A stretch of DNA of 64,000 nt from NCBI RefSeq assembly GCF_007828865.1, contig NZ_VIVK01000001.1, positions 558,001-622,000 of the forward strand, given 5' to 3'. Source of the stretch: Kribbella amoyensis. Its GTDB lineage: Bacteria > Actinomycetota > Actinomycetes > Propionibacteriales > Kribbellaceae. Positions 1-64,000 of this stretch are shown here, one piece after another. Positions within the stretch are counted from its first letter, which is position 1; each line of letters begins with the position of its first letter. The notes under the pieces are model-generated. The model did no database searches and was not told where the DNA came from. It saw only the letters and a list, made by a program, of their open reading frames with translations. The position numbers and the translations under genes were made by a program.

Positions 1-510
1 CAGCTGCAGCGGCGGTAACGGCCGCTCCACCGCGAGGTCGAGGAAGTCGAAGCCCAGCTGGCGACGGCGGACCTTGTGCCGGAACCGGCCGGTGATCAGC
101 TCCCGACCGCGATGCCGGCCGGTCGTCACGTCGTACACCTCGGCCGCCGGATCCGCGTCGAACGGCGGGAACGGCCAACGGTCCAGAACGGCCGGGTCAC
201 CGGCGCTGAGCTGCCAGCCGAGCTGGCGGACCACGTCGGTCCAGGCCCGGCGCTGCCGCGTCTCGGCGATCTTGCTGCCCGCGGTGAGGGCGACCAGGAC
301 CAGGAACCAGGCGAGGACGAGCCAGCCGACCCAGCGCGGCTCGACCAGCAGACCCACGATCACCAGCGGGATCGCGACGACGAACCACAGCACGTAGACC
401 AGCGAGGAACCCTGCCGGACCTGCCAGGCGATCGCAGGGGGAAGTCGCGGCCCGCGGCGTCGTCCGGACGAGCCGTCGGCCGGGCCGCTGCGGCCGAGGG
501 CCGCCGTCAC
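1..510 (-). CDS. Membrane protein of unknown function (3' part off window)
   Basis: I read this frame directly from the complementary strand. It opens with a GTG at 510-508 that overlaps the TGA of the upstream gene (GTGA), and stays open to the window edge, giving 170 codons. After an Arg/Gly/Pro-rich start there are two adjacent hydrophobic segments around residues 38-75 (one begins SLVYVLWFVVAIPLV), then a soluble part containing RRAWTDVVRQLGWQL and FPPFDADPAAEVYDV. This looks like a two-pass membrane protein with a cytosolic domain. I do not recognise the family. The 4-nt overlap suggests translational coupling with the DUF1707 gene before it and a shared role. The C-terminus is missing, so no total length can be given. 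Confidence 0.6.
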   Translation of the reverse strand, partial: MTAALGRSGPADGSSGRRRGPRLPPAIAWQVRQGSSLVYVLWFVVAIPLVIVGLLVEPRWVGWLVLAWFLVLVALTAGSKIAETRQRRAWTDVVRQLGWQLSAGDPAVLDRWPFPPFDADPAAEVYDVTTGRHRGRELITGRFRHKVRRRQLGFDFLDLAVERPLPPLQL

Positions 511-959
511 CGTCGCTTTCCGAGGTTGCTGAGCGCGAAGAACGCCCACGGAATCAGCAGCCAGACCGGCCAGAAGTGCGGCCAGTGACCGCCGTTGGCG
601 ATCCCGATGACCGCCCAGATCACCACGTTGATCAGCACGACGCCGGTGAAGCCGCCGGCCAGACCGTGCGCACCACGCTGCTGGGGCTGGTTCTTCTTCT
701 GGCGTTCCGGGAACTGCCCGGGCGCCGGCGCCGGCTTGGCGTCCTGGACGACCGCGGGGGTCTGGTACGTCCGGACCGGCGGCAGGTCGCGGACCAGCGG
801 CTCGAGTTCGCCGTAGGTCTGCACGCTGTAGAGCTGGTCCAGCCGGTGGGTGAACTCGGGCTGGTCCAGCCGCCCGTCCGCGAACGCGTCCCGCAGCCGG
901 CCGGCGATCTTGTCGCGGTCGGCTTCGGTGAACCGTTGATGCGGCTGGTACTGGGGCAT
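507..959 (-). CDS. DUF1707 domain-containing two-TM membrane protein
   Basis: This is a 150-residue protein. The N-terminal part (about residues 8-60, with DRDKIAGRLRDAFADGRL and EFTHRLDQLYSVQTYGEL) matches the actinobacterial DUF1707 pattern, a small domain usually fused to membrane or adhesion-like modules. A Pro/Gln-rich linker follows, then two hydrophobic segments near residues 100-120 and 127-142. The ATG at 959 is the first start in an open stretch. It overlaps the next gene by 4 nt, so the two are probably coupled. The family has no established biochemical role. The position is notable because map is usually followed directly by infA-rpmJ-rpsM in actinobacteria. Confidence 0.75.
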   Translation of the reverse strand: MPQYQPHQRFTEADRDKIAGRLRDAFADGRLDQPEFTHRLDQLYSVQTYGELEPLVRDLPPVRTYQTPAVVQDAKPAPAPGQFPERQKKNQPQQRGAHGLAGGFTGVVLINVVIWAVIGIANGGHWPHFWPVWLLIPWAFFALSNLGKRR

Positions 960-1040
960 GTCACAAGTGTGCCTCAGTGAGGGAGCGCCCGGCGTCCCCC
1001 GACGGGTGGACCCCCGGGTACTCCGCGGTGGACGGCGCCG

Positions 1041-1865
1041 TCAGTCGGCCAGCGCGCCGGTCTTGATCCCGAGCTCGGCCAGCTTCGCCTCGCCGCCGTC
1101 GAGTGCGGTGAGCACCCACGGACCCTGCGGGGTCAGCGTGAACGTGTGCTCGGTGTGCGCCGCGGCCGAACCGTCGTCGGTCACCACGGTCCAGTCGTCG
1201 TCGAGGGTGTGGTTGTCCTGCTTGCCCAGCGTGAGCATCGGCTCCACCGCCAGCGCCAGTCCCTCGATCAGCTTCGGTCCACGCCCCGCCCGGCCGTAGT
1301 TCGGGACGTTCGGCGGCTGGTGCATCGCCGACCCGATCCCGTGCCCGACGAAGTCCTCGACGATCCCGTACGACGAAGTGCCGCGGACGTGCTTCTCCAC
1401 CCCGGCCGAGATGTCCGTCAACCGGCCACCGAGCCGCGCGGCCGCGAACCCGTGCCACATCGACTCCTCGCAGATCCGGGCCAGCTCGAGCAGCTCCGAA
1501 GCCACCTCGCCGACACCGACCGTGATGGCGGCGTCACCGTGCCAGCCGTCGACGATCGCGCCGCAGTCGATCGAGATCAGGTCGCCGTCGGCCAGCACCC
1601 GGTCACCGGGGATGCCGTGCACGATCTCGTCGTTCACCGACGCGCAGATCGATCCGGTGAACCCGTGGTACCCCTTGAACGACGGGGTCGCGCCGGAGGA
1701 GCGGATGTGGTCCTCCGCGATCGCGTCCAGCTCGCCGGTACTGATCCCGGGCTTCACCGCGGCCCGGAGCAGTTCGAGCGTCCGGCCGACGACCAGGCCG
1801 GCCTTGCGCATCAGCAGGATCTGCTCGCGGGTCTTGATCTCGATCCCGCGGTCCTTGAAGATCAT
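1041..1865 (-). CDS. map: Type I methionine aminopeptidase
   Basis: The 274-residue protein removes the initiator methionine from nascent proteins in the cytosol, using two metal ions. The five expected ligands are visible: two Asp in SIDCGAIVDGWHGDAAITV, His in GHGIGSAMHQPP, Glu in AVEPMLTLG, and Glu in AAAHTEHTFTL. The substrate-side histidine lies in FKGYHGF. Length and order fit the bacterial type I enzyme. It lies 92 nt downstream of adk, but a strong hairpin with a T-run sits between them, so it is probably expressed partly from its own promoter or by readthrough. The secY-adk-map order is typical of the actinobacterial spc region. Confidence 0.95.
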   Translation of the reverse strand: MIFKDRGIEIKTREQILLMRKAGLVVGRTLELLRAAVKPGISTGELDAIAEDHIRSSGATPSFKGYHGFTGSICASVNDEIVHGIPGDRVLADGDLISIDCGAIVDGWHGDAAITVGVGEVASELLELARICEESMWHGFAAARLGGRLTDISAGVEKHVRGTSSYGIVEDFVGHGIGSAMHQPPNVPNYGRAGRGPKLIEGLALAVEPMLTLGKQDNHTLDDDWTVVTDDGSAAAHTEHTFTLTPQGPWVLTALDGGEAKLAELGIKTGALAD

Positions 1866-1917
1866 CGGCTCCGGCTTCGGCTTGCCGGCGGCACCACGGC
1901 CGCCCTCGGACAGGAAA

Positions 1918-1952
1918 AGGCCCGCCCGGCGAACGAGTCGCCGGACGGGCCG
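1918..1952 (-). terminator. Intrinsic terminator after adk
   Basis: The arms at 1919-1932 and 1938-1951 pair over 14 bp with a single mismatch around a 5-nt loop. On the transcribed minus strand the hairpin is followed at once by CCTTTTC. It starts 7 nt after the adk stop codon and ends about 50 nt before the map start, so it should separate adk from map. Confidence 0.7.
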
Positions 1953-1957
1953 GAGTA

Positions 1958-2530
1958 CTACTCGGCGACGGACTTCAACGCCGCCAGGACGCGCTCGCTG
2001 ACCTCGTCGATCTCGCCGACGCCGTCGACCTCGACCAGCTGGCCACGGTCGGCGTACACCTGGAGCAGCGGCTTGGTCTCGGCGGTGTAGACGTCCTGCC
2101 GGTGCCGGATGACCTCTTCGGAGTCGTCCGACCGGCCCTCGGTCCTGGCCCGCTTGAGCATCCGCGCGACCAGCACGTCGGTGTCGGCGACCAGCGCCAC
2201 CACCGCGTCCAGCTTGTGCCCGTGGTCGGCCAGGATGCCGTCCAGCGTGCCGACCTGCGGCAGCGTCCGCGGGTACCCGTCGAGCAGGAAGCCCTCGCCC
2301 GCGTCCGCCTCCGACAGCCGGTCGCGCACCATCGCGTTGGTGACCTCGTCGGGGACGTAGTTGCCCGCGTCCATGTACCGCTTCGCCTCGAGACCCAGCG
2401 GGGTCTCGTCCTTCACGTTCTGCCGGAAGATGTCGCCGGTGGACACCGCCGGGATACCGAGACGCTCCGCAAGCACCTTTGCCTGCGTCCCCTTACCCGC
2501 ACCTGGCGGACCCATCAGCAACATTCTCAT
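1958..2530 (-). CDS. adk: Adenylate kinase, short form
   Basis: This 190-residue enzyme converts ATP plus AMP to two ADP in the cytosol. It begins [16 protein letters not shown], which contains the P-loop, and has the AMP-binding region [10 protein letters not shown] and the Asp-Gly motif FLLDGYPRT. The region between ARMLKRA and RHRQDVY is very short, so the LID lacks the zinc domain; this short form is usual in actinobacteria. The frame is open much further upstream, but the ATG at 2530 shares one base with the secY TGA (TGATG), which fixes the start. A second ATG two codons later is a less likely alternative. Coupling to secY is expected. Confidence 0.96.
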
Positions 2531-3831
2531 CAGCGCAGGAACCCTTCGTAGTTTCGCTGCTGCAACTGACTCTCGATCTGCTTCACCGTGTCCAGTCCGA
2601 CGCCGACCATGATCAGGATCGACGTACCACCGAACGGGAAGTTCTGGCTGGCGTTCAGCAACACCAGCGCGATCAGCGGGATCATCGAGATCACCGCTAG
2701 GTACAGCGCACCCGGCAGCGTGATGCGGGACAGGACGTAGGAGAGGTACTCCTCGGTCGGCCGGCCCGCCCGGATCCCGGGGATGAAGCCGCCGTACTTC
2801 TTCATGTTGTCCGCAACTTCCTTCGGATTGAAGGTAATCGAGACATAGAAGTACGTGAAGAAGATGATCAGGGCGACATACGTCACCATGTAGATCGGGT
2901 GGTCTCCCTTGACCAGGTTCCCCTGGATCCACTGCGCCCACTTCTCGTCCTGTCTGAACTGACTGACGAGGACGGGGAGGTACAGCAGACTCGAGGCGAA
3001 GATGACCGGGATCACACCGGCCTGGTTCACCTTCAGCGGGATGTAGGTCGACGTGCCGCCGAACATCTTCCGGCCGACCATCCGCTTGGCGTACTGCACC
3101 GGGATCCGGCGCTGCGCCTGTTCGATGAAGATGACCGCGGCCATGATCACCAACCCGATGGCGAGCACCACGACGAAGGTGGTGATACCGCGCTGCTTGC
3201 GGATCGCCCACAGCTGGGACGGGAACGTCGCCACGATCTGGGTGAAGATCAGGATCGACATACCGTTACCGACACCACGGTCGGTGATCAGCTCGCCCAG
3301 CCACATGACCACACCGGTACCGGCGGTCATGGTCAGCACCATGACGACGACCGGGAACCAGCTGTCGTCGCGCAGCAGCGGCTCGTTACAGCCCTGGAAC
3401 AGCCGGCCCGGGGTCCGCGCCAGCGCGACGAACGCGGTCGCCTGCAGGATCGCCAGACCGACGGTCAGGAACCGGGTGTACTGGGTGATCTTGCCCTGGC
3501 CCGCCTGGCCCTCCTTCTTCAGCGACTCGAGCCGCGGGATCACCACGGTGAGCAGCTGCAGAATGATGCTGGCGGTGATGTACGGCATGATGCCGAGCGC
3601 GAAGATCGCGAGCTGCAGCAGCGCACCGCCGGAGAACAGGTTGATCAGGTTGTACAGGTTCGCGTTCTGTCCGGAGGTGGCCTGATTCAGGCAGACGTCC
3701 AGCGACTGGACGTTGACGCCCGGCGCCGGGACGACCGAGCCGATCCGGAAGATCACGATGATGAAGAGCACGAACAAGATCTTCCGGCGCAGGTCCGGAG
3801 TCTTGAACGCGTTGGCAAAGGCGCCTAACAC
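2530..3831 (-). CDS. secY: Preprotein translocase channel subunit SecY
   Basis: SecY forms the protein-conducting channel of the SecYEG translocon in the cytoplasmic membrane. The sequence shows ten hydrophobic helices starting at [18 protein letters not shown], the plug-region sequence after it, and the C-terminal ...[16 protein letters not shown] end. The open frame reaches 3882, but I place the start at a GTG at 3831. GGGAGG lies a few nucleotides upstream of it, and the resulting N-terminus [17 protein letters not shown] matches the family. That gives 433 residues. SecE is encoded elsewhere in this window (55.8 kb). A 132-nt gap with a long hairpin precedes it. Confidence 0.95.
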
Positions 3832-3903
3832 CCTGTCCTCCCACAAGTATCCACTGCCCGGGTCAGGGCAGGGGCCTAGCAAAGCAGCCGGGCACGAGAC
3901 GAA

Positions 3904-3960
3904 CCAGGGCTCGTCCGATTCCAGCGCAGACTATCAATCGCTGGTTCGCACGAGCCCTGG
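3904..3960 (-). promoter_or_regulatory. Long hairpin in the rplO-secY gap
   Basis: CCAGGGCTCGT at 3904-3914 pairs perfectly with 3950-3960 (11 bp). An inner CCAGCG/CGCTGG (3921-3926 with 3939-3944) extends it into a two-tier structure. It starts 3 nt after the rplO stop codon. No strong U-run follows on the minus strand. It could be a partial terminator or an mRNA-processing or stability element that sets SecY level apart from the ribosomal proteins. Confidence 0.5.
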
Positions 3961-3963
3961 CAC

Positions 3964-4404
3964 TCACACCTCGGTGGTCGTTCCTCCGGCCGCCTCGATC
4001 TTCTCCTTGGCGGACTTCGAGAACTTGTTCACCGAAACCTGCAGTGCCACGGTCAGTTCGCCGTCACCCAGTACCTTCACCGGCTGACCGTTCCGGACCG
4101 CGCCCTTCGCGACGAGCTCGGCCACGCCGACCTCGCCGCCCTCGGGGAACAGCTGTCCGAGCTTGTCCAGGTTAACGACCTGGAACTCCACTCGGTTCCT
4201 GCTCTTGAAGCCCTTCAGCTTCGGGAGCCGCATGTGCAGCGGCATCTGGCCACCCTCGAAGTACTCGGGGATGTTGTTGCGGGCCTTCGATCCCTTGGTA
4301 CCGCGGCCGGCGGTCTTGCCCTTGCTGCCCTCACCACGACCCACGCGGGTCTTGGCGGTCTTGGCGCCGGGCGCCGGGCGCAGGTGGTGGACCTTGAGCG
4401 CCAT
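3964..4404 (-). CDS. rplO: 50S ribosomal protein L15
   Basis: This is the 146-residue large-subunit protein L15. It begins [18 protein letters not shown], followed by the basic Gly-rich arm [18 protein letters not shown], which threads through 23S rRNA, and the globular region [12 protein letters not shown]. The frame is open further upstream, but the ATG at 4404 gives the family N-terminus and follows the rpmD stop by one nucleotide. It is the last ribosomal gene of the spc segment before secY. Confidence 0.97.
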
Positions 4405-4405
4405 G

Positions 4406-4588
4406 TCAGTCGACCTCCTCGACGGTGATGAGGTGGCGAACCGCACGGACCATGCCGCGGACCTCCGGGCGGTCGTCGTGGACGGCGACGTCGCCGATCC
4501 GCTTGACGCCCAGGGTGCGCAGCGTGTCGCGCTGGTTCTGCTTGCCACCGATGCCGGAACGGGTCTGGGTCACCTTCAGGCGAGCCAT
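4406..4588 (-). CDS. rpmD: 50S ribosomal protein L30
   Basis: This small 60-residue protein begins [20 protein letters not shown] and contains [17 protein letters not shown], the typical L30 pattern. A much longer open frame covers it, but the ATG at 4588 shares one base with the rpsE TGA (TGATG). That gives the expected length and coupling to rpsE. It binds 23S rRNA in the large subunit. Confidence 0.95.
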
Positions 4589-5187
4589 CAGGACGCCACC
4601 TCCGCCCGCGCCTTCAGCAGCGCCGCCGGAGCGACGTGCTCCACCGGCAGGCTGCGACGCGCGGCCACGGCCTCCGGAGTCTCCAGGCTGCGCAGCGCCT
4701 CGACGGTGGCGTGAACCACGTTGATGGCGTTGGACGAACCCAGCGACTTGCTGAGGATGTCGTGGATTCCCGCGCACTCCAGCACCGCACGAGCCGAACC
4801 GCCCGCGATCACACCGGTACCAGGAGCCGCCGGGCGCAGCATGACCACGCCGGCCGCCTTCTCACCCTGGACCGGGTGCGGGATGGTGCCCTGGATCCTC
4901 GGCACCTTGAAGAACGCCTTCTTGGCCTCCTCGACACCCTTGGCGATCGCCGCGGGCACCTCCTTGGCCTTGCCGTAACCCACACCGACGGTGCCCTCAC
5001 CGTCGCCGACGACCACGAGGGCGGTGAAGCTGAAGCGACGACCGCCCTTCACGACCTTGGCGACACGGTTGATGGCTACCACGCGCTCGATGTAGGCGGT
5101 CTTGTCGGCTGCCGCACCACGACCACCGTCGCGGCCACGGCGCTCACCACCGGCGCCGCCTCCGCGACGCTGCTGGCCTCCGCTCAT
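4588..5187 (-). CDS. rpsE: 30S ribosomal protein S5
   Basis: S5 helps decoding accuracy and lies at the mRNA entry side of the small subunit. The 199-residue product has a Gly/Arg-rich N-terminal tail (about residues 1-27), then the double-stranded-RNA-binding-like domain ([20 protein letters not shown]) and the C-terminal domain with [19 protein letters not shown]. The Gly/Arg tail makes it longer than the E. coli protein, as is common in actinobacteria. It lies between rplR and rpmD in the standard order. Confidence 0.96.
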
Positions 5188-5219
5188 GTCGAACTACCTC
5201 TTCCTGTGTTGTGTCGCCG

Positions 5220-5603
5220 TCAGAAGCCGAGCCCGCCCTCGCGGGCGGCGTCGGCCAGGGCCGCGATGCGACCGTGGTACTTGTTCCCGGCCCGGTCGAA
5301 GACGACCGAGTCGATGCCGGCGGCCTTGGCGCGGTCGGCGATCAGCCCACCGACGGTCTTGGCCTTGTCGGTCTTGTTCGCCTCCGCGCCGCGCAGGTCC
5401 GCCTCCATGGTGGAGGCCGACACCAGCGTCACGCCGGCCACGTCGTCGATGACCTGCGCGAACAGGTGCTTCGAGGACTTGGTGACCACCAGCCGCGGCC
5501 GGTCGGCCGTGCCGTTGATCTTCTTCCGGACGCGGATCTGGCGGCGCAGCCGGGAAGCCGTCTTCTTGGCGGAGTGCTTGTTCGCACGCAATGCGATCGC
5601 CAT
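5220..5603 (-). CDS. rplR: 50S ribosomal protein L18
   Basis: The 127-residue L18 binds 5S rRNA and joins it to the central protuberance. Recognisable segments are [19 protein letters not shown] near the N-terminus, [12 protein letters not shown], and the C-terminal [20 protein letters not shown]. It starts at ATG 5603 and lies 3 nt after rplF, so the two are likely translated together. Confidence 0.96.
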
Positions 5604-5606
5604 GGG

Positions 5607-6149
5607 TTACTTACCAGCCTTTCCGACCTTGCGGCGCACCTGCTCGCCCGCGTACCGCACACCCTTGCCCTTGTACGGCTCGGGCTTGCGCAGCTTGCGG
5701 ATGTTGGCGGCGACCTCGCCGACCGACTGCTTGTCGATGCCCTGCACCGAGAACCGGGTCGGCGCCTCCACCGCGAAGGTGATGCCGTCCGGGGCGTCCA
5801 CCGTGATGGTGTGGCTGTACCCGAGCGAGAACTCCAGCTGGGCCGGGCCCTTGGAGATGACGCGGTACCCCACGCCGACGATCTCGAGCTTCTTCTCGTA
5901 GCCGTCCGTCACACCCGTCACCAGGTTGGCGATCAGGGTGCGGGACAGGCCGTGCAGTTCCTTGCTCTTGCGCTGGTCGTCGGGACGGGAGACGGCGATG
6001 GTGCCGTCCTCCTCCCGGGCGACCGCGATGGGCTCAGCCACGGTGTGCGAGAGCTGACCCTTGGGACCCTTCACGGTGACCGTCTGGCCGTCGATCGTGA
6101 CGTCGACGCCGGACGGGACCGAGATCGGGAGCTTGCCGATGCGAGACAT
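5607..6149 (-). CDS. rplF: 50S ribosomal protein L6
   Basis: The 180-residue L6 begins [17 protein letters not shown]. It has two repeated alpha/beta domains, the second carrying [21 protein letters not shown], and ends with the conserved [10 protein letters not shown] signature. The open frame extends upstream, but ATG 6149 gives the exact family start. It binds 23S rRNA near the factor-binding site. Confidence 0.97.
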
Positions 6150-6177
6150 GTTGCTGGTCCTCCTTCCGGTTTCTTCG

Positions 6178-6585
6178 TCACCAGACGTAGGCGAGTACTT
6201 CCCCGCCCACGCCCTTGGTCTTGGCCTGCCGGTCCGTGAGCAGCCCCTGGGACGTCGAGATGATCGCGACGCCGAGGCCACCGAGTACCTTCGGCAGGTT
6301 GGTGGACTTCGCGTAGACCCGCAGACCCGGCTTGCTGATCCGGCGGACGCCCGCGATGGAGCGCTCCCGGGTCGGGCCGAACTTGAGGTCGACGACCAGG
6401 GTCTTGCCGACGGCGCCCTCCTTGGGCTCCTCCACCTTGTAGGAGGAGATGTAGCCCTCCTGCTGGAGGATGTCGGCGATGCCCTGCTTGATCTTGCTGT
6501 ACGGCATCGAGGTCGACTCGTGGTACGCCTGGTTGGCGTTGCGCAGACGCGTCAGCATGTCTGCGATCGGGTCGGTCATCGTCAT
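6178..6585 (-). CDS. rpsH: 30S ribosomal protein S8
   Basis: This 135-residue protein begins [20 protein letters not shown], the near-universal S8 start, and ends with the C-terminal signature [21 protein letters not shown]8 binds the central domain of 16S rRNA and, in some bacteria, its own spc mRNA. A 94-nt gap separates it from rpsN upstream. Confidence 0.97.
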
Positions 6586-6679
6586 GGCCTGGGGCCTCTT
6601 TCCCGCCGTGGTTTCGCCGGCCGGCGACCTACGGTGACTAGATGGTGGTGAATGGAGAAAAGATCAGAGGAGGAGACGG

Positions 6680-6865
6680 TCACCAGCTGGACTTGGTGAC
6701 ACCCGGCAGCTCGCCGCGGTGCGCCATCTCACGCAGGCAGATCCGGCACAGGCCGAACTTGCGGAAGACGGCCTTGGGGCGGCCGCAGCGCTGGCAGCGC
6801 GTGTAGCCGCGGACCGCGAACTTGGGCTTCCGGGCCTGCTTGACCTTGAGTGCTGTCTTCGCCAC
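6680..6865 (-). CDS. rpsN: 30S ribosomal protein S14, zinc-binding type
   Basis: The 61-residue protein carries two CxxC pairs, CQRC and CRIC, which form a zinc ribbon. This makes it the short zinc-containing S14 (also called rpsZ), not the longer zinc-independent paralogue that actinobacteria often keep under zinc control. It ends with the family sequence [11 protein letters not shown]. It begins 1 nt after the rplE stop. Confidence 0.96.
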
Positions 6866-6866
6866 G

Positions 6867-7439
6867 TCAGTTCTCCTTGAACGGGAAGCCGAGCGCCCGC
6901 AGCAGGGCCCGGCCCTCGTCGTCGTTCTTGGCGGTGGTCACCACGGTGATGTCCATGCCGCGGACCCGGTCGATCCGGTCCTGGTTGATCTCGTGGAACA
7001 TCACCTGCTCGGTCAGGCCGAAGGTGTAGTTCCCGGTGCCGTCGAACTGCTTGGCCGACAGCCCGCGGAAGTCACGGATCCGGGGCAGCGCGAGCGCCAG
7101 CAGCCGGTCCAGGAACTCCCACATCCGGTCCCCGCGCAGCGTGACGTGCGCGCCGATCGGCATGCCCTCGCGCAGCTTGAACTGCGCGATCGACTTGCGG
7201 GCCTTGGTCACCTGCGGCTTCTGGCCGGTGATCGCGGCCAGGTCCTTGACCGCGCCATCGATCAGCTTCGAGTCGCGCGCCGCCTCGCCGACGCCCATGT
7301 TCACCACGATCTTGGTGAGGCCGGGCACCTGCATGACGTTCTCGAACTGGAACTGCTCCTGCAGCTTGCCGACGATCTCCTCGCGGTACTTCGTCTTCAG
7401 CCGCGGCTGGACCTTGGTCTCGCTCACTGCGGTGGTCAT
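6867..7439 (-). CDS. rplE: 50S ribosomal protein L5
   Basis: L5 (190 residues) binds 5S rRNA and contacts the P-site tRNA. The sequence contains [19 protein letters not shown], the loop [20 protein letters not shown] and the terminal [11 protein letters not shown]. The ATG at 7439 shares one base with the rplX stop (TGATG). Confidence 0.97.
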
Positions 7440-7834
7440 CAGATCTCCTCGCCGGTACGCCGCGCGATCCGGACGCTCCGGAAACCGGTGTACGTCGAAC
7501 CGTCGGGACGGCGCTTCTGCACCTCGACGCGGTTGTAACCGACGCGGGTGGTCACCTTCTGCTTCTTGCCGTCCTTCTCGACCTCGACCAGGAGCATCAC
7601 GTTCGAGACGTGGATCGGGGCTTCCTGGGTGACGATGCCACCCGTGGTGCCGCCGCGCTGGGCCTGCTGCACCTTGGTGTGCTTCTTGACCCGGTTCACG
7701 CCCTCGACGATGACGAGCTCCTCGTCCGGCAGGACCGTGATGATCTTGCCCTCGAGGCCCTTGGACTTGCCGGCGATCACGCGGACGTGATCGCCCTTCT
7801 TCACGTGCAGCTTCCGCTGCGACTTCTGCGTCAT
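7439..7834 (-). CDS. rplX: 50S ribosomal protein L24
   Basis: L24 (131 residues) starts large-subunit assembly. Its KOW motif is clear near the N-terminus: [20 protein letters not shown]. The 131 residues exceed the roughly 104 of E. coli L24 because of a C-terminal tail ([20 protein letters not shown]), as in other actinobacteria. It lies two nucleotides after rplN and overlaps rplE by one base. Confidence 0.96.
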
Positions 7835-7836
7835 GG

Positions 7837-8205
7837 TCAGAGCACCTCCGGCGCGAGCGAGATGATCTTCATGAAGCGCTTCTCGCGCAGCTCCCGGCCG
7901 ACCGGCCCGAAGATACGGGTACCGCGCGGCTCGCCGTCGGCCTTGAGGATGACGGCGGCGTTCTCGTCGAACCGGATGTAGGAGCCGTCCGGACGCCGGC
8001 GCTCCTTCACGGTCCGGACGACGACGGCCTTGACGACGTCACCCTTCTTGACGCCGCCACCCGGGATCGCGTCCTTGACGGTGGCGACGATCGTGTCGCC
8101 GACACCGGCGTAGCGCCGACCGGAGCCACCGAGCACACGGATGCAGAGAATCTCCTTCGCACCCGTGTTGTCGGCGACCTTCAGTCGCGACTCCTGCTGG
8201 ATCAT
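7837..8205 (-). CDS. rplN: 50S ribosomal protein L14
   Basis: The 122-residue L14 begins [20 protein letters not shown]. It has the central signature with [20 protein letters not shown], followed by [15 protein letters not shown]. It forms part of the intersubunit bridge region. The 97-nt gap to rpsQ holds an AT-rich palindrome-like stretch near 8260-8271, which might carry an internal promoter, but I could not define one. Confidence 0.97.
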
Positions 8206-8302
8206 CTGTTGATCTCCTGGTTGTCTCGCTGGTTCTCACGTCCGTGAGCCTTGCGGAACGAATAATTTCGTCTGTCGTACAGCTGGGCGTTGCCGCCGGG
8301 GC

Positions 8303-8602
8303 CTACTTGGCCTTCTCGAGGATCTCCACGACGCGCCAGCGCTTGGTCGCCGACAGCGGCCGGGTCTCCATCAGGAGGACGCGGTCGCCGATGCCGGCGG
8401 CGTTCTGCTCGTCGTGCGCCTTGAGCTTGCTGGTGCGCCGGATGACCTTGCCGTACAGCTTGTGCTTGACCCGGTCCTCCACCTCGACGGTGACGGTCTT
8501 GTCCATCTTGTCGCTCAGCACCAGACCCTCACGGGTCTTGCGGCGGCCTCGCGCCTCGGTGGTCGTGCCCACGGTGTCGTCCTTCGCTGCGTTCTCGGTC
8601 AT
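8303..8602 (-). CDS. rpsQ: 30S ribosomal protein S17
   Basis: The 99-residue S17 carries the conserved core [19 protein letters not shown] and [16 protein letters not shown]. It has an N-terminal extension of about 20 residues relative to E. coli. It binds 16S rRNA early in assembly. Its ATG overlaps the rpmC stop by 4 nt (ATGA). Confidence 0.96.
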
Positions 8603-8895
8603 GCCTTGCTCCCGGCCTTCTCGCTGTCGTCCGCGGTCTCGTCGGCCTCAGCCTCGACCTCGGCCGACGCGGCCGGCGCGTCCACGTCCTCGGTGATGCC
8701 GAGCGAACGCTCGGTCAGCACCGTGTAGATGCGGGCGATGTCCTTGCGGACGGCGCGCAGCCGGCCGTGGGACTCCAGCTGACCCGTGGCAGCCTGGAAC
8801 CGGAGGTTGAACAGCTCCTCCTTGGCTTCGCCGAGCTTCGTCAGCAGCTCGTCCCGGCCCAGGTTCCGCAGCTCGGCGGCGGTCAGGGTAGCCAT
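8599..8895 (-). CDS. rpmC: 50S ribosomal protein L29 with acidic tail
   Basis: The L29 core is in the first 65 residues ([53 protein letters not shown]). A C-terminal tail of about 30 residues rich in Glu, Asp and Ala follows ([12 protein letters not shown]), making the product 98 residues instead of the usual 65-80. The core binds 23S rRNA near the tunnel exit. The tail has no known role. The start shares one base with the rplP stop. Confidence 0.95.
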
Positions 8896-9314
8896 CAGTT
8901 CTCACCTGCCTCTCGGGTGATGAAGCGGCACTTCATCGGCAACTTGTGAATCGCGCGGCGCATCGCCTCGCGAGCAACGTCCTCGGTGACTCCGGAGAGC
9001 TCGAACATCACGCGACCGGCCTTCACGTTGGCGATCCACCACTCGGGCGAACCCTTACCGGAACCCATCCGGGTCTCGGCCGGCTTCTTGGTCAGCGGGC
9101 GGTCCGGGTAGATGTTGATCCACACCTTGCCGCCACGCTTGATGTGCCGGGTCATCGCGATACGAGCGGACTCGATCTGCCGGTTCGTGACGTAGTGGCT
9201 CTCCAGCGCCTGGATGCCGAAGTCACCGAAGGCCAGCGTGGTCCCGCCCTTGGCAGCGCCGGAGCGCTTCGGGTGGTGCTGCTTGCGGTGCTTGACCTTG
9301 CGGGGGATGAGCAT
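8895..9314 (-). CDS. rplP: 50S ribosomal protein L16
   Basis: The 139-residue L16 begins [19 protein letters not shown] and contains the conserved [10 protein letters not shown]-type loop (here [16 protein letters not shown]). It organises the aminoacyl-tRNA site of the large subunit. It starts 3 nt after the rpsC stop and overlaps rpmC by one base. Confidence 0.97.
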
Positions 9315-9317
9315 CGG

Positions 9318-10169
9318 TCAGCTCTCCGTTCCGGTCGTCTCGGCGGGCTTGTCGGCAGCCGGCGCCTCGGCGGCCTTGGCCGCGTCGTTGCTCGTGTTGT
9401 CCCGACGGTCGCCACCACGGCCACCGCGGTCGTCCCGACGGCCACCCCGGTCGCCACCACGGCCACCGCGGTCGTCACGGCGGGCCGGCCGGCGCTGCTG
9501 GGTGGCAGCCCGGGCCGCGGCCTGCGCCTCGCGCTCAGCGCGGGTGCCGGCGACGTCGCCCTTGTAGATCCAGACCTTCACGCCGATCCGGCCGAAGGTC
9601 GTCCGGGCCTCGTAGAAGCCGTAGTCGATGTCCGCCCGGAGGGTGTGCAGCGGCACGCGACCCTCGCGGTAGAACTCCGACCGCGACATCTCGGCGCCAC
9701 CGAGCCGGCCGGAGCACTGGATCCGGATGCCCAGGGCGCCGCCACGCATGGTGGTCTGCATCGCCTTGCGCATCGCGCGGCGGAACGCCACGCGGCCGGA
9801 CAGCTGCTCGGCCACGCCCTGCGCGACCAGCTGGGCGTCGACCTCGGAGTTCTTCACCTCGAGGATGTTCAGCTGCACCTGCTTGCCGGTGAGCTCCTCG
9901 AGGCTGCCCCGGATCCGGTCCGCCTCGGCGCCGCGGCGACCGATGACGATGCCCGGACGGGCGGTGTGGATGTCGACGCGGACCCGGTCACGGGTGCGCT
10001 CGATCTCCACGCGGGAGATGCCGGCGCGCTCCATGCCCTTGCTCAGCAGGCGACGGATCTTGACGTCCTCGCCCACGTAGTCCTTGTACAGCTTGTCGGC
10101 GTACCAACGGCTCTTGTGGTCGGTGCTGATGCCGAGTCGGAACCCGTGCGGGTTTACCTTCTGGCCCAC
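9318..10169 (-). CDS. rpsC: 30S ribosomal protein S3 with RGG-repeat tail
   Basis: S3 (283 residues) lines the mRNA entry tunnel. The KH domain lies near residues 40-110 ([20 protein letters not shown]) and the C-terminal domain follows. After about residue 215 comes a low-complexity tail with two copies of a [10 protein letters not shown] unit, then an Ala/Thr/Glu-rich end. The start is GTG at 10169, giving [14 protein letters not shown]; it shares one base with the rplV TAG. Arg/Gly tails on S3 occur in actinobacteria and may bind RNA, which is an inference. Confidence 0.96.
9406..9476. repeat. rpsC: 29-nt direct repeat inside rpsC
   Basis: The same 29 nt occur at 9406-9434 and 9448-9476 with a 42-nt period. 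They encode the two Asp-Arg-Gly-Gly units of the S3 tail. The spacing is a multiple of three, so gain or loss of a unit would keep the reading frame. Confidence 0.85.
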
Positions 10170-10636
10170 TAGCGGGTCCTGCCCTTCTTCTCAGCGGCCT
10201 TCTTGCCCTTGCCGGCGTCGGCGGCCGGAGCCGCCTCCTCCTCGACCCGCGGGCCGACGACCACGGTGATGTGGCTCGTCCGCTTGTCGATCCTGGTGGC
10301 GCGGCCCTGGGCGCGGGGACGGTGACGCTTCAGCGTCGGCCCCTCGTCCACGAAGGCCTTCACCACGACCAGGTCGGTCCGGCTCAGGTGCTCGGTGCCC
10401 TCGGCGTTCGCCGCGGCGCTGTCGACGACCTTGTACACGGTCGCGGCAGCGGCCTGCGGGGCGAACTTCAGAGTGGCGAGTGCGTCGTCGACGCCCATGC
10501 CGCGCACCAGGTCGACCACGCGACGCGCCTTCATCGGCGTCACGCGGACGAAGCGCGCGACCGCGAAGGCCCCGGGCTCGTCGCCCAGCAGGCTCTCGCG
10601 ACGGGCACTGACGGCCCTACGCTCTTGAACGCTCAT
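10169..10636 (-). CDS. rplV: 50S ribosomal protein L22
   Basis: L22 (155 residues) lines the nascent-chain tunnel. The core runs from about residue 25 ([20 protein letters not shown]) to the hairpin loop region [20 protein letters not shown], then HITVVV. There is an N-terminal extension of about 22 residues and a Lys/Ala-rich C-terminal tail (about residues 135-155). It lies between rpsS and rpsC in the standard S10 order. Confidence 0.96.
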
Positions 10637-10688
10637 GATGTTCGAATCTCTCCGTAGCTCTTGCTAGCGCTTCGTCTCTGACCGGGGG

Positions 10689-10970
10689 TCAGCGACGCCG
10701 TGACTTGCGGTCGTCCTTCTCGTGGCCCTTGAACGTGCGGGTCGGTGCGAACTCGCCGAGCTTGTGCCCGACCATCGCGTCCGTCACGAACACCGGCACG
10801 TGCTTGCGGCCGTCGTGCACCGCGAGCGTGTGGCCGATCATGTCCGGCACGATCATCGATCGGCGGGACCAGGTCTTGATGACGTTCTTGGTGCCCTTTT
10901 CGTTCTGCACCTCCACCTTCTTCATCAGGTGGTGGTCGACGAACGGGCCCTTCTTGAGGCTGCGTGGCAT
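10689..10970 (-). CDS. rpsS: 30S ribosomal protein S19
   Basis: The 93-residue S19 begins [20 protein letters not shown] and has the signature [16 protein letters not shown]. It sits in the head of the small subunit and contacts the A-site finger bridge. It follows rplB by 15 nt. Confidence 0.97.
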
Positions 10971-10985
10971 CTGTCCGGTCCCCTA

Positions 10986-11819
10986 TCAGCGCTTCTTGCC
11001 GGCCTTGCGGCGCCGGACGATCATGCGGTCGCTCTCCTTGCGGGTGCGGGTCCGGCCTTCCGGCTGGCCCCACGGGGACACCGGGTGGCGTCCACCCGAG
11101 GTCTTGCCCTCACCACCACCGTGCGGGTGGTCGACCGGGTTCATCGCGACACCGCGGACGGTCGGGCGCTTGCCCTTCCAGCGCATCCGGCCGGCCTTGC
11201 CCCAGTTGATGTTCGACTGCTCGCCGTTGCCGACCTCACCGAGGGTGGCGCGGCAGCGCACGTCGACCATCCGGACCTCGCCCGACGGCATCCGCAGGGT
11301 GGCCATCCGGCCTTCCTTCGCGACCAGCTGGATGCTGGCACCGGCGGAGCGGCCCATCTTGGCGCCACCGCCCGGCCGCAGCTCGACCGCGTGGATGGTG
11401 GAACCGACCGGGATGTTGCGCAGCGGCAGGTTGTTGCCGACCTTGATGTCGGCGGCCGGACCGTTCTCGACGACCGTGCCCTGCTTCAGGTTCGACGGGG
11501 CGAGGATGTAGCGCTTCTCGCCGTCGACGTAGTGCAGCAGTGCGATCCGCGCGGTGCGGTTCGGGTCGTACTCGATCTCGGCGACCTTCGCCGGCACGCC
11601 GTCCTTGTCGTACCGCTTGAAGTCGATCAGCCGGTACGCCCGCTTGTGACCGCCACCGTGGTGCCGGGTGGTGATCTTGCCGGAGTTGTTCCGGCCGCCC
11701 TTCTTGGGCAGCGGACGGAGCAGGGACTTCTCGGGGGTCGAACGGGTGAGCTCGACGAAGTCGGCCACGCTCGAGCCACGGCGGCCCGGCGTCGTCGGCT
11801 TGTATTTGCGGATACCCAT
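10986..11819 (-). CDS. rplB: 50S ribosomal protein L2
   Basis: L2 (277 residues) is needed for subunit joining and peptidyl transfer. The OB-fold and SH3-like domains are present. The C-terminal signature [20 protein letters not shown] contains the critical histidine. It starts at ATG 11819, sharing a base with the rplW TAA (TAATG). Confidence 0.98.
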
Positions 11820-12124
11820 TACGACTGGCCTCCGAAGATGTCGATGCGGTCGTCGCCGGACAGGCTGACGATCGCTCGCTTGGTGTCCGGGCGCTTGCCC
11901 CAGCCGGTACGGGTCCGGCGGCGCTTGCCCTTGCGGTTGATCGTGTTGACGTCCTTGACCTTCACCTTGAACACCTTCTCGACCGCGAGCTTGATCTCGG
12001 TCTTGTTGGCGTCCGGGGCGACCTCGAACGTGTACTTCTGCTCGTCCAGCAGGCCGTAGCTCTTCTCGCTCACGACCGGCCGGAGCAGCACGTCCCGCGG
12101 GTCCTTGTTGACTCCGTGGCTCAT
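11819..12124 (-). CDS. rplW: 50S ribosomal protein L23
   Basis: The 101-residue L23 lies at the tunnel exit, where it docks trigger factor and SRP. It shows the N-terminal [20 protein letters not shown] and the loop [19 protein letters not shown]. The ATG overlaps the rplD stop by 4 nt. Confidence 0.97.
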
Positions 12125-12813
12125 GCCTCTACCTCCTCAGCCTCAGTCGACGTGGCGACGGCCTTGACGGACTTGCCCTTCGGCGCGCCCGCGACGAACG
12201 TGTCCAGCGCGCCCTTGGTGAAGACGATCGCGTCGTTGCAGAGCACGTCGTACGCGTTCAGCTGGTCGACGGCGATCAGGTGCACGGTCGGCACGTTGCG
12301 CAGGCTCAGCCAGGTGAGCTCGTCCCCGCGCTCGAGGGCGACCAGCACCTTGACGTGCTCGGTGAGCTCGGCCAGCACCTTGAGGGCCGCCTTGGTGGAG
12401 GGCTTGTCGCCGTCCACGAAGCTCTCGACCACGTGCACGCGGCCGTCGCGGGCCCGGTCGGACAGCGCACCGCGGAGCGCGGCGGCGATCATCTTCTTCG
12501 GGGTCCGCTGCGCGTAGCTGCGCGGCGTGGGGCCGTGGACGACGCCACCACCGGCGAACTGCGGCGCGCGGGTCGAACCCTGGCGCGCACGGCCGGTGCC
12601 CTTCTGGCGGTACGGCTTGGCGCCACCGCCGGAGACCTCGCCCCGGGTCTTCGCCTTGTGCGTACCCTGACGGGCCGCGGCCAGCTGGGCCACCACGACC
12701 TGGTGGATCAGCGGGACGTTGACCTGAACGTCGAACAGCTCGGCGGGGAGCTCGGCAGAGCCCTTCTTGCTGACCTTGTCGCCCTTCACGACGACGACGT
12801 CGACGGTGCTCAC
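12121..12813 (-). CDS. rplD: 50S ribosomal protein L4
   Basis: L4 (230 residues) has the globular domain and the extended loop [19 protein letters not shown], which reaches into the nascent-chain tunnel. In E. coli L4 also represses the S10 operon through its leader; whether that applies here is unknown. The GTG start at 12813 overlaps the rplC TGA (GTGA). Confidence 0.97.
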
Positions 12814-13466
12814 TTGCTCGCTCCCTTCGCGGCGTTGCGGATCAGCACGAGGCCGCCCTTCGGACCGGGAACCGCACCCTTGAGCAGAATCAGGCCGCGC
12901 TCGGAGTCGATCGCGTGAACGCTGATGTTCTGCGTGGTGACCTGCTCGTTGCCCATCCGGCCCGCCATCCGCAGGCCCTTGAAGACCCGGCCGGGGGTGG
13001 CGCAGCCGCCGATGGAGCCCGGCGAACGGTGCTTCTTGTGCACACCGTGGGAGGCCTTCAGGCCGCCGAAGCCGTGGCGCTTCATCACACCGGCGAAGCC
13101 CTTGCCCTTGCTGGTGGCGGAGACATCGACGGTCTCGCCCGCTTCGAACGCCTCGGCCTTGATCTCCTGGCCCAGCGTGTACTCACTGGCGTCGGCGGTG
13201 CGCAGCTCCAGTAGGTGGCGCCGCGGCGTCACGCCGGCCTTGTCGAAGTGGCCGCGCATGGGCTTGGTCACCTTGCGCGGGTCGATGTCGCCGTAGGCAA
13301 TCTGCACGCCGTCGTAGCCGTGGCTCGCCGAGGTACGCACCTCGGTCACCACGCACGGACCGGCCTGGATCACGGTGACGGGGACGACTCGGTTGTTCTC
13401 GTCCCAGGTCTGGGTCATACCGAGCTTGGTGCCCAGCAGACCACGCGTGTTCTTCTGAATGCTCAT
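12810..13466 (-). CDS. rplC: 50S ribosomal protein L3
   Basis: L3 (218 residues) begins [20 protein letters not shown] and has the central signature [16 protein letters not shown] with the W-finger region [13 protein letters not shown]. The open frame reaches 13508, inside rpsJ, but ATG 13466 gives the family N-terminus and avoids that overlap. L3 organises the peptidyl-transferase centre. Confidence 0.96.
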
Positions 13467-13482
13467 TGGTGTCGTGGTTCCC

Positions 13483-13791
13483 TCAGAGCTTGATCTCGAT
13501 GTCGACACCGGCCGGCAGGTCGAGACGCATCAGCGAGTCGACGGTCTTCGGCGTGGGGTCGATGATGTCGATGAGCCGCTTGTGGGTGCGCATCTCGAAG
13601 TGCTCGCGGCTGTCCTTGTACTTGTGCGGCGAGCGGATGACGCAGAACACGTTCTTTTCCGTCGGCAACGGCACCGGGCCAGCAACCTTCGCACCAGTAC
13701 GCGTCACCGTGTCGACAATCTTGCGCGCCGAGCTGTCGATGACCTCGTGGTCGTAGGCCTTCAGCCGGATGCGGATCTTTTGTCCCGCCAT
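13483..13791 (-). CDS. rpsJ: 30S ribosomal protein S10
   Basis: This is the first gene of the S10 operon. The 102-residue product begins [19 protein letters not shown] and has the family loop [20 protein letters not shown]10 is part of the 30S head and pairs with NusB in antitermination. A 359-nt gap upstream holds the operon leader, a promoter candidate and the tuf terminator. Confidence 0.97.
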
Positions 13792-13880
13792 CGCTTCGCT
13801 TCGTCCTTCTCTATCGTCAACGTCTTCGTTGCTCCGACCCCCGCGGTCGGGTGTGTCGCGGACGCGGAACGCGCGTCAGT
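13792..13880 (-). promoter_or_regulatory. rpsJ leader with element shared with rpsL
   Basis: The leader contains a 25-nt sequence at 13836-13860 that is identical to 18489-18513 upstream of rpsL. On the minus strand it includes CACACCCGACCGCGGGGGTC. The inner part can fold as CCGACC/GGTCGG. Both copies lie exactly 45 nt from the first base of their start codon. A regulatory RNA or protein-binding role is inferred. Confidence 0.6.
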
Positions 13881-13989
13881 ACGACCAAATCGACCTGGGA
13901 TGGTGATCGGGGCCCGGTCTCGGACCGGAACCTCGGCATGGTCTCCGGTCCGGCACACCAGCCAGACCGGAAGATCTGGGGCGCGCCCC

Positions 13990-14045
13990 GGCGGCCTCGC
14001 CTGAGCAACCTGAATATTGTGCCAGAGATCGGCATCGGAATGCCA
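13990..14045 (-). promoter_or_regulatory. Candidate S10 operon promoter
   Basis: In this GC-rich gap, the only AT-rich patch on the minus strand reads TTGGCA, then 19 nt, then CACAATATTC. This is a weak sigma-70-like match and would give a leader of about 200 nt. The rest of the 13881-14103 stretch shows no reading frame I would defend. Confidence 0.35.
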
Positions 14046-14103
14046 ATCGGGTGGCCTCACGCCTGGCCCGGGCTCTTCTCGGCCCCGGACCGGGCGCAAA
14101 GCA

Positions 14104-14144
14104 GAGGTCCGCGGGGGCTCAACCTGCGAGCCCTCGCGGACCTC
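14104..14144 (-). terminator. tuf terminator hairpin
   Basis: GAGGTCCGCG (14104-14113) pairs perfectly with 14135-14144, and an inner GGGCTC/GAGCCC pairing continues the stem around a small loop. It lies 6 nt after the tuf stop codon. The U-run is weak (TGCTTTGCG), as is usual in GC-rich actinobacteria. It should separate the str operon from the S10 operon. Confidence 0.7.
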
Positions 14145-14150
14145 GTGAGA

Positions 14151-15344
<1,194 letters not shown>

Positions 15345-15416
15345 TGGGGCCCTCCTAGTAAATGTTGACTACGCCGTACGCCGACGCGCTGTGGGTGGTT
15401 GGTCCGGAGCGAGAGA

Positions 15417-17528
<2,112 letters not shown>

Positions 17529-17599
17529 CTCGGTGGTCTACCTCTCGCTTCCGTGATGCATCAAAAAGAGTGAATTCAGGGTCCGGATGGGACCCCGGA

Positions 17600-18069
17600 T
17601 CACCAGCGGTAGTGGGCGAAAGCCTTGTTGGCTTCGGCCATCTTGTGCGTGTCCTCGCGGCGCTTCACCGACGCACCGAGACCGTTGGACGCGTCCAGGA
17701 TCTCGTTCATCAGGCGCTCGGACATGGTCTTCTCGCGACGCGCGCGGGAGTACGTGGTGAGCCAGCGCAGGGCGAGCGTGGTCGAGCGACCGGGCTTGAC
17801 CTCGATCGGCACCTGGTAGGTGGCGCCACCGACCCGGCGGCTCTTCACCTCGATGCTGGGCTTCACGTTGTCGAGCGCACGCTTCAGCGTGATGACCGGG
17901 TCGGTGCCGGTCTTGGTGCGGGTGCCCTCGAGCGCGCTGTAGACAATGCTCTGCGCGATCTGCTTCTTGCCGTCCACCAGGATCTTGGAGATCAACTGGG
18001 TGACCAGCGGCGAACTGTAGACCGGGTCGATGATGACCGGCCGCTTCGGGGCGGGACCCTTGCGCGGCA

Positions 18070-18070
<1 letters not shown>
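17600..18070 (-). CDS. rpsG: 30S ribosomal protein S7
   Basis: S7 (156 residues) nucleates the 30S head and contacts E-site tRNA. It begins [20 protein letters not shown] and contains the signature [16 protein letters not shown] and [20 protein letters not shown]. Its ATG shares one base with the rpsL TAA (TAATG). Confidence 0.97.
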
Positions 18071-18444
<374 letters not shown>

Positions 18445-18628
18445 CGCGTAGGTCTCTTTCTGTCGTCCGGTCGGTTGCTGCGCGCCCTGACCCCCGCGGT
18501 CGGGTGTGTCGCGAGTGCGCACGGATTACCGAAGCCGTAATCTCAGACTGTCGGCAGGAGTCCGTGCCACGCGCGCTGGCCCATTCGACGAAGGGGCACG
18601 CATGACGGCCCAGGAAGCCCGGGGCACG
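18445..18628 (-). promoter_or_regulatory. rpsL 5' leader
   Basis: About 185 nt separate the predicted transcription start from the GTG. The leader holds the second copy of the 25-nt element (18489-18513), here folding as CCCGACC with GGTCAGGG and a one-base bulge. The sequence flanking the element differs from the rpsJ leader. No reading frame of note is present. Confidence 0.55.
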
Positions 18629-18635
18629 ATCGTTA

Positions 18636-18664
18636 AGACTAGCGGCTGCCTCTAGCACGGTCAA
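18636..18664 (-). promoter_or_regulatory. rpsL operon promoter
   Basis: On the minus strand TTGACC (18664-18659), a 17-nt spacer and TAGTCT (18641-18636) match the housekeeping sigma consensus very well for a GC-rich genome. Its position suits the str operon. Confidence 0.7.
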
Positions 18665-18766
18665 AACAGAAGCCCGCACGGACCAGAGGCCCCGCCGCTA
18701 GACCAGTCTACAGGGTCGCCAGGGCGGTCCGTGAATGCACTGGTTTCACTTCCGTCACACGACGCC

Positions 18767-18816
18767 CGGCGAGCGGTGATCGCCCTTGTACTGCAGGGTT
18801 CACGGGCCGCTCGCCG
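18767..18816 (-). terminator. Hairpin after the hydrolase-SnoaL gene
   Basis: Perfect 10-bp arms at 18767-18776 and 18807-18816 flank a 30-nt loop that itself can pair CCCT with AGGG. It begins about 19 nt after the stop codon of the preceding minus-strand gene. There is no U-run, so termination is inferred from position. Confidence 0.5.
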
Positions 18817-18834
18817 CGCGGGGCGAGGTCCGGA

Positions 18835-20241
18835 TCAGGCAAGGATGCGGACCTCGGCGATCAGGCCGTCGGCCACCCGGTACAGGGTGATCGCCGGGGC
18901 CGGCGACTGGTCCGTGTCGTGCAGGACGACCTGGTCGACGACCCAGTCCCCCACGGTCAGCCGCTGCAACAGCTCGGTCTTGCACCGGCCGGCCTCGAAC
19001 CGTGGCCGGTAGTACTCCCGCAGTGAGCGGCGGCCCTTGAGCAGCGAGCCGTCGGCGAACTGGAGCTGCGCGGTCGGCGAGTACAGCGCCAGGAACGCCT
19101 CCAGGTCGTGCGCCGCGTACGCCGCCCGCTCCCGCCCGACCACCCGGGTCGCCGGGGTGTCGGTGGCAGGCACCGGCAGCTCCACGGGAACGGCCGGAGT
19201 GGTCAGCGTGGCGCCGTCGAAGGCGAGCGTCGCCGGAGGCACCGCGGCGTCGGAGAAGGAGAACCCGGCCGGTGAGGCCGCCGCCGGGACCGAAGTGGTC
19301 GGGACCGAAGCGGCCGCAGCCGAAGCGGTCGCAGCTGTGGTGGTCGCCGCCGTGGTGGTCGCGGCCGTCGTCCGGCTTGTCGTTGCCGGACGGGCGGGGG
19401 CGGTCGCCGGACGCGCCGTGGTCGCCGGCCGCGAGGTCGTGGAGGTCGTGGAGGTCGTCGGAGGGAGGGTGGAGGTCGAGGTCCCGGCAGCCGGGAGGGT
19501 GCCGGTGGGATCTTCGCCCAGGTGGGCGATGGCCCAGTCCAGGGCCTTGGTCACCGCGGCGCGGGATTCGTCGGTGTGGTCGAGCATGTCGAAGCCGTGT
19601 TGCCCTTTCGGTACGTCGATGATGTCCAGCGCGGTGCCCCCGGCGGAGACGAACTCCGCCACCGGACGTGCGAGTTCCTCGCGCTCGCGGCCGACCCTCG
19701 TCAGCAGCACCGGCAGATCCTTGGGTTTGCCGATCACCTCGGCGGCGGAAACCAGTTCGCCGACCCCGGGCGGAGCGGCCAGCAACGGGTAGCTGAGCAG
19801 CACACAACGGAGCCACTCGGGCCGGCTGTCGAGCCACTCACCAGCGAGCAGCCCGGCACCGGAGAAGAACCACAGGGCGATGCGGTTCGGGTCGACCTGC
19901 GGATCGGACCGCAGGACGCCGACGGCGCCCTCCACGTCGTCGGAAGCGGCAGCGAGCCGGTCCAGTCCATGGACCAGCTCGTGCGCCGCCACAGCACCCA
20001 CCAGGCCGCGCTCCGCGACAGCTGTCGCGTAGCCCTGGTAGACCGGCCACTCGTGTGGCGGTACCCCGGGACCGGCCGGCCCTGGATCCCCGGGCACGAA
20101 GAGGATCGCTCCCCTGCGCGCGGAGCCCGCGGGACGGTACAGGTCGACCTCACCAACCCGTTCGGTCCGTACTTCCGCCTGCTCCGCGACCGGTAGGACG
20201 AAGGGCCGCAGCTCGGGCGGGAGGTCGGTCATGGGGACCAT
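18835..20241 (-). CDS. Alpha/beta hydrolase fused to SnoaL-like domain
   Basis: The 468-residue product has three parts. Residues 1-240 look like a dienelactone-hydrolase-type alpha/beta fold; the nucleophile elbow reads WFFSGAG, missing the first Gly of GxSxG, and a likely His lies in GQHGFDM. Residues about 245-335 are a Thr/Ala/Pro-rich linker (TTSTTSTTSRPATTARPAT). Residues 350-468 resemble a SnoaL/nuclear-transport-factor-2 domain (AYAAHDLEAFLALYSPTAQL, FADGSLLKGRRSLREYY). No signal peptide is seen. Two possible ATGs (20241, 20232) have no clear ribosome-binding site. Its substrate is unknown. It stands alone between rpoC and rpsL. Confidence 0.7.
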   Translation of the reverse strand: MVPMTDLPPELRPFVLPVAEQAEVRTERVGEVDLYRPAGSARRGAILFVPGDPGPAGPGVPPHEWPVYQGYATAVAERGLVGAVAAHELVHGLDRLAAASDDVEGAVGVLRSDPQVDPNRIALWFFSGAGLLAGEWLDSRPEWLRCVLLSYPLLAAPPGVGELVSAAEVIGKPKDLPVLLTRVGREREELARPVAEFVSAGGTALDIIDVPKGQHGFDMLDHTDESRAAVTKALDWAIAHLGEDPTGTLPAAGTSTSTLPPTTSTTSTTSRPATTARPATAPARPATTSRTTAATTTAATTTAATASAAAASVPTTSVPAAASPAGFSFSDAAVPPATLAFDGATLTTPAVPVELPVPATDTPATRVVGRERAAYAAHDLEAFLALYSPTAQLQFADGSLLKGRRSLREYYRPRFEAGRCKTELLQRLTVGDWVVDQVVLHDTDQSPAPAITLYRVADGLIAEVRILA

Positions 20242-20390
20242 CTTGGCGTATCAGGAGGACACTTTCAGCCGCTACGCCGAGTGCGTGTCCCGGTACCAGC
20301 GGGTCACTCCCCCGCGGACCGTCCCGAAGAGCCCGGAACGCTGTGTGAACAAGCGTTTGAGCCTCGTCCAGCAGACCCCGGAAACGCCGC

Positions 20391-20424
20391 GAGGGCGGCA
20401 CCCCCTGGTGGGAGTGCCGCCCTC
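20391..20424 (-). terminator. rpoC terminator hairpin
   Basis: GAGGGCGGCAC (20391-20401) pairs perfectly over 11 bp with 20414-20424; the loop can add further GC pairs. It lies 20 nt after the rpoC stop. The following minus-strand bases GCGGCGTTTCC give only a short U stretch. Confidence 0.7.
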
Positions 20425-20443
20425 GGCGGTGTGGTGCTTCGCG

Positions 20444-24304
<3,861 letters not shown>

Positions 24305-24369
24305 GATGTGTTATCTCCCGAAAAAATAGATAGGGGTCTGAGTGGTGTCGAGTTCGAGCGGCACTCCGC

Positions 24370-27852
<3,483 letters not shown>

Positions 27853-28000
27853 GGGGCGTCCTTCCACGGGCTCGCAAAATCACTTCGGTGCTGGGAGCGC
27901 ACGCCGAACCGCCCTAGTCAAGTCTTGACCTGAACCAGGGTGGAGGTTAAAGGCAGCGCAAAGCAATAGGTTACCCGAGGAGGGCAAGACTGTCCAATGG
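27853..28000 (-). promoter_or_regulatory. rpoB 5' leader
   Basis: About 150 nt lie between the predicted transcription start and the rpoB start. They include an inverted repeat GTCAAG/CTTGAC near 27917-27929. I see no reading frame and no clear terminator in it. Confidence 0.4.
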
Positions 28001-28008
28001 GGTCCGAT

Positions 28009-28038
28009 ACTATGCCGTCGGACCGCCTACTCAGTCAA
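28009..28038 (-). promoter_or_regulatory. rpoB promoter
   Basis: The minus strand carries TTGACT (28038-28033), an 18-nt spacer and CATAGT (28014-28009), a good housekeeping-type promoter. It lies 75 nt downstream of the last mce-operon stop codon and lets rpoBC be transcribed apart from the mce genes. Confidence 0.65.
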
Positions 28039-28112
28039 GGACCGACCCGGGCTCTCAAGCGGGGAAACGCCCGCGAGCCACCCGGTACATCCTGTCCGGA
28101 GTCAGCAAGAGA

Positions 28113-28865
28113 CTACAGTCCGGCGATCTCCTGGACCAGCCATCGATCACCGTTTCGGACCATCGTGAACCGGGTCCGGTTCAGATCGACCCGGGGCTTA
28201 CCCTGTGTGATCGTGCTGGTGGTGGTCTGGTTGACGAAGATGACCAGGGTGACCCGGTTCGCGTCGCCGTCGCGGACGCCGACCTCGCGGACCTCGGCCC
28301 GGACGGTCGCTTTCGTCTTGGTCGCGAGCTCGCCGGCCACCTTCGCGGTCTCGTCGAACTTGGCCGCGAAATCCGGCGTCATCGTCTCCCGGGCGGCGCC
28401 GAAACTCTTGTCCAGCGAGCGGTAGTCGTAGCTCAGCGCCGTCTCGGCCGCCTTCCGCCCGGCGGCGGCCGCCTCGCCGCGGGCGTCCTCGGCCTGCTGG
28501 CCACGCCACGCCTTCACCCCGAGGATCCCGGCCAGCCCGAGCACGATCACGATGAGCAGCGACAGGGTGACGGTGAGTACGAAGTTCAGTCGCTTGCCAG
28601 GCTGCTTCGGTGAGGAGTCGGTGTCACTTTCGGTGACGGACTCCTCGGCGTCCGCTTCGCTTTCCGGCTCGGCGGTGGTTCGCTCTGTGGCGGGAGTCAC
28701 CTCGTCCGGGGCCTCCTCGGGCACCGGCTCGGCGGTGTCCGGCTCGTCCTCGACAACGGTGTCCTCGACGATCGCGCCCTCGGTGACGGTGTCCTCGGCC
28801 GGGCGCTCGACGGTCGGCCGGCGCTGGCCGGCGATCCGGGGGCGGTTCCTGGAACGGTCCGGCAT
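28113..28865 (-). CDS. Mce-associated membrane protein (second)
   Basis: The 250-residue protein has an acidic, disordered-looking N-terminal region (about residues 15-90, rich in Glu, Thr, Ala). A single transmembrane helix follows near 95-115 (LNFVLTVTLSLLIVIVLGLA), then an extracytoplasmic domain ending NRTRFTMVRNGDRWLVQEI. That final pattern is typical of Mce-associated (Mam/Mas) proteins, which stabilise Mce complexes. It is the last gene of the mce operon, and its ATG shares a base with the previous TGA. Confidence 0.85.
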   Translation of the reverse strand: MPDRSRNRPRIAGQRRPTVERPAEDTVTEGAIVEDTVVEDEPDTAEPVPEEAPDEVTPATERTTAEPESEADAEESVTESDTDSSPKQPGKRLNFVLTVTLSLLIVIVLGLAGILGVKAWRGQQAEDARGEAAAAGRKAAETALSYDYRSLDKSFGAARETMTPDFAAKFDETAKVAGELATKTKATVRAEVREVGVRDGDANRVTLVIFVNQTTTSTITQGKPRVDLNRTRFTMVRNGDRWLVQEIAGL

Positions 28866-29362
28866 CAGCCCACCACCTGCAGGTCGGCGGTCAGCCAGCG
28901 GTCCTTCTCCCGGACCAGGTCCAGCTTGATCCGGTACCGGCGCTCGACGCCGTCCTTGGCGGCCGTGTTGGTCACCACCGCGTTCACGATCACCAGCACC
29001 TGCGCCGAGTCCTTGTCGTTCGACACCACCGCGGCCTCCTTCACGTCACCCTTGGAGGTCGCCTTGTTCGTCACCACCTCGGTCTTCACCGAGTTCGCGC
29101 CGCCGGAGAACTCCTCCTTGAACTGCCCGGTGGAGCCGTCCAGGACCCGCTGGGAGTCGGCGTCCCAGCTGGAGTACTGGTACGTGGTGAAGTCGAGGGC
29201 GAGCTGCCGGGCCGCCTGCATCGCGCCGGTCCGGTCCTCCGCGCGGACCTGCTGGCGGCGGAGGGCGAGGACGGAGACGGTGGCGGCCGCGAGCGCGACG
29301 ATCAGCAGCACGCTGAGCGCCCACGCCAGGATCAGCGGACCCCGTCGGGAGGTTGAAGTCAC
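28865..29362 (-). CDS. Mce-associated membrane protein (first)
   Basis: The 165-residue protein has an N-terminal transmembrane helix (ILAWALSVLLIVALAAATVS) and an extracytoplasmic domain with the pattern QLALDFTTYQYSSWDADSQR and the C-terminal LVREKDRWLTADLQVVG. It shares fold and ending with the next gene, so the two look like paralogues. The GTG start overlaps the mceF stop by 4 nt. It probably belongs to the assembled importer. Confidence 0.85.
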   Translation of the reverse strand: MTSTSRRGPLILAWALSVLLIVALAAATVSVLALRRQQVRAEDRTGAMQAARQLALDFTTYQYSSWDADSQRVLDGSTGQFKEEFSGGANSVKTEVVTNKATSKGDVKEAAVVSNDKDSAQVLVIVNAVVTNTAAKDGVERRYRIKLDLVREKDRWLTADLQVVG

Positions 29363-30651
29363 TTGCCGGTCACCGGTCCGAGGATGAGGGCTTTCCAGGA
29401 GTCCGAGCCGAGGTAGTCGGCCTGGCCGCCGGTGGAGCCGAGCACCAGCTCGGGCATCCCGCCGGTGCCGCCGGCCGCGCCGGTGTCCGGGTCGTAGCCG
29501 ACGCCGTACCCGACCCGGTTCGCGTCGCTGCGCGAGGACGGGCTCGGCTTGTTCTGCGCGCCGCGGACGTTCACGCCCGACCCGGGCGCCGCCGTACAGG
29601 CCGCCTTGGTGTTCGCATTCTTGTCGGTGGTGTCCTGCGGGACCCGGGTGTCGGTGCCCTTGTACCCGGCCCGGCAGGCGGGCGGGCTGACGCCGAGGAC
29701 GAGGCCGAAGTGGGCGTCGTAGTGCCCGGTGCCCTTGTCCTTGGCCGGGACGATGTACCCGCCCATCACGACCGCCGGGTACACCACCATCAGCTGCTCG
29801 ACGGCGTCCAGCCGGACCGTGGTCATCTCGTTCACCGTGAGCAGGTTACCGAGCAGCACCGCGATGTCGGCCCGGTTCTCCGAGATCAGTCCGGACAGCT
29901 GCTCCGAGGCGCCGGAACCCTGGTCGATCACCTTGCGCAGGTCCGCGTCCGAGCCGACCAGCGTGTCGGACAGCAGGGCCAGGTTCTTCGCCCAGGTCCG
30001 GATCGCGTCGCCGCTGCCCACCTGGGTGGCGAGCACGGTGTTGCCGTCGTTGATCAGCTTGATCGTCTGGGCGACGTTGGCGTCCGCGTCGCTGATCAGC
30101 AGACCGGAGCTGTCGATGATCTTCTGCAGGTCGCCGCCCTTGCCGCGGAGCGCGTCGCCGAGCTCCTTGACCGTGGTCCGCAGGCTGTCCTTGTCGACCG
30201 AGTTCACCAGCTGGTCGAGGTTGAGCAGCAGCTCGGTGGTGTCGATCGGTACCGCGGTGTCGGCCCGGGCGATGGTGGAGTTGTCCTTCAGGTACGGCCC
30301 CTCGTCGCGGCGCGGCTGCAGGTCGACGTACTGCTCGCCGATCGCGGACCGGTTCGCGACCACGGCGACCAGGTCGTTCGGGACCTTCACGTTCTTCTCG
30401 ATGTCCAGGTCGACCTCGACGCCGTCGTCGAGCAGCTTCAGCTCGCCGACCCGGCCGACCGGCTGGCCGCGGTACGTCACCTCGGCGCCGGAGAAGATGC
30501 CGCCGGACTCGGCGAAGCTGGCCCGCACGGTGTAGTCGTCGTCGAAGAACAGCTGGTCGACCTGGGCGTACTTGCCGCCGACGTAGGCGATCCCGACGAC
30601 GGTGATCAGCAGGAACACCATCAGCTGGATCCGGACCGTTCTGGTGATCAC
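29359..30651 (-). CDS. mceF: MCE family protein F
   Basis: This 430-residue protein has an N-terminal anchor helix (IQLMVFLLITVVGIAYVG) and an MlaD/MCE domain at about residues 38-115 (YTVRASFAESGGIFSGAEVT, GVEVDLDIEKNVKVP). A long alpha-helical region and a Pro/Ser/Gly-rich C-terminus follow. MCE proteins form a hexameric tunnel that carries lipids from the cell surface to the YrbE permease. The GTG start overlaps the mceE TGA. The C-terminal tail contains spaced cysteines (PPACRAGYKG, TKAACTAAPG). Confidence 0.93.
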   Translation of the reverse strand: MITRTVRIQLMVFLLITVVGIAYVGGKYAQVDQLFFDDDYTVRASFAESGGIFSGAEVTYRGQPVGRVGELKLLDDGVEVDLDIEKNVKVPNDLVAVVANRSAIGEQYVDLQPRRDEGPYLKDNSTIARADTAVPIDTTELLLNLDQLVNSVDKDSLRTTVKELGDALRGKGGDLQKIIDSSGLLISDADANVAQTIKLINDGNTVLATQVGSGDAIRTWAKNLALLSDTLVGSDADLRKVIDQGSGASEQLSGLISENRADIAVLLGNLLTVNEMTTVRLDAVEQLMVVYPAVVMGGYIVPAKDKGTGHYDAHFGLVLGVSPPACRAGYKGTDTRVPQDTTDKNANTKAACTAAPGSGVNVRGAQNKPSPSSRSDANRVGYGVGYDPDTGAAGGTGGMPELVLGSTGGQADYLGSDSWKALILGPVTGK

Positions 30652-31883
30652 TTGGCCACCCCCGGCATCAGCACCTTCGCCAGTTCCGGGTCGAAGCCGG
30701 ACCGGTTCAGCGTGGGCGTACAGACGGGCAGGCCGAGCCCGGTGACACAGCTGGTCGCCGTCCCCGTCGGCAGCGGCAGCGGCGGCAGTCCGGAACTCTG
30801 CGGGAACTGCGGGGTGTTGTGCAGCGGCAGGCTGATCTTCCCGGTCGGCAGCGCCGTCGGGCCGACCGTCGGCAGGTTCAGCTTGAGCAGACCCTGCAGC
30901 GCCTTCTGGGTGTTCACGTCGAGGGTGATGTTCAGGTTGGTGAAGTCACCCTGGACGGCGTCCGCGGCGGCGTCCGGGAACGGGTACGTGAGCAGCAACT
31001 CGAGCGACTTCGGCAGGTTCTCCCCCGCCTCGGCCAGCTTGGTCAGCACCGGGTAGAGCGACTGCAGGTTGGCCACCAGGTCCTTCTGCGAGGCGGTGAT
31101 CACCCGGGTCGCGGTGTTGCCGAGCTTGGCCAGCGCCTGCAGCGTCTTCACCAGGGCGGCGCGCTGCTTGTCCAGGGTGGAGATCGACTTCGGCAGCGAG
31201 TCGATCGCGGTCGCCAGCGTGGTCTTCTGCGCGTTGAGCTTCTTCGCCAGCGCGTCGACGGCCTTGATCGCCTCGACGATCCGCTGCTTGTTCGCGTCCA
31301 GCGTGCCGACGAAGGTGTTCAGCTGGGTGAGCACGCTGCGGATGGCCGGCTCGTTGCCGGTCAGGGCCTTGTTCAGCTCCTGGGTGATGATCTGCAACTG
31401 GGCCACGCCGCCGCCGTTGAGCAGCAACGACAACGCCGCCAGCACTTCCTCGACCTCGACGTTGCTGGTGGTCCGCGAGAGCGGGATCAGCTCGCCGTTG
31501 TCCAGCTTGCCGTGCGGCTTCTCGCTCCCGGTCGGGGGTGCCAGCGAGACGAACTTCTCGCCGAGCAGGCTGGTCTGCCGGATCGTCGCCCGGGCGTTGT
31601 CGGGCAGGTCCACGCTCTTCGGCAGCCGGAGCCGGACCTTGGCGGTGAACCCTTCCAGCCAGACCTTCTCGACCGTGCCGACGGTGACGTCGTCGACCTT
31701 GACCGAGGACTTCGGCACCAGGTCGAGTACGTCGGTGAACTCGGCCGTCACGGTGTACGACGGGCCCTTGATCTTCGCGCCGCCCGGCAGCGGCAGGGAG
31801 TACACGCTGAAGTCGCAGCCGGCCACGAAGGTGGCCGTCGCTACCACGCCCGCGACCACGGCGGTCCGGCGGAAGCGGTTCAT
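30648..31883 (-). CDS. mceE: MCE family lipoprotein E
   Basis: The 411-residue protein starts at ATG 31883 with GGAGGTG upstream. It carries a lipoprotein signal: a hydrophobic stretch ending TFVAGC, with Cys23 as the lipid-attachment site. The MCE domain follows at about residues 40-120 (YTVTAEFTDVLDLVPKSSVK). The open frame extends far upstream into mceD, but the lipobox and the ATGA overlap with the mceD stop decide this start. Lipoprotein status is the usual mark of the fifth mce gene. Confidence 0.94.
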   Translation of the reverse strand: MNRFRRTAVVAGVVATATFVAGCDFSVYSLPLPGGAKIKGPSYTVTAEFTDVLDLVPKSSVKVDDVTVGTVEKVWLEGFTAKVRLRLPKSVDLPDNARATIRQTSLLGEKFVSLAPPTGSEKPHGKLDNGELIPLSRTTSNVEVEEVLAALSLLLNGGGVAQLQIITQELNKALTGNEPAIRSVLTQLNTFVGTLDANKQRIVEAIKAVDALAKKLNAQKTTLATAIDSLPKSISTLDKQRAALVKTLQALAKLGNTATRVITASQKDLVANLQSLYPVLTKLAEAGENLPKSLELLLTYPFPDAAADAVQGDFTNLNITLDVNTQKALQGLLKLNLPTVGPTALPTGKISLPLHNTPQFPQSSGLPPLPLPTGTATSCVTGLGLPVCTPTLNRSGFDPELAKVLMPGVAK

Positions 31884-33079
31884 CGGGCACCTCCGGGGAC
31901 CAGGCCGCCGAGGGTGTCGTCGACGGGATCCGGGCTGGGCAGCTTGGGTTCCGGCGCCGGGGCCCACGGCGTACCGGCCGGGCCGCCCGATCCGGTCAGC
32001 GAACCGGTGAGCTGGCTCAGCAGCGGCAGCTTCGGCAGGGCGTCGAGGACGGGCCGCAACGCCGAGCAGGTGGACAGCGGCTGGTTCGCCTGCAGCAGCA
32101 GCGAGCAGATGAAGTCGGCCGGGTCGTCCAGCTGGGCCAGGTTGATCCGCTGGTCGAGGGTGCCGTACTGCGGGTTGTAGACGCGGGCCAGGTTGCCCAG
32201 GCCGAGCGGCGCGGTGTCGATGATCTCGGCCAGCGCGGCCTTCTCCTTGACCAGGAGCTGGGAGATGTCGGTCGCCCCGGACACCGTGGTCCGGACCAGC
32301 GCGCGGTTGTCCTTGACGAACGTGGCGACCTCGCCGAGCGCGGTGGCCAGCAGGTTCAGTGCGGCGGCCAGGTCCTTGCGTTCCCCGGCCAGCGTCGCCG
32401 AGGTGGCGGCGAAGTTGCTGTTGAACTGCTTGACCAGCTGGTCGTTCGCGGCCAGCGCGGACACGAACGTCTGCAGCTGCCGGACCGTGCTGAACAGGCT
32501 CTTCGAGTTGCCCGACAACGTCTGGGTCAGCTTCGACACGTCGGTGATGGTCTGGTTCAGCTTGGCGCCCTGGCCGTTCAGGTTCGCGGCCGAGACGTCC
32601 AGCAACCGCGACAACGCGCCCTGGTCGTTGGCGCCCTTCGGGCCGAGCGCGACGGACAGGTCGTTCAGGCTCTGGTAGATCTGGTCCAGCTCCAGCGGGA
32701 CCGCGGTCCGGTCCAGCGGGATCTCGGCGCCGTCGGCCATCACGTCGCCCTTGGCGTACGCCGGGGTCAGCTGGATGTACCGGTCGGCGACGATCGACGG
32801 CGACGCGATCACCGCCTTGGCGTTGGCCGGCACCTTGTGCTTGGCCTCCCACCAGAATTTCACCCGGACCGCGCGACCGGCCGGCGTGACGCTCTCGATC
32901 TCGCCGACCTTGATGCCGAGGATCCGGACGTCGGAGCCGGGGTACACGCTGACCGCGCGCGGGAAGTACGCGGTCGCGCTGACGCGTTCGGGGTTGGGCC
33001 AGAGCGTGACCACACTGACGGCGAGGACCACCAGGACCACGCCGACCGCGATCAGCCGGGACACCGAGGCGAGCTTCAT
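31880..33079 (-). CDS. mceD: MCE family protein D
   Basis: The 399-residue protein begins MKLASVSRLIAVGVVLVVLA (anchor helix) and has an MCE domain near residues 35-115 (VSATAYFPRAVSVYPGSDVR, KVGEIESVTPAG). A long helical region follows, then a Pro-rich end. Two cysteines near the C-terminus (DFICSLLL, STCSAL) may be paired. The open frame continues upstream, but ATG 33079 overlaps the mceC TGA by 4 nt and gives the family N-terminus. Confidence 0.93.
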   Translation of the reverse strand: MKLASVSRLIAVGVVLVVLAVSVVTLWPNPERVSATAYFPRAVSVYPGSDVRILGIKVGEIESVTPAGRAVRVKFWWEAKHKVPANAKAVIASPSIVADRYIQLTPAYAKGDVMADGAEIPLDRTAVPLELDQIYQSLNDLSVALGPKGANDQGALSRLLDVSAANLNGQGAKLNQTITDVSKLTQTLSGNSKSLFSTVRQLQTFVSALAANDQLVKQFNSNFAATSATLAGERKDLAAALNLLATALGEVATFVKDNRALVRTTVSGATDISQLLVKEKAALAEIIDTAPLGLGNLARVYNPQYGTLDQRINLAQLDDPADFICSLLLQANQPLSTCSALRPVLDALPKLPLLSQLTGSLTGSGGPAGTPWAPAPEPKLPSPDPVDDTLGGLVPGGAR

Positions 33080-34092
33080 CGGCCGGTCCCTCCCAGCAGC
33101 GGGGGCAGCCCGGGGATCGGGACCTGCGGCAACGGGATCTCCGGGACGGGGACCAGGTTCTGCACGTAGGTGTCGAACCACGGCCCGGTCCCGAGCGTGT
33201 TGGTGAACACCCGCGCGTACGGCGCGAGGCCGCGGATGCTGGCGTCCAGGGCGGTCTGGTTCTTCAGCAGGACCGCGAGCACCGCGTTCACCTTCTGCAG
33301 GGTGGGCTGCAGATCCTTGCGGTTCTCCCGGACCAGCGCGGTCACCTGGGCGGACAGCTTCTGCGTCGAGACCAGCAGCTGGTGGATCAGGGCTCGCCGG
33401 GCCTGCACCGCCTGGAACACGGTGTTGCCGTCCTTGAGCAGCTTGACCAGCTCCTGGTTCCGGTCGGCGAGGACCTTGGTGACCGTGTCGGAGTGCTGGA
33501 GCAGCTTCTTCAGCTCCTCGTCCCGCTTGGCCACGCTGCGGGACAACCGGGACAGCCCGGTGAGCGACGCCTGCACCTCGTCCGGGGTGTTCTTGAACGT
33601 GCTCGACAGCGTGTCCAGGGCGCGGGCCAGCTGGGCGGTGTCGATCCGCTCGGTGGTGTTGGCGAGATCGGTGAACGCGTCGACCACGTCGTACGCCGAG
33701 ACCGTGCGGTCCAGCGGGATCTCGGAACCCGCCTTCAGCGATCCCTCGCCGGCCGGGTTGAGCTTGAGGTACTTCTGCCCGAGCAGGGTCTTGATCTTCA
33801 TCTCGGCACCGGTCCGGTCGCCCAGCTTGACGCCGCGGTCGACGACGAAGTCCACCCGGACGTGGGTGCCCTCCAGCTCGACCGCGCGGACCTGGCCGAC
33901 CCGGACGCCGGCGATCCGGATCTCGTCGTTCGGCTTCAGCCCGCCGGCCTCGGAGAACTGCGCCGAGTACTTCGTGCCGCCGCCGATCAACGGCAGGTCC
34001 TGCGCCTTGAACGCGGCCAGCATGATCAACCCCAGCACCGTCAGCCCGACCACCCCGATGGTCAGCTGGTTCTGCTCCCGGAAGGGCTTCAC
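33076..34092 (-). CDS. mceC: MCE family protein C
   Basis: The 338-residue protein has the anchor QLTIGVVGLTVLGLIMLAAF and an MCE domain (KYSAQFSEAGGLKPNDEIRI, RVGQVRAVELEGTHVRVDF). A helical tunnel region and a Pro-rich tail follow. I place the start at GTG 34092, which overlaps the mceB stop (GTGA) like the other genes of the operon. An in-frame GTG 12 nt upstream (34104) is possible. Confidence 0.92.
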   Translation of the reverse strand: MKPFREQNQLTIGVVGLTVLGLIMLAAFKAQDLPLIGGGTKYSAQFSEAGGLKPNDEIRIAGVRVGQVRAVELEGTHVRVDFVVDRGVKLGDRTGAEMKIKTLLGQKYLKLNPAGEGSLKAGSEIPLDRTVSAYDVVDAFTDLANTTERIDTAQLARALDTLSSTFKNTPDEVQASLTGLSRLSRSVAKRDEELKKLLQHSDTVTKVLADRNQELVKLLKDGNTVFQAVQARRALIHQLLVSTQKLSAQVTALVRENRKDLQPTLQKVNAVLAVLLKNQTALDASIRGLAPYARVFTNTLGTGPWFDTYVQNLVPVPEIPLPQVPIPGLPPLLGGTGR

Positions 34093-35123
34093 CGTTCCTT
34101 GCACCTCGCCGAGTTGTTGTCGTAACTCACCGGCACCCTCGTACCGAGCGGGAGGGTGACGTTGCCGTCGAAGCCGCACAGGTAGAAGTTGAACCAGGAG
34201 CCGTACGACGCGGTCCGGGTCATCGTGTTGAGCTTGCCGGGCATGTTCTGCAGGGTCTTCACCCAGATCCCCTGGGTCTCGTCCAGCGTGGTGGCCACCT
34301 GGCGGAGCCGGTCCAGGTCCGCCTTCAGCGGGACCCGGGTCTGCTGCAGCAGGCCGGCCGTCTTGGTGTTCAGCGAGTTGATCGAGCCGAGCGAGCCGAG
34401 GATCGGGTTGATGTCCTTGCTCAGTCCGGTGATGAACCTCTGCAGGTTCACCAGCAGGGTGGAGAAGTTCTGCTGGCGTTGCGAGACGATCTGCAGCGTC
34501 GAGGTCAGGTTGGTGATCAGGTCGCCGATCACCTGGTCGGCGTCGGCCAGTGTGGTGGTCAGCGACGCGGTCCGGGCCAGCAGGCTCTCGATCGTGCCGC
34601 CCTCGCCCTGCAGCACCTTGATCACCTCGAAGGCGAACTGGTTCACGTCGGCCGGGGTGAGCGCGGTGAACAACGGCTTGAACCCGTTGAACAGCACCGA
34701 CAGGTCCAGGGCCGGCTGGGTCCGGTCCTTGTCGATGACGTCGTTCTTCTGCATCCGCTCGCCGCCGCCGACGCCCTCGGTGAGCGCGATGTACCGGTTG
34801 CCGACCAGGTTGCGGTACCGCAGGGTGGCGCGGGTCGAGGTGTCGAGCACCTGGTCGGAGTCGACCTTGAAGGTCACCAGCGCCAGCGTGTCCTGGTACA
34901 GCTCGATCTTGTCCACCTGGCCGACCCGGACCCCGGCGATCCGGATGTCGTCGCCCTGGTTCAGCCCGACCGCGTCGGTGAAGACGGCCTTGTACTTGGT
35001 GGTCGGCGTGAAGCTCAGGTTCCCGATCGTGACCGCCAGCAACGCGGTCGCGACCGTGGTCACGACGACGAAGATCGCCAGCCGCACGGTGTCGAACGAG
35101 GTCTTCCGGTCCAGCAGCTTCAT
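34089..35123 (-). CDS. mceB: MCE family protein B
   Basis: The 344-residue protein has an N-terminal anchor (VRLAIFVVVTTVATALLAVT) and an MCE domain at about residues 38-115 (YKAVFTDAVGLNQGDDIRI, RVGQVDKIELYQDTLALV). A long coiled region and a short C-terminal domain with two cysteines (FYLCGFDG, SARCKER) follow. It is coupled to mceA by a 4-nt overlap. Confidence 0.93.
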   Translation of the reverse strand: MKLLDRKTSFDTVRLAIFVVVTTVATALLAVTIGNLSFTPTTKYKAVFTDAVGLNQGDDIRIAGVRVGQVDKIELYQDTLALVTFKVDSDQVLDTSTRATLRYRNLVGNRYIALTEGVGGGERMQKNDVIDKDRTQPALDLSVLFNGFKPLFTALTPADVNQFAFEVIKVLQGEGGTIESLLARTASLTTTLADADQVIGDLITNLTSTLQIVSQRQQNFSTLLVNLQRFITGLSKDINPILGSLGSINSLNTKTAGLLQQTRVPLKADLDRLRQVATTLDETQGIWVKTLQNMPGKLNTMTRTASYGSWFNFYLCGFDGNVTLPLGTRVPVSYDNNSARCKER

Positions 35124-36436
35124 CGAAGATTCACCTGGCCTCCGCGGAGCAGGGGGCCCACCATCAGGGTGGTCAGGTCGGGGACTTCACCGGCCGCGAC
35201 ACCCATTACGGGGCCGACGACCGAGTCGACCACCTGCTGCTCGGCCGGGCCGCCGGCGCTGCCCGCGTCGACACCGGCACCCGGGGCGACGCGGTTGAGC
35301 TGCAGGTTCAGCGGGAAGCGCTCGTTCTTGTTGTGGTCGCCGATCACGCCGTCCTCGCCGGTGATGTACGGGGCCGGGTTGTCCTGGGTGTACGGACCCG
35401 GCTTCGCGCCCGGGTGGCTGTAGTTCTTGCCGACACAGGTGGGGCCGCGCTTGTCCAGGTACTTGGGCAGCTCGTTCGGCTGGTACGGCGTCGGCTGGTT
35501 GGTGATCAGCTCGAGGTTGATGTTCAGGGCGCCGCCGCGGAAGGTGTCGTTCAGGATCGGCGCGGTGTCGGTGAGCACCTTGAGGAAGCAGGGGAACTCC
35601 GGCGAGTACCGCTCCAGCAGGTCCAGGATCGGCCGGGTCACCTCGCCGAGCCGGATCACCCGGTCCTCGTTCTCGCGGAGGAACCCGTCCGCCGTGCCCG
35701 ACAGCGCCGACACGTCGGTGAAGAACTTCTGCAGCTGCTGCTCCTTCTCCACCACCGTGTTGCCGGTGACGGTCAGGTTGCGCAGCGCGCGGGCCAGGTC
35801 GGGCGTGACGTCGCCGTACAACTGGGAGACCTGGGTCAGCTTGGTCAGCGCGGCGACCAGCTTCGGCACGCTCGGGTTCAGCTTCTTCAGATACGCGTCC
35901 AGCTGGGTCAGTGTCTGGGCGATCTCGGTGCCGCGGCCCTCGAGCGCGGTGGCCAGCGTGTTCAGGGTCGCGTTCAGGTCGGCCGGGTCGACCGCCTGCA
36001 GCAACGGCAGCGCGTCGTTCAGGACCTTCTCGATCTCGATCCCGACGGCCGTCTTGTCGCGCGAGATCACGTCGCCGCCCTTGATGTGCCGGCCGGCCTG
36101 ACCCGTCGGCGGCACCAGCGCGACGTACTTCTCGCCGAACAGCGTCTTCGGCAGGATCCGGGCGCTGACCGTACTGGCGATCTGGCTGACCTGGTCCGGC
36201 TTCAGCGCCAGCTCGACCGTCGCCTCGTCGCCGTCGGTACTCACCTCGCGGACCTCGCCGACGATGATGCCGCGCAGCTTCACGTCGGCGTGCCGGTTCA
36301 GCTGCAGGCCGATGTGGCTGGTCTTCAGCTGGACCGTCACCGTCTCGGTGAAGACCTTGGCGTAGAACGCGTAGGTCAGCCAGAGCAGGAAACACAGCAC
36401 GCCGATGAAGGCGACTCCGAGCACACGTCTGGTCAT
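35120..36436 (-). CDS. mceA: MCE family protein A
   Basis: The 438-residue protein begins MTRRVLGVAFIGVLCFLLWL, a membrane anchor, followed by the MCE domain (QLKTSHIGLQLNRHADVKLR, GIIVGEVREVSTDGDEATVE). The helical region carries many heptad-like repeats, and the C-terminal third is Pro/Asn-rich. It is the first of six mce genes and lies 4 nt after the second yrbE gene, so it should enter the same hexamer. Confidence 0.94.
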   Translation of the reverse strand: MTRRVLGVAFIGVLCFLLWLTYAFYAKVFTETVTVQLKTSHIGLQLNRHADVKLRGIIVGEVREVSTDGDEATVELALKPDQVSQIASTVSARILPKTLFGEKYVALVPPTGQAGRHIKGGDVISRDKTAVGIEIEKVLNDALPLLQAVDPADLNATLNTLATALEGRGTEIAQTLTQLDAYLKKLNPSVPKLVAALTKLTQVSQLYGDVTPDLARALRNLTVTGNTVVEKEQQLQKFFTDVSALSGTADGFLRENEDRVIRLGEVTRPILDLLERYSPEFPCFLKVLTDTAPILNDTFRGGALNINLELITNQPTPYQPNELPKYLDKRGPTCVGKNYSHPGAKPGPYTQDNPAPYITGEDGVIGDHNKNERFPLNLQLNRVAPGAGVDAGSAGGPAEQQVVDSVVGPVMGVAAGEVPDLTTLMVGPLLRGGQVNLR

Positions 36437-36440
36437 CAGC

Positions 36441-37271
36441 TCATCCCGCCAGCCGGACGGTCGTGGTCGTACCCCAGATCGCCATCGACAGCAGCAGGTC
36501 GACGACGTTGATCACCACGATCGAGGTCCGGACCGCGCGGCCGACGGCGACGCCGACCCCCGCCGGACCACCGGTCGCGTGGTAGCCGTGGTAGCAGTGC
36601 ACGAGGATCACCAGCACCGCGAACACCAGCACCTTGCCGAAGGACCACAGCACGTCCCCCGGTGGCAGGAACAGATGGAAGTAATGGTCGTACGTCCCGG
36701 TGCTCTGGCCGTAGAACGTGGTCACGGTCAGCCGGGTGGCGAAGTACGACGAGAGCAGGCCGACGACGTACAACGGGACCACCGCGATCAGGCCGGCGAT
36801 GATCCGGGTGGTGACCAGGAACGGCAGCGACGGGATCGCCATCACCTCGAGGGCGTCGATCTCCTCGCTGATCCGCATCGCGCCGAGCTGGGCGGTGAAG
36901 CCGCAGCCGACCGTCGCGGCGAGCGCGATCCCGGCGATCAGCGGGCCGATCTCGCGGGTGTTGATGTACGCGCTGACGAAGCCGGCGAACGCGGAGGTAC
37001 CGATCTGGTTCAGCGCCGAGTACCCCTGCAGGCCGACCTCGGTGCCGGTGAAGAAGGCCAGGAAGGTGATCACGCCGACGGTGCCGCCGATCACCGCGAG
37101 CGCGCCGGTGCCCAGGGTGACCTCGGCGAGCAGCCGGAGGATCTCCTTGCGGTACCGGGTGACCGACTTGCCCGACCAGGCCAGCGCCTTCAGGTAGAAG
37201 GTCAGCTGCTCGCCGAGCCGGTCCAGCGAGTTCAGCGGCTTCTTCACCAGGGTGTCCATCAGGGCCGACAC
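36441..37271 (-). CDS. yrbEB: YrbE/MlaE-family permease B
   Basis: The 276-residue membrane protein is a MlaE-type permease with about five to six hydrophobic segments. It has the conserved cytoplasmic signature RISEEIDALEVMAIPSLPF, the coupling region for the Mkl ATPase. The GTG start follows the yrbEA stop by one nucleotide. With the neighbouring permease it forms the transmembrane part of the importer. Confidence 0.94.
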   Translation of the reverse strand: MSALMDTLVKKPLNSLDRLGEQLTFYLKALAWSGKSVTRYRKEILRLLAEVTLGTGALAVIGGTVGVITFLAFFTGTEVGLQGYSALNQIGTSAFAGFVSAYINTREIGPLIAGIALAATVGCGFTAQLGAMRISEEIDALEVMAIPSLPFLVTTRIIAGLIAVVPLYVVGLLSSYFATRLTVTTFYGQSTGTYDHYFHLFLPPGDVLWSFGKVLVFAVLVILVHCYHGYHATGGPAGVGVAVGRAVRTSIVVINVVDLLLSMAIWGTTTTVRLAG

Positions 37272-37272
37272 G

Positions 37273-38046
37273 TCAGGCCCCCTTCGGCGGGACGAGCTGG
37301 AAGTAGATCGCCGTCATCGCGAAGTTCGCGACGAACAGCAGCATGAAGGTGATCACCACGGACTGGTTCACCGCGTCGCCGACGCCCTTCGGCCCGCCAC
37401 CGGCGTTGACACCCTTGTACGACGCGACCACGGCGGCGATGAACCCGAAGACGAGCGCCTTCGCCTGGCCCTGCCACAGGTCGGGCAGGTGCGCGAGCGC
37501 GGTGAACGAGGCCAGGTAACTGCCCGGGGTGCCGTCCTGCAGGACCACGTTGAAGACGTAGCCGCCCATCACGCCGACGACGCTGACGAAGCCGTTCAGG
37601 AAGAACGCGACCAGCATCGTGGCCAGCACCCGCGGGACCACCAGGCGCTGGATCGGGTCGATGCCGAGCACCATCATCGCGTCCAGTTCCTCGCGGATCT
37701 TCCGGGCGCCGAGGTCCGCGCAGATGGCGGAGCCGCCGGCCCCGGCGATCAGCAGCGCGGTCGCGATCGGCGACGCCTCCCGGACCACGGCCAGCACGGC
37801 CGCCGACCCGGTGAACGCCTGCGCGCCGAACTGCTTGATCAGGCCGCCGACCTGGAGCGCGATGACGGCGCCGAACGGGATCGCGACCAGCGCGGTCGGG
37901 ATGATCGTCACGCTGGCCACGAACCAGGCCTGCTGGAGGAACTCGCGCAGCTGGAACGGCCGCCGCACGGAGGCGCGGGCGGTGTCGAGGGCGAAGGAGA
38001 ACAGAGAGCCGGCGTGTTTCAGCGGGGCGGTCGCGGAAACCGTCAC
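37273..38046 (-). CDS. yrbEA: YrbE/MlaE-family permease A
   Basis: The 257-residue permease has the MlaE signature KIREELDAMMVLGIDPIQRL and the hydrophobic pattern of the family. The open frame begins at 38109, but GTG 38046 overlaps the mkl stop (GTGA) and gives the natural start VTVSATAPLKHAG. It pairs with YrbEB as the inner-membrane channel. Confidence 0.94.
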   Translation of the reverse strand: MTVSATAPLKHAGSLFSFALDTARASVRRPFQLREFLQQAWFVASVTIIPTALVAIPFGAVIALQVGGLIKQFGAQAFTGSAAVLAVVREASPIATALLIAGAGGSAICADLGARKIREELDAMMVLGIDPIQRLVVPRVLATMLVAFFLNGFVSVVGVMGGYVFNVVLQDGTPGSYLASFTALAHLPDLWQGQAKALVFGFIAAVVASYKGVNAGGGPKGVGDAVNQSVVITFMLLFVANFAMTAIYFQLVPPKGA

Positions 38047-38990
38047 GTGGCCCCCACGACGTCGGAGGCGAACGAACCGGGGGGCGGGGTGACGCCGTTG
38101 TCCCGGCACCAGGCGCCGGGGTCGCGCTGGGTCGGCCGGATCATCCCGCTGCTCGGCAATTGCTGGAGCGGGATCGGCGGCAGCGGCGGCAGCTCCTGGT
38201 CGGCCTCCCGGGCCAGCTCGTCGGCGTCCTTCTCCTCGGACATGCCGATCGGGCCGACCCGCTGCGCGTTCAGGAACTGCCGGACCACCGGCTCCTCGCT
38301 GGACAGCAGCATCTCCCGCGGGCCGAACATCGCCAGGTGCCGGTGGTACAGCAGGCCGATGTTGTCCGGCACGGTGCGCGCGGTGTTGATGTCGTGGGTG
38401 ACGATCAGGCAGGTCGCCTGGGTCATCTCGTTCAGGTCGATGATGAGCTGGTTCAGGAACGCGGTCCGGACCGGGTCGAGACCGGAGTCGGGCTCGTCGA
38501 AGAGCAGGATCTCCGGTTCCAGTACCAGCGCGCGGGCCAGCCCGGCCCGCTTCCGCATCCCGCCGGAGATCTCGCCCGGCAGCTTCTTCTCCGCACCGAC
38601 GAGACCGACCATCTCCATCTTCTCCATCACGATGGAGCGGATCTCGGACTCGGACTTGCGGGTGTGCTCGCGGAGCGGGAAGGCGACGTTGTCGTAGAGG
38701 TTCATCGAGCCGAACATCGCGCCGTCCTGGAACAGCACACCGAACAGCTTGCGCACCTCGTAGAGCTGCCGCTCCGAACAGGTGGCGATGTCGGTGCCCT
38801 CGATGTGGACGTGACCGCGGTCCGGTTTGAGCAGCCCGATCAGCGTCTTGAGGAAGACGGACTTGCCGGTACCGGACGGGCCGAGCATCACGCAGATCTC
38901 GCCGGCCGGCAGCGTCAGGGACACGTCACCCCAGATGAGCTGCTTGCCGAAGGACTTGGTGAGTCCCTCGACGCGGACTTCTACGCCCAC
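38043..38990 (-). CDS. mkl: Mce transporter ATPase (Mkl/MceG)
   Basis: The 315-residue ABC ATPase energises the Mce importer. It shows Walker A GPSGTGKS, signature ISGGMRKRAGLARAL, Walker B ILLFDEPDSGLDP and the H-loop VTHDI. A C-terminal extension of about 70 residues, Pro/Asp/Glu-rich, is typical of Mkl proteins. I place the start at GTG 38990, five nucleotides after AGGAGG; an ATG at 39017 is open but has weaker spacing. It is the first gene of the operon. In mycobacteria a single MceG serves several mce loci. Confidence 0.94.
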   Translation of the reverse strand: MGVEVRVEGLTKSFGKQLIWGDVSLTLPAGEICVMLGPSGTGKSVFLKTLIGLLKPDRGHVHIEGTDIATCSERQLYEVRKLFGVLFQDGAMFGSMNLYDNVAFPLREHTRKSESEIRSIVMEKMEMVGLVGAEKKLPGEISGGMRKRAGLARALVLEPEILLFDEPDSGLDPVRTAFLNQLIIDLNEMTQATCLIVTHDINTARTVPDNIGLLYHRHLAMFGPREMLLSSEEPVVRQFLNAQRVGPIGMSEEKDADELAREADQELPPLPPIPLQQLPSSGMIRPTQRDPGAWCRDNGVTPPPGSFASDVVGAT

Positions 38991-39094
38991 CTGGCCCTCC
39001 TCATCGGCCTGCCTCACGGGTCTTGTCGTACAGCCCCGACCGACGACACGTCATCAGTCCAACGAGGGCGCGGTGCCCTAGGTTACGCACGAGT

Positions 39095-39122
39095 CACTTA
39101 TTCCGTAACCCCTGCGTGTCAA
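39095..39122 (-). promoter_or_regulatory. Candidate mkl-mce operon promoter
   Basis: A perfect TTGACA (39122-39117) and TAAGTG (39100-39095) lie 16 nt apart on the minus strand, about 105 nt before the mkl start. The rest of the 288-nt divergent gap to the acyltransferase gene holds a TACAGT at 39221-39226 that could serve as the plus-strand -10 element, with no clear -35. Confidence 0.5.
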
Positions 39123-39278
39123 GTAGTGATGACCGAAGAGTCACGCTCTGATCACGCCCGGTGCGGTCGTCACGCTGAGCGGCGACCACGGCCCGTACCG
39201 GCCGGACCACCCTGGTCGGGTACAGTCCTGCGAGTCGCCCTTCGAGGGTGGCGAAGAGCCCCAGTCGCCGGAGGAACA

Positions 39279-40529
39279 GTGCCGCGGTCAGCTACCTGGT
39301 TGCACCGGCTGCGCACCCGGCCGCCGCAGGGTATCGCCTCGCCGCAGCACGGGGACCAGCTGCCGCACCCGCGTTCGGAGATCCTAGCCCTGACCGGTGT
39401 CAGGGCCGCCGCGGCACTCGCCGTGGTGCTGCACCACATCGGCCTGCCGGACTCGGCGCCGGTGCCACTGCGCAACCTGGTCGCATCCGGATACATCGGG
39501 GTGCCGCTGTTCTTCATGTTGTCCGGGCTCGTGCTGGCCTGGAACTACTCCACCCTGACCGCGGTCGAGGGCCGCCGGCTGTGGCGGTTCTACCTGGCCC
39601 GGATCGCGCGGGTGATGCCGCTGTACTGGGTGGTGCTGTTCTTCCTGGTCCTGCAACGCGCGGCGAACGGTGTACCGCAGGAGGCGTTGTGGCGGCACGT
39701 GCTCGCGATCCAGACCTGGTCGGGCGACTACTCGATCGGCCAGGGCAGCTACAACCCACCCGGCTGGTCGATCTGCGTCGAGATCTTCCTGTACGCCGTG
39801 TTCCCGCTGGCGGTGCCGGTGATCGCCTGGCTGGCCAAGCGGTACGGCGGCGCCGGGCTGGTGGCCGTGATCGCGGTCGCGTTCGCCGTCCAGGTCGCGC
39901 TGGTCGCGTGGTTCACGGTCGAGGGCTGGGCGTTCATCTCGGTGAAGGACCCGGGCTCGGGGCATCGCTGGCTCTACCGGAATCCGTTGCCCCGGCTGGC
40001 CGAGTTCGTCATCGGGATCTCGCTCGCGTTCTTCCTGCTCCGCGGGTTCCAGTTGCGGGCCCGGGTCGCCGGGTGGATCCAGGCGGCCTGTGTGGTCGTG
40101 GTGCTCGCGATCGCGGCCACCGGTCCGACCCTGGCCCGCTGGGAGCTGCCCGCGTTCTACGGCGCGATGTGGACGGTGCCGTTCGCGGTGTTGCTGCTGT
40201 CGTTGGCGGCCTGCCCGTCGGCCTGGTTGTCGCGGTTCTTCGCGACCCGGATCCTGGTCACCCTCGGCACGGCCAGCTACGCCGTGTACCTCACGCACCG
40301 GCCGTTGCTGCCCTTCCTGGTCAAGGATCGCGGCAGCATGATCACCGACCCGTCCGGCTGGGCACCGTACGCCGGGATCGTGGTCGTCGTCGGGGTGTGC
40401 CTGCTGATCGGTGAGGGCGCGCACCGGCTGATCGAGGTCCCCGCCCGCCGCGCGATCCTGCGGTACGCCGGCCAGCCGAAACGACGGCCGCCGGTGACGG
40501 AGCGTGCACCGACGGAGGTCTCGGCGTGA
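39279..40529 (+). CDS. Acyltransferase-3 family membrane protein
   Basis: The 416-residue protein belongs to the acyltransferase-3 (OafA/YrhL-like) family, which O-acylates cell-surface sugars or lipids. It shows about ten hydrophobic segments. The catalytic region reads LTGVRAAAALAVVLHHIGLP, with Arg42 and His52. The motif YNPPGWSICVEIFLYAVFP, with W-S and E, is also intact. I place the start at GTG 39279 with GGAGGA upstream; the frame itself is open far further. The substrate cannot be told. It forms a coupled pair with the next gene. Confidence 0.85.
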   Translation: MPRSATWLHRLRTRPPQGIASPQHGDQLPHPRSEILALTGVRAAAALAVVLHHIGLPDSAPVPLRNLVASGYIGVPLFFMLSGLVLAWNYSTLTAVEGRRLWRFYLARIARVMPLYWVVLFFLVLQRAANGVPQEALWRHVLAIQTWSGDYSIGQGSYNPPGWSICVEIFLYAVFPLAVPVIAWLAKRYGGAGLVAVIAVAFAVQVALVAWFTVEGWAFISVKDPGSGHRWLYRNPLPRLAEFVIGISLAFFLLRGFQLRARVAGWIQAACVVVVLAIAATGPTLARWELPAFYGAMWTVPFAVLLLSLAACPSAWLSRFFATRILVTLGTASYAVYLTHRPLLPFLVKDRGSMITDPSGWAPYAGIVVVVGVCLLIGEGAHRLIEVPARRAILRYAGQPKRRPPVTERAPTEVSA

Positions 40530-41533
40530 GCGGACTCACATCGGTCGACGAGGGTGCCGCACTCTCCCACCCGCGGCCGGAGCTGCTGTCCCTGACCGGG
40601 CTACGGGGCCTGGCCGCGCTAGGCGTCACCGCGTCGACCGTCGGGGTCTGGCGGACCGCCCCGACGGAACTGCGCGACCTGGTCGAGGCCGGGGCACTCG
40701 CGGTCCCACTGTTCTTACTGCTCTCCGGGTTCGTCCTGGCCTACAACTACCCAGGACTCGGGTACTCCTCCGGCCGGCGCGCCCTCGGTCGGTACGCGAT
40801 GGCCCGGTTCGCCCGGCTCGCGCCGTTGTTCGCGGTCGTCGGGGTGTGCGTCCTCCTGGAGGGCGCGCTGAACGGTACCGACTGGGTCCGCACGGTTTTC
40901 ACCGATCAGGCCTGGTTCGTCGGGACGATCGCGCTCTGTTACGCGGCTTATCCCTTACTGGCTCGCGTGGTCAGCTCGGCGCCGTTGGTGGCCGCGGCCT
41001 GCGCGTTCGGGCTCGACGCGATCGTGCTGGCGGTGCACCTGGCCACGGACGCGGGGCTCCACCGGGTACCGCTGGTGTGGTTGCCGTCGTTCGTGCTCGG
41101 GATGGCCCTGGTCGGGTTCCTCGGGACCCGGGTGCCGTTCGCGATCGTGCCCGTCGTCGCGGCGTACACGGTGGCGGTGGTGCTGTTGCTCGGGTCGCGC
41201 GACGAGGTCAGGTACGGGCTCGTCTGGTCCGTCCCGCTCGCGTTGGTCGTCCTGGCTGCCGCGACGTCCGCACCACGGTGGTTGGCGTCGCCGCTGCTCG
41301 TCCGGCTCGGTGTGATCGGGTACGCCCTGTTTCTCGTGCACGCGGTGGTGGTCCACGGCTTCGGCCCGGTTCGCGCCGGCACGCTCGCGAGCGCGTTGCT
41401 CGCCCTCGGCTGGATCGCGCTGGCCGTCCTGGTGGCCGAAGGCGCGCACCGCTATCTCGGCGTACCGGCCCGGCGCCGGCTGATGGACCTCGCCCGCCGG
41501 GTCGACCGGCGGTCCGCTCCCGTGGAGAGCTGA
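40526..41533 (+). CDS. Acyltransferase-3-like protein lacking the catalytic His
   Basis: The 335-residue protein is a shorter paralogue of the gene before it; compare SHPRPELLSLTGLRGLAALG with PHPRSEILALTGVRAAAALA. The Arg is kept (Arg27), but the residue ten positions on, His in active members, is Ser37. The later W-S-x-x-x-E motif is also not recognisable. About ten hydrophobic segments remain. It starts at a GTG overlapping the previous TGA. It may be a non-catalytic partner or an enzyme of changed chemistry. Confidence 0.75.
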   Translation: MSGLTSVDEGAALSHPRPELLSLTGLRGLAALGVTASTVGVWRTAPTELRDLVEAGALAVPLFLLLSGFVLAYNYPGLGYSSGRRALGRYAMARFARLAPLFAVVGVCVLLEGALNGTDWVRTVFTDQAWFVGTIALCYAAYPLLARVVSSAPLVAAACAFGLDAIVLAVHLATDAGLHRVPLVWLPSFVLGMALVGFLGTRVPFAIVPVVAAYTVAVVLLLGSRDEVRYGLVWSVPLALVVLAAATSAPRWLASPLLVRLGVIGYALFLVHAVVVHGFGPVRAGTLASALLALGWIALAVLVAEGAHRYLGVPARRRLMDLARRVDRRSAPVES

Positions 41534-41557
41534 GCACCGGATCGTCGGCAGACGTGA

Positions 41558-41589
41558 CGAAGGGCGGCCCCTGACGGGACCGCCCTTCG
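41558..41589. terminator. Bidirectional terminator between acyltransferase and rplL
   Basis: CGAAGGGCGG (41558-41567) pairs perfectly with 41580-41589 around a 12-nt loop that can add GGCCCC-type pairs. It lies 24 nt after the plus-strand acyltransferase stop and faces rplL on the minus strand, so it can serve both. Confidence 0.7.
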
Positions 41590-41601
41590 GCGTACTGCTG
41601 G

Positions 41602-41621
41602 TGTGCGGCTCACGCCGCACA
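41602..41621 (-). terminator. Second hairpin after rplL
   Basis: TGTGCGGC (41602-41609) and GCCGCACA (41614-41621) form an 8-bp stem with a TCAC loop, just 2 nt after the rplL stop. It is probably an mRNA 3'-end stabiliser in tandem with the next hairpin. Confidence 0.5.
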
Positions 41622-41623
41622 GG

Positions 41624-42013
41624 TCACTTCAGCGAGACGGTGGCGCCGGCGCCCTCGAGGGCCTCCTTGGCCTTCTCCGCGGCAGCCTTGTCGACCTTCT
41701 CCAGGATCGGCTTCGGGGCCGACTCGACGAGGTCCTTCGCCTCCTTCAGGCCGAGGGAGGTGAGACCGCGCACCTCCTTGATGACCTGGATCTTCTTGTC
41801 GCCGGCCGACTCGAGGACGACGTCGAACTCGTCCTGCTCGACGGCCTCCTCGCCGCCACCGGCCGCCGGGGCGCCCGGGGCAGCGGCGACGGCGACGGGA
41901 GCGGCGGCGGTCACGCCGAACTCCTCCTCGAACGCCTTCACGAACTCGGAGAGCTCCAGCAGGGTCAGTTCCTTGAACTGGCCGAGCAGCTCTTCGGTGC
42001 TGAGCTTCGCCAT
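41624..42013 (-). CDS. rplL: 50S ribosomal protein L7/L12
   Basis: The 129-residue stalk protein has the N-terminal dimerisation helix ([20 protein letters not shown]), an Ala/Gly/Pro-rich hinge and the C-terminal factor-binding domain ([20 protein letters not shown]). It recruits translation GTPases. It follows rplJ by 66 nt. Confidence 0.98.
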
Positions 42014-42079
42014 TTTGGCGGTCCTTCCTAACTGTGGTGCTTGATGATCACTGATGGGGTGTTGCGGGTGAGATGCGCT

Positions 42080-42694
42080 TCAGCTCTCGGCCGAAGCGGT
42101 CTCCTCGGTGCTCGCCTCGGCAGGTGCGTCGACCGTGTCCTGCACGGTCTCCTCCGCCGCGGCCTCGGGGGCAGCCCCGTCGGCCGGCAGCTTCTCCTGC
42201 AGCGCCGCGAACAGGCGCGCGGCCTGCGACAGCGGAGCAGCGAACAGCGACACCGCCTGCTGCGGCGCCGCCTTCATCGCACCTGCGAGCTTCGCGAGGA
42301 GGACCTCACGCGACTCCAGGTCAGCGAGCTTGTTGATCTCGTCAGAGTCGAGTGCCTTACCGTCCAGCACACCACCCTTGATGACGAGCATCGGGTTGGC
42401 CTTGGCGAAGTCACGCAGCCCCTTGGCCGCGACCACCGGGTCGCCCTTGATGAAGGCGATGGCCGACGGACCCTGCAGCAGCGAGTCGAACGACTCCACT
42501 CCCGCGTCCTTGGCCGCGATCTTGGTCAGCGTGTTCTTCACCACGGCGTAGTTCACGTCGTCACCGAGCGTAGTGCGCAGTTGGCGCAGCTGCGCCACGG
42601 TGAGTCCGCGGTACTCGGTCAGCACGGCGCCGTTGGAGCTCTTGAACTCGTCCGAGAGCTCTGCGACGGCGGCTGCCTTGTCCGGCCTCGCCAT
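42080..42694 (-). CDS. rplJ: 50S ribosomal protein L10
   Basis: L10 (204 residues) anchors L7/L12 dimers to 23S rRNA. It begins [17 protein letters not shown] and has the conserved [16 protein letters not shown] segment. A C-terminal acidic, Ala-rich tail (about residues 172-204) is present. The frame is open upstream, but ATG 42694 is preceded by GGAAGGAG and gives the family start. L10 represses its own operon in many bacteria by binding the leader; here the leader also has a terminator. Confidence 0.97.
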
Positions 42695-42905
42695 GGTTCT
42701 CCTTCCGCCCCGCCTCCCGGCAGGGTTGGACTTGACTGCCACCGCTCGCCGGACCCCAGTCACGAAAAAACGCCCCTGCGCAGGCGCAAGGGCGTGAACA
42801 TAAGTACAGTCACACTTCCAAGTCACCTACGCGGGCCGCCCATTCGAGAATGGGACCTTCAGTCACTCAGGGAGCGACGACCAGCGGTCTTCGGCAGAGT
42901 CGATT
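42695..42905 (-). promoter_or_regulatory. rplJ leader region
   Basis: The stretch upstream of rplJ holds, in transcription order, a possible promoter, the attenuator and a GC-rich segment before GGAAGGAG. The promoter is TTGGTT, 18 nt, AACAAT (42935-42906). This fits an L10-type autoregulatory leader by position, but I cannot confirm the L10-binding fold from sequence alone. Confidence 0.45.
42765..42795 (-). terminator. Intrinsic terminator in the rplJ leader (attenuator)
   Basis: On the minus strand ACGCCC (42795-42790) pairs with GGGCGT (42775-42770). After one mismatch a further 4 bp (TGCG with CGCA) close a 4-nt loop. Six U residues follow directly (42770-42765). It lies about 70 nt before the rplJ ATG and 156 nt after the MFS stop, so it could end MFS transcripts, attenuate rplJL, or both. 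Confidence 0.75.
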
Positions 42906-42950
42906 GTTGCATCCGGAGCAACCCGGAACCAAATCGGTTCCGCCGACGGG

Positions 42951-44135
42951 TCAGCCCGGGGCCGGTTCGGGCTCGGGCCGGGGCGGGATCCAGCGCTGCA
43001 TGGCGGTCGCGGCGAGGCAGCCGGTGAGGCCCATGAACAGGATCGCCGGCCCGAGTCCGGACAGCGCGGTGACCGCGGCCACCAGGAACGGCCCGCCGGC
43101 GTTGCCGGTGTCGGCGAACAACCGGAACGCCCCGAGGAACTGGGCCCGGCCGACCGGTGGGGAAGCGTCCGCGCCGAGCGTCATGATGATGCCCGCGCCC
43201 AGGCCGTTGCCGAGTCCCATCAACAGCGCGACCGCGGTGAGCGCCGGGGCCGAGTGGGTCAGCGGGAGCAGCAGGTGCGCGGCCGCGAGGACCAGCATCG
43301 ACGGGACGGCGACCCACTTCCGGCCGAAGCGGTCCATCACCGAACCGGCCGGATAGAACAGCAGCATGTCCACGGCCCCGGACAACCCGAAGATCAGGCT
43401 GGTGGTCTGCGCATCCAGGCCGAGGTGTTCGGCCCAGAGCGGGACCACGACCTGCCGGGACGCGCGGACCGCACCGACGAGCAGGGCGCCGACGCCCAGC
43501 GTCCGCAGGACCGGGAGGTGGTCGCGGATGACGGCCCGGGTGGACTGGAGCTCGACCGGCCGGCCGAGCCGCTTGCGCCGGACGGACTCGAGGTCGGGCA
43601 GGCTCAGCAGCGCCAAGCAGGCGAGCACCGCGGCGACGAGGTGCACCCAGTACGCCCCGTCGGTGCCGAGGAAGCGCATCGCCAGCGCGCCGATGAACGG
43701 GCCGATGAACGAGCCGATCCGCTGCACGCCGCCGAGCGTGGACAGCGCCCGGGCCCGCAGCTGCAGCGGGATGGCCTCACTCAGGTACGCCTGCCGGGCC
43801 AGCCCCCAGACCGCGCCGGCGACCCCGGTCGCGCCGATCGCGAGGGCGAGTCCCCAGACGTTCGGCACCACCAGACAGGCGGCGAGGGCGACGGCGACCA
43901 GACCGGTGGCGAGCAGCATCGCGCGGCGTTCGCCGATCCGGGTGGTGAGCGTGCCGGCCGGGATGTCGCCGATCACCTGGCCGAGTCCGGCCGCCGCGAC
44001 CACCAGGCTCGCCAGCGCCACCGAGGCGCCGAGATCGCGGGCGGACAACGCGACGACCGGAGCGATCGCCCCCTGGCCGATGCCGTACAGCAGGGCCGGC
44101 AGATAGACCGAGGGAGCGATCTTCCACAGACTCAG
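42951..44135 (-). CDS. MFS transporter (unusual start)
   Basis: The protein is a major-facilitator permease with about 12 hydrophobic segments; motif A reads GDIPAGTLTTRIGERRAM and its second-half counterpart PAGSVMDRFGRKWV. The first normal start codon, TTG at 44048, falls after the first helix. In frame upstream the sequence SLWKIAPSVYLPALLYGIGQ encodes a good first helix, but no ATG, GTG or TTG occurs before a stop at 44198. I therefore propose a CTG start at 44135, with GGTGAG six nucleotides before it. The substrate is unknown; the neighbours suggest an organic or sugar acid. Confidence 0.7.
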   Translation of the reverse strand: MSLWKIAPSVYLPALLYGIGQGAIAPVVALSARDLGASVALASLVVAAAGLGQVIGDIPAGTLTTRIGERRAMLLATGLVAVALAACLVVPNVWGLALAIGATGVAGAVWGLARQAYLSEAIPLQLRARALSTLGGVQRIGSFIGPFIGALAMRFLGTDGAYWVHLVAAVLACLALLSLPDLESVRRKRLGRPVELQSTRAVIRDHLPVLRTLGVGALLVGAVRASRQVVVPLWAEHLGLDAQTTSLIFGLSGAVDMLLFYPAGSVMDRFGRKWVAVPSMLVLAAAHLLLPLTHSAPALTAVALLMGLGNGLGAGIIMTLGADASPPVGRAQFLGAFRLFADTGNAGGPFLVAAVTALSGLGPAILFMGLTGCLAATAMQRWIPPRPEPEPAPG

Positions 44136-44216
44136 CGAGTGCTCACCGGCGTCGACGGCAGGACCTCCAGGACGAAGGGGATCAGCCGCAGCAGGCTAAC
44201 CCCGCGTCCTACATCG

Positions 44217-44242
44217 TGGAAATCGGTTCCACTCCGTGGAAA
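44217..44242. promoter_or_regulatory. IclR-like operator candidate before the MFS gene
   Basis: TGGAAATCGGTTCCA (44217-44231) is an imperfect palindrome close to the E. coli IclR consensus (TGGAAAT-N-ATTTCCA). A second half-site TGGAAA lies at 44237-44242. It sits in the 120-nt gap between the RidA stop and the MFS gene, and an IclR-family regulator is encoded 450 nt away. Binding is inferred. Confidence 0.45.
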
Positions 44243-44255
44243 GGTGCCGTCAGGG

Positions 44256-44660
44256 TCAGGAGAGCACCGCGAGCGCGTCGATCTCGACCAGCATCTGCTC
44301 CAGCGGCAGCCCGGTGAACACCGTCGTCCGGGACGGCAGCACGCCGCTCGGGGTCCGGGCGCCGACGAACTCCGCGTACGCCTCGTTCATCGGGCCGAAG
44401 TCGTCCCGGGTGGTCAGGTAGACGCGCAGCATCACCACGTCGTCGAAGGTCGCGCCGCCGGCGGTGAGGATCGCCTCGATGTTCTGCAGGACCCGGGTGG
44501 TCTGCGCCTTCACGTCGCCCTCGAAGACGAACGAGCCGCCGGCCGGATCGACCGAGCCCTGGCCGGACACCTGCAGGATGTTGCCCTTGCGGACGCCCTG
44601 CGAGAAGACGGGCATCGGCGGGGGCGCGTCGGGGGTGGAGACGACGGTCTTGTCGGACAT
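44256..44660 (-). CDS. RidA family enamine/imine deaminase
   Basis: The 134-residue protein is a Rid/YjgF-family member. It shows GVRKGNILQVSGQGSVDPAG, VVMLRVYLTTRDDFGPMNEA and the terminal PSRTTVFTGLPLEQMLVEID, in which the Arg is the expected substrate-carboxylate ligand. RidA proteins hydrolyse reactive enamines such as 2-aminoacrylate released by PLP-dependent dehydratases. That suits the fold-III PLP enzyme encoded across the divergent promoter. It follows the IclR gene by 34 nt. Confidence 0.88.
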   Translation of the reverse strand: MSDKTVVSTPDAPPPMPVFSQGVRKGNILQVSGQGSVDPAGGSFVFEGDVKAQTTRVLQNIEAILTAGGATFDDVVMLRVYLTTRDDFGPMNEAYAEFVGARTPSGVLPSRTTVFTGLPLEQMLVEIDALAVLS

Positions 44661-44694
44661 CGGTACGAGCCTCTCGATCGAAGGTGCTGACGTA

Positions 44695-45429
44695 CTAGTT
44701 GTAGTCGACGGCGATCGCGGCGGTGGTGGCGAGGAGCTCGGGGAGCAGGTCGAGGACCTGGTCGTAGCTGAGCAGGAGGTCGGGGACGGAGACCGAGACG
44801 GCGCCGAGGACCCGGCCGGAGCGTTCGGTGATCGGGGCGCCGATGCAGTTGATGAACGACTCGTGCTCGGCCCGGTCCTGCGCCCAGCCCTGAGCGCGGA
44901 CCCGGTCCAGCTCGGCGCGCAGTTCGTCCGGCCCGGCGATCGTGTTCGGCGTGAACCGCCGGTACTCGATCGACGCGAGCAACGCTTCCCGCTGCCGCTC
45001 GGGCTGCGCGGCCAGCAGGACCTTGCCGACCGCGGTGCAGTGCAACGCGGCCGGGACGCCGACCTGCGAGTACATCCGTACCGACTGCACGCTGTCGAGC
45101 TTGTCGATGTAGACGACCTGCCCGTTCTCGTACGTCGCCAGGTGCACCGTCTGTCCGGTCCGCTGGTTCAACCGCTGCAAGTGGGGCGCGGCCACCGCCC
45201 GTACGACGTGTTGCTCGCGGGCCGTGTCGGCCAGGGCGAACAACCGCGAGCCCAGCCGGTACCGGTGGGCCTCGTCGCGGCGGACGAAGCGCTCCGCCTC
45301 CATCGTGCGCAGCAACCGCAGCACCGTCGTCTTGTGCACGTCCAGCTCGGTCGCGAGCTGGTCCAGCGACCGGTCTCCCTCACCCAGGCTGACCAGGATC
45401 TGCAGCGCCCGGCCGAGGCTCTGGCTCAC
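44695..45429 (-). CDS. IclR family transcriptional regulator
   Basis: The 244-residue protein has an N-terminal winged helix (residues 3-65: SLGRALQILVSLGEGDRSLD, LATELDVHKTTVLRLLRTME). A C-terminal effector domain follows (TGQTVHLATYENGQVVYIDK, LHCTAVGKVLLAA, INCIGAPI). IclR proteins sense small organic acids and often repress adjacent catabolic genes. The open frame is longer, but GTG 45429 overlaps the kinase TGA (GTGA). It probably controls the divergent promoter region at 46446-46574. Confidence 0.92.
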   Translation of the reverse strand: MSQSLGRALQILVSLGEGDRSLDQLATELDVHKTTVLRLLRTMEAERFVRRDEAHRYRLGSRLFALADTAREQHVVRAVAAPHLQRLNQRTGQTVHLATYENGQVVYIDKLDSVQSVRMYSQVGVPAALHCTAVGKVLLAAQPERQREALLASIEYRRFTPNTIAGPDELRAELDRVRAQGWAQDRAEHESFINCIGAPITERSGRVLGAVSVSVPDLLLSYDQVLDLLPELLATTAAIAVDYN

Positions 45430-46445
45430 ACCGCACCGCCGACCAGTGCCGGGGAGGTGACCCCCTCGGGACCGACTCGGGTCGCCGCCCACTGACCGTC
45501 GTCGCAGGCCAGCAGCGCCTCGCGCAGCGTGGACTCGAGCGGAGTCGCGTGGTCGTTCGGTACGGCGAGCACCGTGGCCGCGTTGAGGTGCCCGAGCCGC
45601 AACCGCTGCTCCATCGGCAACCCCTGCAACGTCCCGGCGAGGAAGCCGGCGGCGAACGCATCCCCGGCACCGACCGGCTCCACCACGTCGACGGTCAACG
45701 CCGGCACCGCGGTACTGCGGCCGTCCGGCTCGAGCGAGACGGCGACGTGGGCGTCGGACTTCACCACAATCGTTGCCCTGGGCCCCAACAGTTCACGCAG
45801 CGCGGCCGGCTCGCCGGTGCCGGCGAACACCTCGGCCTCGTCGGCCCCGATCAGCACGAAGTCGGCCGCCCGCAGCAACCGCCACAACGGCGCCGGGTCC
45901 TGGTCCCGCCAGAGCACCGGCCGCCAGTTCAGGTCGACGCTCAGAGCGAAGCCGTACGTGTCGCGCAGCTCGGCCAGCCGGTCCAGCATCGCCGCCGAGG
46001 TCGCCGAGATGGCCGCCGTGATCCCGGTGGTGTGCACGACGTCCGCCGCGGCCAGCCGATCGCGGACCGCGGGCCGGTCGAGGAACGACGGGTCCATCGC
46101 GGCGGCGGCGGACCCGGACCGGTAGTAGTGCATCCGGCTGCGGCCGTTCATCGTGTGCTTCACGTAGAGCCCGGTCGGCCGGTCCGGGTCGTCCTCGACC
46201 GCGCCGACCTCGACGCCGCGGGCAAGCAGATCGCGCCGGACGTGCCGGCCGAACCCGTCGTCGCCCACCCGCGAGATCCAGCCCGTCGGGATGCCCAGCC
46301 CGGCCAGGCCACCGGCCACGTTGCACTCGGCGCCACCGACCGATCGGCGGAACGACTCCACGTCCTCGAGCGGAGCCCCGGTGTCGCCGGACAGCACCAC
46401 CATGGCCTCCCCCAGACAGACCGCACGGGGCAGCAGCTCGACCAT
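45426..46445 (-). CDS. PfkB family sugar kinase (probable 2-keto-3-deoxygluconate kinase)
   Basis: The 339-residue protein has both PfkB signatures: the N-terminal GGAECNVAGGLAGLGIPTGW and the C-terminal PVGAGDAFAAGFLAG with catalytic Asp262. The substrate lid region KHTMNGRSRMHYYRSGSAAA resembles 2-dehydro-3-deoxygluconate kinases. A KDPG aldolase is encoded in the same locus, so the likely reaction is KDG plus ATP to KDPG; that assignment is inference from fold and context. The ATG at 46445 has AGAGGA seven nucleotides upstream. Confidence 0.85.
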   Translation of the reverse strand: MVELLPRAVCLGEAMVVLSGDTGAPLEDVESFRRSVGGAECNVAGGLAGLGIPTGWISRVGDDGFGRHVRRDLLARGVEVGAVEDDPDRPTGLYVKHTMNGRSRMHYYRSGSAAAAMDPSFLDRPAVRDRLAAADVVHTTGITAAISATSAAMLDRLAELRDTYGFALSVDLNWRPVLWRDQDPAPLWRLLRAADFVLIGADEAEVFAGTGEPAALRELLGPRATIVVKSDAHVAVSLEPDGRSTAVPALTVDVVEPVGAGDAFAAGFLAGTLQGLPMEQRLRLGHLNAATVLAVPNDHATPLESTLREALLACDDGQWAATRVGPEGVTSPALVGGAV

Positions 46446-46487
46446 GAGGGGGTCCTCTCGGAGACCGTCGACGGGAATTCTGGCGCG

Positions 46488-46527
46488 ATGCTACAAGCGT
46501 GTGCCAGAATGCGCAACGGACGTTGCG
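46488..46527 (-). promoter_or_regulatory. Kinase-iclR-ridA promoter with overlapping palindrome
   Basis: On the minus strand TTGCGC (46516-46511), a 17-nt spacer and TAGCAT (46493-46488) form a promoter. The perfect palindrome CGCAACG-GA-CGTTGCG at 46512-46527 covers the -35 element. A looser TTGC/GCAA repeat lies beside it (46524-46538). The place suits repression by the IclR protein and would also affect the divergent operon. Confidence 0.55.
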
Positions 46528-46574
46528 TTACATGCAATCAAGCCGCCCACCGGCCCCTCGGGAGGACCGCCGCC

Positions 46575-47954
46575 ATGTCAGCAGCCGAGTCAGCCAACGG
46601 GTCAGCGACCGAGCCAGGGATCACGTCGGCAGCCGCGCGGACCACCTACGATGCCGCCGCCGTCGCCGCGTTGGCCGAGCAGTCGGTGAGCTGGCAGGAC
46701 AAGGCGGTACCGCCGGCCTGGTGGGGTCGCCGGATCACCGACATCCTCGCCGAGAAGCCGCGGTTGTCCGCCCTGCCGACCCCGCTGCTCACCCTCTCCG
46801 CGACCGGGATGCGGCACAACCTCACGACCATGGCCGGCTGGTGCGCCGAGCACGGGGTCGAGCTCGCGCCGCACGGCAAGACGACGATGGCGCCCGCGCT
46901 CTGGGCCGCTCAGCTCGACGCTGGTTGCTGGGCGATCACGCTGGCCAACGGATTCCAGCTCGGCGTCGCCCGGGCGTACGGCGTGGCCCGGGTGATCGTC
47001 GCGAACGAAGTGATCTCGCCGCTGCAGCTGCGCTGGATCGCCGACGAGCTGGCCGCGGATCCGGCGTTCGAGGTGTTCGTCTGGGCCGACTCGGTCCGCA
47101 CCGTCGAGCTGATGGAGGCCGCCCGCTCGGCGTACGTGGGGCCGGACGCTCGTCCGTTGGACGTGCTGGTGGAGGTCGGCGGCGCGAACGGCCGGACCGG
47201 GGTCCGCGACACCGGGACCGGGGTGGCCGTGGCGAAGGCGATCGCGGATTCGTCGACGCTTCGGCTCGCCGGGGTCGCCGGGTACGAAGGCGCGATCGCC
47301 CGGGGTGCCGACGAGGCCGGGCTCGAACACGTCCGCGCGTACCTGCGGGACCTGGCCGCGATCCACCTCCGTGCCCAGGAGGACGGCCTGTACGACGAGG
47401 GCGTGGTCCCCGTCGTCAGCGCGGGCGGCAGCGCGTACTTCGAGCAGGTCGCGAAGGTGCTTGCCCCACTCGGCGAGACGGGTGCGCGCGTGGTCCTGCG
47501 GTCCGGCGCGTACATCGCCCACGACGACGGGTACTACCGGGAGATCTCCCCGCTCGGCTCGCATCCGCGGACCGACGGCGACCGGCTCGTCCCGGCGATG
47601 CACGGCTGGGTCCGGATCACCTCGCAGCCCGAACCGGGACTCGCGATCTTCGACGCCGGCAAGCGGGACCTGCCCTTCGACGAGGGCCTGCCCGAACCCC
47701 AGCTGCTCCGGCCCCGCAGTCCCGGCGAGGCGCCCGCGCGACTGGACGGGATGACCGTGGTGAAGGTGAACGACCAGCACGGGTTCCTCCGGTTCGACGA
47801 GGCCGGGCCGGCTCCGCTGGTGATCGGCGACGAACTGCGGGTCGGGCTCTCGCACCCGTGTACGGCGTTCGACAAGTGGGGCCTGATCCCGGTGGTCGAC
47901 GATCCCGACGCCGAGGACCCGGTCGTGGTCGACCTCGTCCGGACCTTCTTCTGA
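46575..47954 (+). CDS. Fold-III PLP enzyme, D-serine dehydratase/D-threonine aldolase-like
   Basis: The 459-residue protein has an alanine-racemase-like barrel. Lys102 lies in LAPHGKTTMAPALWA, matching the PLP lysine of the D-serine-dehydratase-like family, and GGANGRTGVRD and VSAGGSAYFEQV follow. The C-terminal domain carries the HPC pair (LSHPCTAFDKW) that holds the catalytic zinc in eukaryotic D-serine dehydratase. It should eliminate ammonia from a beta-hydroxy D-amino acid. With KDG kinase and aldolase genes nearby, D-glucosaminate is a plausible substrate. The frame is open upstream; ATG 46575 has GGGAGGA before it. Confidence 0.85.
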   Translation: MSAAESANGSATEPGITSAAARTTYDAAAVAALAEQSVSWQDKAVPPAWWGRRITDILAEKPRLSALPTPLLTLSATGMRHNLTTMAGWCAEHGVELAPHGKTTMAPALWAAQLDAGCWAITLANGFQLGVARAYGVARVIVANEVISPLQLRWIADELAADPAFEVFVWADSVRTVELMEAARSAYVGPDARPLDVLVEVGGANGRTGVRDTGTGVAVAKAIADSSTLRLAGVAGYEGAIARGADEAGLEHVRAYLRDLAAIHLRAQEDGLYDEGVVPVVSAGGSAYFEQVAKVLAPLGETGARVVLRSGAYIAHDDGYYREISPLGSHPRTDGDRLVPAMHGWVRITSQPEPGLAIFDAGKRDLPFDEGLPEPQLLRPRSPGEAPARLDGMTVVKVNDQHGFLRFDEAGPAPLVIGDELRVGLSHPCTAFDKWGLIPVVDDPDAEDPVVVDLVRTFF

Positions 47955-47967
47955 CCCGGCGGCCGCG

Positions 47968-49578
47968 ATGACCGACCTGCTGATCTCCGGCGCGACCGTG
48001 CTGGACGGGACCGGCGCGCCCGCGTTCCGGGCCGACGTGACGGTCGACGCCGGCCGCATCACCGCCGTCGATCCACCGGGTCGCCCGGTCGAAGCCGGCC
48101 AGGTGATCGACGCGACCGGGCTGACCCTGTGTCCCGGCTTCATCGACATGCACGCGCACTCCGACCTGCAGATCCTGGCGAACCCGGACCACACCGCCAA
48201 GGTCAGCCAGGGCGTCACCCTCGAGGTCCTCGGCCAGGACGGGCTGTCGTTCGCGCCGGTCGACGACACCACCCGGTCCGTCCTGCGCCGGCAGATCGCG
48301 GGCTGGAACGGCGAGCCCGCCGACTTCGAGTTCACCTGGTCCACCGTCGCGGGGTACCTGGACCGGCTCGACCAGGGCATCGCCTGCCACGCGGCGTACC
48401 TGGTCCCGCAGGGCACGCTGCGGATGCTGGTGGTCGGCACCGAGAACCGGCGAGCCACCCCGGCCGAGCTGGCCGAGATGAAGCGGCTGCTCGCCGAGGG
48501 CCTGGACCAAGGGGCCGTCGGGATGAGCAGCGGGCTCACGTACACCCCGGGCATGTTCGCCGACACCGACGAGCTGGTCGCGTTGTGCGACGTGGTGGCC
48601 GCGTACGGCGGGTACTACAGCCCGCACCAGCGCTCGTACGGGCTGGGCGCGCTGGCCGCGTACGAGGAGATGGTCGAGGTGGCCCGCCGGTCCGGGTGTG
48701 CGTTGCACCTGACCCACGCGACGATGAACTTCGAGCCGAACCGCGGCCGCGGCGGGGACCTGGTCGCGCTGATGGACGCGGCCCTCGCGGCCGGGGTGGA
48801 CCTGACCACCGACACCTACCCGTACTTGCCGGGGGCAACCACCTTGGCGGCGATCCTGCCCAGCTGGACCGCCGAGGGTGGCCCGGACGCGCAACTGGCC
48901 CGGCTCCGGGACCCGGCCGACCGGGAGCGGATCACGTACGAGCTCGAGCAGGTCGGCAGCGACGGGTGCCACGGCTGCGTCACCGACTGGGCCACGATCG
49001 AGATCGGCGGCGTCCGGAATCCCGCGCTGGAAGGGGCCGTCGGCAACACGGTGGCCGAGATCGCGGCCGGGATCGGCAAGCCGCCGGCCTGGGTGTTCTT
49101 CGACCTGCTGGTCCGCGACGAGCTGGGCACCACGATCCTGCAGCACGTCGGCCACGAGGAGAACGTGCGCGCGATCATGCGGCACCCGACCCACACCGGC
49201 GGCTCGGACGGGATCCTGGTCGGCGGCAAACCGCACCCGCGTGCCTGGGGCACCTTCCCGCGGTACCTCGGCCACTACACCCGCGACCTCGGGGTGCTGG
49301 AGCTGGCCGACTGCGTGCACCACCTGACCGGGCGGCCCGCGGCCCGGCTGGGACTGACCGACCGCGGCCTGGTCCGGACCGGGTACCACGCGGACCTCGT
49401 GCTGTTCGACCCCGCAACGGTGCGGGACACCGCCACCTTCGACGATCCCTGCCGGCCGGCCGAGGGCATTCCCTGGGTCCTGGTCGGCGGGACCGCCGTG
49501 ATCGAGAACGGACGCCGGACCGACGCCCTGCCGGGCCGCGCGATCCGTCGTCCCCCTGGGAAAGGACCGACCCGATGA
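47968..49578 (+). CDS. D-aminoacylase-like amidohydrolase
   Basis: The 536-residue metal-dependent hydrolase has the HxH ligand pair in FIDMHAHSD (His62, His64), further His in SPHQRSYG and LHLTHATMN, and a late Asp in TGGSDGILVGGKPHPRAWGT. It resembles N-acyl-D-amino-acid deacylases. However, the place of the family's zinc-binding Cys (GNCG in classical enzymes) reads GQDG, with Asp91. It lies 13 nt after the PLP-enzyme gene and overlaps the aldolase gene by 4 nt. Removing the acyl group from an N-acyl-D-amino-sugar acid would feed the next step; this is inferred. Confidence 0.85.
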   Translation: MTDLLISGATVLDGTGAPAFRADVTVDAGRITAVDPPGRPVEAGQVIDATGLTLCPGFIDMHAHSDLQILANPDHTAKVSQGVTLEVLGQDGLSFAPVDDTTRSVLRRQIAGWNGEPADFEFTWSTVAGYLDRLDQGIACHAAYLVPQGTLRMLVVGTENRRATPAELAEMKRLLAEGLDQGAVGMSSGLTYTPGMFADTDELVALCDVVAAYGGYYSPHQRSYGLGALAAYEEMVEVARRSGCALHLTHATMNFEPNRGRGGDLVALMDAALAAGVDLTTDTYPYLPGATTLAAILPSWTAEGGPDAQLARLRDPADRERITYELEQVGSDGCHGCVTDWATIEIGGVRNPALEGAVGNTVAEIAAGIGKPPAWVFFDLLVRDELGTTILQHVGHEENVRAIMRHPTHTGGSDGILVGGKPHPRAWGTFPRYLGHYTRDLGVLELADCVHHLTGRPAARLGLTDRGLVRTGYHADLVLFDPATVRDTATFDDPCRPAEGIPWVLVGGTAVIENGRRTDALPGRAIRRPPGKGPTR

Positions 49579-50204
49579 CCACCCTGGACCTGCTCCGCGA
49601 AGACAAGGTGCTGAGCGTCGTCCGCGCGCCGGCGATCGACGACGCGCGCGACCTGTGCGCCGCCCTCGTGGCCGGCGGCATCCGCGTGATCGAGCTGACC
49701 TTCACCACCCCGGACCTGCCCCGGCACCTGGAGCGGGCCGCGTCCGGTGACACCGGGGCCGTGGTCGGCGCCGGCACGGTCCAGACCGCGGCGCAGGCCA
49801 AGACCGCGGTCGACGCCGGCGCGCAGTTCCTGGTCACGCCCGGCCAGGGTCCGGAGGCGGCCGAGGTGGTCGCCGCCGCGCACGCCGCCGGGGTACCGAT
49901 CGTGCTCGGCGCGCTCACCCCGTCGGAGGTGATGACCGCGGTCGCGCTCGGCGCCGAGGCGGTGAAGATCTTCCCGGCCCACCAGTTCGGCCCGAAGTAC
50001 TTCAAGGACCTGAACGGCCCGTTCCCCGGGGTCCCGCTGGTGCCGTCCGGTGGGGTGAACGCGGGCAACGCCAAGCAGTTCCTGGACGCCGGCGCCCTGG
50101 CCGTCAGCGCCGGGACCGACGTCGTCTCCCCCGCCGACGTGGCCGCCGCGAACTGGTCCACCATCACCAGCAAGGCCAAGGCCTTCTGCGCCACCCTGAG
50201 CTGA
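49575..50204 (+). CDS. KDPG/KHG aldolase family protein
   Basis: The 209-residue class I aldolase has the family pattern IRVIELTFTTPD with Glu40, GAGTVQTAAQAKTAVDAGA, and the Schiff-base Lys131 in AVKIFPAHQFGPKYFKDL, followed by PLVPSGGVNAGN. It cleaves 2-keto-3-deoxy-6-phosphogluconate to pyruvate and glyceraldehyde 3-phosphate, or acts on related keto acids. The ATG at 49575 overlaps the previous stop by 4 nt and has AAGGA upstream. It is the last clear step of this catabolic operon. Confidence 0.92.
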   Translation: MTTLDLLREDKVLSVVRAPAIDDARDLCAALVAGGIRVIELTFTTPDLPRHLERAASGDTGAVVGAGTVQTAAQAKTAVDAGAQFLVTPGQGPEAAEVVAAAHAAGVPIVLGALTPSEVMTAVALGAEAVKIFPAHQFGPKYFKDLNGPFPGVPLVPSGGVNAGNAKQFLDAGALAVSAGTDVVSPADVAAANWSTITSKAKAFCATLS

Positions 50205-50217
50205 CAAGCTGTCGGCC

Positions 50218-50784
50218 ATGGGCAGAGTGAGCGTGGTCAACTTCCAGTCCCTCGACGGGGTGATCCAGTCCGTGCTGTCGGCGGACGAGGACCGTGACGG
50301 CGGGTTCGCGCACGGCGGCTGGGTGCTGCCGTACACCGACGAGGTCGTGGCCGCGTTCATGCAGCGGCACACGACCGCCGCCGGTGGGTTGCTGCTCGGC
50401 CGCCGGACGTACGAGGCGTTCGCCGCGACCTGGCCGTACGCCGACCAGGCGGAGCCGGCCGTCGCCGCGATGAACCGGATCCCCAAGTACGTCGCCTCGA
50501 CCACGCTGACCGAAGGCTCATGGGTGAACACCACCGTCCTCGGCGCCGACCTCCCCACGGAGATCGGCGCCCTGCCGGAGGACCTCGTCGTGTTCGGCAG
50601 CAGCGTCCTCCTGCGGACCCTGCTCGAGCACGGCCTGGTCGACGAGCTGCACCTGCTGACGTTCCCGGTGGTGCTCGGTGCCGGCAAGAAGATGTTCGGT
50701 GACTTGCCGGCACCGCTGCCGCTGACCCTGACCGGGACGACGACGTCACCGTCCGGCGTGGTGATCGCGAGCTACACCGCCTGA
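50218..50784 (+). CDS. DHFR/RibD C-terminal domain family protein
   Basis: The 188-residue protein begins MGRVSVVNFQSLDGVIQ and has GGLLLGRRTYEAFAATWPY, VVFGSSVLLRTLLEHGLVDE and LHLLTFPVVLGAGKKMFGD, the typical pattern of YwjB/RibD-like reductases. Their substrates are mostly unknown. It starts 13 nt after the aldolase stop without a clear ribosome-binding site. Its 3' end overlaps the convergent PheRS-like gene by 13 nt. Confidence 0.85.
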   Translation: MGRVSVVNFQSLDGVIQSVLSADEDRDGGFAHGGWVLPYTDEVVAAFMQRHTTAAGGLLLGRRTYEAFAATWPYADQAEPAVAAMNRIPKYVASTTLTEGSWVNTTVLGADLPTEIGALPEDLVVFGSSVLLRTLLEHGLVDELHLLTFPVVLGAGKKMFGDLPAPLPLTLTGTTTSPSGVVIASYTA

Positions 50785-51899
50785 CCGATGAGCTCCTGGA
50801 CGAGGCCCTCGTGCAGTTCGCGGTAGACCTGGTCGCGGAGCACGTTGGCCTCGGTGTCGGTGAGCGTCCGGTCCAGCGGGCGGAGGATCAACCGGATCAG
50901 CGCGTTCCGCTGTCCCGGGACCAGCTGGAGCCTCTTCCTGGCCGGCTCGGGCAACTCGTCGTACGCCGTCTCGCTGATCAGCTCGACCGTCTCGGCGGCG
51001 TCCGCGTCGGGTCCCAGGGCCCGGCGGACCCGGTCGCCGAGGACCTCCAGGGACAGGTCCGCGTCCGGTCCCACCACGACGGACAGATCCCGGCGGACCG
51101 GCGGCATCGCGGACACCGGCTGGTACGGCAGCAGGTCGAGCATCTGCCCGGCGATCCGGGGATCCGTCGACCGGAGCAACCGGATGTCCGGGATCCCCTT
51201 GCGCAGCATGAGCAACCGGTCGAGCCCCGGTCCCATCGCGAGGCCGGTCCACGACTCGTCCAGGCCGGCGCGGCGCAGGACCTGGGGTGCGGCGACCCCG
51301 CATTCGCCGATCTCGATCCACTCGCCGTCGAGCCGGACGTCGATCTGCCGGCCGTGGATCGTGTACGGGTGCACCGCGGGGACCGTGCGGTACGTCCGGC
51401 CGGGCAGGACGGTCTCGACCAACCGGGCGATCATCTCTTCCAACTCGGGCTCCCCCAGCTCGACGTTGCGGCTGAGTCGCCACAGGTCAAGCTGGTGCGG
51501 GGTCCCGGTGTGCTGCCAGTCCACCGAGTCCCGCCGGTAACAGATACCGGCGCAGATCATCAGCACGTCGGTCGCGTCGGAGCTCGCGAGTTCGCGCAGC
51601 GCCGGCGGGATCATCGCGGACGTGTGCGACCGCAGCACCTCGCCGTCCGACGCGTACCGGGTGTACCGCGCCTCCCGGGTCACCGCGCCCGCGGCGTACC
51701 CGAGGTTGTCGTAGTTGTCGGCCAGCGGGACGACCGGGTGATCGCGCCGGGTCCAGATCTCCGTGTACGGCCAGGCCTGGCCGAGCGCGGTCCGGAGCGA
51801 GTCGACGATCAGCTGGATCGCGTGCGGACCCCCGGCCGGATCGGCGAGGTCGCGCAGACCCAGGGCGGCGTACAGTTCTTCCAAGGACAGGACAGCCAT
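50772..51899 (-). CDS. Single-chain phenylalanyl-tRNA synthetase-like protein
   Basis: The 375-residue protein combines the class II catalytic core of PheRS alpha with a C-terminal ferredoxin-like anticodon-binding (FDX-ACB) domain (about residues 265-375, PPVRRDLSVVVGPDADLSLE). This is the layout of monomeric mitochondrial PheRS. Motif 2 reads ICYRRDSVDWQHTGTPHQLD and motif 3 GPGLDRLLMLRKGIPDIRLL. The usual bacterial F-HQ is here TPHQ, and the GFAFG pocket sequence is GLAMG. The change suggests altered amino-acid choice. No beta subunit lies nearby. ATG 51899 has GGAGA seven nucleotides upstream. Confidence 0.85.
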   Translation of the reverse strand: MAVLSLEELYAALGLRDLADPAGGPHAIQLIVDSLRTALGQAWPYTEIWTRRDHPVVPLADNYDNLGYAAGAVTREARYTRYASDGEVLRSHTSAMIPPALRELASSDATDVLMICAGICYRRDSVDWQHTGTPHQLDLWRLSRNVELGEPELEEMIARLVETVLPGRTYRTVPAVHPYTIHGRQIDVRLDGEWIEIGECGVAAPQVLRRAGLDESWTGLAMGPGLDRLLMLRKGIPDIRLLRSTDPRIAGQMLDLLPYQPVSAMPPVRRDLSVVVGPDADLSLEVLGDRVRRALGPDADAAETVELISETAYDELPEPARKRLQLVPGQRNALIRLILRPLDRTLTDTEANVLRDQVYRELHEGLVQELIGQAV

Positions 51900-52065
51900 G
51901 AGGTGTTCTCCAAGCGGTGAGCGGTACGAGGGACGAAGACACCCCGACCGGCCGCGGTCACCTCAGGAGAGAGCGCAGCTACGGCTCACCCCGTCGGCAC
52001 CACTGTGCCGGCCGGGGCGCGGAAATCGCTGCCCGTGCTGCTTCACGGTCTCCACTCTACCGGGA
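51900..52065 (-). promoter_or_regulatory. Structured leader of the PheRS-like gene
   Basis: Several hairpins can form in transcription order: CGGCAC-AGTG-GTGCCG, ACGG/CCGT and GACCG-CGGC-CGGTC. Near the end, AGGTGACCGCGG recalls a T-box (AGGGTGGNACCGCG) but lacks the central GG, and CGTCCC follows it. A T-box-like or attenuator role is possible. A promoter for the divergent oxidase gene must lie here too, but I could not place it. Confidence 0.3.
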
Positions 52066-52111
52066 CGCGCCAATCTCCCGCCCGCCCTTTTCGGATGCGA
52101 GGATCGACGGC

Positions 52112-53143
52112 ATGCGATGGATCGACAGCCTGGAAGCGGCCGCGGCCGAGAAGCTGCCCGAGCCGGTGCACCGGTACTTCCGGCAGGGCTCGGCGGGCGG
52201 AGTCAGCGTGAGCGAGGCGGTGGCGGCGTGGAACGCGTACCGCTTCCGGCCGCACATCCTCACCGACGTGAGCACCGTCGACCTGCGGACCACGGTGCTC
52301 GGTACACCGGTCGACGTCCCGGTCCTGGTGGCTCCGTCGACGCTCCAGCTGCAGGCCGATCCGGGCGGCGAGGTGGCGATGGCGGCCGGCGTCGCGGCGG
52401 CCGGGTCGGTCGTCGGGGTGTCGAGCAACGCGGGCAGTACGTTCGCCGACATCGCCGCGGCCGGGGCGCCGTGGTGGCTGCAGATCTACGTCGTCCGCAA
52501 CCGCGAGGTGACGGTACGGATGCTCGACGCGGCCGTGGAAGCCGGAGCGCGGGCGATCGTCCTCACCGCGGACACCCCGGTGGTCGGCCGCAAGGAGGAC
52601 GACGGGCCGACGGTCTGGGAGACGGTCCAGGCGACCCACGGCCTGGCCAACGTGAACGAGGACGACTACACCGACGACGACCTCGGCAAGGCCGACGACC
52701 TCGGGCCGGACGTGATCGGCTGGCTGGCCGAGCGGACCGGGCTGCCGGTCGTGGTGAAGGGCGTACTCCGCGGCGACGACGCGAAGCGCTGCGCGGACGC
52801 GGGGGCGGCCGGCGTGATCGTGTCGAACCACGGCGGCCGGCAGCTGGACGGCTCGATCGCGACCGCCCGGGCCCTTCCCGAGGTCGCCGAGGCCCTCACC
52901 GGGACCGGCACCGAGGTGTACGTCGACGGCGGCATCCGACGTGGCGAACACGTGCTGGCCGCGTTGGCGCTGGGTGCGCGGGCCGTCTTCGTCGGGCGGC
53001 CGGCGTTGTGGGCGCTCACCGTCGGCGGGAGCGCCGGGGTGACCCGGATGCTCACCGACCTCGGCGACGAGCTCGACCACGCCCTCCGCCTCGTCGGTGT
53101 CCCCCGTGCCGAGGACCTGACGCCCGACCTGCTCGTACCGTGA
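52112..53143 (+). CDS. FMN-dependent alpha-hydroxy-acid oxidase
   Basis: The 343-residue protein is of the lactate/glycolate oxidase family. It has PVLVAPSTLQLQADPGGEVA (FMN site), the tyrosine of WLQIYVV, LPVVVKGVLRGDDA, and the catalytic His and substrate Arg in VSNHGGRQLDG, then VDGGIRRGEHV. It oxidises an L-2-hydroxy acid to the keto acid. The frame is open upstream, but ATG 52112 with GAGGAT before it gives the family start. It is divergent from the PheRS-like gene. The substrate is unknown. Confidence 0.88.
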   Translation: MRWIDSLEAAAAEKLPEPVHRYFRQGSAGGVSVSEAVAAWNAYRFRPHILTDVSTVDLRTTVLGTPVDVPVLVAPSTLQLQADPGGEVAMAAGVAAAGSVVGVSSNAGSTFADIAAAGAPWWLQIYVVRNREVTVRMLDAAVEAGARAIVLTADTPVVGRKEDDGPTVWETVQATHGLANVNEDDYTDDDLGKADDLGPDVIGWLAERTGLPVVVKGVLRGDDAKRCADAGAAGVIVSNHGGRQLDGSIATARALPEVAEALTGTGTEVYVDGGIRRGEHVLAALALGARAVFVGRPALWALTVGGSAGVTRMLTDLGDELDHALRLVGVPRAEDLTPDLLVP

Positions 53144-53183
53144 TCCGGCCGCGGCCGGCGCTGACGACGCCGCCCTGACAACG

Positions 53184-53217
53184 CACAAGGCCCCGGTCTG
53201 CCGACCGGGGCCTTGTG
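53184..53217. terminator. Strong bidirectional terminator
   Basis: A perfect 14-bp stem (53184-53197 with 53204-53217) closes a 6-nt loop. It lies between the oxidase gene on the plus strand and rplA on the minus strand and can serve both. A short T-containing stretch (GGTTGACC) follows on the plus side. Confidence 0.8.
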
Positions 53218-53238
53218 GTTGACCAGAGTGACCGAGCC

Positions 53239-53961
53239 TCAGGCGTCGGCGTTCTCCTCGAGCAGGTTGCGGGTCGCGTTGGGGTCCACCTGGACACCCG
53301 GACCCATCGTGGTCGAGAAGACGGTCTTCTTGATGTAGCGGCCCTTGGAGCTGGCCGGCTTGAGCCGGAGGATCTCCTCGAGCGCGGCGCTGTAGTTCTC
53401 CACCAGCTGCTGCTCGTCGAACGAGGCCTTGCCGATGATGAAGTGCAGGTTCGCGTGCCGGTCGACCCGGAACTCGATCTTGCCGCCCTTGATGTCGTTC
53501 ACGGCCTTGGTCACGTCGGGGGTGACGGTGCCGGTCTTCGGGTTCGGCATCAGACCACGCGGGCCGAGCACGCGACCCAGCCGGCCGACCTTGCCCATCA
53601 GGTCGGGGGTGGCGACGACGGCGTCGAAGTCGAGCCAGCCGTCGGTGACCTTCTTGATCAGGTCGTCGTCGCCGACGAAGTCGGCGCCGGCGGCCTTGGC
53701 GGCCTCGGCCTTCTCACCGGTGGCGAAGACGAGGACCCGTGCCGTCTTGCCGGTACCGTGCGGAAGGTTGACGGTGCCGCGCACCATCTGGTCGGCCTTG
53801 CGGGGGTCGACCCCGAGCCGCATCGCCACGTCGACCGTGGAGTTGAACTTCTTGCCGCCGGCCGCTTCCTTGGCGAGCTTGATCGCCTCGAGCGGGCTGT
53901 ACAGCTTGTCGAAGTCGATCTTCTCCGCGATCGTGCGGTAGGCCTTGCTGCGCTGTGCCAT
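53239..53961 (-). CDS. rplA: 50S ribosomal protein L1
   Basis: L1 (240 residues) forms the mobile stalk at the E site. It begins [20 protein letters not shown] and contains [19 protein letters not shown] and [14 protein letters not shown]. The frame is open upstream, but ATG 53961 gives the family start. In other bacteria L1 represses its rplKA mRNA. Here rplJL do not follow it; a strong terminator and a 10-kb island do. Confidence 0.97.
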
Positions 53962-54043
53962 TGCTGTTCCTCTCTGGGGTGTGGTCTCCGGGCGGCGCTT
54001 CGCCCTGCCACAACTGCTGTCCTGCGGGTACTGCGAGAGCCGG

Positions 54044-54475
54044 TCAGGCCTCGACGGTGACACCCATCGAACGGGCGGTGCCCTCGATGATCTTCATCGC
54101 GGCGTCGATGTCGCGGGCGTTCAGGTCCGGCATCTTGGTGGTGGCGATCTCGCGGACCTGGTCCTTGGTGATCTTGCCGACCTTGTCCTTGTGCGGGACC
54201 GACGAGCCCTTCTGCAGACCGGCGGCCTTCTTGATCATCTCCGGCGCCGGCGGCGTCTTGGTGATGAAGGTGAAGGAGCGGTCTTCGTAGATGGTGATCT
54301 CGACCGGGACGACGTTTCCACGCATGGACTCCGTCTGGGCGTTGTACGCCTTGCAGAACTCCATGATGTTGACGCCGTGCGGACCGAGCGCGGTACCGAC
54401 AGGCGGTGCCGGCGTCGCGGCGCCGGCCTGCAGCTGCACCTTGACCAGGGCAGCGATCTTCTTCTTCGGAGGCAT
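54044..54475 (-). CDS. rplK: 50S ribosomal protein L11
   Basis: The 143-residue L11 has the N-terminal [20 protein letters not shown] thiostrepton-site region and the C-terminal rRNA-binding domain ([20 protein letters not shown]). It joins the GTPase-associated centre and is needed for RelA activation. The gap to rplA is 82 nt and to nusG 12 nt. Confidence 0.97.
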
Positions 54476-54487
54476 TCTTTCGGGTCC

Positions 54488-55669
54488 TTAGACTTTCTGG
54501 ATCTGGTTGAAGCTGAGTTCGACCGGGGTCTCCCGGCCGAAGATCTCCACCAGCGCCTTGATCCGCTGGGCGTCGGCGTTGATCTCCGTGATCGTGGCGT
54601 GCAGGGTCGCGAACGGCCCGTCGACCACCATGACCGAGTCACCCACGCCGAAGTCGGCGACCTCGACCTTCTTCTTGGCCGGGGCCTTCGCGGGTGCGCC
54701 ACCGGTCTCGGCAGCCGCCGCCTCGGCCGCCGCCACGACGGCCGGTGCGAGCATCTTCTCCACCTCTTCGAGGCTGAGCGGGACGGGCTTCTGGCTGTTC
54801 CCGACGAAGCCGGTCACCGACGGCGTGTGCCGCACGGTCGACCAGGACTCGTCCGTGAGGTCCATCCGGACCAGCACGTAGCCGGGGAGCACGGTGCGCT
54901 TCACCATCCGGCGCTGCCCGTTCTTGATCTCGGCGACCTCTTCGGTCGGCACGACGATCTCGAAGATGTAGTCCTCCATGTTCAGGGAGTTGATCCGGTT
55001 CTCCAGGTTGCCCTTGACCCGGTTCTCCATCCCTGAGTACGTGTGCACCACGTACCAGTCGCCGATCTGGGACCGCAGCCGGCTGCGCAGCTCCTCGAGC
55101 GGGTCGCCCGGCTCCTCCGGCTCGGCCTCGTCCTCGTCGGCGGCGGCGGCCACCGCGGCAGCGGCACCGGCGGCACCGACGGCGGCCGCCGCCACCGCCA
55201 GGGCGTCCTCGTCGGCGTCGTCGTCCGCCTCGTCGTCCTCGTCCTCGTCGGCGTCGTCCTCGTCAGCGGCCTCGGCGGTCGCGGCGACGGGCTCGTCGTC
55301 GGAGTCGTCGTCCGCGTCGGCGGCGGCCGTCACGGTCGCGGCGTCGTCCTCGGAGTCGCCCGCGTCGTCGCCGTCCTCGTCACCTTCGGCGTCGTCGCCG
55401 GAGTCGGTGGCGACCACGACGACCGGCTCGGCGTCGGAGTCGTCGTCGTCCTCGTCGCCGTCCTCGGCCTCGTCGTCGGCGGCGTACTCGTCGTCGTTCT
55501 CGGAGTCGAGATCCGCGAACGGGTCGTCGCCGTCGTCGTCACCGTCGTCGAACAGGTCGTCGTCGTTGCCGTCGTAGTCGAGGTCGTCGTCGGAGTCAGC
55601 GGACATGTCGAAGTCGTCCTCGAACTCGAGGACCTCGTCGTCACGCTCGGACACGTTGTACTCCGTCAT
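54488..55669 (-). CDS. nusG: NusG with long acidic N-terminal extension
   Basis: NusG couples RNA polymerase to Rho and the ribosome. In this 393-residue product the NGN domain begins near residue 202 ([20 protein letters not shown]) and the KOW domain is at the end ([20 protein letters not shown]). Residues 1-190 are a low-complexity region in which 91 of 190 residues are Asp or Glu. An Ala/Pro/Lys-rich insert also lies between NGN and KOW. E. coli NusG has 181 residues; actinobacterial forms are often longer, but this tail is extreme. It lies between secE and rplK. Confidence 0.97.
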
Positions 55670-55752
55670 CTCTGCATCGGGTGTTGTCTACAGCGGGTCG
55701 GGCCGGGCCGTCCCGGGAGACCGCGACCGGTACGCCGGCGCGGTCGGGGGGC

Positions 55753-55995
55753 TCAGCCGAAGATCTTGAACATCGCCCAGCCGAAGGCCAGGTCGAGGAC
55801 CGACACGATCGCGATGACGAACACCACGAAGGTCAGCACGACCACGAAGTAGGTGGAGAGCTGCTTCCGGGTCGGCCAGACGACCTTGCGAAGCTCGGCG
55901 ACCACCTGGCGGTAGAAGCGCAGCAGGCGGTTGCCCGACTTGCCTTCCGCAGGCTTGCCGGCGCCGGAGGGTGCCGGGGTGCGCGTCTCCGTCAC
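55753..55995 (-). CDS. secE: Preprotein translocase subunit SecE
   Basis: The 80-residue protein is a short single-helix SecE. It has the conserved cytoplasmic motif VVAELRKVVWPTRKQL followed by one transmembrane segment (TYFVVVLTFVVFVIAIVSVL). It clamps SecY in the translocon. The GTG start has a weak AGAGGTAGG upstream. The 83-nt gap to nusG has no gene. Confidence 0.96.
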   Translation of the reverse strand: MTETRTPAPSGAGKPAEGKSGNRLLRFYRQVVAELRKVVWPTRKQLSTYFVVVLTFVVFVIAIVSVLDLAFGWAMFKIFG

Positions 55996-56020
55996 GACCT
56001 ACCTCTTTCGCTAGCGGCGG

Positions 56021-56045
56021 CCTGACCAGCCCTGCGCCGGTCAGG
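56021..56045 (-). promoter_or_regulatory. Hairpin between tRNA-Trp and secE
   Basis: CCTGACC (56021-56027) and GGTCAGG (56039-56045) form a 7-bp stem directly after the tRNA 3' end. There is no U-run, so it is more likely an RNA-processing or stability element than a full terminator. Confidence 0.4.
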
Positions 56046-56050
56046 ATTTG

Positions 56051-56123
56051 CAGGGCACGAGGGACTTGAACCCCCAACCTTCGGTTTTGGAGACCGATGC
56101 TCTGCCAGTTGAGCTAGTGCCCT
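56051..56123 (-). tRNA. tRNA-Trp (CCA anticodon)
   Basis: On the minus strand a 73-nt cloverleaf is present. The acceptor stem is AGGGCAC/GTGCCCT with discriminator G. The D-arm is AGCTCAACTGGCAGAGC and the anticodon loop is CTCCAAA, with anticodon CCA. The T-arm is TGGGGGTTCAAGTCCC. The 3' CCA is not encoded. The tRNA-Trp-secE-nusG order is common in actinobacteria. Confidence 0.97.
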
Positions 56124-56197
56124 CTGCAACATCCCGGACGCCGCTGATCCTGATCTCGGGCATGCCGGATCAGGGCCATCTACGCCCGGACTAGAAG

Positions 56198-56227
56198 AGT
56201 GTACGGGGTCGGAGCTTCCTGGTCGAA
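56198..56227 (-). promoter_or_regulatory. Promoter of tRNA-Trp (and possibly secE-nusG)
   Basis: TTCGAC (56227-56222), an 18-nt spacer and TACACT (56203-56198) lie on the minus strand about 75 nt before the tRNA. The rest of 56124-56500 has C-rich and G-rich tracts and no gene. Confidence 0.5.
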
Positions 56228-56377
56228 CTGAGGCCCTACCCGTTCCACGACTCCCACCGGGCGCCGTACCGCGAGCAGAACCATACCGTCCCCACAGCCC
56301 AAGAACGCCACACACCCCCCACTTCGTTCCCAACCCCGGGCCCAGTGTTCGTCCCCACCACCCGACAAGCCCCACCA

Positions 56378-56450
56378 ACCCCCGCCAAAGCCGGGGGTGG
56401 GGACAGGTGGGCGGGGCTGGGGCAGGGGGCGGGGGTGGGGTGGGGGTCAG
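56378..56450 (+). repeat. Hairpin and G-run tract upstream of the aminotransferase gene
   Basis: A 7-bp hairpin ACCCCCG/CGGGGGT (56378-56384 with 56392-56398) is followed by about nine runs of three or more G up to 56447 on the coding strand. The tract ends about 50 nt before the ATG. Such a sequence can form G-quadruplexes in DNA or mRNA; an effect on expression is inferred. Confidence 0.6.
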
Positions 56451-56500
56451 TCGGTGATACCGGGATGTGGGCCGGTATCGGGTGGTGCCAGGATGGGGCC

Positions 56501-57694
56501 ATGGCTTCCCGCATCTCCGCACGTATCGGTGCTATCAGTGAATCGGCCACGCTCGCGGTCGACGCCAAGGCGAAGGCGCTCAAGGCGGCCGGGCGCCCGG
56601 TGATCGGCTTCGGCGCCGGCGAACCGGACTTCCCGACCCCGGACTACATCGTCGAGGCCGCCGTCGAGGCCGCCCGCGATCCGAAGAACCACCGCTACAG
56701 CCCGGCCGGTGGTCTGCCGGAGCTGAAGCAGGCGATCGTCGCGAAGACCAAGCGGGACTCCGGGTACGAGATCGAGGCCGCGCAGGTACTGGTCACCAAC
56801 GGCGGCAAGCACGCGGTGTACAACGCGTTCGCCACCCTGCTCGACCCGGGCGACGAGGTGCTGCTGCCGGCACCGTTCTGGACCACGTACCCGGAGGCGA
56901 TCCAGCTGGCCGGCGGGGTTCCGGTCGAGGTGCTCGCCGACGAGACGCAGAACTACCTGGTCACCGTCGAGCAGCTGGAGGCGGCCCGGACCGAGAAGAC
57001 GAAGGCACTGCTGTTCTGCTCGCCGTCGAACCCGACCGGCGCGGTGGACAGCCCCGAGGCCGTCGAGGCGATCGGCCGCTGGGCGCTCGAGCACGGCATC
57101 TGGGTGATCACCGACGAGATCTACGAGCACCTCACCTACGGCGACACCAAGGCGACGTCGCTGCCGGTCGCGGTGCCGGAGCTCGCCGACACCACCATCG
57201 TGCTGAACGGCGTCGCCAAGACGTACGCGATGACCGGCTGGCGGGTCGGCTGGATGATCGGCCCGAAGGACGTCGTCAAGGCGGCCACCAACCTGCAGTC
57301 GCACCAGACCTCGAACGTCTGCAACATCGCCCAGCGGGCCGCGATCGCCGCGCTCGAGGGTGACCTGAGCGCCGTGGACGAGATGAAGGCCGCGTTCGAC
57401 CGGCGCCGCCGCACGATGGTGTCGATGCTGAACGAGATCCCCGGCGTCGAGTGCCCCGAGCCGACCGGCGCGTTCTACGCGTACCCGTCGGTCAAGGGCG
57501 TGCTCGGCAAGGAGATCAACGGCCGCACCCCGACCACGTCCGCGGAGCTGGCCGAGATCATCCTCGACGACGCCGAGGTCGCCGTGGTCCCGGGTGAGGC
57601 GTTCGGCGCCCCGGGGTACCTGCGGCTGTCGTACGCGCTCGGCGACGACGACCTGGCCGAGGGCGTCTCCCGCATCGCCAAGCTCCTCAGCTGA
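56501..57694 (+). CDS. PLP-dependent aminotransferase, aspartate type
   Basis: This 397-residue fold-I enzyme has [20 protein letters not shown], the [10 protein letters not shown] motif, the PLP lysine in [17 protein letters not shown] and the carboxylate Arg in YLRLSYALG. It matches class Ib aspartate/prephenate aminotransferases, which transfer amino groups between aspartate (or prephenate) and 2-oxoglutarate. The frame is open upstream, but ATG 56501 gives [18 protein letters not shown], the family N-terminus. It faces away from tRNA-Trp and has a G-rich leader. Confidence 0.93.
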
Positions 57695-57709
57695 CCCCGC
57701 ACCCCTCTT

Positions 57710-57741
57710 CCGGGCCGTCCACCCACCGGTGGGCGGCCCGG
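57710..57741 (+). terminator. Aminotransferase gene terminator
   Basis: CCGGGCCG and CGGCCCGG plus an inner CCACC/GGTGG, joined across one T-G wobble, give a 14-bp stem with a 4-nt loop (57710-57741). It begins 15 nt after the stop and is followed by TTCGTGCGTTTCG. Confidence 0.75.
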
Positions 57742-57895
57742 TTCGTGCGTTTCGACAGGAGGTGGTGCTCGTTCCGCCTCACGCTCCGGCGCACGTGACC
57801 GGGCCGGCGGGCGTGATCGTGGACCAGGTCCTGTCGAAATGCACATGTGCGGCCCCGATTTCTTTCTCTGGGCAGGCCGTCGGTAACCTTCGGTA

Positions 57896-58951
57896 ATGGC
57901 GCCTCGCGACCTGCGGCTGTTGCCGAAGACGCACCTGCATCTGCACTTCTCCGGGTCGATGCGGCATCTCACCCTGGTCGAGTTGGCCGACACGCACGGG
58001 GTCCGGTTGCCGGACGCGCTGCGGACCGACTGGCCGCCGGAGCTGTCGGCGGCCGACGAGCGCGGCTGGTTCCGGTTCCAGCGGCTGTACGACATCGCCC
58101 GCTCGGTGCTGCGGACCGAGGACGACGTCCGCCGGCTGGTCCGCGAGGCCGCCGAGGACGACAAGGCCGACGGGTCCCGCTGGCTGGAGATCCAGGTCGA
58201 CCCGTCCGGGTACGCGAATCGCTTCCACGGCATCACCGCGTTCACCGACCTGGTCCTGGACGCCGCCCGGGACGCCGCAGCCGGTACCGGGATCGCGGTC
58301 CAGGTGATCATCGCGGCGAACCGCACCCGGCATCCCCTCGACGCCCGGACCCTGGCCCGGCTGGCCGCGCAGTACGTCGGCCGTGGCGTCGTCGGGTTCG
58401 GGCTGTCCAACGACGAGCGGCGCGGCACCACGTCGGAGTTCGCGCCCGCGTTCCGGATCGCGCGGAACGCGGGTCTGCTCGCGGCTCCGCACGGCGGCGA
58501 GCTCTGCGGTCCGGCCACGGTGCGGACGTGTCTCGACGAGCTCGGCGCCGGCCGGGTCGGTCACGGGGTTCGCACGATCGAGGACCCCGACCTGCTCAAG
58601 CGCGTCGTCGACGCCCAGGTCGCGCTCGAGGTCTGCCCCGCCTCCAACGTGTCGCTCGGTGTCTACCGCCGTCCCGAGGACGTGCCGCTCCGCCAGTTGT
58701 ACGAGGCCGGTGCGCGCATCGCCCTCGGCGCCGATGACCCGCTGCTGTTCGGATCCCGCCTCGCGGAGCAGTACGAGACGGCTCGCGCGGTGCACCACTT
58801 CACCGACGAGGAACTGGCCGACCTGGCCCGCGGTTCGGTGCTCGCGTCCACCGCCCCGGACGAGGTCCGCAAGACCCTGCTGACCGACATCGACGACTGG
58901 CTCGGCGCCGACCAGACCACCGCCGCGCCGGCGCCTGCGGCGACCTACTGA
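57896..58951 (+). CDS. Adenosine deaminase family protein
   Basis: The 351-residue amidohydrolase deaminates adenosine or a related nucleoside. Metal ligands are visible in THLHLHFSG, APHGGE (normally HAGE) and ALGADDPLLFG (normally TDDP); GHG and CPASNVSLGV are also present. The HLHLHFSGS and GGE variants differ from classical enzymes (HLHLEG/HLDG), so the substrate may not be adenosine. No ribosome-binding site precedes the ATG. TAACCT (57884-57889) ends six nucleotides before it, which suggests a leaderless transcript. Confidence 0.85.
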   Translation: MAPRDLRLLPKTHLHLHFSGSMRHLTLVELADTHGVRLPDALRTDWPPELSAADERGWFRFQRLYDIARSVLRTEDDVRRLVREAAEDDKADGSRWLEIQVDPSGYANRFHGITAFTDLVLDAARDAAAGTGIAVQVIIAANRTRHPLDARTLARLAAQYVGRGVVGFGLSNDERRGTTSEFAPAFRIARNAGLLAAPHGGELCGPATVRTCLDELGAGRVGHGVRTIEDPDLLKRVVDAQVALEVCPASNVSLGVYRRPEDVPLRQLYEAGARIALGADDPLLFGSRLAEQYETARAVHHFTDEELADLARGSVLASTAPDEVRKTLLTDIDDWLGADQTTAAPAPAATY

Positions 58952-59017
58952 CGGCGACCGTTTCCTCACCGATCAGGGACCGTTGCGGGAGCGGGGCTCC
59001 GGGCTTACGTTGCGGGC

Positions 59018-60391
59018 ATGAGGACGCCGACGAAGATCCTTCTGCCAGAGGATGAGCTGCCCACGCGGTGGTACAACGTGTTGCACGATCTGCCCACCCC
59101 GCCGCCGCCGGTGCTGCATCCGGGGACCGGGCAGCCGGTGGGGCCGGACGACCTGGCGCCGCTGTTCCCGATGGACCTGATCCTGCAGGAGGTCTCGCAG
59201 GAGCAGTACGTCGACATCCCCGGCGAAGTGCTCGACGTGTACCGGTTGTGGCGGCCGAGTCCGCTGTACCGGGCGCATCGGCTGGAGCGGGCGCTCGATA
59301 CGCCGGCGCGGATCTACTACAAGTACGAGGGGGTCTCGCCGGCCGGGTCGCACAAGCCGAACACCGCCGTCCCGCAGGCGTTCTACAACGCGAAGGCGGG
59401 CGTCCGGAAGCTCACCACCGAGACCGGCGCCGGCCAGTGGGGTACCGCGCTGGCGTTCGCGTGTGCGCAGTACGGGCTGGAGTGCGAGGTCTGGCAGGTG
59501 CGGGCGTCGTACGACCAGAAGCCGTACCGGCGGACGATGATGGAGGTCTTCGGCGCGACCGTGCACCCGAGCCCGTCGGAGCTGACCGAGGCGGGCCGCA
59601 AGATCCTCGCCCAGGACCCCGACTCCAGCGGGTCGCTGGGGATCGCGATCAGCGAGGCCGTCGAGATGGCGGTCCAGGATCCCGACGTGCACTACGCGCT
59701 CGGCAGCGTGCTGAACCACGTCCTGCTGCACCAGACGATCATCGGCGAGGAAGCCCTGCTGCAGCTCGCGATGGCCGGGGAGCAGGCGGACCTGATCGTC
59801 GGCTGTACCGGCGGCGGGTCGAACTTCGGCGGTCTCGCGTTCCCGTTCCTGCGGGAGAAGTGGGCCGGCCGGCAGGCACCGGTGATCCGCGCGGTCGAGC
59901 CGGCCGCGTGTCCGTCGCTGACCCAGGGCACGTACGCGTACGACTTCGGCGACACCCTCGGGATGACGCCGCTGATGAAGATGCACACCCTCGGCCACGA
60001 CTTCGTGCCGGACCCGATCCACGCCGGCGGCCTGCGGTACCACGGGATGAGCCCGCTGATCAGCCACCTGTACGAGACCGGTGAGCTCGAGGCGATCGCG
60101 AAACCGCAGTCCGAGTGCTTCGCGGCCGGGGTGCTGTTCGCCCGGACCGAGGGCATCGTGCCGGCTCCCGAACCGACGCACGCGCTCGCCGCCGCGATCG
60201 AGGAAGCCCAACGTTGCAAGGAGTCCGGCGAGGAGAAGGTCATCCTCACCGCGCTCTGCGGCCACGGCCACCTCGACCTGGCCGCGTACGACGCCTACCT
60301 GTCCGACAAGATGACCGACCGGTCCTGGGACGACGCCGACATCCAGGCCGCCGTCGCGCAGGCGCTGGAGCGACTGCCCGCGGTCGACTGA
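59018..60391 (+). CDS. TrpB-like (TrpB2-type) tryptophan synthase beta chain
   Basis: The 457-residue PLP enzyme has Lys113 in [18 protein letters not shown], the phosphate loop [11 protein letters not shown], and the TrpB2-specific N-terminal region ([20 protein letters not shown]) and longer length. It probably condenses indole with serine or phosphoserine to tryptophan. No trpA is next to it, as is usual for TrpB2. The ATG at 59018 lies 66 nt after the deaminase stop. Its neighbour on the other side is convergent. Confidence 0.92.
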
Positions 60392-60407
60392 GGAACCGCG
60401 GGCGGCT

Positions 60408-60920
60408 TCACATCCGCCCGCGCTTCCACCACGGCTTCGGCTTCTTCGGCACCGCGGCCAGCCAGTCCTCGGGGATCATCCACCCGTGTGCCGCGAGCCG
60501 GTCGAAGTACTGCGCCTTGAGGCTGTCCGGCAACCAGTACGTCGCCCGCTCGCGGTCGGCCACCTCGAAGTACGTCGTCCGCCTCCCCCGGCTCCAGACG
60601 GCCGCGTGCGTCGAGCAGTAGGCCAACCGGGTGTAGTCCCAGCGGGCCTGGTCGTCGGCCAGGTCGAACGGGCGCTCGTGCAGCGTGAACGGCCCCTGCT
60701 TGCGGACCGGCTCCGTGCCGAGCTCCTCGATCAGCCCCTGCACGACGGCCCGGTCGTCGGTCATCCGATCCGGCAGCAACAACCGGCGCGGGTCGATGAT
60801 CGCCTCACCCAGCCACGGCCCGACGACGTCGAGGAACGTCTCCAGCAGCGCGAACCCGACCTCGGCCCGCTCGAACCGGCCGAGCTCCGCCCGCAACGTC
60901 GTGATCGCTTCCTCCGCCAC
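60408..60920 (-). CDS. Protein of unknown function
   Basis: The 170-residue protein starts at a GTG with AGGAGG upstream. It is soluble, with many aromatic residues (ARWDYTRLAYCSTHAAVW, YWLPDSLKAQYFDRLAAHGW) and a basic C-terminal end (KKPKPWWKRGRM). I do not recognise the family. It is convergent with the TrpB2 gene and divergent from the TPR-like regulator gene. Codon use looks like its neighbours. Confidence 0.7.
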   Translation of the reverse strand: MAEEAITTLRAELGRFERAEVGFALLETFLDVVGPWLGEAIIDPRRLLLPDRMTDDRAVVQGLIEELGTEPVRKQGPFTLHERPFDLADDQARWDYTRLAYCSTHAAVWSRGRRTTYFEVADRERATYWLPDSLKAQYFDRLAAHGWMIPEDWLAAVPKKPKPWWKRGRM

Positions 60921-60998
60921 CCGGACCCTCCTCGCCAGCCGCCGTTGCCGTGGACCCTAGCGGGAGCGGCCAAAACCGGCCCGGACCGCGCGCGGATC

Positions 60999-61036
60999 CG
61001 GGGCATCCCGGGGCATCTCGGGGCATCGTGGGGCAG
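60999..61036. repeat. 10-nt phased direct repeats upstream of the regulator
   Basis: The unit GGGCATCNNG occurs at 61001, 61011 and 61021, with a partial GGGCA at 61031. The 10-nt period puts each copy on the same face of the DNA helix, as in operators read by a repeated protein. It lies 65-100 nt before the regulator start, between divergent genes. Confidence 0.7.
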
Positions 61037-61071
61037 GTCGTCCACAGGCGGGGTTTTCGTGGTCGCGGAGG

Positions 61072-61090
61072 GTGTCCGGACACCTACAGT
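61072..61090 (+). promoter_or_regulatory. Leaderless promoter with 12-bp palindrome
   Basis: TACAGT at 61085-61090 ends seven nucleotides before the ATG at 61098, the classic spacing of a leaderless transcript. The perfect palindrome GTGTCCGGACAC (61072-61083) lies directly before it, so a bound protein would block the promoter. No ribosome-binding site is seen. Confidence 0.6.
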
Positions 61091-61097
61091 TACCGCC

Positions 61098-62420
61098 ATG
61101 CCAGTGCCCAACGAGTTGCTGCGTGCGGCGCGGGAGCGGACGCCGTCCCTGCGCGCACCGGGCGAGCACATGTCCCGCAGCGAGCTGGCGGAGGCCGTCT
61201 GCGCCTGGCTCTGGGAGACCACCGAGGTCCGCTACGACCTGGACGGCCACTACGTCGCCAAGCTCGAACGCGGCGCGGTCCGCTGGCCGGGCCCGGCGTA
61301 CCGGTCCGGTCTGCGGCACGTCCTGAACGTTGCCACAGACAACGAACTCGGTTTCGGCGTGAGCGGCGAGCCGCTCGCCCCGGCCGAGCCGGACATCACG
61401 CCGGTACTGACGCACGGGCTGGCCGACGACCTGGTCGACGCCGGTGACGAGTCGGTCGCGCTGCTCGCCCTCGCCGAGGAGTCGAACGTCGGCGGCCTGA
61501 CCGTCGAGCAGTTGCACGCCGACATCCAGCGGATCGCGCAGAGCTATCTCAAGGTGCCGACGAAGCCGTTGTTCCTGCGCAGCCGGGCGATCCGTGACCG
61601 GGCGTTCAAGCTGCTGGCCGGCCGCCAGCCACCCCGGCAGAGCCGCGAGTTGTACGCCGCGGCCGGCTGGGCGCTGACCACGCTCGCCTGGATGTCGGTG
61701 GACCTCGGTCGCCCGGACGTTGCCGAGAGCCACACCCGGACGGCCTGGGCGTGCGCCGAAGCGGCCGACCACGACGAACTCCGCGCCTGGATCCGTGCCA
61801 CCCAGCACACGGCCGCCTTCTGGCAGGACGACTTCGCCCGCGCCGCGGAGTACGCCCGCGACGGCCTGCGGTACGCCGGCGGCACGTCCGCCGTCTTCCT
61901 CGCCGGAGTGCTCGCGGTCGACCTGGCCCGGACCGGCCGCGAGTCCGAGGCCCGCGAGGCGCTCGCCGTCGCCAAGCGCACCAGGACGTCGCCGGGTGTC
62001 GCCGAGGTGGGCGGCCCGTTCCTCTGCCCGCCGGAACGCGCCGAGGGGCTGTGGTCCGACGCGCACCTGGCTCTCGGCGAAGCGCGGTACACCTTGGACC
62101 ACGCGGACCACAGTCTGGCCTTGTACGCCGCCGATCCCCCGGCCCAGCGCAACCACGGCTCCGAGCGCATGGTCCACCTGCAGCAAGCCAAGGCGAGACT
62201 GGAACTGGGCCAGCTCGACGGCGCTCGTGCTTCCATCGCCCCACTCCTCGCCGTCCCGTTGGAGTACAGGGTCCGCCCGCTGCTGCACCGCATCAGCGAG
62301 CTGGCGGCCCAGCTGCGTACGCACCACTCACTCACCGACCCGGCCGCGCTCGATCTGCACACGACCCTCCGCGATTACCTCAACCGGCCCACCCGGCCTC
62401 GTCGGCTGCTCCCGCGCTGA
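61098..62420 (+). CDS. Putative helix-turn-helix/TPR-like regulator
   Basis: The 440-residue protein resembles streptomycete-type regulators with an N-terminal DNA-binding-like region (residues 1-75, SRSELAEAVCAWLWETTEVR, YDLDGHYVAKLERGAVRWPG). A helical repeat domain follows (about 150-420), rich in Ala, Leu and Arg and compatible with tetratricopeptide repeats (AAGWALTTLAWMSVDLGRPD, QQAKARLELGQLDGARASI). The frame is open upstream, but ATG 61098 fits a leaderless start. It may bind the palindrome or phased repeats before its own gene; this is inferred. Confidence 0.75.
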   Translation: MPVPNELLRAARERTPSLRAPGEHMSRSELAEAVCAWLWETTEVRYDLDGHYVAKLERGAVRWPGPAYRSGLRHVLNVATDNELGFGVSGEPLAPAEPDITPVLTHGLADDLVDAGDESVALLALAEESNVGGLTVEQLHADIQRIAQSYLKVPTKPLFLRSRAIRDRAFKLLAGRQPPRQSRELYAAAGWALTTLAWMSVDLGRPDVAESHTRTAWACAEAADHDELRAWIRATQHTAAFWQDDFARAAEYARDGLRYAGGTSAVFLAGVLAVDLARTGRESEAREALAVAKRTRTSPGVAEVGGPFLCPPERAEGLWSDAHLALGEARYTLDHADHSLALYAADPPAQRNHGSERMVHLQQAKARLELGQLDGARASIAPLLAVPLEYRVRPLLHRISELAAQLRTHHSLTDPAALDLHTTLRDYLNRPTRPRRLLPR

Positions 62421-62423
62421 GGT

Positions 62424-64000
62424 TCAGCCGGCTTTGACGGTGACGTCGCAGCCGTAGAACTCACCGAGGTACACCTGCTTGCTGCCTTGCGCGGCCAGGC
62501 GGACCACGCGATTCGCCGGTTGGGCGGTACCGAAGGCGAGGTCGCGGCCGTCGGCGGCATCGCGGAGGACGAACTCGCAGCGGCCGTAGCTGTGGAAGTC
62601 GGTGACCTCGACGAGGGCGCCCTTGTCGTTCGGCAGCGTGAACGCCTCGGTGTCGCCGGTGCCGGGATGCTGGGCGAACGGCAGCGCCTTCTGACCGCTG
62701 CCGGACGTGTGCGTCGCCGCGCAGACCGAGGCGCTGGTGTCCACGCGGAAGGTCCCGGACTGGGCGATCTGGAAGGTCCGCTCCTCGAAGACCTGCTGGT
62801 ACTCCTTCGTCTTCGCGCCCGTCTCCACGTCCGTCACGGTGAACGTGCAACCACCGTCGACGGCGTTGGTTCCGCGCAGTTGGACCCGCCAGGGCCCCGA
62901 CTCGCTGAACTCCCCGGCCACCGAGTTGCCTGTCGACGAGCGCCCGTCCCCGTTCGTCAGCAGCACAACGGCAATCACCCCCGCCGCAACCACCACCATG
63001 GCGCCGACGATGGACGCGATCCGCCGACGCGGAGACCACCCCCACCAACCACGACGCCAAGCCTCACTCCCCGGCGGCTCCCCCGGGGGTTCAGCCTGCT
63101 CCGAGTCCGCACTCGCCTCCGCGCTGTCCTGTTCGCGCGCTGCAGACTCAGGCAGGTCCGCAGACGCGGTGCCTGACGGCGCTTGGTCTGAGGACGCCGT
63201 ACGTGACGGCGCTGCTTCGGCAGACGCGGTACCTGAGGACGCGGTACCTGAAGGCGCAGCACTCCTACCCGAAGGCGCCTCAGCTTCAGCAATCGCGACA
63301 GCGGGTGCCTCAGGAGCAGCGCTCGGGACGGCGGGCGGCTCGGGCGTGACGGTGGTGAGGGCGGCGGTGGCTGCGGCGGCTACTGAGCGGCTGTCGTCTT
63401 CGGTGAGGCGTTGGAGGGTTGCTTTTGCTGCCAGGCGGAGGCCGGCGTTGCGGCCTTGGAGGAGGCCGGTGAGTTCGGCGACCGCGCCGACCCTGAGAGT
63501 GGCGAGCGGGCTGTCGATCATCTGCAACAACTCGGCCGGCAGCGGCGCGGGATCGGTGACCGGGTGGCTTCGGCGGGCGAGGTAGAGCTCGCCCTGCATC
63601 TCCACGTCCCGGCTCGGGGTCTGTTGCGGATTCTGCTCCCGGACCCGGTCGAAGACGTACTCGTAGAGCTCGTTCAGCGACACCCAGCCGTCCTGGTCGA
63701 GGTCCGCGTCTCCACTCGCCAGGCCGTCCACCAACGCCGCGGTGAACACCGACGGCGAGGTGTGGTCGTCCGCGAGCCGGTCCCCCTCGAACGCGTATTC
63801 CGTCGCACTCGACGCCGTGATGACCGCCCGGCCGCGACCACCGCCCAACCGCCCACCGCCGAAGCTGTCCAGCACATGCGCGTCTCCAGCAGCGCGGACG
63901 GTAACGCCTTTGCTGAAAGCGCCTCCGTAGCAACAGTCGAGCAGCAGCACGACGCTCCGCGACCGGCTCATCCGCAGGCACCGCTGGACGAACTCGGCCG
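62424..64000 (-). CDS. Caspase-like (peptidase C14) membrane protein, N-terminus off window
   Basis: The frame continues to the window edge (AEFVQRCLRMSRSRS precedes the catalytic region), so the gene is partial. The Cys of the caspase fold lies in VVLLLDCCYGGAF; the catalytic His must be upstream. An EF-hand-like loop, DLDQDGWVSLNE, sits in the same domain. Next come a HEAT-like helical stretch (LATLRVGAVAELTGLLQGRN), a Ser/Ala/Glu-rich linker with degenerate SGTAS repeats, and a transmembrane helix (IVGAMVVVAAGVIAVVLLTN). An external C-terminal domain with four cysteines ends the protein. This looks like a membrane-tethered metacaspase. Confidence 0.85.
   Translation of the reverse strand, partial: AEFVQRCLRMSRSRSVVLLLDCCYGGAFSKGVTVRAAGDAHVLDSFGGGRLGGGRGRAVITASSATEYAFEGDRLADDHTSPSVFTAALVDGLASGDADLDQDGWVSLNELYEYVFDRVREQNPQQTPSRDVEMQGELYLARRSHPVTDPAPLPAELLQMIDSPLATLRVGAVAELTGLLQGRNAGLRLAAKATLQRLTEDDSRSVAAAATAALTTVTPEPPAVPSAAPEAPAVAIAEAEAPSGRSAAPSGTASSGTASAEAAPSRTASSDQAPSGTASADLPESAAREQDSAEASADSEQAEPPGEPPGSEAWRRGWWGWSPRRRIASIVGAMVVVAAGVIAVVLLTNGDGRSSTGNSVAGEFSESGPWRVQLRGTNAVDGGCTFTVTDVETGAKTKEYQQVFEERTFQIAQSGTFRVDTSASVCAATHTSGSGQKALPFAQHPGTGDTEAFTLPNDKGALVEVTDFHSYGRCEFVLRDAADGRDLAFGTAQPANRVVRLAAQGSKQVYLGEFYGCDVTVKAG

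Follow-up and report, generated by a model that had tools for sequence, protein, structure and literature searches.

SrmL, a single-chain relative of phenylalanyl-tRNA synthetase found in Kribbella and in huge phages, as a candidate accessory PheRS

Phenylalanyl-tRNA synthetase (PheRS) has been described in three forms: the heterotetramer of bacteria, that of archaea and eukaryotes, and the monomer of mitochondria (PMC3275996). In the bacterial enzyme an FPF loop stacks on the phenylalanine ring, while human cytosolic PheRS, which has Asn410 and Tyr412 in place of FPF and uses Phe438, still selects phenylalanine (PMC3275996, PMC12447630). Human mitochondrial PheRS bonds the hydroxyl of m-tyrosine through Gln124 and Glu159 (PMC3275996), and Thermus thermophilus PheT reads G34 of the anticodon via Asp729, Tyr731 and Ser742 (PMC9976931). 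Huge phages carry up to 15 synthetases of their own (Al-Shayeb et al. 2020, PMC7162821); the string 'phenylalan' is absent from that paper's main text, so far as the text was available, and 'synthetase' is absent from the text of a report on wastewater huge phages (PMC10747093). One further family with a PheRS-like core has an entry in NCBIfam, NF051887, under the name 'PheS-related mystery ligase SrmL', and its record as shown states no function. A member of that family is encoded in the window considered here, by which is meant the whole 64,000-nucleotide stretch of Kribbella amoyensis DNA that was analysed, and the phage members and tRNA context described below are additions to that record.

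Architecture, family and paralogy

The window protein is a full-length member of NF051887 (506.8 bits for a cut-off of 300, over positions 1-349 of the 349 in the profile) and its class II core is recognized by PF01409 (115.2 bits, cut-off 19.8). It stays below the cut-offs of the bacterial PheS equivalog TIGR00468 (108.6 against 237.45), the mitochondrial pheS_mito equivalog TIGR00469 (116.9 against 258.35) and the PylRS model (30.7 against 178), and synthetase inventories built on the TIGRFAM PheRS cut-offs would therefore miss it. An AlphaFold2 model made from a 42-row alignment (pLDDT 92.8, pTM 0.89) has human mitochondrial PheRS as its top solved-structure matches, with Z of about 37 over 340-342 residues at 2.0-2.2 Å. 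The alignment spans model residues 1-368, so that both domains and their order agree; the initial annotation was thus right to see a PheRS-alpha-like core and an FDX-ACB domain combined in a single 375-residue chain, with the proviso that the FDX-ACB part is sub-threshold in Pfam, and the monomeric, mitochondrial-type architecture that it proposed is upheld by the same comparison (Z 37, 340 residues, 2.1 Å). Bacterial PheS chains match the core only (Z 22.6-27.5). PylRS (Z of about 21) and SepRS (Z 20.8) have a related core fold, but the best matches of SrmL in both sequence and fold are PheRS instead.

With the mitochondrial monomer (FARS2 type, TIGR00469) SrmL shares the domain order, the fold over its full length and the lack of an editing domain, yet the two are 27% identical in the structural alignment, and SrmL has HPY rather than FPF in its pocket and a family-specific insert in the FDX-ACB-like part. 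With the bacterial PheST heterotetramer (TIGR00468/TIGR00472) it has the class IIc core in common, but it is a single chain that lacks the N-terminal part of the PheS of its own genome and has no room for a B3/B4 editing domain. That genome (8.12 Mb in 8 contigs) encodes a canonical PheS on contig 3 at 256972-257742, and the FDX-ACB domain of PheT lies on the same contig at 254444-254725. As an ordinary PheS and PheT are also present, SrmL is a paralogue, which is what had been supposed when a search for pheST elsewhere in the genome was proposed. The features discussed here are located in Table 1.

Table 1. Positions in the window of srmL, its parts, its leader and its divergent neighbour
Feature	Position	Strand	Basis
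srmL, 375-residue monomeric PheRS-like protein	50772..51899	(-)	ATG start; NF051887, PF01409, AlphaFold2 model against human mitochondrial PheRS
Class II catalytic core, about residues 55-252	51144..51737	(-)	PF01409 matched residues 83-252; alignment with own PheS; invariant columns
Pocket loop H177-P178-Y179-T180, replacing bacterial FPFT	51360..51371	(-)	A3 conservation alignment; own PheS has FPFT
FDX-ACB-like putative anticodon-binding domain, residues 263-365	50805..51113	(-)	PF03147 sub-threshold; hhalign; structural alignment; consensus
Conserved 5' leader of srmL	51900..52059	(-)	window and 23/23 Kribbella-type loci; A6 leader alignment; folds
27-codon leader ORF, GTG start, TGA stop at 51963-51965	51963-52046	(-)	leader sequence
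-10-like TAGAGT	52054-52059	(-)	leader sequence
FMN alpha-hydroxyacid oxidase-like gene (name by reading), divergent neighbour	51917..53143	(+)	same side in 21/23 Kribbella-type loci

Other routes to a function gave little. PADLOC returned no hit for SrmL, leaving a reading as a defence gene unsupported, and in PHROGs the window protein and two phage copies match phrog_19793 only, a family of unknown function. A literature search on the family name yielded work on a PheS-based counterselection marker and nothing on SrmL, and the titles and opening parts of abstracts found for monomeric PheRS paralogues and for PheRS self-resistance with Kribbella do not mention it. The thought that the name denotes a spiramycin gene was dropped, as no literature was found that pairs SrmL with spiramycin.

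Pocket and putative anticodon-binding domain

The core of SrmL has YRRD as motif 2, PHQ-D, the HPYT pocket loop and GLAMGPGLDR as motif 3. In the A3 conservation alignment, which has 42 rows from bacteria and phages, the residues for ATP and the amino group (R122/R123, Q136, D138 and R228, as judged against the genome's own PheS and human mitochondrial PheRS) are invariant, and the dN/dS of 25 distinct pairs of Kribbella-type copies is 0.06-0.19; on these two grounds SrmL is neither a chance reading frame nor a gene in decay. The altered pocket of the initial annotation is also there: where the genome's own PheS has FHQ, FPFT and GFAFG, SrmL has PHQ, HPYT and GLAMG in the alignment. The Phe of FHQ is replaced by Pro134, an RYTR-type motif stands where PheS has its DTF-type motif, and the FPF loop typical of bacterial and mitochondrial PheRS gives way to HPY, F258 and F260 in the forms used in PMC3275996 corresponding to H177 and Y179. 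Within the family the new loop is fixed, with H177, Y179 and T180 in 42 of 42 rows and P178 in at least 90%. Ala203, which seems to match Phe438 of the human cytosolic enzyme, is non-aromatic. At the positions of Gln124 and Glu159 of human mitochondrial PheRS, placed by counting along a chain numbered 8 below the residue numbers, SrmL has Ile97 and Asp138. The pocket of SrmL is thus a third design, and it does not of itself decide whether phenylalanine is the substrate.

The C-terminal part is recognizable with less ease. Pfam PF03147 (FDX-ACB) gives it 24.1 bits, below the cut-off of 31.1, and hhalign of the C-terminal parts of 42 SrmL sequences with the C-terminus of Escherichia coli PheT gives a probability of 83% and an E value of 9e-6. 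The contacts made to G34 by T. thermophilus PheT are not conserved: at the Ser position stands the invariant Asn332, and the loop there holds the conserved family-specific insert, of consensus LPxxARxRLG, which precedes it. Asp729 and Tyr731 presumably fall in a DxY motif. Because the G34-reading residues are not kept, the tRNA choice of SrmL is not to be read from homology alone, and its anticodon reading may differ from that of PheT.

Occurrence in bacteria and in huge phages

In a sample from the same order SrmL occurs in 60 of 391 genomes (E up to 1e-40; the 311 genomes without a match are not named in the output), and among the matches listed 38 of 38 genomes of the same genus carry it, the present one included. 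In a sample from the phylum only 2 of 396 genomes rise above the NF051887 cut-off, with in addition one copy split in two around a stop, and none of 14 control genomes does so. A relative is encoded in 347 of 386 candidate stretches of GTDB contigs; the best 80 of these 347, at 53% identity or more, are mostly from Actinomycetota, the closest named loci among them being from Kribbella (81-85% identity) and the non-actinobacterial ones from records labelled Myxococcales, Polyangiaceae and Deltaproteobacteria. Records titled Streptomyces sp. SID13031 (NZ_JAAGLV01) have a Kribbella-type srmL in Kribbella gene order (L091), together with a second, diverged copy (L109); the organism name looks wrong. 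Plasmid matches are few, 3 in 72,556 records (Glutamicibacter, Azotobacter and Corynebacterium diphtheriae). On the Glutamicibacter plasmid srmL adjoins cmx with tet(33) farther along, and on the C. diphtheriae plasmid (OV884290.1, L067 11582-12229) a partial match to query residues 155-371 lies between erm(X) and tet(65).

Outside Kribbella no constant company was found for srmL. The initial annotation had raised a link to a peptide product, which the gene neighbourhoods do not sustain: even the most frequent neighbour family accompanies srmL in just 12 of 81 clustered loci, some of which are the same region fetched twice, and an operon partner was rejected on the same count. The commonest family, in those 12 loci, is an ABC-type ATPase (named by reading), which is found divergently within 600 nt upstream of srmL only in loci of the Actinopolymorpha type (L068, L070, L071, L074) and of Planobispora (L117, L130, L147). 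The families that follow it in frequency occur almost solely in Actinopolymorpha-type loci, the exception being response regulators, which are seen in 8 loci with no fixed position. The FMN oxidase-like gene of Table 1, whose true start is probably downstream of 51917, is regarded as a neighbour only, with no functional partnership claimed. Elsewhere in the window, 44256-50204 holds a cluster that reads like the use of D-amino acids and keto-sugar acids (names by reading only), with genes for RidA, IclR, a PfkB-type kinase, D-amino-acid deaminase, D-aminoacylase and KDPG aldolase; the last two accompany srmL, at varying distance, in 21 of 23 Kribbella-type loci.

As to tRNA, the genome has a single tRNA-Phe(GAA) gene among 54 tRNA matches and none of undetermined anticodon, and the idea of a dedicated extra tRNA for SrmL was therefore rejected. 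In the bacterial loci that were scanned for tRNA genes, no tRNA-Phe lies near srmL. Separately, nine tRNA genes, several of them low-scoring, lie within 8 kb of contig 1 (1128500-1136500, L275), for Thr, Pro, Arg, His, Leu, Gln, Ser, Tyr and Arg, perhaps in an integrated element next to tRNA-Thr.

The phage context is the main reason for calling SrmL a PheRS. Matches occur in 14 of 50,697 phage records, one of them, LR745206.1 (634,780 bases, 39.9% identity), over at least 80% of the query, and four IMG/VR contigs of 415-578 kb (G785-G788) encode a full-length SrmL of 42-46% identity; a scan of IMG/VR that used just the window protein as query picked up no relative, whereas alignment-based scans found these. 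One phage copy scores 434 bits with NF051887. In each of these five records (415-635 kb) SrmL is the only strong PF01409 protein, at 110-124 bits. There are two weak extras, a GlyRS-like ORF (by reading) in G786 at 21.1 bits and a LysRS ORF in G785 at 18.2 bits, both marked by the tool as over the low cut-off of 19.8, the 18.2-bit one together with its neighbours. The records have 61 (LR745206), 68 (G785), 49 (G786), 59 (G787) and 71 (G788) tRNA matches, and each of the five shows a pair of tRNA-Phe(GAA) genes in the stretches read. In G786 srmL occupies the interval that separates this pair, and in G788 the second tRNA upstream of srmL is a tRNA-Phe. No tRNA-Phe adjoins srmL in G785, G787 or LR745206, and in the last two its surroundings are free of any tRNA for about 10 kb. 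A fifth IMG/VR contig (L179, IMGVR_UViG_3300047323_000673), of 181 kb, carries SrmL and a tmRNA with no tRNA match, and may be bacterial.

How far tRNA context is informative can be gauged in G785, where 15 synthetase ORFs were picked by eye in 80 of its 508 kb. SrmL and seven other synthetases (Thr, Asn, Asp, Pro, Gln, Ser and Tyr) are above their NCBIfam cut-offs, and seven more ORFs (Val, Lys, Trp, His, Gly-, Ala- and Arg-like) are weaker or partial. The ORFs for Lys-, Pro-, Gln- and SerRS, 4 of the 15, start less than 300 nt behind their cognate tRNA, so that context there carries some information; the other 11, SrmL included, have no cognate tRNA directly in front. The ThrRS, ProRS and ValRS ORFs of this phage (IMGVR_UViG_3300049793_000366; L220-L223), at 346, 368 and 509 residues, are much shorter than their profiles, as if without editing parts.

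A tree check with mitochondrial sequences, also proposed at the outset, gave a clear answer in one respect only. All 46 SrmL rows cluster together and are separated from the 24 PheS rows with a support of 100 (11 of 35 loci, that of E. coli among them, yielded no PheS by motif and were dropped). In a quick, unrooted tree the human mitochondrial core, whose identity to a bacterial PheS reaches 41%, is long-branched (1.31) and joins the PheS side, and the one-chain design of SrmL and mitochondrial PheRS may be shared or convergent, as the trees fit either. Phage SrmL rows are deep in the quick tree and, with low support, nested among bacterial rows in a more careful one made without the human row; transfer between phages and bacteria in either direction fits both. 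A phage origin of mitochondrial PheRS was considered and left aside, since the quick tree, with no outgroup to all three lineages, does not decide it.

The Kribbella leader and the likely role of SrmL

Upstream of srmL in the window the order is a -10-like box, a 27-codon ORF, a hairpin and a ribosome site, and then srmL. The window and 23 Kribbella-type loci have in common a leader end TGAGGTGACCG(C/T)GGC, the TGA of which lies some 55-70 nt before the srmL start, and a 27-codon ORF with ATG or GTG as its first codon ends at that TGA in 22 of the 24 leaders (not in L097 and L109). In most rows a TANNNT-like -10 is about 7 nt before the start of this ORF, a spacing that suggests that it is leaderless. 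The peptide ends in S-C-C-C-A-L-S in most and in S-R-S-C-A-L-S in the window, with the codon for the last Cys constant in 22 of 22. Mycobacteria have leaderless ORFs that respond to Cys (Canestrari 2020, as mentioned in PMC9094748), and the Kribbella arrangement resembles them. It was not found outside Kribbella when stretches of up to 320 nt before srmL were scanned; short ORFs containing CC in L086, L149 and L154, the only ones there, have no GAGGTGACC motif and were treated as chance.

Mean column identity in the A6 alignment, which holds 19 of the 24 leaders, is 79%, and 41-51% of srmL silent sites differ between the window and 13 others. Variable columns of the leader ORF number 10, 7 and 6 by codon position, with no excess at third positions, so that the RNA is probably under more constraint than the peptide. 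RNAalifold gives one long hairpin in which no pair is changed on both sides, so that covariation neither supports nor refutes it, and the window leader's own fold has a z of -1.9, a stability that 8 of 200 shuffles equal. In the genome a DNA-level search with the leader found itself (E 8e-74) and seven short matches (E 0.013-0.57). T-box control, suspected by eye, was discarded, as Rfam (601 bases, E up to 10) gave three matches, none of them a T-box; the leader has no match there to any bacterial regulator.

The reading that we favour, with moderate confidence, is that SrmL is a monomeric accessory PheRS that lacks editing and acts on tRNA-Phe. Its class II core would use ATP to activate an amino acid, most probably phenylalanine, and then transfer it to tRNA-Phe, which the C-terminal FDX-ACB-like domain would hold as in mitochondrial PheRS. 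For huge phages SrmL would be the PheRS of their own kit of tRNAs and synthetases. In Kribbella it would be an accessory enzyme beside PheST, acting on the cell's single tRNA-Phe, and probably switched on in particular conditions via the conserved leader. In favour of this reading are the full-length fold match, the retained ATP and amino-group residues, the phage context, the presence of srmL in all listed genomes of the genus, the low dN/dS and the single tRNA-Phe gene. Counting against it are the altered pocket and G34-reading residues, the scores below the PheRS equivalog cut-offs, and the three phage records and the scanned bacterial loci in which srmL has no tRNA-Phe beside it. The architecture, conservation, paralogy, phage context, single tRNA-Phe gene and leader are observed; that SrmL is catalytic, with phenylalanine as substrate, tRNA-Phe as acceptor and a conditional backup role, is what we infer. 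Of the several functions first floated, that of a backup enzyme is still among the best.

A refinement of this reading, unlikely though worth bearing in mind, is that SrmL is a phenylalanine-specific resistance or stress isoform that rejects inhibitors or toxic analogues such as m-Tyr and DOPA, for which the patchy, transferable occurrence of a single gene, present also on plasmids with one copy beside cmx, would be apt, as would the loss of the two m-Tyr-bonding residues of the mitochondrial enzyme (PMC3275996) to Ile97 and Asp138. However, no resistance or biosynthesis gene recurs beside it in the 81 clustered loci, it is a core gene of Kribbella, and the C. diphtheriae plasmid copy matches residues 155-371 only. 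That a different amino acid is used was part of the initial annotation and is possible but weakly supported; a quite improbable form of it is that SrmL loads tRNA-Phe with another aromatic or modified amino acid, as a deliberate or stress-time replacement at Phe codons. The His/Tyr pocket, invariant across bacterial and phage rows, and the RYTR-type motif are in keeping with this, but huge phages need normal phenylalanine at Phe codons, show no other strong PheRS core and carry SrmL along with tRNA-Phe genes, and the human cytosolic enzyme shows that a pocket without FPF can select phenylalanine (PMC3275996, PMC12447630).

The database name 'mystery ligase' and the altered G34-reading residues would also suit an amino-acid ligase whose target is a small molecule or a protein and not tRNA. 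Many synthetase paralogues are ligases of that kind (GenX/EpmA, MshC type), but these usually lose the anticodon domain; in SrmL a region like that domain is kept in the aligned family rows and tRNA arrays surround 3 of the 5 phage copies, and this reading is doubtful. A bolder version of the PheRS proposal is a long shot: a fourth form of PheRS, common to huge phages and bacteria, with its own pocket and its own loop for reading the anticodon, that would load tRNA-Phe with something other than plain phenylalanine, or would do so only under stress, offering an alternative reading of Phe codons switchable via the leader.

If SrmL is indeed an accessory PheRS, it would be a fourth form of the enzyme, present in bacteria and huge phages, and NCBI's 'mystery ligase' family would have a function. 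It would also explain how huge phages can encode a compact PheRS rather than the two large chains of PheS and PheT, and a small, possibly orthogonal PheRS tool would be to hand. Why a second PheRS is retained in some bacteria would likewise become a directly testable question.
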